Shown here piece after piece: positions 1 through 31,862 of a stretch of 31,862 nucleotides of DNA. The translations under genes were made by a program, and so were the position numbers. The notes under the pieces were generated by a model that saw only the letters and a list, made by a program, of their open reading frames with translations, ran no database searches and had not been told where the DNA came from. The first letter of the stretch is position 1. Each line of letters opens with the position of its first letter. Source of the DNA: an uncultured archaeon (GTDB taxonomy: Archaea; Thermoproteota; Nitrososphaeria; Nitrososphaerales; CALBXV01); assembly GCA_937890045.1 (NCBI GenBank), contig CALBXV010000078.1, positions 1-31,862 on the forward strand. The letters are read 5' to 3'.

Positions 1-64
1 GAGCCTGACCAAATCCCATATTAATTCTGGGTAGTACAGGAATCATTTCTTTTAACTTAATCAT
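1..64 (-). CDS. 5' end of an unidentified phage gene (cut by window edge)
   Basis: An ATG at 64-62 opens a frame running off the left edge, with 21 complete codons visible. It starts just after the stop of the preceding 109-aa gene (stop at 70-68), with a weak GAG ribosome-binding site inside the end of that gene. The visible residues begin MIKLKEMIPVLPRINMGFG. The MIKLK opening resembles that of the 53-aa gene at 1816..1977, a common way for short phage proteins to begin. No function can be assigned from 21 residues. It is called a gene because of the coupling to its neighbour and because the frame stays open. Confidence 0.5.
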   Translation of the reverse strand, partial: MIKLKEMIPVLPRINMGFGQA

Positions 65-67
65 AAT

Positions 68-397
68 TTATCTCGGTGGTTTTAAATCCCAAGGACCCCA
101 ATGTTTATTTCTTACCATAGCCAATCCTGTTTGTTCAGGATTATATTTATAAATCTTATACCCTTTAACTGGAAAATTACCTAACTGATAAAATAGTTTT
201 TTTGGTAAATTTATATCATTATCATTACTTTTATCAATACACCTACTACCATTCTCTACCCAAGCGTGTCCAAATGGTTTTCCATCTGATTGTAAAATTC
301 CTACACCGTGACAAAGTTTCCATTTTTTTGAATCTGGAGCAGACATTTTACCCATTACAATTCTACCATTTGCCATATAGCAATCTCCCTTTGGCAT
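68..397 (-). CDS. conserved-looking phage protein of unknown function, 109 aa
   Basis: A soluble 109-residue protein with no signal peptide or membrane segment. It contains CHGVGILQ near residue 29, GHAWVENGSRCIDKSN in the middle and KHWGPWDLKPP at the C-terminus. This His, His-Trp, Asp-Lys-Ser-Asn, GPWDL pattern matches my memory of an uncharacterised family in tailed phages, so the gene is very likely real, but I know no function. The Cys, His and Asp residues could suggest a papain-like or transglutaminase-like fold; that is speculation. The ATG lies 1 bp after the stop of the 51-aa gene at 399..554, so translation is probably coupled. A second in-frame ATG seven codons later is a possible alternative start. 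Confidence 0.7.
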   Translation of the reverse strand: MPKGDCYMANGRIVMGKMSAPDSKKWKLCHGVGILQSDGKPFGHAWVENGSRCIDKSNDNDINLPKKLFYQLGNFPVKGYKIYKYNPEQTGLAMVRNKHWGPWDLKPPR

Positions 398-398
398 T

Positions 399-554
399 TT
401 ATCTTCTCACTCCATAAATAGGTGTTTGAGTACCTTTTTCTTCTTGTTTAGCTAACCACTTTTTGTGCTGATTTGCCGTTCTTCCCTCAATAGACCATTT
501 TTTATTTAATGCTGCTCTTTTTTGTTTTCTACTTTTTGCTGCTCTATTCGGCAT
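399..554 (-). CDS. small very basic protein, 51 aa
   Basis: This short frame starts at ATG 554-552, overlapping by one base the stop of the thioredoxin-like gene (TAATG arrangement). It ends at TAA 401-399, one base before the next ATG. A GGAG-type ribosome-binding site lies about 10 nt upstream of the start. The product is rich in Arg, Lys and Gln (MPNRAAKSRKQKRAALNKKW at the N-terminus) and ends in TPIYGVRR. Its composition suggests nucleic-acid or ribosome binding, but no domain is recognised. Its length, the exact coupling on both sides and the good start signal support a real gene. Function unknown. Confidence 0.6.
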   Translation of the reverse strand: MPNRAAKSRKQKRAALNKKWSIEGRTANQHKKWLAKQEEKGTQTPIYGVRR

Positions 555-976
555 TAATTAGTACTCCTTCTTCTTTTCAATTTTCTTTTTTCTGGTGGTG
601 GATTATCTATCTTACTCATTATATCTGACGAAGTAACTGAATTTTTACCATCAATAGACGCTTTCCATTTTGCAATCGCTATACCATCTTTATATAAAAC
701 TACTGATGGGAATGTTCTTAGTTTATTTCTACGTGTATGATTAGGTGTATCTTTTGTATCAGCATGAAATATCTTCGTACCTTTATATCCCTCTACATCC
801 ATAAATTTATCTATACTACATACACCTGCCCAACCTGCACAAAATTCAACTACAGAATGACCTTTGGCTGTTTTTACTACAAAATCCACGTCTGTTATAG
901 GATTGTTTTCTTTCACTACATCATATTGTCCACTTAGTGAACCTATCATCAATAACATCATTAACATTTTTCTCAT
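554..976 (-). CDS. exported thioredoxin-fold protein lacking the first active-site Cys
   Basis: 140 residues. An N-terminal hydrophobic segment (MRKMLMMLLMIGSLSGQ) looks like a signal peptide, placing the protein in the periplasm or membrane. The rest fits a thioredoxin fold: strand VVEF (42-45), then W-A-G-V-C at 49-53 where thioredoxins have W-C-x-x-C, then FPSVVLYKDG at 89-98 with the expected cis-Pro at 90. The nucleophilic Cys position is Ala50; only Cys53 and a shifted Cys46 remain, so classical disulfide exchange is doubtful. The C-terminus is a basic tail (KRKLKRRRSTN). It begins three bases after the stop of the MshEN-domain gene with AGGAAATAAG upstream. It may be a structural or partner-binding thioredoxin. 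The fold call is fairly secure, the role is not. Confidence 0.68.
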   Translation of the reverse strand: MRKMLMMLLMIGSLSGQYDVVKENNPITDVDFVVKTAKGHSVVEFCAGWAGVCSIDKFMDVEGYKGTKIFHADTKDTPNHTRRNKLRTFPSVVLYKDGIAIAKWKASIDGKNSVTSSDIMSKIDNPPPEKRKLKRRRSTN

Positions 977-979
977 AAC

Positions 980-1567
980 TTATTTCCTATCTCTCTTTTT
1001 GGCCACTTCAATTTTTAATTCAACAATTTCTTCTTCAAGTCTTTCAACTTGTTCTTCCAAATCTGAAACTGCTGCTTCTAAACCACCAACTTGAGTTTTA
1101 TATTGTTCCATAGAACTGGGCCAGTTATATCCTGGATGTCTTGATGGATATTCTTCTTCATAGATATTATCTATCTTTGGAAGTTCTTTTGCTTCTTGTA
1201 TTTCAGCCATCATCATATAATAAAAACCAACAAGTGTCGCAATACCAACTGCAGCACTAATCATTGTCTGAATTGATATTGAAAATTTTGTATCTTTACT
1301 TAGTTCATTACTCATAACCTTTTCCTGTACATTACCCAGAGAAACTGTTTCCTTTTGTTCTTGGTTCTCTTCCCATCTTGTCTTAGGGCCATTATTCATC
1401 ATAACTTCAGTTAAATCGTCTATTGTTAAATATCCCAAATGAACTAAAATTTCACCTATTTTTCTATCATCACCAGTTTCTTGCATGGCAAGTGCTTCAT
1501 TTAGTTGTCTTTTAGTTAGGACATCTTCATCTAATAATATATCTCCTAACTTTTTTCCGTTAGCCAT
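980..1567 (-). CDS. MshEN (GspE N-terminal)-like domain fused to a membrane segment and coiled coil
   Basis: 195 residues. Residues 5-57 carry the doubled helix pattern of MshEN/T2SSE N-terminal domains: KLGDILLDEDVLTKRQLNEA, then KIGEILVHLGYLTIDDL. Some MshEN domains bind cyclic di-GMP in bacterial export ATPases; no ATPase follows here. A linker leads to one membrane segment at about 96-120 (FSISIQTMISAAVGIATLVG), then a long acidic coiled coil at 155-192. The likely topology is a cytoplasmic MshEN domain, an inner-membrane anchor and a periplasmic coiled coil. The membrane and coiled-coil part resembles the 130-aa protein at 5272..5664. Its start overlaps the upstream holin-like gene by 8 bp. 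The function is inferred to be sensing or scaffolding in the envelope and is unproven. Confidence 0.7.
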   Translation of the reverse strand: MANGKKLGDILLDEDVLTKRQLNEALAMQETGDDRKIGEILVHLGYLTIDDLTEVMMNNGPKTRWEENQEQKETVSLGNVQEKVMSNELSKDTKFSISIQTMISAAVGIATLVGFYYMMMAEIQEAKELPKIDNIYEEEYPSRHPGYNWPSSMEQYKTQVGGLEAAVSDLEEQVERLEEEIVELKIEVAKKRDRK

Positions 1568-1814
1568 TATCTATTTTCTCCTCACCATTACTTTTACCAC
1601 CCATAACTTTCTCTATTCCAGCTATTCCGAAACACCCTAAAGTAATGTATAAAAAACTATTATAAACAAAATCATTTATGGGTAAATCCATACCCATATA
1701 CCCTGTTACTAAATCCATAATGCTATACGTAGTCATTACAGCAAATGACATAAAACCTATTATTGTTTTTTCGTTAAATTCATTCTCATCTTTGAAAATG
1801 TCTTTAAATGCCAT
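1560..1814 (-). CDS. holin-like small membrane protein, 84 aa
   Basis: Two predicted membrane segments, about 17-39 (GFMSFAVMTTYSIMDLVTGY) and 48-67 (FVYNSFLYITLGCFGIAGIE), are flanked by a charged N-terminus (KDIFKDENEFNEK) and a charged C-terminal tail. Size and topology fit class II holins, and similar small proteins are often annotated as holins in phages of Bacteroidota. It starts one base after the TAA of the 53-aa gene and overlaps the next gene. A spanin-like gene lies about 300 bp upstream at 2090..2809, which supports a lysis role. No endolysin is adjacent. The family is not certain, so a generic phage membrane protein remains possible. Confidence 0.6.
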   Translation of the reverse strand: MAFKDIFKDENEFNEKTIIGFMSFAVMTTYSIMDLVTGYMGMDLPINDFVYNSFLYITLGCFGIAGIEKVMGGKSNGEEKIDNG

Positions 1815-1815
1815 T

Positions 1816-1977
1816 TTATTTCTCCATATTATATGGCACTACTTTGTTTAAATAATCTTTTCTAAGCTCACATCCATTACATTCTTTAATTTTACCTACT
1901 GTAACGGTTTTTATGGCTCGAAACACAGTATCTCCTAGCCCCTTATCATTTTTTATTAAATTTTTTAGTTTAATCAT
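1816..1977 (-). CDS. small phage protein with CxxC motif, 53 aa
   Basis: A short frame from ATG 1977-1975 to TAA 1818-1816, sharing an ATGA overlap with the upstream 39-aa gene and lying one base before the next ATG. It opens MIKLKNLIKNDKGLGDTV and contains KECNGCELRKDYLNK, a CxxC followed by a basic helix and LN. I recall similar GLGD...C-G-C-x-x-R-x-x-x-LN micro-proteins as frequent in phage tail and lysis regions, with no function known to me. The two Cys could bind a metal with a partner or form a disulfide. Tight coupling on both sides makes the gene call good. Confidence 0.65.
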   Translation of the reverse strand: MIKLKNLIKNDKGLGDTVFRAIKTVTVGKIKECNGCELRKDYLNKVVPYNMEK

Positions 1978-2093
1978 AATTTACTCCAGACATCCATAAA
2001 TCTTACAAAGCCAAATAAAATATACAACAGTATACTTCCAGCGACCATATGTAATAAATATTCAACGGTATTTAATATTGTTTCTATTTTCAT
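1974..2093 (-). CDS. micro membrane protein, 39 aa
   Basis: The frame runs from ATG 2093-2091, overlapping the stop of the spanin-like gene as ATGA, to TGA 1976-1974, which overlaps the next ATG in the same way. The product is a single hydrophobic segment (HMVAGSILLYILFGFVRF, about 15-32) with a short polar N-terminus and the tail MDVWSKL. Such one-span micro-proteins next to holin and spanin genes are often antiholins, pinholins or accessory lysis proteins, but nothing specific is visible here. Evidence for it being a gene is the paired ATGA couplings and the clean membrane segment. Confidence 0.6.
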   Translation of the reverse strand: MKIETILNTVEYLLHMVAGSILLYILFGFVRFMDVWSKL

Positions 2094-2809
2094 TTCCAGT
2101 CCCAAAGTTTAACCATATTATAAGTTACTCCTATTCCCCATATTGGTGATGTTAATCCTGTACTACCATCATAAGTAATACCCAATACAGGTCCTATTGA
2201 AATTTGATTTCGTGGTGGTCTTAATTTAATCACTTCACTTTGTCCACCTTTTATTCTCAAATTTAAAAATTGATTGTCAGGATAGACTGCTCTAAACTCA
2301 TATCTATCTAATTGTTCTATTTCAGGTGAGCCTAACGTTATTTCACCCTCAAAATCTGCTATGGTTTTAGCCTCAACTACTTTATTATCCCTAATTCTTA
2401 AACCAGTTCTACCGAACACTTTAATATAATTATCTTGTGTTCCAAATTCTTGTAAGAAAGGAACAGTTGTAGACTCCATTGTAGCTAAGTCTAACTTCAT
2501 AGATTCTACAGTATCTATCAAATTTTGTACTCTTTTCTCGTATTCATTACTCCAACGAACTATATCATATAAATCTGTAGATAATCTCTTTAATTGTTGG
2601 TTTTGAGTATCGTTATCTATTTGTAATCTTCTCGTAACTGTAGATAAACTATCTATAGAAGATTTATTTTTAGATATAATTTGCTCTTGTCTTTCACTAT
2701 CTAATTTTAAAAAATCATATTCTTTTTTAGCATAAAAATATCTTATTGTAAAGATAGATAAAACAAATATAACATTTAATGCAATACCTATTAAGGTATC
2801 TTTTTTCAT
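2090..2809 (-). CDS. inner-membrane coiled-coil protein with a barrel-like C-terminus; spanin candidate
   Basis: 239 residues. One N-terminal membrane anchor at about 7-26 (IGIALNVIFVLSIFTIRYFY) is followed by a long coiled coil at about 30-120, a compact middle domain, then a C-terminal stretch with alternating hydrophobic residues and glycines (ISIGPVLGITYDGSTG, then PIWGIGVTYNMVKLW). This end looks like outer-membrane beta strands. An inner-membrane anchor, a periplasm-spanning coiled coil and an outer-membrane-inserting end is the layout of a unimolecular spanin, and proteins of this shape are common in Bacteroides phages. It overlaps its upstream neighbour by ATGA and precedes small membrane proteins and a holin-like gene, so a role in outer-membrane disruption at lysis is a fair inference. 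A structural envelope tether is the alternative. Confidence 0.6.
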   Translation of the reverse strand: MKKDTLIGIALNVIFVLSIFTIRYFYAKKEYDFLKLDSERQEQIISKNKSSIDSLSTVTRRLQIDNDTQNQQLKRLSTDLYDIVRWSNEYEKRVQNLIDTVESMKLDLATMESTTVPFLQEFGTQDNYIKVFGRTGLRIRDNKVVEAKTIADFEGEITLGSPEIEQLDRYEFRAVYPDNQFLNLRIKGGQSEVIKLRPPRNQISIGPVLGITYDGSTGLTSPIWGIGVTYNMVKLWDWK

Positions 2810-3444
2810 TTTAAACTTTCTGTCGCGTCATCTATTGCTTTTCTCAAAGCACCACCCAATTCACTATTACTAAATGGAACACCATCTTCTTCAATCTGTA
2901 AACCAGTCGCAGATATCTTTGTATCAATCTCACCCATACCTCTACTTGATATTACTTTACCAGTAGCATTCTCTGTTAACAATACATTCAATCTTACTTG
3001 TGTTTTAGTTTTTCTACGATTGAATATACCAATAATACTAAATGCTTCGTTTGGTCTACCGATATAAACTATCTCTGCCGATACAGTAAAATTAGCATCA
3101 GTATCGTCAGTTAAAATATAATCTGATTCTTGGAATGATTCTTGTAATAATTGTTGTATTCCCATAGTGATTCTATCGTCTTTTATACCGACATTTTCAC
3201 TTGTTCCAACAAACTTAGATACAGTTAATGTTGGTCTAATTAAATCAGCATCTACAATTGCAGGGGTTGGTAAATTTTGAGCTTTAGCTTCTTGTCTTGC
3301 CTGCTCTCTACGTTCTTTAGCCTCGTTTCTCATTCGTTCTATTTCTACTTGGCCATTAGCAACACTACATAATGTAAATGCCAAGACTCCTAACGTGGCC
3401 AACTTAAATCCCCAATTTATTACTTTTGTTTTAATGTAATTCAT
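2806..3444 (-). CDS. exported CsgG-like protein (second copy)
   Basis: 212 residues. An N-terminal signal peptide ends near VANGQ (about residue 32), followed by a charged helix (MRNEAKERREQARQEAKAQ) and a compact alpha/beta domain: RPTLTVSKFVGTSENVG, MGIQQLLQESFQESDYIL, then VRLNVLLTENATGKVISSRG, ending in SELGGALRKAIDDATESL. The order of strand, helix, strand, 'L...TGKVI...G' and terminal helix matches the periplasmic domain of CsgG/LpoB-type proteins. CsgG forms the curli export pore in bacteria, and I recall csgG-like genes being reported in marine T4-like phages. I see no lipobox cysteine at the cleavage site, unlike the copy at 4600..5262. It is coupled to the spanin-like gene by ATGA. 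Pore formation is inference. Confidence 0.6.
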   Translation of the reverse strand: MNYIKTKVINWGFKLATLGVLAFTLCSVANGQVEIERMRNEAKERREQARQEAKAQNLPTPAIVDADLIRPTLTVSKFVGTSENVGIKDDRITMGIQQLLQESFQESDYILTDDTDANFTVSAEIVYIGRPNEAFSIIGIFNRRKTKTQVRLNVLLTENATGKVISSRGMGEIDTKISATGLQIEEDGVPFSNSELGGALRKAIDDATESLK

Positions 3445-3456
3445 ATTTGTTTTCCC

Positions 3457-3540
3457 TTAACAATTACAATTTTCACAAGTACAATTTTCACATTGACAAT
3501 TTTCACATTCACAATTTGGATTATCACATGCGTATATCAT
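3457..3540 (-). CDS. 27-aa cysteine-rich micro-protein, metallothionein-like
   Basis: A short frame from ATG 3540-3538 to TAA 3459-3457 encodes 27 residues, nine of them Cys (positions 5, 10, 12, 15, 17, 20, 22, 25, 27). From residue 10 on the spacing is strictly C-x-C-x-x, with sequence CECENCQCENCTCENCNC. CxC and CxxC pairs at this density are typical of metallothioneins and thiolate-cluster peptides. Start signals are strong: AGGAG at 3548-3552, inside the end of the upstream gene, gives translational coupling, and the frame is followed 12 nt later by the next gene. The peptide has no signal peptide, so it should sit in the cytoplasm unless co-exported. Its function could be metal buffering, metal sensing or thiol chemistry. 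Both the frame and the composition are plain in the sequence; the role is inferred. Confidence 0.7.
   Translation of the reverse strand: MIYACDNPNCECENCQCENCTCENCNC
3460..3513 (-). repeat. 15-nt tandem repeat encoding the C-x-C-x-x units
   Basis: Three full and one partial 15-nt units lie in tandem inside the cysteine-rich micro-gene. Each unit reads TGT-nnn-TGT-GAA-AAT, with only the second codon changing (GAA, CAA, ACT, AAT). The period matches the codon frame exactly, so the gene probably grew by unit duplication. It is not CRISPR: there are no long unique spacers. Confidence 0.75.
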
Positions 3541-3550
3541 TATATTTCTC

Positions 3551-4594
3551 CTAAAAATAAGTTCCAAATAAGATACTAAAAGTCTTATCTCTTTCCCCAT
3601 AATCATTAACTACGGTGTTATATCCCATTGAAACACCTAAGTTAAATGAGAAAGCCGTACCTAATTTCCAATCCATTGAAATGGTTGGCATAAAAATAAT
3701 CGGACTTCTCAATAATAAATATCTGTCATCCTTATTATTACCCTCATAATACCTCATAAGTGTATAAGCAATATAATTAGAAAAACTAACTTTAACTTGA
3801 CCTAAATCAAATGGAAATCTTTGCCCATACACCATTGTTAAATTTCCAAAATCATTACCACTAACATTTCCATATGAACCAGTAAGAACAAATGCTTCAG
3901 AATTCTTTTTCATTAATGATTTTGCAAAAGAAGTTGATACTAACCAATCCCAACCCTCAAATGTTCTATATGTTAAAGCACTTCCATTTATTACTACATT
4001 TTGTTTTTTTGCTTTAAACTTAAATCCTTGTCCATATGTAAGAGAGCCTTTTCTAAAATCATTTGTAAAATTAAAATTGCCATCGTGTCGTTTACTACCA
4101 TCAAAACTTGTAGCCGTATAAACACTATTAAATGAAGTTATCCATCTTTCTGGACCTGGAGAAGAACGAACTGCATAATTGACCTGTTGTGGAGTAGATG
4201 AAATATCTTCTCCACCACCCTCATCTGATTTACTAAATTGTTCACTAACATTTTCTGCAATTACTGAAGATAATATCTCTTCAGCTACTTTTACTGCACA
4301 AGGAAATAAATCTTCAAAATCGTCATAAACGGATTGTGTCCAATCTTCTATAGCATATACTGGTATTTTATTTCCAAATGAATCAGTTTCATACCGTACT
4401 ATTGTTAACGCCTCTTCTAATGTAAAAAACTTAGTACGATTGTAATAAGTTACAGTAAAACCTTCTTGATTTGATGAAATCTTATAATTACTACTAACTA
4501 TAGTTTGTTCACACGGGTCTACATAAGAATAATGGAACGATTGGGCAGAGATACTACTCCCTAATAATAAAAAAAGTAAAAGTTTCTGCCACAT
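3551..4594 (-). CDS. exported protein with a predicted outer-membrane barrel, 347 aa
   Basis: A signal peptide (MWQKLLLFLLLGSSISAQ) precedes an N-terminal domain with two Cys (DPCEQTI, LFPCAVK) and a helical EEILSSVIAENVSEQF stretch. A short linker (KSDEGGGEDISSTPQQ) leads to about 210 residues of alternating beta strands ending in FSILFGTYF. The terminal aromatic residue and the glycine/aromatic strand pattern are typical of an outer-membrane beta-barrel. No family is recognised. It sits between two CsgG-like genes, which suggests an outer-membrane partner, but it does not look like CsgF. It starts a few bases after the stop of the lipoprotein gene, and its end contains the ribosome-binding site of the cysteine-rich gene. 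Confidence 0.6.
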   Translation of the reverse strand: MWQKLLLFLLLGSSISAQSFHYSYVDPCEQTIVSSNYKISSNQEGFTVTYYNRTKFFTLEEALTIVRYETDSFGNKIPVYAIEDWTQSVYDDFEDLFPCAVKVAEEILSSVIAENVSEQFSKSDEGGGEDISSTPQQVNYAVRSSPGPERWITSFNSVYTATSFDGSKRHDGNFNFTNDFRKGSLTYGQGFKFKAKKQNVVINGSALTYRTFEGWDWLVSTSFAKSLMKKNSEAFVLTGSYGNVSGNDFGNLTMVYGQRFPFDLGQVKVSFSNYIAYTLMRYYEGNNKDDRYLLLRSPIIFMPTISMDWKLGTAFSFNLGVSMGYNTVVNDYGERDKTFSILFGTYF

Positions 4595-4599
4595 TCATT

Positions 4600-5262
4600 C
4601 TACCAACCTCGTCTGTCAATTGCTTTTATAACATTGACTACAGCGGTCTCCATAGCTTTATTTGATGCGGAACTCAAAGAAGATTGATTCCAAGCCATAT
4701 TAGGATTCATTAAAAATCCTTTACCTACGGTTGAAGCTCTTCCTTGTCCACTACCAACAACATATTGTGTATTCTCGTTATTAATTAACTTAACTTGAAT
4801 ACCAACGATTGTTTCATTGATAGTCTCCACCTTACCTGCCTTTATTTCTTCTTTTAGATTTACTGCGAAATCATAAATACTAACACTTGCGGAATATTTA
4901 GCTTTTGTAATCTTAGCATCGTTGGCTCTCAAATCATTCATAATCAAAAGTTGCATATCTCTTTCAGCTTCCACTAAATTAAATCTACCAACATAAGAGA
5001 TTACATTCTGAAGTTCTTGAACAAGACCCATAGAAACTCTTTTATCTGCTAATTCAGGGTATCGTTCTTCTAACTCTTTGTTAAACTTTAAATCATAAAG
5101 TTTTAATCCATCAACTTTTGTTATTACAATTTCATCTAAAGATTTTTCTTTTTCATACTCACCAACGTATTGTTCTGTTTGAACGGAAGCGGCACATCCT
5201 ATTATATTGGATACAACCAAACCGAAAACAAAAAACAATACAAAACGATAATTGTTTTTCAT
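4600..5262 (-). CDS. CsgG-like outer-membrane lipoprotein
   Basis: 220 residues. A signal peptide with lipobox SNIIGC puts the lipidated Cys at 23, so the mature protein should be an outer-membrane lipoprotein. The body has the CsgG/LpoB-like order: VDGLKLYDLKFNKELEE, then MGLVQELQNVISYVGRFNLV, a domain with SVSIYDFAVNL, IVGIQVKLINNENTQYVVGS and SGQGRAST, and a terminal helix (NKAMETAVVNVIKAIDRRG). CsgG lipoproteins assemble an outer-membrane secretion channel. This resemblance is by pattern and memory, not alignment. The gene is followed by a barrel-like exported protein and, two genes later, by a second CsgG-like protein, suggesting a hetero-oligomeric complex. Peptidoglycan-synthase activators of the LpoB type are the alternative. 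Confidence 0.62.
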   Translation of the reverse strand: MKNNYRFVLFFVFGLVVSNIIGCAASVQTEQYVGEYEKEKSLDEIVITKVDGLKLYDLKFNKELEERYPELADKRVSMGLVQELQNVISYVGRFNLVEAERDMQLLIMNDLRANDAKITKAKYSASVSIYDFAVNLKEEIKAGKVETINETIVGIQVKLINNENTQYVVGSGQGRASTVGKGFLMNPNMAWNQSSLSSASNKAMETAVVNVIKAIDRRGW

Positions 5263-5271
5263 TGTTATCTC

Positions 5272-5664
5272 CTATTTAAAATCTGCTAATGGATCTTTAA
5301 GTAATTTTTCAAGTCTGCCTATTTCACCTTTTAACTTATTAATCTCACCCTGAAGTTTCACAATATCCCCATCATAAGATTTCATTTTGGGTGTTTTTAA
5401 GTTATCAAGTTTATCACGTAGATACTTTATATCTTCATCATATGAAGTAAGTTTTTGTGTTACCAACTCAATATCACTTGCATCTGCAAATCCTGTAACT
5501 ATTTCTTCTAATCCATCAATACGACCAGTAAATGAATACCAACCTGCTATTCCTGTTGATAATACTGTTACAAGTGCTATGATATTCTGAATTGATAATC
5601 CAAACTTTTTATTTTTCATATCCTCAATTGCGGATTCTGCATCCACTACTTTTTTCTTTGCCAT
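5272..5664 (-). CDS. inner-membrane coiled-coil protein, 130 aa
   Basis: A short basic and charged N-terminus (MAKKKVVDAESAIEDMKNKK) leads into one membrane segment at about 24-46 (FGLSIQNIIALVTVLSTGIA) and then a periplasmic region dominated by coiled coil (KLQGEINKLKGEIGRLEKLL near the end). The residues around the membrane entry, KFGLSIQ, match KFSISIQ in the protein at 980..1567, so the two look paralogous in their membrane/coiled-coil halves. The gene is tightly spaced: it begins one base after the stop of the PorV-like gene. A tether or spanin-like stalk between membranes is possible. No enzyme domain is visible. Confidence 0.6.
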   Translation of the reverse strand: MAKKKVVDAESAIEDMKNKKFGLSIQNIIALVTVLSTGIAGWYSFTGRIDGLEEIVTGFADASDIELVTQKLTSYDEDIKYLRDKLDNLKTPKMKSYDGDIVKLQGEINKLKGEIGRLEKLLKDPLADFK

Positions 5665-5665
5665 T

Positions 5666-6502
5666 TTACAACTCCAAGTTTATTGTTAATCTAATTGTGT
5701 TACCTAATGGTAACGTCTTGTCTCCATAAATATAACTCATACCAATAATATATTTATCATATTTAAAATCTAATCCAAATGTAGGATAAGTTAATTCATG
5801 TGTATCATCCATATAATATCCAACTTTACCCCATAACATATTTTTATAATTATAACTTGTTCCCATACCAAATGTTTGATGTTTTGTCATTTTATTAAAT
5901 TGTCCATAAAACATAAAATCTTTATATGGATATGTTCCAGCTATATTTAGACTTGTAGGTAATTCTGATTTATAACTACCAAACTTTGGTGCAAATCCAA
6001 AATTACGAACCATAACATCTACATCTAAATCTTTATACACTTTAGGAAAATATCCACCAACACCAAAAAGAAATCCAGTTGCTTTCTGTGTATGTAAGTC
6101 GTGTGTTATTACTTTTGCATTTAATCCTAAATTATATTTACCAACTTTACGTGCATAATCTACACTATATACTGCACTTAATGGGGTAAATGTTCCATCT
6201 ATAATTCCATCTATGTCAGTTGCCTTTTGTTCTCCATAATTAAAAAACATAACACTAACACCAAATGGCCCTCTATCCATATTTATAAAATTATAATTCA
6301 TATCATCTACAATATTTGGCATCCAATTAACTCTACTGAAACTAAACATATCTTTATTATAAAGATTACGTGCTGGATTCATCATTGGTAACATCACATT
6401 ACCAATTGAACTCGTTTGAGCAGTAGGTGCTATGGTTAATATTCTATTGGCTTGGCCAAACAACGAACTTATTAATAATAAACTTAATAATATTTTTTTC
6501 AT
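5666..6502 (-). CDS. PorV/PorQ-like outer-membrane barrel protein
   Basis: 278 residues with a signal peptide (MKKILLSLLLISSLFGQ). The mature part follows the PorV/PorQ (UPF0164) layout: an early SSIGNVMLPMMNPARNLYN with the N-P-A of the 'NPAG' motif (42-44), MFSFSRVNWMPNIVDDMNYN (52-71), PFGVSVMFFNYGEQKATDID (79-98), YSVDYARKVGKYNLGLNAKV, VMVRNFGFAPKFG, and terminal strand IRLTINLEL. PorV is the outer-membrane shuttle that takes cargo from the type IX translocon to the attachment complex; PorQ is a relative. A type IX cargo gene lies immediately upstream (6606..9371), separated only by a 35-aa gene coupled on both sides. The family call is from pattern recognition. A generic barrel or superinfection-exclusion factor is the alternative. 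Confidence 0.65.
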   Translation of the reverse strand: MKKILLSLLLISSLFGQANRILTIAPTAQTSSIGNVMLPMMNPARNLYNKDMFSFSRVNWMPNIVDDMNYNFINMDRGPFGVSVMFFNYGEQKATDIDGIIDGTFTPLSAVYSVDYARKVGKYNLGLNAKVITHDLHTQKATGFLFGVGGYFPKVYKDLDVDVMVRNFGFAPKFGSYKSELPTSLNIAGTYPYKDFMFYGQFNKMTKHQTFGMGTSYNYKNMLWGKVGYYMDDTHELTYPTFGLDFKYDKYIIGMSYIYGDKTLPLGNTIRLTINLEL

Positions 6503-6606
6503 TTTTTACTCTCTATTTTTTCTGCTATCCAAACAACAAATTTCATTGTGAAATATAACGCTGGAAGCATAGCAGCTAATGTGAAGAAAAATTGTAATTC
6601 ACTCAT
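6499..6606 (-). CDS. micro membrane protein, 35 aa
   Basis: ATG 6606-6604 overlaps the stop of the 921-aa gene by one base (TAATG), and TGA 6501-6499 overlaps the ATG of the PorV-like gene as ATGA. The product is one hydrophobic segment (FFFTLAAMLPALYFTMKFVV, about 6-25) with a charged tail (AEKIESKK). The perfect coupling on both sides is the main evidence. No family is recognised. It could be a small accessory subunit, or a translational coupler that keeps the PorV-like gene in step with the cargo gene. Confidence 0.6.
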   Translation of the reverse strand: MSELQFFFTLAAMLPALYFTMKFVVWIAEKIESKK

Positions 6607-9371
6607 TATTTCACCACCGTAAATTTATTAGCTTTAATTTTGTTATCTGTCTGTAATACAAATATATAAACTCCAGGTTCTAACTTCTGATGGTTTTCAT
6701 AAACACTAACCTCTGGTAACCAAACTGTAGGTTCATTTGTAAAATCAAAAGTATGCAATCCAGGTAACACGTGTTCATTTAAAAGTGTTCCAACCTTTTG
6801 TCCTATTGAGTTTAAAATATACAATTTAACATCTTTCGGTTCTTCTAAATAAAACTGAAACTTTGTATTTTCTGTAAATGGATTTGGGTAGTTATAAGTA
6901 AGAGCATCATTGTCTGGTTTTCCACCACCGAATGCCCAATATTTATTCCACACCAATACCATACCATCATCTCTACTCATACTTAAATCTCTACCAGCTG
7001 GACTACCTGCTGCATGTTTACCAACAAATCTAATTGGTGCTTCAGTCCATTCTGTATCAGGAAAGTTAGCTTGAAATATTAGTTTCAATCCTGCCATTTC
7101 TTTATCAATCCAATATCTTTCTGGTGCGTTGCTTGGTGAATAATCAACTGCACCGAAAGCAACTCTTTGCCAATTATTAACAGGCTCATCAACATTTACA
7201 TAAGTCAACCATGGCCCTGGTAAGACATCAGTTTTCATATCAACAAATTCTAATATAGTTGTATCAAACTCAACCTCAAATTCAAAACCAGATATTAGAA
7301 TTCCCTCATTTGGTGTAATAGTTAATGGAACTTCTATCTGATTACCTGACTGAACCCTTACAGTTGAGTCTGCAGGTAATGAAAGATATACATCAACATC
7401 ATTCATAGTTCTATTTAATGCTCGTGAACTTAAACCTGTTCCTGGATTAACTTTTGCTGACCACTCACTTGGTGCATTACTTCCCCAACGATAATATGTC
7501 GTAGTGTTAGTTTGTGTTTGATAAGCATCACTACCAACTTTTGTACCAGTAGTATTTACATCACCTGTAAAGAAATATGCTAAACTATCAATAGTATAAT
7601 CTGGATTTACTTCGCTCATCCAAGCAGATGTACCATTACCAACATTATAATGTATTGTATCTAATCCAGTTATAATATCATCCATCAATGGATTAATAGT
7701 TTCTATAGGCCCATATGTTAAAGCTTGAGCTTGATTAAAATCACCATCTTCAAATACTGTAAACTCATATTTTTGTGGTCTTGATTGTCCGTTTAGAGTT
7801 TGATAATATCCTCGTGCTGTAGGTGTTCCCGCAACATAAAATGTATCTATCGTAGACCAATCTTCATATGAGTTTCCATTATGGTGTGTATAATTACTCA
7901 TAATACCTGATACATAACTCCATAAAATATAAGTGTCATTCAAATGAAACAAATCATCACCATCTACATCACCAATAAAATATTCTATAGCATTTAATGT
8001 ATCTATTCTTCCACCACCACTATTATAATTGTGATGTTTACCAGATTGGAAATTAAATGACATTATAGCATCGGTTACATTTGTAATTTGTTCCCTATCT
8101 AATTCAAGTTGTGAATGATTCTCTATATTATCACTTGAGTCAGGTGGCCAAAATGACATTCGGTATCCATTATTTCTTGGTAATTGAATATTATAATATC
8201 CATTAGAATCTGTATAGGTTGAATCATAATAACTTATACCAAGAAATCCCTCTGCTGGAACTACTTGGTCTGCTCTTGTTGATTTTTTATCATAAAAATA
8301 TCCAGGAGCTCCTGGTTGAAAATTACCAATTACATCATCAGTAGTATTATTCTCTGTTGTTAATCCAGCATCTGAAATTGATTCTATGTTATACCAATTA
8401 GAATAAGAATGTGGATTACTTTGGTCTAATTCAAATTTTATTTTCCAATATGGATACGTGTTATCTGTTGCTGTAGTAAATGCAGCTCCAACTGCTCTAT
8501 TTTTACCTTGAACATATCTAAAGTAACCCTCAACATCTACAAGTTTTGGATGTAATGTAATATCACCACGAGCACCACCTATACCAACTCCATCTTGTCC
8601 CGTATTACCATCTATATAAACTTGATAAGTTGTTAAATAATTTCCATTTGTTACATAAGTATAATATCCTGTTCCAGATAAATACTTCGTTGCTACTCTA
8701 AATGATTTGGCGGAAAAATTATCCGCCACATCATCTATTTTAAAATGTAATTTTAATAATTCTGTTTGTACAGAATCGCCAGCACCAAATGTTTTAACAT
8801 TACCATTATGTGATACCATTGTGATTCTTAACCAATCATAATCATTAGATGTAATAGATTTTGAAGTATCTTGTGTTCCACCAGCTGCTAAAGAATCTGT
8901 ATATCCCACATTAGCATAACGAACTACTTCATATGAATAATGTGCACCAGCTGAACTATCTCCCTCAGTCCAACCATTGATGTATGCACCTTTCTCCACG
9001 CGTGTTGAATCATGAGTCCAATCTATTAAATCATTATCAAATACTAAATCCAATCTAAAAGCCGTTACAGATGCATCGTTGTCATCAAGTGTAACAGCGA
9101 TAGTCATTACAGAATCTCTCCAGGCATCAAAGTTATTATTCTTATAAGCTACACCTCTTGTTTTACTCTTATAACTACCATTGGTCGGATTAGCCAATCC
9201 AGTAGTGTCATCGGCCAAGTATCCTCTCAACTTAAAATTTTCTTGAGCTCTCCACCAAAATTTAGGTGTATTGTATTCTCTTGATTGTATAAGTCTAATA
9301 ATTGGTGTTTGAGCTTCTGCGAAACTCAGCATCATTATTAACCCCATTAAAAATTTAGCAATGTAATTCAA
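6606..9371 (-). CDS. secreted multidomain protein with type IX secretion sorting tail, 921 aa
   Basis: Starts at TTG 9371-9369, with GGAG seven bases upstream; no ATG fits better. A signal peptide (1-20, ending FAEAQ) is followed by a cohesin-like beta domain at about 80-230, a carboxypeptidase-regulatory-like/X-module-like region at about 275-440, a dockerin-like calcium loop GDVDGDDLFHLND (467-479), a degenerate second loop GDVNTTGTKVGSD (603-615), a second cohesin-like domain at about 660-800, and a type A C-terminal sorting domain at 827-921 (YNYPNPFTENTKFQFYL, LNSIGQKVGTL, EPGVYIFVLQ, KFTVVK). In Bacteroidota and relatives this tail sends proteins through the type IX system to the cell surface. 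The host cell, rather than the virion, is the expected site. The gene follows the tail genes and precedes a PorV-like gene. Confidence 0.82.
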   Translation of the reverse strand: MNYIAKFLMGLIMMLSFAEAQTPIIRLIQSREYNTPKFWWRAQENFKLRGYLADDTTGLANPTNGSYKSKTRGVAYKNNNFDAWRDSVMTIAVTLDDNDASVTAFRLDLVFDNDLIDWTHDSTRVEKGAYINGWTEGDSSAGAHYSYEVVRYANVGYTDSLAAGGTQDTSKSITSNDYDWLRITMVSHNGNVKTFGAGDSVQTELLKLHFKIDDVADNFSAKSFRVATKYLSGTGYYTYVTNGNYLTTYQVYIDGNTGQDGVGIGGARGDITLHPKLVDVEGYFRYVQGKNRAVGAAFTTATDNTYPYWKIKFELDQSNPHSYSNWYNIESISDAGLTTENNTTDDVIGNFQPGAPGYFYDKKSTRADQVVPAEGFLGISYYDSTYTDSNGYYNIQLPRNNGYRMSFWPPDSSDNIENHSQLELDREQITNVTDAIMSFNFQSGKHHNYNSGGGRIDTLNAIEYFIGDVDGDDLFHLNDTYILWSYVSGIMSNYTHHNGNSYEDWSTIDTFYVAGTPTARGYYQTLNGQSRPQKYEFTVFEDGDFNQAQALTYGPIETINPLMDDIITGLDTIHYNVGNGTSAWMSEVNPDYTIDSLAYFFTGDVNTTGTKVGSDAYQTQTNTTTYYRWGSNAPSEWSAKVNPGTGLSSRALNRTMNDVDVYLSLPADSTVRVQSGNQIEVPLTITPNEGILISGFEFEVEFDTTILEFVDMKTDVLPGPWLTYVNVDEPVNNWQRVAFGAVDYSPSNAPERYWIDKEMAGLKLIFQANFPDTEWTEAPIRFVGKHAAGSPAGRDLSMSRDDGMVLVWNKYWAFGGGKPDNDALTYNYPNPFTENTKFQFYLEEPKDVKLYILNSIGQKVGTLLNEHVLPGLHTFDFTNEPTVWLPEVSVYENHQKLEPGVYIFVLQTDNKIKANKFTVVK

Positions 9372-9378
9372 GGCAAAT

Positions 9379-9382
9379 CTCC
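9379..9382 (-). promoter_or_regulatory. ribosome-binding site that fixes a TTG start
   Basis: GGAG, seven bases before the TTG at 9371, is the only good Shine-Dalgarno sequence near the start of the 921-aa gene. It sets the signal peptide as the true N-terminus. Confidence 0.6.
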
Positions 9383-9412
9383 AATTCGTTATAAGTATAT
9401 GTTTGTTTTATG

Positions 9413-9432
9413 ACCTTTTAGATTAAAAAGGT
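9413..9432. other. small hairpin between tail genes and the envelope operon
   Basis: ACCTTTT and AAAAGGT form a 7-bp stem with a 6-base loop, midway in the 102-bp gap between the 366-aa tail gene and the 921-aa gene. There is no clear U-run after it on the minus strand, so it is a weak terminator at best; a processing or pausing site is as likely. The rest of this gap is very AT-rich (ATATTTATT near 9450 resembles the element noted at 13541). Confidence 0.35.
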
Positions 9433-9473
9433 ATAGACTTTATTAGATAATAAATATAATATATATTAGTATT

Positions 9474-10574
9474 TTAATTGTCAAATCTAATAGTAAATGA
9501 TATATCGTATTCTTTTGGTTTTTTGATTGGTCTTGCGAGTTTAGCGACTGCTAAGAGTTCTTTGTTATCATTATATAACCCAATACTTGTTATATATGGA
9601 TTAAAAGCTGAATGTGTTACAAAATTTGAATATACTCCAGATGGTCTATATACTGAGCTCGTATCATATTCTTCTTGAGTTCCAATTTCATTATAAACTG
9701 ATCCTGTTACAGTATTATGAATTCCTTCCATAAAATATCCAGTTAAATCGCTTCCAAGTAATTGTGAGCCACTTCTACCTGGAGTTGCACTTATATTATC
9801 GGTCCCATTATATTCATGTTCTTGTATATTACATAAAAATTCATATTCTCTGATTGTTTTAGTTCCCTGTAATTTTAATTCAAAACCATCTGTACCTTCC
9901 AATTTTGCCACATTACCATATTTTGACCCCGTATCAGTAATTACAAGTAGACCTTGATCATAAAATATATTTCCTATCGCATCACCTACCACTACATTAG
10001 ATCCCGATAATGATGAAGACCTTCTTGCAAAACTAGATGAATAAACAGTATCATATAAATGTCCTCTTTCATCATCTACTAAAGTAAGAGTTTCATCTGT
10101 CAAAGAATTATCAATTAGTCGTACAGACCCAGGTTTTATTTCTTCTCCGAAAAATTTTCGGGGAATGTTAATAACTCTTAAACTATTATGTATTTTATTT
10201 AAAAATGACCCAGATGAATCTCTAGGCCAAGGATCTTGATTAAAACTAAATTGTGGTTGTGGAGCAATTCCCCTAGGGTTGTTTTGTTGTTCAAATTTAT
10301 AATATAAATGATTAATTGAATTATAAACAGGAAGGTTATAATAAGTACCTACACTATACCAAGTATCTTTATCTTTTCCAAGAGATTTTGATAATTCATT
10401 TAAAGTACCAATAGATTTTGACTGTGCAGACGCAGTACTATAATTAAAATAACTTCCGCTAGTGCCTTCAAGAACAAAAACTCCACTTCCACTATCCGCG
10501 TCAGTGAATTCGTATTGTTTAAAAACTTTAAACGGGGTGATTGTCGCGTTGCCTTCTCCAATCGGCTTAAACAT
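9474..10574 (-). CDS. tail-associated structural protein, 366 aa (paralogue of the next gene upstream)
   Basis: A Ser/Gly/Tyr-rich, beta-dominated protein typical of phage tail fibres or adaptors, with no signal peptide. Its C-terminus (YITSIGLYNDNKELLAVAKL, then ARPIKK and FTIRFDN) matches that of the 355-aa protein at 10588..11655 (YITTVGLYNANSELLAVAKL, KVRLDF). Both also share PIGE near the N-terminus, so they are paralogues. This C-terminal motif recurs, in my memory, in tail proteins of phages of Bacteroidota. A good ribosome-binding site (GAGGTGAG) precedes ATG 10574. It is last in the tail block; host recognition or fibre attachment is inferred from position. Confidence 0.65.
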   Translation of the reverse strand: MFKPIGEGNATITPFKVFKQYEFTDADSGSGVFVLEGTSGSYFNYSTASAQSKSIGTLNELSKSLGKDKDTWYSVGTYYNLPVYNSINHLYYKFEQQNNPRGIAPQPQFSFNQDPWPRDSSGSFLNKIHNSLRVINIPRKFFGEEIKPGSVRLIDNSLTDETLTLVDDERGHLYDTVYSSSFARRSSSLSGSNVVVGDAIGNIFYDQGLLVITDTGSKYGNVAKLEGTDGFELKLQGTKTIREYEFLCNIQEHEYNGTDNISATPGRSGSQLLGSDLTGYFMEGIHNTVTGSVYNEIGTQEEYDTSSVYRPSGVYSNFVTHSAFNPYITSIGLYNDNKELLAVAKLARPIKKPKEYDISFTIRFDN

Positions 10575-10587
10575 AGGCTCACCTCAC

Positions 10588-11655
10588 TTAAAAATCAAGT
10601 CTTACTTTTATTACTGCTTCTCTTGCCGGAGTTTTTAAGAACGGTTTACTAAGTTTAGCTACAGCTAACAATTCACTATTAGCATTATACAATCCTACCG
10701 TAGTAATATATGTACGAGGATCTGTTACATAAGTTGGATTTGTTAACTCTCCACTTCCAGTATAATATGTTGGGTTTTGACTAAAATTATATCGTCTATT
10801 ATTTACTCTACAAAAATAATGAGTTGATTTAATATCTTCTTCACGTCTTGCTTGAAAATATCCACCTGAACTATTAAATACATCAAACAATTTGCTAGAA
10901 TTATTATCATCCGCATTAGTACTTAATCCAGTAGAAAGTGAAATTCCATCTTGAGTTCCCGCTTGATTTTTATCTAATTCACCTGAGTCAAGCATGAAAG
11001 CACCTAAAAATGGATAGAATCTACCATAATACATTTTAGTTGTTCCAGATGAATATTTATATGATGCTGTTCCACCACTAATACTTCCAGAAACTATATT
11101 AAAATATGTAGTTCCTTTAGATACACTTGAATCTGTAGTAGCATCACTATCATCAATAAGACGCAATGTTCTTCCTGTTCCGGCTAATCGAATTTCCCAA
11201 TTACCTGGATCAATTTTTTCTCGCATTCTGGCTCTTGATACAGTAATGAAATAAGATGAAGATGATTCTAGTTCAGCTCCACTTGCCCCATACTTAAAAT
11301 ATGTTTGAGTTGGAGATACTATGAGATTTTTAAATTGTGAATATATAGCCTGAGAGGCGTTTGTACCGTCCGTAGCATTTTTTGATCCACTCCCAGCGTA
11401 ATGTCCGTAAGCCACACTAAACTGCACTTCAGTTGTAGATGAAGATGTTGCTTCTTGATGTACATCTACGTAATAATCACCACTAGATGCACTTTGCGCT
11501 GACGATGAAAAGAATCCTGCAGTTGTAGATCCTTGAGTTAATGTAGTTCCTCCGCTCGACCATATACCACTTGAAACTGTAGTAACTCTGTTCGCCACTA
11601 TATCTTCGGCTGTATCAAAGAGTTGAAATACTCCTGATGCTTCTCCTATTGGCAT
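10588..11655 (-). CDS. tail-associated structural protein, 355 aa
   Basis: Beta-rich and Ser/Thr/Gly-rich throughout (for example SSAQSASSGDYYVDVH), as in phage fibres and receptor-binding adaptors. It contains YFITVSRARMREKIDPGNWE and ends with the GLYNANSELLAVAKLSKP motif shared with the gene downstream. The start ATG 11655 has AGGAG eight bases upstream. A TATAAATA lies directly against that ribosome-binding site (11668-11675), too close to make a normal leader. No enzymatic domain is visible. Function inferred from position among tail genes and composition. Confidence 0.65.
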   Translation of the reverse strand: MPIGEASGVFQLFDTAEDIVANRVTTVSSGIWSSGGTTLTQGSTTAGFFSSSAQSASSGDYYVDVHQEATSSSTTEVQFSVAYGHYAGSGSKNATDGTNASQAIYSQFKNLIVSPTQTYFKYGASGAELESSSSYFITVSRARMREKIDPGNWEIRLAGTGRTLRLIDDSDATTDSSVSKGTTYFNIVSGSISGGTASYKYSSGTTKMYYGRFYPFLGAFMLDSGELDKNQAGTQDGISLSTGLSTNADDNNSSKLFDVFNSSGGYFQARREEDIKSTHYFCRVNNRRYNFSQNPTYYTGSGELTNPTYVTDPRTYITTVGLYNANSELLAVAKLSKPFLKTPAREAVIKVRLDF

Positions 11656-11705
11656 TTTATGTTCTCCTATTTATATTAAATATTATTTTCATTAAAAATT
11701 TTCAT

Positions 11706-11990
11706 TTACTCTATTACGTCGTCCTTACCATTTTCACCGTTGCCGTTGCCATTACCAGAACTTTGTTGATATACTACTATATCTGCAGTAGCAGTATCAG
11801 ATAAATCATCTGGAGTTGTTACAGTTAATTCTACTGTATAAGTACCTGGAGTTTGATAAGTATGTATCGGATTTAAATTTTCCGAATTGGTACCATCTCC
11901 AAATTTCCAACTATGTGATAATGCTTCTCCTATTGAAGCATCCGTAAATACTACAGTAGCTGGTGCTGTTAATGTTTGTTGTCCTGCCAT
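11706..11990 (-). CDS. PKD (Ig-like) domain protein, 94 aa
   Basis: Nearly all of the protein is one PKD domain: TAPATVVFTDASIGEAL, SHSWKFGDGTNSENLNPIHT with the diagnostic W-x-F-G-D-G-T, YQTPGTYTVELTV, and a final strand TADIVVY. A low-complexity tail follows (SSGNGNGNGENGKDDVIE). The first PKD strand is missing; a plausible one, PTAGFTYKSEDG, lies at the very end of the upstream gene in another frame. PKD and other Ig-like domains decorate phage capsids and tails and bind glycans or cell surfaces weakly. It starts 2 bases after the upstream stop, with GAGG in range, so re-initiation is possible. Confidence 0.72.
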   Translation of the reverse strand: MAGQQTLTAPATVVFTDASIGEALSHSWKFGDGTNSENLNPIHTYQTPGTYTVELTVTTPDDLSDTATADIVVYQQSSGNGNGNGENGKDDVIE

Positions 11991-11992
11991 TC

Positions 11993-12286
11993 TTAACCAT
12001 CCTCAGACTTGTAAGTAAATCCTGCGGTTGGTTTTACTACAGGAGGATCTGGATCTGGCGGTGGAGGCGGTGATGATAATGTGCCATCAACATTAAATAA
12101 ATATCCATTTAAAATACGTTTTGGTGTCCCTGCCTTAATAGTAATGTCAGTTGAAAATTCCTTTCCAGATTTTTCTCCTTTACCTGAAATAGTTACTGTT
12201 TTATCTGGAAATGTTCCTGTAGTTTTACCAACAACTGATTTAGCTACCAATATAAATTTTTTACCTGTTCTTGTCTTAAATGGCAT
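11993..12286 (-). CDS. small tail protein ending in the first strand of a PKD domain, 97 aa
   Basis: A compact beta-rich N-terminal part (TGKKFILVAKSVVGKTTGTF, TVTISGKGEKSGKEFSTDIT) is followed by a proline-rich linker (SSPPPPPDPDPPVVKP) and then PTAGFTYKSEDG before the stop. The last motif is how PKD domains begin, and the rest of such a domain sits in the -1 frame immediately downstream. The gene may therefore be the front of a frameshifted or broken longer protein. No ribosomal slippery heptamer is obvious at the junction. Possibly a small head or tail decoration protein. Confidence 0.6.
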   Translation of the reverse strand: MPFKTRTGKKFILVAKSVVGKTTGTFPDKTVTISGKGEKSGKEFSTDITIKAGTPKRILNGYLFNVDGTLSSPPPPPDPDPPVVKPTAGFTYKSEDG

Positions 12287-12302
12287 TTATTAATCCCCTA
12301 CC

Positions 12303-12782
12303 TTATCCACTCTCTTCTACTGTTATTACTTCACCTTCTTTAAATACATCAATAAAAACATCGTCTGGTAAAGTTAGAGTATATTCTTCATCTTCCCCAA
12401 AATTTTCTGTAACTGGTGAAATCACAAAATAATCAAAAGCTCCTACTGTTTCTGTAGATGTTGGAACCCCAGTTATAAGAATAGTATCTACTGTATCATC
12501 TAGTGTATCTTTCAGCGGAAATTTCATTGCTCCATCTTTTCCATCTTCAGCTACCGCTACACTTCTAGTCATAACTTCCAATAAAGGCATATTTAAAATA
12601 GCATTATCATAATAATCAGGTCCACTAGTATGTGTAACATCAAAAAGATTATAATCTATACCATCATCTGCTAATGCAAATTTGCTTATTTTAAGATCAC
12701 CAGAAGTTGCTAACTGTTGTCTACCCAATTCTGTCAAAACTGCGTCTACAAATACTGTTACGCTTTTATCCAAAAATGCCAT
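12303..12782 (-). CDS. tail structural protein, 159 aa (paralogue of the upstream gene)
   Basis: The N-terminal 75 residues repeat the pattern of the 235-aa protein just upstream: MAFLDKSVTVFVDAVLTELG against MAYLNKTTQVLKAILTNKG, then SKFALADDGIDYNLFD against SHFALADDEIDYTLWD, and DYYDNAILNMPLLE against DYYGTVIENLPLLE. The C-terminal half differs. It shares a base with the upstream stop (TAATG). This N-terminal module is, in my memory, common in phage structural proteins near baseplate genes. It probably attaches to the virion while the C-terminal half varies. Role inferred. Confidence 0.65.
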   Translation of the reverse strand: MAFLDKSVTVFVDAVLTELGRQQLATSGDLKISKFALADDGIDYNLFDVTHTSGPDYYDNAILNMPLLEVMTRSVAVAEDGKDGAMKFPLKDTLDDTVDTILITGVPTSTETVGAFDYFVISPVTENFGEDEEYTLTLPDDVFIDVFKEGEVITVEESG

Positions 12783-13489
12783 TATTCAGTTGCCTTATAA
12801 TTAATTCTAATTGTCAAAGCTGCAGTTGCACCTGACATTAATCCAGTAACTATACACGTTGTCTTTGAAGCATCTTGTGTACTTGTAATTCTTTTGGCTT
12901 TAATTTTCATAGTATTATTGCCTGCTGGCGCTATTAATGTCTGTGAAGCTCTGAATCTTAAAGATTGTTCAGTTGGTTGTGCAAATCTACCCGCAGTTGT
13001 TGGATTATCATCTAAATATAAATAAGCTATATTTGTATTAAGTAATGTATAAGAATATCCCTCTGGAGCAGAGTTTGAATGTAAATTAACTGTAGTACAT
13101 TGTATAGAATCCTCATCTCCAACATTACTAACATTTTTCCAACTTAAATCTAATATTCCACTATTAGAATTTACTTTATTATTAAAAGAACCTCCAATAG
13201 TAGCCATCTTCATTCCAGCACTTTTATCTAAATGATCTGTACTTCTTAAAAGTTTATATCGCATTACACTAGTTTCATTTGGAACTGGTTCTAATAATGG
13301 TAAATTTTCTATAACTGTTCCATAATAGTCTGAACCAGATGGATGTGCGGTATCCCACAATGTATAATCTATTTCATCATCTGCTAATGCGAAATGAGAT
13401 ACATTAAAAGCTCCTTGAGCTAGCTTTTCTCTACCTTTATTGGTAAGAATAGCCTTCAATACCTGAGTTGTTTTATTTAAATACGCCAT
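12782..13489 (-). CDS. tail structural protein, 235 aa
   Basis: The N-terminal module (KGREKLAQGAFNVSHFALAD, DEIDYTLWDTAHPSGSDYYG) is shared with the 159-aa product of the next gene. The C-terminal half is a separate beta-rich domain (SLRFRASQTLIAPAGNNTMK, TAALTIRINYKATE). The two genes arose by duplication with replacement of the distal half. A 76-bp gap with a TATAAATAT element separates it from the giant gene upstream, so it may start its own transcript. Likely a virion component of the baseplate or tail-tip region; no enzymatic motif. Confidence 0.65.
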   Translation of the reverse strand: MAYLNKTTQVLKAILTNKGREKLAQGAFNVSHFALADDEIDYTLWDTAHPSGSDYYGTVIENLPLLEPVPNETSVMRYKLLRSTDHLDKSAGMKMATIGGSFNNKVNSNSGILDLSWKNVSNVGDEDSIQCTTVNLHSNSAPEGYSYTLLNTNIAYLYLDDNPTTAGRFAQPTEQSLRFRASQTLIAPAGNNTMKIKAKRITSTQDASKTTCIVTGLMSGATAALTIRINYKATE

Positions 13490-13540
13490 TTTTCAATTCC
13501 TTCGATTTGTAATATATGATCACAGACAACCTTTGTTATC

Positions 13541-13549
13541 TATAAATAT
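13541..13549 (-). promoter_or_regulatory. TATAAATAT element upstream of the 235-aa tail gene
   Basis: The plus strand reads TATAAATAT; in the direction of the downstream minus-strand gene it reads ATATTTATA, about 52 bases before its ATG. The same 9-mer occurs at three other gene-free sites. It resembles the T4 late promoter TATAAATA but in the reverse orientation, so promoter function is uncertain. Confidence 0.35.
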
Positions 13550-13565
13550 ATATAAATTAAGTTTA

Positions 13566-16500
13566 TTAATCATTTTCGTTTCCAGTATCAAATTCTGTTC
13601 TTAACTGTACACTTTCACGTGCATCACCTACTAATGCATATGGATTTGTTAATATGTAGGTAACTGGACTATAATCCTTCTTTCCATTAGCATCTAATGT
13701 TGATAAAGCAGTAGTATCTGTATTTTTACTACCTTCAAAATTAATTCTACGTAATCCTGTTGAATATTCAGTTATTTTTTCAAAACTAGAAGTTACAAAA
13801 GAAACAGAAGCCGCTGTTCCCTGTGCAAAATTTTCCTTACTACTATAAATATACATTGGTTTTTTATTAAATTTGGAAGATCTTTGATTATTTATCGTGG
13901 TAAGTGCTTCCGTAAAAACAGTTGTTGGTCCTCCTGAATAAATACTAGCAGTTGTATAATTTCTTCCATAATGTCCTAAAGTATCTACTCTATTTAAATC
14001 TCTTATTGATGGTTTAGAAAAAATATCTCCACTAATAGTTGATTCATAATATTGATTATCTGAATAAAATTCATATGTAGAATCTTCATCCATTTCCCTA
14101 TCTAGTCTAGTTACATTTTGAGTAACTTCTAAATAATTATTTACAGCACTTGATGAAACAAAACCACCATCTTCTTCTTTTAATTTAACAGTATCTTCAA
14201 AAATTGGATTTTCAAATGTTGGGTGGTTTATAGATTGTTTATTTCTTTCTAATATATTATTCTCTAGTAATACTCCAACAACAGCTTGACTCCTTGCTGG
14301 TAGTAAAGATTCTAATTGTGTAAATAATGAATGATCATAATAGTTTAATAATCTTAAATAATCCCAAAAATTATTAGCACCAGTATATTTCTTAAAATAT
14401 TCTAATTTTACAGTATCTAAATCTCTATATTGAGATTCTTCGTCATCTCTTGGATCTCCAAGATACTGATCAAAATTAAAATCTGATAATTGATTCACTA
14501 TATCTTGATTTATAACATCGGCTGGAGAAAAATATACTCCTACTCGACTTAAATCTACTGGTGCTCTATCATACGATGATATTTCAACTCTATTTGTTGG
14601 ACTTAAATTTATATTTTCGCCTATTCGGTCTAGATAGTGTGCTTTTTCAATTCTTATTTTATTTGAATTTCTTCTAATCCCACCTAATTTTGGTAGTGGA
14701 AATTTTGTTCTATCAACAACATCAGAATAACTTGTTTCATCTGCAAATCCAGTAGCTATTCCAGCAATCGGTGAAGATTGATCCGTTGAAGTATCCCTAA
14801 CAGTTGTGTCACTATTATGATTCTTAGATTCATTAAAACTATATCGTAAAGCAATATCCTGAAATGAAGCACTTACACTATTTCCCGCATAAGATTGTGG
14901 ATTTTCTACATGCTCATCAAAGTATTTTTCGTCTAATCTAGATTTCCATATTCTAAATTCCATCATAGAACCACTAAATTGCCCACCAAAATCATTTGTA
15001 GTATATCCACCTATATAAAGTGAACCAGTATTATTATATGCAGTATTATATGATGCTGATGCCGCATTTTGATCACCTGGTATATCCAATCTGGCATTAC
15101 CAGTATATTGAATTACATCTCTGCCAGCATCATATTGTTTAGCAACTAAATTATAAACAACATTATTATCTCCAGCAACAACTTCGTTTCGTTCATCAAA
15201 AATTCGTGTAAGTTTTCCACCGTCTAAAAATATAGTTCGGTTCGATAAACCTGTATGAGTGGTGAATTCTAATTTTAGTCCTACATGAGCTGTAGATTTT
15301 TCTCTAACTCCAATCCTGAAAGTATGTAATTTCCATTTTTTAGTAACAACGGTACCGTACGTCCTAGAATTTATTTGTTTTCCATCTGATGCCAACTCTG
15401 ATAACGTGAAGAATAGATGACCTCCGTTTACATTTCCTGTTTTAGCATATACTGAAAATTCATATTCTTCTCCCATAGATGCAGTTACAAATCTAGCATC
15501 TCCGTATGCTCCTATTTGTCCATCATCATTAAAAGACGGAGATGAAAATGCGGTAATTCTATCAGAATTTTCAGATTTGGCTCCAGTTTGTGTAACCTTA
15601 ATAGCATACTTTCCAGTATAAACTTCTGTGCTTCCGCTCACTATTTCAGCAGTTGCGTCAACCCAATCTTTAAATGGTCGTTGTAATGATCCAGTTTCAA
15701 ATATATTAGTTACATCATCCTCTCCCTTCAATAACTCATCTGTAACTGTTTCTTTTGCCAACATTACAGACCAAAAATCACCATTATAAAATGGTAATGG
15801 TTCTGTTGATGCAGTAACATATCCAGCAGACCCACTTAATGTAAATGATAATCTACCAATATTATCTGAAGAACCATTATCTTTTAAATAAATTCCAAAT
15901 TGGTCACCAGTAGTTCCATTACCACCCTGAACTAATGTCTGATCAGAACTTGATGCTGCTTTAAATCTAAACTCCATAGAATTTGCTGTTTGTGCATTAC
16001 CCAATCCTAACGAATGTGACCAAGAACCAGAAACATATTGAGATGCTTTAAAATCTAAAGCTTTTGTAAATTTCCTACTTGTTTCATATATAGGTTCTAC
16101 ATCCGTAATAGTTGGACCACCATATTCTCTAACTCTCAATATTGTAGATGGTATACCATAACAATTTATTAATCCTTTCAACGATTCAACAGTACCACGT
16201 GATTTTAAAAATAAAGGCATATTGGCTATAATTCTTTTCCAGACTTCTCGTGAAATATCCTGTAATGAAGAGCTAGCATAAAGAGTTGTAGCAAAATTAG
16301 TTTTATCTACTGATTTACCAAAAAAGAACTTATCTAATTTAGCTAAATCATATCCGTCTTGTAGATTCCAACCAAACCCCTTTGCTACACTATAAATGAG
16401 TTGTTTAGATAATCCTTTATCTAATTGTTCATCAATTTCATAAATTTGACCAAATCTATCAATATAATTTTTTATATTATCAAAATGATGCCCAGTCATA

Positions 16501-19148
16501 TCTACAAATTTTGTAAAAGCAGTATTATCTGTATCATCTCTAATATGCTCGGGTAAATGATATAATAATCTATCTCTATTTTCATGATCAAAATCTGATG
16601 CACTTATTATTTGATTATCATACCATGTTATTGCCTCTGAAGAAGTTATTTCAGATAAAATATACGGTTTAGTAGTATTTTTCTTAGGCCATGATGCATC
16701 ATATAATAAATCAACACTAGCTGATGAATATTGAGAACTACTACCAGATTTAAATGAAGAACTTTCAAAATACAAATATCGTTCATATCCATCAAAATTA
16801 TTTATAATTTCACTATTAGCAATTTCCCATTTTCTAGCATCAGTTCCCGCACTTGCTATTGCGGTATTTGGGTCATTTCCCAAATATCCTGTATCATAAT
16901 ATGTGCCTGCAATTGATTGACTGTAAGCGTTATGTAATTCTATCTTTCCTAATTTAGTTTTAAAATTTTCCAATCGCTTTTCTGCAGAACCAAATTTCAT
17001 AAACTTATCATAATTTGAATAATCTATATTTAAGCGCACTTGATTCACAGACCCACTTATAATATCTCTTTCTATGTCCTGTGCTAATGAGCTACTCTTA
17101 AATAATAAATCATCCCAATTTTGATATTCAGTTGATCTATTTCTAACTATTGGCTCACCAACAGAAGTTCCTGACGGTAATCTCAATATAGTATCAGGTA
17201 TTATTGGTTGTGTAAAATCATTTAAATTTAAATCAAATTCTCTATGTGATGCTACTTCCCTAGTAAAATATATATCATCACCCAACTGCACATTATTTGA
17301 TAACGGATTATATAATTTTAAAACCATTGTGTCGTCTAAATCTAATTTATTTATAATAAGATGTAATGCGGATTGTCCTACAACGGCATAATACGTTAAA
17401 TCCATCATCTGCTTTGCCCCAATATAAAAATTAATTTCCTTTATATCAGTATTTATAGATTCATAAGTAATACCAATTACTTCGGCTGCTTCTTCAATTG
17501 TCTGCGCTAATCTCCTCGTACCATCCCACTCTCCCTCATAGTCATGTTTAATATTAAAACAACTTACCTTATCACCCTCTCGATCATAACCAATAAGCTT
17601 AGCTCTATATGGCGCGTAATCAGTTACCATAACTCGCTCTTTATTTTCAACTTCTCTAAAATATTTTGCTGCTGTTGGGTCAGGATCGACATACATATAA
17701 TCAGCTAATAATTTCTCTATACAATCTTCTCTACTCACAAGAAAATCAGATAATAATATTTGCAACATACCTAAATGTTCAGTAGAAGTTCCAGAGGTAG
17801 ATTTTTCTACAAAATAAAATAATAATTGCGAATCTGTTGGTAATTTACTACCATATAGGGGATGATGAAATAATCCATTAGCATTATTATTAAACCAAGC
17901 TTTAAAAGGTTCAGAAAAGTGAATTGCTTTTAAATTTGAAGCTTCAGAATTACCAAAGTCAGCAGCCCCAGCATCATCTAGGGGGTTTGCATTAGCGTCA
18001 TTAGTAGTTTGAACAACATCTGATTGACTATATACAATTAAATCATCTGTTGATGGAAAACCTGGTATTAGAGGAGTTGTTAGAGTTTCTTTTGAATTTT
18101 CATGAAACGTCTCTAGATTAGAAGCTACATCTAATGGCATACCTGTAATCAAATTTCCTGGATATAATATTGCTCCCTCATCCGTTATTTCTAATCCTTC
18201 TACATTTGGAAGCCATGATCCAGGTGAGGACGAGTCTCCACTCCAATCTATAACATATACCCACTGCCCCATTGGGGACTCTTGAGATTGTTGAGCGGAA
18301 GGTACATGAACTGGTTTAGGTTCCATATATACTTCTCTAGTAACCGTTATATTTTCTTCTTCCCTAGTAGATACAATAAAAGCTTTGGGAATTTCTACTG
18401 TTATATCAGAAAAAGTTTCAACGTTGGGTGAATTGCCAAATGAAACAATGGGGTCTCCTGCTGCCATACTAGATGCATCCCATGCCTGTAATTTATTAGT
18501 ATCTACTATCTGATAACTAATATCATCAGACTTATAAGATAATTTATCTTCGTGTCCAGTTTTAAAGTCATCAAATTGACTTTGGTAAAATGTATTCCCA
18601 GTCAAACCATTTTTTAATTTAACTTCAATTTCATCTCTTGCTGGTGAAATATTAGAAATTTCATAAGTAAATCGTTTAGAAAAAACTCTAAACTCTTCTA
18701 TATCTTCGTTTGATGAAATTACATTGGCCCAAAAAGCTTCATCTGGATCTCCGTTAGGAGAAACAGTATTTTTATACATTTTGCCATTATTTGTTACAAC
18801 TGTATCTCTATAAAAATTTCGTTCTCTATCTATTAATACTGTTTGATGTGAACCTGCTTCACAACGTAAAAAACTATATTGTAGTGTAATGTTACCACTT
18901 AATATTCCCATCGAATTTACTGCATCAGCTAAATTAATTTTATGGTTTTCTTCTAAAGCCGTATCAAGTGATATAATATTACTACCTGCTGCAATACCTG
19001 AATCAGTATAAACAGCAGTCATTAAAATAAAATCTCTAGGACCTATAGGACTTTGCATCGTACCTAACGGAGAATAAGTTGCATGATTATAAGAATCCCT
19101 ATCATATCTTATATTACTTTTTATATTATCTGGAATTAAATAACTCAT
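13566..19148 (-). CDS. giant baseplate/tail structural protein with nested carbohydrate-binding-like module, 1860 aa
   Basis: The largest gene of the window, lying after gp6 and two smaller genes, where T4-like phages carry large wedge proteins (gp7 in T4). Residues 1-850 are mixed domains I do not recognise. Residues 860-1010 are helical and look like a phage tail-tip domain (HIRDDTDNTAFTKFVDMTGH, WKRIIANMPLFLKSRGTVES). A LamG-like jelly roll begins at about 1028 (KALDFKASQYVSGSW) and runs to FWSVMLAKE at 1125-1133. It is then interrupted by a CBM-like module at about 1140-1320 (YAIKVTQTG, YEFSVYAKTGN, IFLDGGKLTRI) and resumes at VVYNLVAKQYDAGRD to about 1445. A long C-terminal region follows. 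Glycan binding at the host surface is inferred. Homology to gp7 is suggested by position only. Confidence 0.68.
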   Translation of the reverse strand: MSYLIPDNIKSNIRYDRDSYNHATYSPLGTMQSPIGPRDFILMTAVYTDSGIAAGSNIISLDTALEENHKINLADAVNSMGILSGNITLQYSFLRCEAGSHQTVLIDRERNFYRDTVVTNNGKMYKNTVSPNGDPDEAFWANVISSNEDIEEFRVFSKRFTYEISNISPARDEIEVKLKNGLTGNTFYQSQFDDFKTGHEDKLSYKSDDISYQIVDTNKLQAWDASSMAAGDPIVSFGNSPNVETFSDITVEIPKAFIVSTREEENITVTREVYMEPKPVHVPSAQQSQESPMGQWVYVIDWSGDSSSPGSWLPNVEGLEITDEGAILYPGNLITGMPLDVASNLETFHENSKETLTTPLIPGFPSTDDLIVYSQSDVVQTTNDANANPLDDAGAADFGNSEASNLKAIHFSEPFKAWFNNNANGLFHHPLYGSKLPTDSQLLFYFVEKSTSGTSTEHLGMLQILLSDFLVSREDCIEKLLADYMYVDPDPTAAKYFREVENKERVMVTDYAPYRAKLIGYDREGDKVSCFNIKHDYEGEWDGTRRLAQTIEEAAEVIGITYESINTDIKEINFYIGAKQMMDLTYYAVVGQSALHLIINKLDLDDTMVLKLYNPLSNNVQLGDDIYFTREVASHREFDLNLNDFTQPIIPDTILRLPSGTSVGEPIVRNRSTEYQNWDDLLFKSSSLAQDIERDIISGSVNQVRLNIDYSNYDKFMKFGSAEKRLENFKTKLGKIELHNAYSQSIAGTYYDTGYLGNDPNTAIASAGTDARKWEIANSEIINNFDGYERYLYFESSSFKSGSSSQYSSASVDLLYDASWPKKNTTKPYILSEITSSEAITWYDNQIISASDFDHENRDRLLYHLPEHIRDDTDNTAFTKFVDMTGHHFDNIKNYIDRFGQIYEIDEQLDKGLSKQLIYSVAKGFGWNLQDGYDLAKLDKFFFGKSVDKTNFATTLYASSSLQDISREVWKRIIANMPLFLKSRGTVESLKGLINCYGIPSTILRVREYGGPTITDVEPIYETSRKFTKALDFKASQYVSGSWSHSLGLGNAQTANSMEFRFKAASSSDQTLVQGGNGTTGDQFGIYLKDNGSSDNIGRLSFTLSGSAGYVTASTEPLPFYNGDFWSVMLAKETVTDELLKGEDDVTNIFETGSLQRPFKDWVDATAEIVSGSTEVYTGKYAIKVTQTGAKSENSDRITAFSSPSFNDDGQIGAYGDARFVTASMGEEYEFSVYAKTGNVNGGHLFFTLSELASDGKQINSRTYGTVVTKKWKLHTFRIGVREKSTAHVGLKLEFTTHTGLSNRTIFLDGGKLTRIFDERNEVVAGDNNVVYNLVAKQYDAGRDVIQYTGNARLDIPGDQNAASASYNTAYNNTGSLYIGGYTTNDFGGQFSGSMMEFRIWKSRLDEKYFDEHVENPQSYAGNSVSASFQDIALRYSFNESKNHNSDTTVRDTSTDQSSPIAGIATGFADETSYSDVVDRTKFPLPKLGGIRRNSNKIRIEKAHYLDRIGENINLSPTNRVEISSYDRAPVDLSRVGVYFSPADVINQDIVNQLSDFNFDQYLGDPRDDEESQYRDLDTVKLEYFKKYTGANNFWDYLRLLNYYDHSLFTQLESLLPARSQAVVGVLLENNILERNKQSINHPTFENPIFEDTVKLKEEDGGFVSSSAVNNYLEVTQNVTRLDREMDEDSTYEFYSDNQYYESTISGDIFSKPSIRDLNRVDTLGHYGRNYTTASIYSGGPTTVFTEALTTINNQRSSKFNKKPMYIYSSKENFAQGTAASVSFVTSSFEKITEYSTGLRRINFEGSKNTDTTALSTLDANGKKDYSPVTYILTNPYALVGDARESVQLRTEFDTGNEND

Positions 19149-19158
19149 TTATTCACCA

Positions 19159-19776
19159 CTATGTAATTGTAACTTGATTACTATATTGTGATCCACCAGA
19201 ACCTCCAGAACCTCCGCCACTAGAGGAATTACTACTGGTGGAACCAGTATCTCCGCTTGTTGTATCTGATGTGGTATCAGCAATACTTGTATATTCACTA
19301 GTACCTGATGTTAAATAATCTACCTCTTTAAATCTATTATCTATAACTTTTACCGCAGAGTGAGGAACAAATCTGTCTCTCCCCTGACTGATAGTTTCAA
19401 CAAAATTAACTGTAAGTTCTACATCATATCCTGTAGCCATAGTACTGCCTGGATAAGCTACTTGTCGGCTAATAAAATTTATACTTTGTTGAAGATTTCC
19501 ACTTTGAATGTCCTGATATAAATTATATACCAGTCTTCCATTTACGTCTGTCCTAGGTGCCATATTTAAAGCTTGTCCTGGTGTGATTTTTCCAAGTTCC
19601 TTTTCCCATCCATAGGTCACTCGGCCATATCTGTCTGCCTTGCCCCCCCTAGATGCGGGGTTTTTTACCCATTCAGTTAAATATACATCTCTATCCGCAA
19701 GATATTGAACTGCATTTTTTTCTCTTAACCTTCTAACAAATGCTAAATGCTTTATTTCTTCCTTACTATAAGGCAT
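19159..19776 (-). CDS. baseplate-region protein with Ser/Gly-rich tail, 205 aa
   Basis: The N-terminal 155 residues form a compact domain (MPYSKEEIKHLAFVRRLREK, DRYGRVTYGWEKELGKI, MATGYDVELTVNFVETISQG). The last 50 residues are low complexity, largely Ser, Thr and Gly with a GGGSGGSGGSQYSNQ stretch, like a flexible linker or disordered tail. It shares one base with the stop of the upstream DNRLRE-like gene and lies 10 bases before the giant gene. It occupies a place where a small wedge protein such as gp53 could lie, but the sequence does not look like gp53. Function unknown; virion protein by context. Confidence 0.6.
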   Translation of the reverse strand: MPYSKEEIKHLAFVRRLREKNAVQYLADRDVYLTEWVKNPASRGGKADRYGRVTYGWEKELGKITPGQALNMAPRTDVNGRLVYNLYQDIQSGNLQQSINFISRQVAYPGSTMATGYDVELTVNFVETISQGRDRFVPHSAVKVIDNRFKEVDYLTSGTSEYTSIADTTSDTTSGDTGSTSSNSSSGGGSGGSGGSQYSNQVTIT

Positions 19777-20900
19777 TATCTACTCACTTTGAATTTAAAA
19801 TCACCACCATAATAATTTACTGTTTGACTTACACCACTTCCACTTACAACTTTATATTCTATTTGATAAAATCTTTCAGCCTGTAATCCATTTAACCAAA
19901 GATTAAAATAATTACCCGAGCTATCACTTGATAAATAAGAACCAGACCCATAAGGTACCATTACATCTTCGGTCAATGCATCTTTTATTTGATAATAACA
20001 AGAAGCACTTGGTAAATATTTAACAGTTACACTATCAGAAACGGTAGTTGAAGAATATGTTTTAGTAGGATATCTTTCTCTACCTACAAGTCTAAATTTT
20101 ACTTTTGAATTTTCTTTATAATCAGGTCTTAATCCTTTCATATAAACTACTAAATCTTCTAAATCTGCAGTAACTAATGGATTTAAAGAACCAGTTGCCC
20201 ACGCAGAATCGTTCCAAACTACTTCTAATTTTGGTTGATAGATTGTATCTGTTTCTCTACTAAAAAATGCAAAATGACCATATTTTGTAGTATTTCCTTC
20301 TTCAACATTATCATCCGCATTACCAACACTACCACTTCTCTTTACCATAAATCCTTCATTTGGTACAGTATCATGTAACCATCTCCACATAATATCAGTT
20401 ACATCCATACGCATATCAGTAGTTTCCCATTCAAAAGATTGAGAAGCTTCAGCTCCACTTCCAGTATACCAAGTACCACCAGTATTATTACTACCACTTA
20501 TCCATTGTGTAGTATCTACTTTTCCGTGCCTATATCTCCAACTCACTCCTTCTTCATCTTTTGGGTCATCATAAAATTTACCTTCTCCTGCTGTCCAAGA
20601 TTGACTTACCGCATATCCATATAAAGATTGACTAGTCGTTAAATTAGATGAATTTGCATCATATAAATTTAAATAAAATTTTGGATCTGATGATGAAGAT
20701 GGAATTAATCCAGAGTGAATGGACTGTGAAATATAGGATAAATCAAATTTAATTACCGCTCTTGAAACATTTATTATTGAAGCATTATTATTAGTATCTT
20801 TTCTTATTTCTAATATTTCATCCATTCCAGTATTTTGAGATTGAGTAACTGGACCCTCATACAATGTTGCATCTGCTGAAGCGTATTCAAAATAATGCAT
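19776..20900 (-). CDS. DNRLRE-like structural protein, 374 aa
   Basis: The first 230 residues follow the DNRLRE pattern found in secreted and phage proteins: ASADATLYEGPVTQSQNTGM, EILEIRKDTNN, SRAVIKFDLSYIS, SWTAGEGKF, WRWLHDTVPNEGFMVKRSGS and FFSRETDTIYQPKLEVVW. The rest has two or more beta domains (VKFRLVGRERYPTKTYS, ending NYYGGDFKFKVSR). This kind of jelly-roll can mediate attachment. It is joined by one-base overlaps to gp6 upstream and the 205-aa gene downstream, so it is co-translated with the wedge genes. A wedge-associated or fibre-anchoring role, similar in position to T4 gp7/gp8, is inferred. Confidence 0.62.
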   Translation of the reverse strand: MHYFEYASADATLYEGPVTQSQNTGMDEILEIRKDTNNNASIINVSRAVIKFDLSYISQSIHSGLIPSSSSDPKFYLNLYDANSSNLTTSQSLYGYAVSQSWTAGEGKFYDDPKDEEGVSWRYRHGKVDTTQWISGSNNTGGTWYTGSGAEASQSFEWETTDMRMDVTDIMWRWLHDTVPNEGFMVKRSGSVGNADDNVEEGNTTKYGHFAFFSRETDTIYQPKLEVVWNDSAWATGSLNPLVTADLEDLVVYMKGLRPDYKENSKVKFRLVGRERYPTKTYSSTTVSDSVTVKYLPSASCYYQIKDALTEDVMVPYGSGSYLSSDSSGNYFNLWLNGLQAERFYQIEYKVVSGSGVSQTVNYYGGDFKFKVSR

Positions 20901-22810
20901 TATACGTCTCCTACTACTCTACCGATAATATCTGTATCTGGATATTTTAATTCAAAAATTGCTGGGTCTCTAGATGGATAAACTACACCATTTTTGATCA
21001 CCGCTGGATCTCCTAAATCATATACATTTCCTGAATATCCCTTTGCAGTATCATATCTATTTTCTATTACTATATTTGTTCCTAGTGGATTAGAATCACT
21101 AGGCGTTTCTACTCCAACCACACCTTCAACTTCTATTAACTTTGCTACCACCTCAGCAATTACAAGTGGTTGATTAACTTGCCACCTATCTATATTAAAA
21201 TAATTTTTCATTTCATTAATTGCATTCACTAAAACTTCATTTTTATTATAACCTTTTTTTGTTAATAGATCAAATTTAATAGCTATATTAACTATATAAG
21301 CATCCTTTATATTATAAGCATCTGTTACCATTCTAAATCTATCTAAATACATTTTAAGATTCTTTTTAGTAACATCATTTAATTTAGTTAATTTACGATT
21401 ATTATTATACCCAAGTAAATATAAATTTAATCCAAATTGATTTTTACTAAAAGTTAATTCTTCTCCAGGTTGTGTAGTTATTTGTTCATCTTGCACAACA
21501 TAAGCTTTAGCTATATTACCATATCTTTCAGGCAACGCATAAATTCTAACAAGTAAATCATCTTTAGTTACCGACCTACTTTGAGCCTGGAAATATGCCA
21601 TAGCATTTTGTTTAATTTCTTCTACAGATTCTACATCCATTCCTCCTGAAGATGGTTCATCATTAATTACACTCAATGAATTATTAACTCTCGTTATTTT
21701 ACTACCATCTAATGTTGAAGGTAAACTTGTAACAATTTTAGAAGCAAAAGAATTTATTTCGCCTGACCTAACATTATGTTTAGAACCACCATCAAATGCA
21801 TAAGTAATTTCCAATGAAGTATTAGACGGAGCTTCACCATATGCTCTAGTATTTGTAAAATTATTAGGATCAAAAGCAATTCCTAATTTAGATGGAGACC
21901 CTGGTAGATTACTACCAACATTATCAGGATTTGGAATTAATTCTTCGTCAGGAGTTACTAAAGTCCCTGCACCAAACCGCATTTCAGTTTTTTTATCTGG
22001 TCTTACATAAGTTCTAAATCTTTTTGATGTTTTCAATCTTTTTAAAATATAAGGATTTGTAGCATCAAATTGAACTAATGATGTATCATTAGACTCTATA
22101 TTTTGAAATTCTGAAAAAACCATATCTTGTGCTAAAAATGGAACCTCGTACCAAGTATTTCCATCTCCATCGGTTACAGAAATAATATCTGTTACATTTT
22201 CTTCTGATAAGGTTATTCTATCATATTTAATTGGGCTTCCAAATGTAAATGATTCTGTTTTACTATACCCACTTACAACTGTTACTTTTTTATGTAATCT
22301 ATAATATTCAATAGTTCCATTAGTTGATGTTTGTGAAATTTCTTTTACAACATCTCCCTGGTCTACTTTAAAATTACAATCAGTTAACAATCTATATTCA
22401 ACTCCAAAATTAGGAGCGAATAGTCTAGTAGTTGCTTTAACATTTAAAGCATAATCATAATCTGGTTGTGTTGGGTCATCAGTCATAGCTGGAACTTCCT
22501 GTGAAAAAGTAACTGTAGCCATGGATGGTGATATCAATCTGGGAGTATATCCCATAAATTGTGCTATATTATATACTTGATTTTTTTCTTCTGCATAAGG
22601 TAACAAACTTTCTTTAAACATAGCATCAATGTAATAACCCAAAACATCTCCAACATATGCTGCAGATTCTAAAAACATAGTGCCAGGAGCAGATTCATTA
22701 AAATCTTTATAAGTATTAGGAAAATATGTTTTTGCAAATTCTATAAGGTTTCCTCTTAAACCTGCAAAATCTCTTCCTAAATATGATATATCTTTTTTAT
22801 AAGTTGGCAT
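20900..22810 (-). CDS. gp6: baseplate wedge subunit gp6 (baseplate J-like)
   Basis: 636 residues, close to the length of T4 gp6. The N-terminus carries the typical start of T4-like gp6 proteins: KDISYLGRDFAGLRGNLIEF, then ESAPGTMFLESAAYVGDVLG and YYIDAMFKESLLPYAEEKNQ. The middle contains a baseplate J-like region (AMAYFQAQSRSVTKDDLLVR). gp6 dimers link the wedges into the baseplate ring of contractile tails and drive its rearrangement on contact with the host. It lies directly after gp25, as in other T4-like phages, with one base shared with the DNRLRE-like gene downstream. The identification is solid and is one of the main proofs that the window is from a myovirus. Confidence 0.92.
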   Translation of the reverse strand: MPTYKKDISYLGRDFAGLRGNLIEFAKTYFPNTYKDFNESAPGTMFLESAAYVGDVLGYYIDAMFKESLLPYAEEKNQVYNIAQFMGYTPRLISPSMATVTFSQEVPAMTDDPTQPDYDYALNVKATTRLFAPNFGVEYRLLTDCNFKVDQGDVVKEISQTSTNGTIEYYRLHKKVTVVSGYSKTESFTFGSPIKYDRITLSEENVTDIISVTDGDGNTWYEVPFLAQDMVFSEFQNIESNDTSLVQFDATNPYILKRLKTSKRFRTYVRPDKKTEMRFGAGTLVTPDEELIPNPDNVGSNLPGSPSKLGIAFDPNNFTNTRAYGEAPSNTSLEITYAFDGGSKHNVRSGEINSFASKIVTSLPSTLDGSKITRVNNSLSVINDEPSSGGMDVESVEEIKQNAMAYFQAQSRSVTKDDLLVRIYALPERYGNIAKAYVVQDEQITTQPGEELTFSKNQFGLNLYLLGYNNNRKLTKLNDVTKKNLKMYLDRFRMVTDAYNIKDAYIVNIAIKFDLLTKKGYNKNEVLVNAINEMKNYFNIDRWQVNQPLVIAEVVAKLIEVEGVVGVETPSDSNPLGTNIVIENRYDTAKGYSGNVYDLGDPAVIKNGVVYPSRDPAIFELKYPDTDIIGRVVGDV

Positions 22811-22820
22811 ATTTTAACTC

Positions 22821-23213
22821 CTAAGTATATACAATCATAGTAGTATTTGTTCTAGTTGGGTCATTTTTTAGAGCATAAGTAAGTGAAATGTTTAATCTTC
22901 TATTACGATTATCTATTTTGGTATCTATATTTACAATTCTAAGATAGGGAAGCCATTTATCTATTGCATCATTTAGTGCTTCATCTACTTTATCATTTAT
23001 AGAATCATCCATTTGCTCAAATAAAATAGATGCTAGAGCACATCCAAAAGTAGGATGAGCCACTCTTTCACCATATTTAGTTTTAAGTAAATTTTGAATA
23101 TTAAACTCAGCTGCAGTCATAGTAGATTCTGATGGTGTCCAATTTTCATCAATTGGCAATCTTATCCCTATAGTAACATCTGGATCTTGATCATATTCTC
23201 TATTAGACGCCAT
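22821..23213 (-). CDS. gp25: baseplate wedge subunit gp25 (GPW/gp25 family)
   Basis: 130 residues, the usual size. The core signature is present: NIQNLLKTKYGERVAHPTFG, CALASILFEQMDD, then a helix and the final strands (LRIVNIDTKIDNRNRRLNIS). The protein resembles the lysozyme-like fold of contractile-tail sheath initiators and acts as the platform where the sheath begins to polymerise. It starts inside the last 11 bases of the 168-aa gene upstream and ends 10 bases before gp6, the conserved T4-like order. High certainty from motif and neighbours. Confidence 0.92.
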   Translation of the reverse strand: MASNREYDQDPDVTIGIRLPIDENWTPSESTMTAAEFNIQNLLKTKYGERVAHPTFGCALASILFEQMDDSINDKVDEALNDAIDKWLPYLRIVNIDTKIDNRNRRLNISLTYALKNDPTRTNTTMIVYT

Positions 23214-23709
23214 TTGTTTTCTTCTTATCTATCGCTTTCATTAAATCACTATAATCTCTTGTTAAAGCTTTCATTGTAGATTCTGGAACTTTTTCAATTG
23301 GTACTCCTGCTGACTTAGCTGTCATTGCTGCGCCCAATTCTCTTTTAAATTCACCAGTGTTTCCAAATTCTCCGCTCTGCATTGCTACCTCTGTTACTTT
23401 ATTCGAATCGAATATTCCTCCACCCATCGTAGGATAAGATTCAGTTCCATCACCCTGGGGGAGTCCACCTTTAGTTTCATTCAAAACTTTATTTAACTCT
23501 TTATTTTTCGTATATTTAATTTCTTCTTTTTTACCAACTTTATATTCTTTTCTAATTGGCTCTTTAAACTCTTTTTCGGTTAATGATTTTGAAACTAATT
23601 CGGTGAGAGAAGTAGAGTTTCCTTCTTTAATAAATATCTCATTCATTTGTTTTTTAACTTCCTTACGAACTACTCGTTCTATTATTTTTATCATCTCGCC
23701 TTTTTTCAT
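23203..23709 (-). CDS. putative virion protein of T4-like marine phages, 168 aa
   Basis: The N-terminus is a charged amphipathic helix (MKKGEMIKIIERVVRKEVKK, then QMNEIFIKEG) of a kind I recall from short proteins preceding gp25 in marine T4-like phages. The middle is Lys/Glu-rich and probably disordered. A conserved-looking stretch (TESYPTMGGGIFDSNKVTEV) precedes a helical C-terminus (TMKALTRDYSDLMKAIDKK). No enzyme motif. It overlaps gp25 by 11 bp, so the two are translationally coupled. Likely a baseplate assembly or scaffold protein, by position only. Confidence 0.55.
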   Translation of the reverse strand: MKKGEMIKIIERVVRKEVKKQMNEIFIKEGNSTSLTELVSKSLTEKEFKEPIRKEYKVGKKEEIKYTKNKELNKVLNETKGGLPQGDGTESYPTMGGGIFDSNKVTEVAMQSGEFGNTGEFKRELGAAMTAKSAGVPIEKVPESTMKALTRDYSDLMKAIDKKKTNGV

Positions 23710-23747
23710 AATTTACTCCATTATTTAATAACTATTATTTTTAACAA

Positions 23748-24980
23748 TTAAGCTGATCTATTTTCAAGAACTATTACTAGCTTAAACATTCCATTTTGAT
23801 CTTTTGTAAGATCCCACAACAATTGAAAATCGTATTTTATAGCAGGTTCTGCTTTATCTATATAAACTGCATTCATTCCTAGATTTCGTGAAAAATTTCT
23901 TGCAATTGACATTGCAGAGTCTATTTCTTTAGATAAACTTGTTTTCTGAGAACTTGATAGCGTCATTACTTCACGACTATTTAACATTCCAGTAGGAGAT
24001 TTCCCTGCACCTATAGATTTTAAAGTAGTCAAATTATCCTTATATGTTTTCTTAGTATCTAATAATCTACCACCACTGCTATCTCTACTAGATCTTAAAA
24101 TACTTATTTCCTCATTCAAATCTTCTATATCTGATGCAAACATATCTGGGTCATCAGCTATATATCCTTCTCTTTCTTCCTCTTTACTTTTTAACTCATT
24201 TACCATACTATAATATTCATTATAATCTGTTTGTAAATTTGCCATCAATTTATGATTATCTATTTCCACTTTCATTCTGTTTTGTATATTAGCCTCTCCG
24301 CCAGATTGCACTTTACTTAACTGTCCTGTAGCCTTTGCTTCTACTAAAACACTTTGGTATCGTTGAGGGTCGGCATTTACAAATTCTTTATTTTCTCTAC
24401 TTTCTAAATAAAATGTAACTGCATTACCTTCTCTTGAAGCCCTTGTCCACTTTGACTGCAAAAGAGCTAGTTTTGGGTCTACACCTTTTTCTTTAACTAC
24501 TTTTGCATCCTTGATTAATGTAGCATTTTCTGTCATTAATCCTTTACTATTTGAAATCTGAGTACCTGCTCCTATCATGGCAGGTAATGCTACTCCATCT
24601 ATAGTATCTTCACCATCATCAATATATTTTTGTCCAACCTGCATTGCTTCCATATTTGCACCTACTGTTGGATTTACTGCACTAGCAGATATTTTAGCGG
24701 CTTTGAGTCCCGCCTTTGTCATCCTTATAAATTTTCTAGCTCCAGTAATTAACTTATCAACTTTAGATACATCTACTTTATTTAATATCGCGTCAATAGC
24801 CGCTAAAGCTGTTTCCATATCCTGAAGATCTTTTATCGATATAGACCCTTCCATTCCTGGTTTTTTAGCTTTTTTAAGCTTCCGATTCATCTTCTTTAAT
24901 TTTACAGTTTCTTCATTAACTGGAGTTGTTACACTATTAACTCCTCTTTCTATATTTTTACCTACAAATGTTTTAGCCAT
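23748..24980 (-). CDS. baseplate-region protein, mostly helical, 410 aa
   Basis: A largely alpha-helical protein. There is a Lys-rich start (KLKKMNRKLKKAKKPG), a helical region with hydrophobic small-residue stretches (AGLKAAKISASAVNPTVGAN), a central coiled coil (NELKSKEEEREGYIADDPDM) and a C-terminal beta strand (NGMFKLVIVLENRSA). It shares one base with the gp5-like gene upstream. Position between a hub/spike gene and gp25 suggests a hub or wedge component. Coiled-coil content could fit a tape-measure-like role, but 410 residues would give a very short tail, so that is unlikely. Unrecognised. Confidence 0.5.
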   Translation of the reverse strand: MAKTFVGKNIERGVNSVTTPVNEETVKLKKMNRKLKKAKKPGMEGSISIKDLQDMETALAAIDAILNKVDVSKVDKLITGARKFIRMTKAGLKAAKISASAVNPTVGANMEAMQVGQKYIDDGEDTIDGVALPAMIGAGTQISNSKGLMTENATLIKDAKVVKEKGVDPKLALLQSKWTRASREGNAVTFYLESRENKEFVNADPQRYQSVLVEAKATGQLSKVQSGGEANIQNRMKVEIDNHKLMANLQTDYNEYYSMVNELKSKEEEREGYIADDPDMFASDIEDLNEEISILRSSRDSSGGRLLDTKKTYKDNLTTLKSIGAGKSPTGMLNSREVMTLSSSQKTSLSKEIDSAMSIARNFSRNLGMNAVYIDKAEPAIKYDFQLLWDLTKDQNGMFKLVIVLENRSA

Positions 24981-26089
24981 TATATATCACCAGCTTTAGA
25001 TTCAGATATACCATCTTTTAATTTACTAATACCATGTTTTCCATCTGTAGCTAGAAATTCATCTAACTGCTCACGTATATCCATAAGGTATGTTTCCGCT
25101 GCAGCTTGTTGGGCACCCGAAGTGAATCCTCCTGCGGTAGTTGGATGAGATAAAATACCTGATATAATTTTTCCCAACATATCTAATATTTGATGCAGAA
25201 CATCAGATACCTCATATCCCATTACTGCTGGTTCATTATTAATTTTAACATTTGGTGCATTAATATAAATGGTATCAGGACTGTTTATATGTATAGAATC
25301 TTGTCTACTTTGAAATATCAATTGATCAGAATTTATTATAATCTTATTACCATTATTATCATTCATTCTCTGTACATTTTGTACTGAAGCCATGGGAAAA
25401 TTTTCTGTAGTATCACTATCCAATAAAATAGTCGATCCTTCTCTAAAAAATGTTGGTGAGAAAAATGATGCATTTTGTGGAGATTGACTTTGATTATTAC
25501 TTAATCTAATACTAGGTTTTGATTCTTTATGATCCATTAAAATAGAAGAACCATATCTACTACTAATCTGCTTTGAACCTTGATTTACTATTGGTCTTTT
25601 CTTGGGATTTTTAGGAGCATCATAACCTTCAACTCTTTCTTGTATAGTTTTTAATGTATTTGAAGGTAAATCAGTCATACCAATTTCAGGACTATATGAT
25701 GGTATAAGTCCATTTAAAGTAAGTTGATCTAAATAATAATTAGTTTCATTATATTTTATAACTGGTATAATTTCTTTTGGAAGTGGTAACTCAAATGAAC
25801 TAACGTTTAACGGATACGCTTTTGCAGTTTTTTGTAATTTTTGTGATTCACTATAAATAAATTTACCTGACACCATTCCAAATTTACTCATATCATCTGC
25901 TGCATCATCTACAGTATCCCATACTTTGCTCACTTTCAAAAAATCTATTTCAAAAGATGCAAATCTATTATCTTCTGCATACTTTTTTATTAACGAATAA
26001 ATTTCACTTCTAAGAACAAATCTACCACCTACATCATCACTTTTAGTTCCTATAGGTTCACTTTTTTCAAAAAATTTACCTTTATCCAT
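24980..26089 (-). CDS. baseplate hub/spike protein, gp5-like
   Basis: 369 residues. After an N-terminal OB-like region comes the repetitive beta pattern seen in gp5/VgrG-type spikes of marine T4-like phages: SRYGSSILMDHKESKPSIRL, then GSTILLDSDTTENFPMA, GNKIIINSDQLIFQSRQDSI and HINSPDTIYINAPNVKI. It ends with a helical tail (VSDVLHQILDMLGKIISGIL). gp5 forms the needle under the baseplate that punctures the outer membrane. No lysozyme domain like that of T4 gp5 is visible. The start shares a base with the stop of the 133-aa gene. Confident as a spike-like hub protein, less so on exact equivalence to gp5. Confidence 0.75.
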   Translation of the reverse strand: MDKGKFFEKSEPIGTKSDDVGGRFVLRSEIYSLIKKYAEDNRFASFEIDFLKVSKVWDTVDDAADDMSKFGMVSGKFIYSESQKLQKTAKAYPLNVSSFELPLPKEIIPVIKYNETNYYLDQLTLNGLIPSYSPEIGMTDLPSNTLKTIQERVEGYDAPKNPKKRPIVNQGSKQISSRYGSSILMDHKESKPSIRLSNNQSQSPQNASFFSPTFFREGSTILLDSDTTENFPMASVQNVQRMNDNNGNKIIINSDQLIFQSRQDSIHINSPDTIYINAPNVKINNEPAVMGYEVSDVLHQILDMLGKIISGILSHPTTAGGFTSGAQQAAAETYLMDIREQLDEFLATDGKHGISKLKDGISESKAGDI

Positions 26090-26490
26090 TATGATTCTAC
26101 TATTTTAGTTGGTTCTGGTTCTATTTTACTATTGATTTCATCTGTATATTTTTGTAAATCCTTAGCTACTGGATCTAAAGATTTTAACAAATCTTCTTTT
26201 TCTTTATCCGACAAACCAAATTCAAACTCACTAGAACCTTTTTGCTCTCCTACAACCAATCTTTGTACAATGGCTGCCATTTTTACTAACTGTTCATCAT
26301 TTTTAACTTTTATTTCCAAATATTCCTTAATCGCTGGTATTAATTGAACTGCAGTATCACCATCTTTTACAAATTGCACTACTTCTCTAATCAGCACATC
26401 TAGTTGTTTTTTATTATCTGATGAGTTGTTGTAAATATCTTCAAAGATATCGGCCAATGATTTTTCTTTAAATACTTTATAATCTGACAT
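26089..26490 (-). CDS. conserved T4-like virion-associated protein, 133 aa
   Basis: First gene of the leftward tail operon. It is a helical, acidic protein (MSDYKVFKEKSLADIFEDIY, LIPAIKEYLEIKVKNDEQLV, KMAAIVQRLVVGEQKG, FGLSDKEKEDLLKSLDP). The 'EYLEI-VKNDE-LVKMAAIVQR' segment is familiar to me from T4-like cyanophage and other marine myophage proteins located next to gp5 and gp25. No function is known to me. Two TATAAATAT elements lie 27 to 67 bases upstream in the divergent promoter region, so it probably begins the main structural transcript. Confidence 0.65.
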   Translation of the reverse strand: MSDYKVFKEKSLADIFEDIYNNSSDNKKQLDVLIREVVQFVKDGDTAVQLIPAIKEYLEIKVKNDEQLVKMAAIVQRLVVGEQKGSSEFEFGLSDKEKEDLLKSLDPVAKDLQKYTDEINSKIEPEPTKIVES

Positions 26491-26516
26491 GATTGATTTT
26501 AACCTTATTATTCATA

Positions 26517-26557
26517 TATAAATATAACTGACATAAAAACCTCTTGTATATAAATAT
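26517..26557. promoter_or_regulatory. pair of TATAAATAT elements in a divergent intergenic region
   Basis: TATAAATAT occurs at 26517-26525 and at 26549-26557, between the leftward tail operon (ATG at 26490) and the rightward small gene (ATG at 26645). In plus orientation it matches the T4 late promoter core TATAAATA, which would serve the plus-strand gene with leaders near 90-120 bases. In the other direction it reads ATATTTATA, as it does before two other minus-strand genes. A gp55-like sigma factor is encoded nearby at 27062. Which direction is active cannot be decided from sequence. Confidence 0.5.
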
Positions 26558-26644
26558 ATAAGAACTTCGGAAATTTAGTTACTTAAATAGTTATTTTAGA
26601 GGGAAAAAATACCCTTATGATACATAACTAACGGGAGAATAACC

Positions 26645-26866
26645 ATGAAGGAAGTCGTAACAATGGTTAAAGGATATCTTGATGACTTAGCTCATTTGAT
26701 GCTATCCTTTGTTGCCATAGGTGCTATTTCCGAAGTAATCTTCGGAACAGGCATTTTTGGTGTCAATGTTATTGGAAACCTAACAGCAATTATCAGTCAG
26801 TTTGGAGAAGGCGGTTTCGCTGGACTCGTAGCTTTATTGGTATTGGTTGGTTTATTCCGCAAGTAG
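26645..26866 (+). CDS. small two-span membrane protein, 73 aa; the only plus-strand gene
   Basis: ATG 26645 is preceded by GGGAG seven bases upstream. The product has two hydrophobic segments, about 15-42 (AHLMLSFVAIGAISEVIFGT) and 42-70 (FGVNVIGNLTAIISQFGEGG, then FAGLVALLVLVGLF), with an acidic N-terminus and a basic end (FRK). It looks like a marine-phage membrane protein that I recognise vaguely but cannot name. It has its own promoter region with TATAAATA motifs and a strong terminator 45 bases after its stop, so it is a monocistronic and probably highly expressed unit. Its base composition is less AT-biased than that of its neighbours. Candidates are a holin, a membrane-altering late protein or a superinfection factor. 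Confidence 0.72.
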   Translation: MKEVVTMVKGYLDDLAHLMLSFVAIGAISEVIFGTGIFGVNVIGNLTAIISQFGEGGFAGLVALLVLVGLFRK

Positions 26867-26910
26867 GCAGTGGAATGATTTTGATGGGTGTGCCTATACC
26901 TATCAGATGT

Positions 26911-26948
26911 AAAAAAAGGGGAGAGATTAATTTCTTTCCCCTTTTTTT
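26911..26948. terminator. strong bidirectional intrinsic terminator
   Basis: AAAAAAAGGGGA pairs with TCCCCTTTTTTT; the stem continues through a G-U and three more pairs to a TTAA-centred loop. U-runs of seven follow on both strands. It separates the plus-strand gene from the gp55-like gene, which converge here. Confidence 0.9.
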
Positions 26949-26952
26949 GTTT

Positions 26953-27012
26953 AAAGATTCGGTCGTTTTTAAGTCTGTCTATTAGTGGAAACTAAAAATC
27001 GGTTGAATCTTT
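26953..27012. other. long imperfect hairpin in the convergent intergenic region
   Basis: AAAGATTC (26953-26960) pairs perfectly with GAATCTTT (27005-27012). The stem extends inward through G-U pairs to TTTTT/AAAAA, giving roughly 20 paired positions around a loop of about 16 to 18 bases. It lies directly after the terminator. It has no U-run of its own; a 3' stabilising structure or a duplex of convergent transcripts is possible. Confidence 0.5.
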
Positions 27013-27019
27013 AATTATG

Positions 27020-27048
27020 ATGATAGTGAGACTAAATCTCATTATCAT
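27020..27048. terminator. 12-bp hairpin at the 3' end of the gp55-like gene
   Basis: ATGATAGTGAGA pairs with TCTCATTATCAT (one G-U) around a five-base loop, 13 bases past the stop of the gp55-like gene. It is a stable stem but lacks a U-run in the minus direction, so it may act as an mRNA 3' stabiliser together with the neighbouring structures. Confidence 0.5.
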
Positions 27049-27061
27049 TTATATAAATTAG

Positions 27062-27781
27062 TTATGCAAATATAGATCCCGTATTAGATGTATCTATAGA
27101 ACCTTCTTTTTGATATTCTGTATTTAAAAGTAAATACTGTTGTTTCATTTGATTAACCACTCTAGTAATATGCTGAGTATTAGATCCAGTCATTTCTCTA
27201 ATTAATATATAAAGAGCTTTCTTATTAAAATTTTCTAATGACTCACGCCGTTTAAATAACTCTAATACAGAATACGCTACATTTAAATCTTTTTTTCTTT
27301 TAAAAAAACTAGTTAAATTATTATCCCAAAAAATTACCATTTGTTCAACAAAATCATTATAATATTCATTCTCTTCTAATCTCGCTGTTTCAGAACCTAC
27401 ATTACGTTTAAAATCTAATGAATCTATGGATGTATGTTGTTTCATTTTTTTATAGTTATTATTATTGTGTAATATCAACCAATTTTTTCCAACAATACTA
27501 AAATAAGAAAATGCCTTTCCTTTAGTTGGATCGTATTTATGTAAATTCATTAATAAAAATCCCACTACTTCATGTTTAACATCTAGTAATGGTACATCAA
27601 AATAATAAAATTTAAATGTATGTATTAAATTTTCTGCTAACTTATCAAAAGCTGCCTGTATATGCTCCTCATAAATTCTATTTTTAATATGTATTTTATC
27701 GCATTTATTATATCTAATAATTGCATCTTCAGTTTTTTGCCCAAAATATATTTTACTTTTCTTTTTTCTTTTAACTGGCAC
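27062..27781 (-). CDS. gp55: late-transcription sigma factor, gp55-like
   Basis: 239 residues. The central part matches T4-like gp55 proteins as I know them: VKHEVVGFLLMNLHKYDPTK, then GKAFSYFSIVGKNWLILHNN, which is the region-2 helix that binds the polymerase coiled coil and opens the promoter. The C-terminal part is Lys-rich and helical (FFKRKKDLNVAYSVLELFKR). gp55 redirects host RNA polymerase to TATAAATA late promoters with the help of the sliding clamp. The start is GTG 27781, supported by GAGGAG upstream and by overlap with the 90-aa gene. Nearby TATAAATA elements fit its expected target. Confident in the family. Confidence 0.82.
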   Translation of the reverse strand: MPVKRKKKSKIYFGQKTEDAIIRYNKCDKIHIKNRIYEEHIQAAFDKLAENLIHTFKFYYFDVPLLDVKHEVVGFLLMNLHKYDPTKGKAFSYFSIVGKNWLILHNNNNYKKMKQHTSIDSLDFKRNVGSETARLEENEYYNDFVEQMVIFWDNNLTSFFKRKKDLNVAYSVLELFKRRESLENFNKKALYILIREMTGSNTQHITRVVNQMKQQYLLLNTEYQKEGSIDTSNTGSIFA

Positions 27782-28043
27782 TTTCTTGCTCCTCTAATCC
27801 GATTGTACTTAATTGTTCTGTTATATCTCTTAATTGTGTAAATACCTCACCAACTTCATCGTCGGCTTCAAATACTCCTTTAGCATCAATAACCTTCATA
27901 TCATTATATGCTCGATACATTCTATCACTAAAATCTTCTATCCACGTTTCTAACATTTCTGATTTTCTTGTAAGATTAAAAATTACATATCCTTCAATTA
28001 TAAACGCCACTATAAAAATTCCTAATAATATTTCTACTAACAT
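27771..28043 (-). CDS. membrane-anchored conserved T4-like protein, 90 aa
   Basis: An N-terminal membrane segment at 3-24 (VEILLGIFIVAFIIEGYVIF) is followed by a cytoplasmic acidic helical domain with YNDMKVIDAKGVFEADDEVG and EVFTQLRDITEQL. The 'AYNDMK-IDAKG-FEADDEVG' stretch is familiar from marine T4-like phages, where it is an unnamed conserved protein. It overlaps the HD gene by one base and gp55 by 11 bases, so the three are coupled. Function unknown. Confidence 0.65.
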   Translation of the reverse strand: MLVEILLGIFIVAFIIEGYVIFNLTRKSEMLETWIEDFSDRMYRAYNDMKVIDAKGVFEADDEVGEVFTQLRDITEQLSTIGLEEQESAS

Positions 28044-28831
28044 TATTTATCTCCAAACAATTCTTCAAAAAGTTCTTTAGCTCTATCACTACTAACTTCT
28101 TGTTTTTCTTCTGTAGCTGATAATACTTCAGTAGTAGCTTCCATTTGCTCTTTAAACTTCTCAACAGATTCTTCTTCTTTTTCTTTTTGTTTTACTTCAC
28201 CCTGTACATGATGTTGTTTTTCAGCAATAGTTGACATCCAATCTGCCATATGTACTATATAATGTAACACATTTCTAGTAGCTGATGGTTTTCTATAATA
28301 CTGTTCATTTCCAGCATCAAACATTCCATCAGACATTTTAATTGCTTTCCAAACTTCAGTACTTACATTAACATTAAACTGCTGAAGTATCCATAACGAC
28401 CTATCTGTTACTGACATATATTCTCCAATTTCATTATGTTTATAAAATTCTCCAAGCTTATTACGATGCCATTCTGAATCCTGTTCTTTATAATATGGTG
28501 TATCTAAATCCCCAAGTTTTCCCCAGTCATGAAACATAGCGGCTAAAAAAACATCCGAATCTGGATGTTGTACTTCAACGCCCAAATCCTCAAATTGTTT
28601 CTTTACCTTTAATGCAGTTGTAGCAACTCTAACCGTATGATCTAAAAATCCACCAACGAAACAATTGTGGTAATCTAATCTACCTGAAGCTGGTGCTTCC
28701 ATTAATCTATTTTCAAAATGGCTAATGATAGATTTAACTCCTTCGAGAGTTTCCCCTTCTAAATGAGTTTCTACCATTTCCATTAACTCTTTATATCGTT
28801 CTATAATTTGATCAGTTGTAAGTGTAACCAT
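28043..28831 (-). CDS. HD-domain phosphohydrolase, 262 aa
   Basis: HD-superfamily metal-binding residues are visible in order: His65 in GGFLDHTVRVA, His101-Asp102 in AAMFHDWGKLGDL, and Asp197 in HYIVHMADWMS. These enzymes hydrolyse phosphoester bonds, often of nucleotides; the substrate cannot be told from sequence. The C-terminal 55 residues are Glu/Lys-rich (EVKQKEKEEESVEKFKEQ) and probably coiled or disordered. It starts four bases after the dam stop, with its ribosome-binding site inside the end of dam. Similar HD proteins occur in marine T4-like phages. A nucleotide-pool or signalling-nucleotide role is inferred. Confidence 0.75.
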   Translation of the reverse strand: MVTLTTDQIIERYKELMEMVETHLEGETLEGVKSIISHFENRLMEAPASGRLDYHNCFVGGFLDHTVRVATTALKVKKQFEDLGVEVQHPDSDVFLAAMFHDWGKLGDLDTPYYKEQDSEWHRNKLGEFYKHNEIGEYMSVTDRSLWILQQFNVNVSTEVWKAIKMSDGMFDAGNEQYYRKPSATRNVLHYIVHMADWMSTIAEKQHHVQGEVKQKEKEEESVEKFKEQMEATTEVLSATEEKQEVSSDRAKELFEELFGDK

Positions 28832-28834
28832 AAT

Positions 28835-29704
28835 TTAACTCCAAAACTTATGTTCTATATTTTTAACTTTTTCTTTTTTATTTTCTAATTGATAATTCAT
28901 AATCAATAACTCTGTTCCTTTATTTTGGCTTTTGCCTTTTTGTGCAGAAGCCGGTTTTACAAAATCTTTTAATTCCCACTCATATTCATCTTCTGGAAAC
29001 CAATCATGTAATTGTTCAAAATCATAATATGACAAACTAAATCTACCTTCTATATTTTTTAATACATCAGCTAATCTTTTATGATCATCTGTATCAAAAT
29101 CATGTAATGAATAATAATTTTCTGTTTTCCAATAAGGTGGATCTACATAAAAATATGTTTTAGGACTATCATATTTTTTAATAACTTCTTCACAATCCAT
29201 ATTTTCAACATTAGTTATTTTATTTAATTTTTCCACAACCGCAGGATTTTTTAATCTTCTTCTAAATGCATCAAATTTAGAACTATACTTTCCTTTTAAA
29301 TCTATAAATTTACCTTTTTCTGGATTTAACCCTGAAAATATTTGTGTAACTATATAGGCATATTTCATCCCATAATCATAATCTGGTATTTCTATATCTT
29401 TAATATTTTTATTTTCAAATACATCTGTTTTAAATTGATAAAATAACTCAGAATCTTGTGCAACAATTTCATCCATTGACTTTAAAAATTCTTGTGGATT
29501 TCTACAACACGCAAATAAATTTGTCATATATCTATTAAAATCATTATATATAACATTTTTTAAAATGGGTTTTTTATGTATCTGTCCATTGACATATACC
29601 CAAAATGCCCCACCAAAAACTTCTACATATGTTTCTATATCATTAGGAATATAATTCCCAATCCATTTAGCCATACGGTTTTTACCACCGATATAACTTA
29701 TCAT
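28835..29704 (-). CDS. dam: DNA adenine N6-methyltransferase, D12/Dam class
   Basis: 289 residues, the usual length. The N-terminal ISYIGGKNRMAKWIGNYIP and ETYVEVFGGAFWV (AdoMet-binding motif with FGG at 30-32) and the catalytic FYVDPPYW (DPPY at 188-191) define the D12 class. Dam transfers a methyl group to adenine N6, usually in a short palindrome. T4 and many relatives carry a dam gene, which protects phage DNA against host restriction. The target cannot be read from sequence. The gene is followed by the HD gene and preceded by the 3D-domain gene with short spacers. Confidence 0.9.
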   Translation of the reverse strand: MISYIGGKNRMAKWIGNYIPNDIETYVEVFGGAFWVYVNGQIHKKPILKNVIYNDFNRYMTNLFACCRNPQEFLKSMDEIVAQDSELFYQFKTDVFENKNIKDIEIPDYDYGMKYAYIVTQIFSGLNPEKGKFIDLKGKYSSKFDAFRRRLKNPAVVEKLNKITNVENMDCEEVIKKYDSPKTYFYVDPPYWKTENYYSLHDFDTDDHKRLADVLKNIEGRFSLSYYDFEQLHDWFPEDEYEWELKDFVKPASAQKGKSQNKGTELLIMNYQLENKKEKVKNIEHKFWS

Positions 29705-29717
29705 TCAACAACCTTAA

Positions 29718-30251
29718 TTATTCATTACTCACTTTATTAAAATGTACTAAATCTGTTTTATGTATTTGACCATTCATTTTATATGGTTTAACACTAACAG
29801 ATTCTAGAATATCAATACGATTAACCCAACGTTTATTCATTGTATCTCTTACTTGATAGACACCATCTTTATGATCTGTACCTTTAAGTAAAACAAAATC
29901 GCCGTAATTTAACCAGCCGCCCCATCGTTTCAAAAGATTTCTACTCACCGCTATAAATTTATAATTAGACGCTTCTTCCGTCTTAATACGCGTTCCATCT
30001 GCGAGAATGTTCGGTGTAGAATCAGTTTGATAACGAACAGGTTGGTACATAGTTACAGTCACGTCCATTCCTTCACTTTTTAACTCTGTTAGAGTTTCAG
30101 TTAATGCAACATTTTCCTCTTTAATAGTTTCTATTAAAGAGTTATAATATCTCTTATTTTTTTCTAATATATTGACTGAAATAAATCCATTTGAAAAAGT
30201 TATCAAAAGGATAAATGCCAACACACTACTAGAATCAATTAATTTACGCAT
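29718..30251 (-). CDS. membrane-anchored 3D-domain (double-psi barrel) protein, 177 aa
   Basis: An N-terminal membrane anchor at 9-26 (SVLAFILLITFSNGFIS) and a coiled coil to about residue 60 are followed by a 3D domain: VTVTMYQPVRYQTDSTPNIL, ADGTRI, KFIAVSRNLL, NYGDFVLLKG, VYQVRDTMNKRWVNRIDIL. The Asp residues in TDSTP, ADGT and RIDIL fit the three conserved aspartates of the MltA/RlpA-like fold, which is linked to peptidoglycan cleavage. The likely location is periplasmic, anchored in the inner membrane. A cell-wall-degrading role at lysis or entry is plausible, and no other endolysin is visible in the window. A TATAAATAT element lies upstream. Confidence 0.72.
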   Translation of the reverse strand: MRKLIDSSSVLAFILLITFSNGFISVNILEKNKRYYNSLIETIKEENVALTETLTELKSEGMDVTVTMYQPVRYQTDSTPNILADGTRIKTEEASNYKFIAVSRNLLKRWGGWLNYGDFVLLKGTDHKDGVYQVRDTMNKRWVNRIDILESVSVKPYKMNGQIHKTDLVHFNKVSNE

Positions 30252-30272
30252 TCTTACTTTCCCGTTATTTAA

Positions 30273-30281
30273 TATAAATAT
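30273..30281 (-). promoter_or_regulatory. TATAAATAT element between tmRNA and the 3D-domain gene
   Basis: The plus strand reads TATAAATAT, so the minus strand reads ATATTTATA 22 bases before the ATG at 30251. It has the same orientation relative to its gene as the copies at 13541 and 26517/26549. The site lies in the short spacer after the tmRNA 3' end. Function not proven. Confidence 0.35.
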
Positions 30282-30322
30282 ATTTTAAAATTATGTTTTA
30301 CCATTATTTTCATAATCTTTAG

Positions 30323-30749
30323 TGGAGCTGCGGCGATTCGAACGCCGGTCCTGTCTGTTTTCAAATATAAAGTCATTCACAACTTAGTTGGTTTCCAAAT
30401 ACGGTAGTCTACCAACAAACCCACCATAGACCAATTTACTCAGATTGATTTAACTGACAGATTTATTTATACTCTAATCTATGAACGAGTGACCGTCTAA
30501 CTTATTTTATGTCCGAGTGTTAGACAACTCAGAGACTTGTGCGTAAGCGTAAGTCGGTTGATAATCTGATACAGGTTCTTCAACATAGTTGTCGAATCCC
30601 ATTTCTGATGTAGCAAAATGCCAATCAATTACCAACCCTTCGAGCGATTTATCGCTATTTAGGTTTGTGAGTCTTTTGTAGCGAGTCTTACTCAAACTCC
30701 GTTGCACTTTATTATCAAATAACACCAGTCGATTACCAATAACAGCCCC
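30323..30749 (-). ncRNA. ssrA: tmRNA (ssrA) encoded by the phage
   Basis: The 5' end GGGGCTG (30749-30743) pairs with CAGCTCC (30330-30324) as a seven-bp acceptor stem with one G-U; the discriminator is A and CCA is not encoded. The T arm is perfect: CGGCG, loop TTCGAAT, CGCCG (30347-30331). After the 5' stem comes the conserved GG-n-n-n-TCGAC block. A P2 helix forms between ATAAAGT (30712-30706) and ACTTTAT (30373-30367). Further hairpins are AGCGAT/ATCGCT (30643-30656) and GTCTAAC/GTTAGAC (30525-30519 with 30501-30495), the latter with a TAA at 30509-30507 in its loop, where tag frames usually stop. tmRNA rescues stalled ribosomes with SmpB. The tag is unclear: the frame ending at that TAA reads TYAYAQVSELSNTRT, not an ALAA-type end. 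About 427 nt. Confidence 0.88.
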
Positions 30750-30759
30750 GTATAATAGC

Positions 30760-30820
30760 TTGGAGCAATACGCATCCTTCCACATCTTATAGATGCTCAT
30801 TAGATTATATATTGCTCCAA
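30760..30820. repeat. 11-bp perfect inverted repeat just upstream of the tmRNA
   Basis: TTGGAGCAATA (30760-30770) and TATTGCTCCAA (30810-30820) are exact inverted copies around 39 bases, with an inner GCATC/GATGC pair. The structure starts 11 bases before the tmRNA 5' end and ends 11 bases after the cold-shock stop. It could be a processing hairpin for the tmRNA precursor or a terminator for the cold-shock gene; there is no U-run. Confidence 0.65.
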
Positions 30821-30830
30821 GACATACTCC

Positions 30831-31040
30831 CTAGTCCGTTGCTGTAACGTTTTTTGCTACTGGACCTTGCCTACCTTCACCAATTTCAAACGATACTTTT
30901 TGACCTTCTTCTAAAGTCTTAAAGCCTTCTGTTTGAATATCGGAAAAATGTACAAAGTAATCTTTGCCTTCTGATACTGAATCTGCTACGAAACCGTAAC
31001 CTTTTTTAGTATCAAACCATTTTACTGTGCCTGTATTCAT
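30831..31040 (-). CDS. csp: cold-shock domain protein
   Basis: 69 residues, the normal size. It has both RNA-binding motifs: KGYGFVAD (RNP1) and YFVHFSDI (RNP2), with the opening [15 protein letters not shown] and a GPVAKNV end. These proteins bind single-stranded RNA and DNA and melt mRNA structure. Phages carry them occasionally, presumably to keep transcripts open. The start has AAGGAAA upstream. The tmRNA follows 81 bases later on the same strand, so the two may share a transcript. Confidence 0.92.
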
Positions 31041-31056
31041 TCTATTTCCTTACTTA

Positions 31057-31221
31057 TTATTCTAACCAATTTTCCTCATCATCATCATCATCGCCACCAT
31101 TGGTAAAAGGTGACATATAATTTTCTTCTATTTCGATATCACTAATTATTTCCATTATGATATCCCAATTACTTGTTTCTAAAGCTTCTTCTAATTTTTC
31201 TTTAATTTCTTCCAATTGCAA
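31057..31221 (-). CDS. small acidic protein, 54 aa
   Basis: A short frame from TTG 31221-31219 to TAA 31059-31057, with GGGAGA (31228-31233) six bases upstream; no ATG fits at the N-terminus. The product is strongly acidic: an amphipathic helix (EEIKEKLEEALETSNWDIIM) and a run of five Asp in NGGDDDDDEENWLE. It sits between the IMPDH-family gene and the cold-shock gene, 16 bases before the latter. It has no known family and may bind a basic partner or mimic nucleic acid; that is speculation. The good ribosome-binding site and the open frame support it. Confidence 0.55.
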   Translation of the reverse strand: MQLEEIKEKLEEALETSNWDIIMEIISDIEIEENYMSPFTNGGDDDDDEENWLE

Positions 31222-31269
31222 AATAAATCTCCCAATTACTTATTAATCTCAACGAATGATCGTTACTAA

Positions 31270-31862
31270 TTAACTATTAAGTAAATGAGGTTTTCCCTCA
31301 ATATTACCTGCCCCTGTAACTTGTATCAATTCTACCTTAGAATGAAACTCAGAAATATCGTTAGCGCCAACATAACTGAAAGCACTACGAATTCCCTCTT
31401 GTATATCTTTAAGAATTCTTTTGACCTTACCCTTATAGGGTATAACTTTGTGATTACCTTCAACATTTTTATCATCACCTCTATCGTGTTTTGAATCTAA
31501 AGATGCAGACCCTCTATATTTTTTATATAACATTTCATTAGGCCACTCGCCTATTTTTTCAATCGTTCCTGGAGTTTCTTTTGTACCAGATAAAAGGGAA
31601 CCCAACATAATCGTGTCAGCCCCACAAGCAAGTCCTTTACACACATCACCAATAGTGCGAACACCACCATCAGCAATAATGGGAGTATCAAAAGTATCAG
31701 CAACGGCAACACAATCAATGAGAGCAGACACCTGAGGGATTCCCACGCCCGTTCTGATTCTCGTTTCACATAACGATCCATTTCCAATTCCGACTCTAAT
31801 CGCGTCTGCTCCTTTTTCACATAAGTATTCACACGCTTCTCCTGTCGCAACTGATCCCGCAA
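31270..31862 (-). CDS. IMP dehydrogenase/GMP reductase family enzyme (5' part outside the window)
   Basis: The frame is open to the window edge; about 197 residues are visible. Diagnostic sequence includes [39 protein letters not shown] with the catalytic loop Cys, [20 protein letters not shown], then [19 protein letters not shown] and [14 protein letters not shown]. This is the second half of the TIM barrel of IMPDH/GMPR enzymes, which bind the purine nucleotide through the Cys. The end (EGKPHLL) resembles IMPDH, but the usual Arg-Tyr flap is not clear (HDRGDDKN), so IMPDH and GMP reductase cannot be separated. It would adjust the host guanine nucleotide pool during infection. A GTG at 31746 lies inside the domain and is not the start. 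Confidence 0.85.

What the first reader, a model, noticed from the sequence alone, without database searches (positions are those of the whole stretch)
6606..9371. Phage gene for a protein tagged for the host's type IX secretion system
The 921-aa product has a signal peptide and a C-terminal type A sorting domain (YNYPNPFTENTKFQFYL to KFTVVK). This tail is known from Bacteroidota and relatives, where it sends proteins through the outer membrane and anchors them on the surface. On a lytic-type myophage it implies that the infected cell displays a phage protein on its surface before lysis, for example to block superinfection, hold cells together or bind a substrate. I know of no described phage cargo for this system.
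Basis: partly seen in the sequence, partly recalled or inferred. Interest (0 to 1): 0.9.

Follow-up and report, generated by a model that had tools for sequence, protein, structure and literature searches.

The report
Phage gene pair for surface display
A phage carries a gene for a protein tagged for export to its host's cell surface and, right beside it, a gene for a relative of the host protein that carries such cargo out, which suggests that the phage brings part of its own surface-display machinery.

Summary
The 921-aa product (minus strand) has a signal-peptide-like start, two cohesin-like domains and a T9SS type A sorting domain (TIGR04183, 26.0 bits, cut-off 23).

A contig 94.6% identical over 11.5 kb loses similarity just before the cargo and carries a different outer-membrane cassette, so the region is swapped. 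Cultured Flavobacterium phage immuto has a simpler form without PorV. 'No described phage cargo' is wrong: Bellas 2020 reported some. A phage-encoded T9SS shuttle beside its cargo turned up in none of my searches.

Best reading: the phage displays this protein on infected cells through the host T9SS with its own shuttle. Blocking adsorption is the likeliest role, inferred only; host and shuttle activity are unproven.

The parts
6606..9371 (-). cargo: signal peptide, cohesin-like domain, dockerin-like repeat (by eye), cohesin domain, T9SS type A sorting domain (residues 828-919)
6499..6606 (-). 35-aa ORF with one hydrophobic stretch, overlapping the cargo stop and the PorV start codon
   Evidence: sequence; similar 35-36-aa ORFs found in 14 of the 49 other loci
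5666..6502 (-). PorV/PorQ-family outer-membrane beta-barrel, putative T9SS shuttle
5272..5664 (-). 130-aa protein with one hydrophobic stretch, part of the swapped region
   Evidence: same order in relatives
4600..5262 (-). 220-aa putative lipoprotein, part of the swapped region, homologue in immuto
   Evidence: 29.6% identity to immuto protein, E 3e-24; alignment A5
3551..4594 (-). 347-aa protein with signal peptide and, by eye, an OMP-like C-terminus
   Evidence: signal-peptide-like in 36 of 36 loci; no family over cut-off
1568..9458 (.). swapped region between tail-fibre-type gene 9474-10574 and gene 980-1567; left edge sharp in L107, right edge less sure (a 97-nt similar patch at 3457-3553)
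   Evidence: blastn; gene content

Best explanation
The phage makes a cell-surface protein for the infected host and brings a shuttle for it. [quoted passage not shown] Its type A C-terminal domain then enters the host SprA translocon. The phage-encoded PorV-family barrel binds that domain, carries the cargo out sideways and may stay with it as an anchor, as PorP/SprF proteins do for type B cargo (inferred from homology, gene pairing and conserved loops; not shown). The infected cell thus shows cohesin-like modules on its surface. As the region sits between tail-fibre-type and lysis-type genes, it is probably expressed late (inferred). The likeliest role is to hinder adsorption of further virions to the infected cell or its debris (inferred, about 0.3).
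For: Sorting domain over cut-off with its motifs. PorV-family gene next door by sequence, PDB profile and fold. Strict pairing: 50 of 50 loci, gap -4 to 243 nt, same strand. Sorting domain dN/dS 0.048-0.140, the lowest of four cargo regions in 8 of 8 comparisons (rest of cargo 0.151-0.320). The F. johnsoniae PorV residues whose backbone bonds the CTD lysine in one structure, N87 and F115 (PMC10994853, passages), align by eye with phage D66 and Y89, in the conserved motifs NIVDDM and YGEQ. Phage PorVs form one clade (SH-aLRT 99) and group with six cellular rows, four of them typed as PorV (96; quick tree). Immuto, the only phage record with the cassette genes, infects Flavobacterium. The one hit among GTDB genomes is a contig in a Flavobacteriales MAG with its own PorV and 44 sorting-domain matches at E<=0.01, the phage contig's among them.
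Against: The phage PorV is short (278 against 402 residues); between PorV residues 234 and 323 it has only about 21 counterparts, so loops that enter SprA may be missing. It fails the PorV equivalog cut-off (50.5 of 250 bits). Only 22 of 62 phage records reach the NF033709 cut-off; of the 50 loci with the gene, 46 match at E<=0.01 and four are found only through the window's protein. A host PorV should already serve type A cargo, and immuto-like phages have the cargo without PorV (27 of 27 loci, fragments among them, no profile match at E<=10). PMC10994853 says that the contacts of the lysine differ between substrates. The host is not proven: the best baseplate match is a phage recorded on the cyanobacterium Microcystis (42.3%, immuto 35.8%), which has neither family. 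No experiment.
Confidence: 0.62

Rival explanations
1. The cargo goes out through the host T9SS with the host's PorV; the phage barrel is a PorV-family outer-membrane protein with another task, such as a channel, a receptor mask or a competitor that blocks host export.
Against: Pairing with the cargo in 50 of 50 loci; the profile's only PDB match is PorV; loops that align with the CTD-facing ones are conserved.
Confidence: 0.25
2. The region belongs to lysis: late envelope proteins that weaken or open the outer membrane together with the spanin- and holin-like genes next to the pair.
For: Gene 2090-2809 has a weak Rz-like match (26.9 of 92.75 bits) and 1560-1814 is short and hydrophobic by eye; neither, nor 2806-3444, is found in the contigs that carry the other cassette, so they travel with the pair.
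Against: A sorting domain and a shuttle serve export to the surface rather than rupture; no lysis family reached a cut-off for these genes.
Confidence: 0.2
3. The protein is a virion part, a tail-fibre-like adhesin whose last Ig-like domain only resembles a sorting domain.
For: It lies directly behind tail-fibre-type genes; the fold match of the last domain to PorU is tied with GbpA.
Against: Signal-peptide-like start in 58 of 59 loci and almost none in the tail genes; TIGR04183 over cut-off in 52 phage records; PorV next door.
Confidence: 0.05
4. The contig is a host-phage chimera.
For: Cargo and PorV are bacterial families; contig L009 joins a cargo end and PorV to a different stretch.
Against: Same order in viral contigs of many samples; 94.6% identity over 11.5 kb to a contig that carries another cassette at the same place.
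Confidence: 0.01

Closest known systems
Type A cargo and PorV of the Bacteroidota T9SS (F. johnsoniae)
   Same: Signal peptide plus TIGR04183 domain on the cargo; PorV-family barrel as partner
   Different: In cells type A CTDs are all recognised by one PorV (PMC12618676, abstract and passages); here a phage gene pair gives one cargo its own PorV-family protein
Type B cargo with adjacent PorP/SprF shuttle (F. johnsoniae)
   Same: Cargo gene followed directly by a cognate shuttle gene
   Different: Different CTD (TIGR04131) and a different shuttle family; cellular, not viral
Cryophage T9SS cargo genes (Bellas 2020, PMC7468147, passages)
   Same: Phage genes with type A sorting domains
   Different: Endoglucanase, GH39 and PA14 proteins that vary between phage variants; no shuttle gene in the passages seen
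Flavobacterium phage vB_FspM_immuto (MW353176), QQO91933
   Same: Cohesin plus type A sorting domain, followed by a small protein and a homologue of window gene 4600-5262
   Different: Separate 243-aa gene; no PorV match; other place in the genome
crAss-like cluster 2 contigs (de Jonge 2019, PMC6949934, passages)
   Same: Phage ORFs with T9SS sorting domains
   Different: BACON-domain context; no shuttle in the passages seen

Membership tests
T9SS type A cargo | TIGR04183 C-terminal domain over the curated cut-off | tested here: met
   26.0 bits, cut-off 23; 52 of 62 phage records, the rest truncated or a remnant
T9SS type A cargo | Sec signal peptide | tested here: met
   Crude hydropathy rule, 58 of 59 loci; no dedicated predictor was at hand
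T9SS type A cargo | Near-invariant lysine close to the C-terminus and YPNP-type motif | tested here: met
   52 of 52 genes with complete 3' end; the lysine from PMC10994853, the YPNP motif recalled
T9SS type A cargo | Seven-stranded Ig-like fold of the CTD | tested here: inconclusive
T9SS type A cargo | Export needs SprA and PorV | not testable with these tools
   needs an experiment
PorV/PorQ family | NF033709 over cut-off | tested here: met
   Window 103.7 bits, cut-off 90; 22 of 62 phage records over cut-off, 47 of 62 at E<=0.01
PorV equivalog (NF033710) | Score over 250 bits | tested here: not met
   50.5 bits; so it is filed as a family relative, not as PorV itself
PorV/PorQ family | PorV-type beta-barrel fold | tested here: met
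PorV shuttle | Binds the type A CTD inside SprA | not testable with these tools
   CTD-facing loops align with conserved motifs; binding unknown
Type B cargo | TIGR04131 CTD | tested here: not met
   No NCBIfam match other than TIGR04183 at E<=1

The most novel reading that the evidence does not exclude
Viruses of T9SS bacteria have evolved their own T9SS shuttle. A phage PorV, paired with one cargo, takes over host translocons late in infection and coats the cell with a viral surface protein that it also anchors. This is a self-contained viral display unit that phages trade against other outer-membrane cassettes.
Probability: 0.43. Interest if true: 0.9.

Novelty: new variant of a known kind. 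Interest (0 to 1): 0.82.

Why it matters
If true, a phage does more than borrow the host's type IX secretion system: it supplies one of its parts. It would be a natural case of a type A cargo with a private shuttle, which bears on the open question of how shuttles decide the fate of cargo after export. It also gives a concrete, recurrent candidate for how phages remodel the surface of infected cells. The cultured immuto phage makes the cargo half testable now.

Tried and rejected
The window's own assembly is not held; the nearest virus record G001 shares all sampled words. No relative of cargo, PorV or gene 3551-4594 in 50,697 phage records at the limits used. PHROGs gave nothing for cargo and PorV at E<=0.01. 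A search of GTDB genomes with the cargo gave one locus, a 9.2-kb contig in a Flavobacteriales MAG, which may be a binning accident. Marinimicrobia as host was considered from the style of the tail (recalled) and not tested. The cargo model is poor overall (pLDDT 54), so about 275-655 has no fold assignment. The profile of gene 4600-5262 has no PDB sequence match at E<=1; a CsgG-like nature is a recalled impression. A dockerin-like repeat (about 467-488) was seen by eye; Pfam did not report it in the window protein, but two relatives match Dockerin_1 below cut-off (18.1 and 19.3 of 22.9 bits). The N-terminal part of the cargo does not match immuto's separate 363-aa gene by profile (E 0.044). 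L009 has a cargo remnant and a PorV fragment on an otherwise different contig, probably a misjoin. I had called immuto the nearest cultured relative; by the baseplate protein Mel-JY01 is nearer, so the main confidence fell from 0.65 to 0.62 and the novel case from 0.45 to 0.43. In one search I opened one of six listed papers, none, two of the ten listed; one search listed 15 of 8,556, none holding PorV.

Full report

Recurrence. The cargo recurs in 60 viral contigs. With the window there are 61 loci; 52 have a complete 3' end of the gene, 50 of these reach at least 300 nt further, and 50 of 50 have the PorV-family gene next, on the same strand, at -4 to 243 nt. One of the 50 PorV genes is itself cut by the contig end. 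By the NCBIfam model 46 of the 50 match at E<=0.01 and 22 of 62 phage records are over the cut-off; the other four are found by phmmer with the window's protein. Many contigs are near copies: there are 43 distinct sequences among the 52 cargo genes and 36 distinct complete PorV sequences. A 35-aa hydrophobic ORF fills the gap in the window; 14 of the 49 other loci have a similar one.

Constraint. In 8 of 8 comparisons with the window the sorting domain has the lowest dN/dS of four cargo regions (0.048-0.140; rest of the cargo 0.151-0.320). Synonymous distances of the sorting domain are 0.92-1.50, so the ratios are approximate. PorV has 0.169-0.279 in five comparisons, two of them near copies. 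YPNPF and the lysine near the end are in 52 of 52 genes. In one F. johnsoniae structure that lysine bonds to the backbone of PorV N87 and F115; the same paper says that the contacts differ between substrates (PMC10994853, passages). By eye, in the alignment, these positions fall on phage D66 and Y89; Y89 and D67, next to D66, are invariant in 25 sequences.

Origin. In a quick tree of 25 phage and 24 cellular members, the phage PorVs are one clade (SH-aLRT 99) and group with six cellular rows (96), four of which were typed as PorV, apart from the other 18, one of which was typed as PorQ. The program warns of long branches, and only one bacterial phylum was sampled. The phage profile finds a relative in 225 of 296 genomes of that phylum at E<=1e-6. 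One cellular locus, L097, has a gene with a sorting domain (37.7 bits) directly upstream of a PorV, so such pairs can exist in cells.

A region that is swapped. A scan with the tail gene found 509 viral stretches, of which the best 80 were kept. Of these, 23 have at least 5 kb behind the tail ORF (in one, L135, the ORF is split and the true distance is 4.6 kb). Fifteen carry the cargo, and PorV follows in all 10 of these that run past its end; eight lack it. Seven of the eight have instead a signal-peptide-bearing protein of 426-438 residues (one cut by the contig end) at the same place; these are one family, 36-78% identical, without similarity to the cassette's cargo, PorV or OMP-like protein; one has neither. 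In the three of these records tested whole (L107, L149, L184) there is no sorting domain over cut-off and no PorV match. Contig L107 is 94.6% identical to the window over 11,477 aligned columns, up to about 90 nt before the cargo; then similarity stops, except for a patch of about 97 nt behind gene 3551-4594. Genes 2806-3444, 2090-2809 and 1560-1814 are not found in any of the eight, while 980-1567 and 554-976 are in five of them. So the swapped region runs from the cargo to about 1568. The region also has a history apart from the tail: against L018 the synonymous distance is 0.05-0.15 in two tail genes and 0.73 in the cargo, against L031 it is 1.07-1.69 and 0.62. Swapping of alternative outer-membrane modules fits an arms race over the cell surface; this is inference.

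A cultured relative. Flavobacterium phage immuto has, at 12691-13422, a 243-aa protein with cohesin (36.6 bits) and sorting domain (PF18962, 36.7 bits, cut-off 27), annotated as a cohesin-domain protein. It aligns with cargo residues 671-916 (profile E 2.7e-9). A small protein and a homologue of window gene 4600-5262 (29.6% identity, E 3e-24) follow. A PorV match is missing. A scan found 27 viral contigs with such a gene, immuto's own record among them; none of the 27 loci, many of them fragments, has a PorV profile match at E<=10. In L207, L210 and L212 the cohesin-CTD part lies in an open frame of 634-658 residues; L207 and L210 match cohesin and the sorting domain over cut-off and Dockerin_1 below it.

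How it most likely works. Export through Sec and then the host T9SS, with the phage PorV-family barrel as a private shuttle and perhaps anchor. In F. johnsoniae type A CTDs are all recognised by PorV, whereas type B cargo often has a cognate shuttle gene directly downstream (PMC12618676, abstract and passages). The phage pair combines a type A tail with the type B gene arrangement. What the cargo does on the surface is not shown; blocking adsorption is my first guess, help in lysis my second.

Novelty. Phage T9SS cargo is in print (PMC7468147; PMC6949934). For a phage-encoded PorV or a cargo-shuttle pair in a phage, searches of an open-licence PMC library gave nothing on the listings and passages I saw; subscription papers and preprints were not searched. 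I rate it a new variant of a known kind.

Limits. The host is inferred from the sorting domain, the relation to immuto and one MAG contig; the nearest baseplate match is to a phage recorded on Microcystis, in which neither family was found. The phage PorV is short and may lack SprA-facing loops. No experiment exists.

Noticed in passing
window 980-1567 (-): Phage gene with an MshE-type cyclic di-GMP-binding domain (NF053729, 47.1 bits, cut-off 38), with a hydrophobic stretch and coiled coil by eye; present in phages with either cassette.
   Followed up: partly
window 31270-31860 (-): Truncated IMP dehydrogenase/GMP reductase-like gene, a possible auxiliary metabolic gene (TIGR01302, E 9e-48).
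   Followed up: partly
window 554-976 (-): Thioredoxin-like protein with a signal-peptide-like start by eye (E 9.3e-5, 22.8 of 23.5 bits), at the same place in several relatives.
   Followed up: no
L107 11487-12773 and L149, L151, L162, L177, L184: Other cassette at the cargo locus: a family of 426-438-residue signal-peptide proteins without a family match over cut-off.
   Followed up: partly
L149 19186-19734: A haem-NO-binding (HNOB, H-NOX) protein gene in a phage, next to the other cassette (PF07700, 154 bits, cut-off 25.5); L107 14750-15187 looks alike by eye.
   Followed up: partly
L080 4528-5526 (immuto 10527-11525): C-type lectin protein (58 bits) with signal peptide by eye, two genes upstream of the cohesin-CTD gene, ending in a repeat that by eye resembles a dockerin; possible cohesin partner.
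   Followed up: no
window 30831-31040 (-): Cold-shock-type protein gene.
   Followed up: no
L009 3782-4196: Remnant of a cargo end plus a PorV start at the end of a contig whose other genes run the opposite way; probably a misjoin, or a moved unit.
   Followed up: partly
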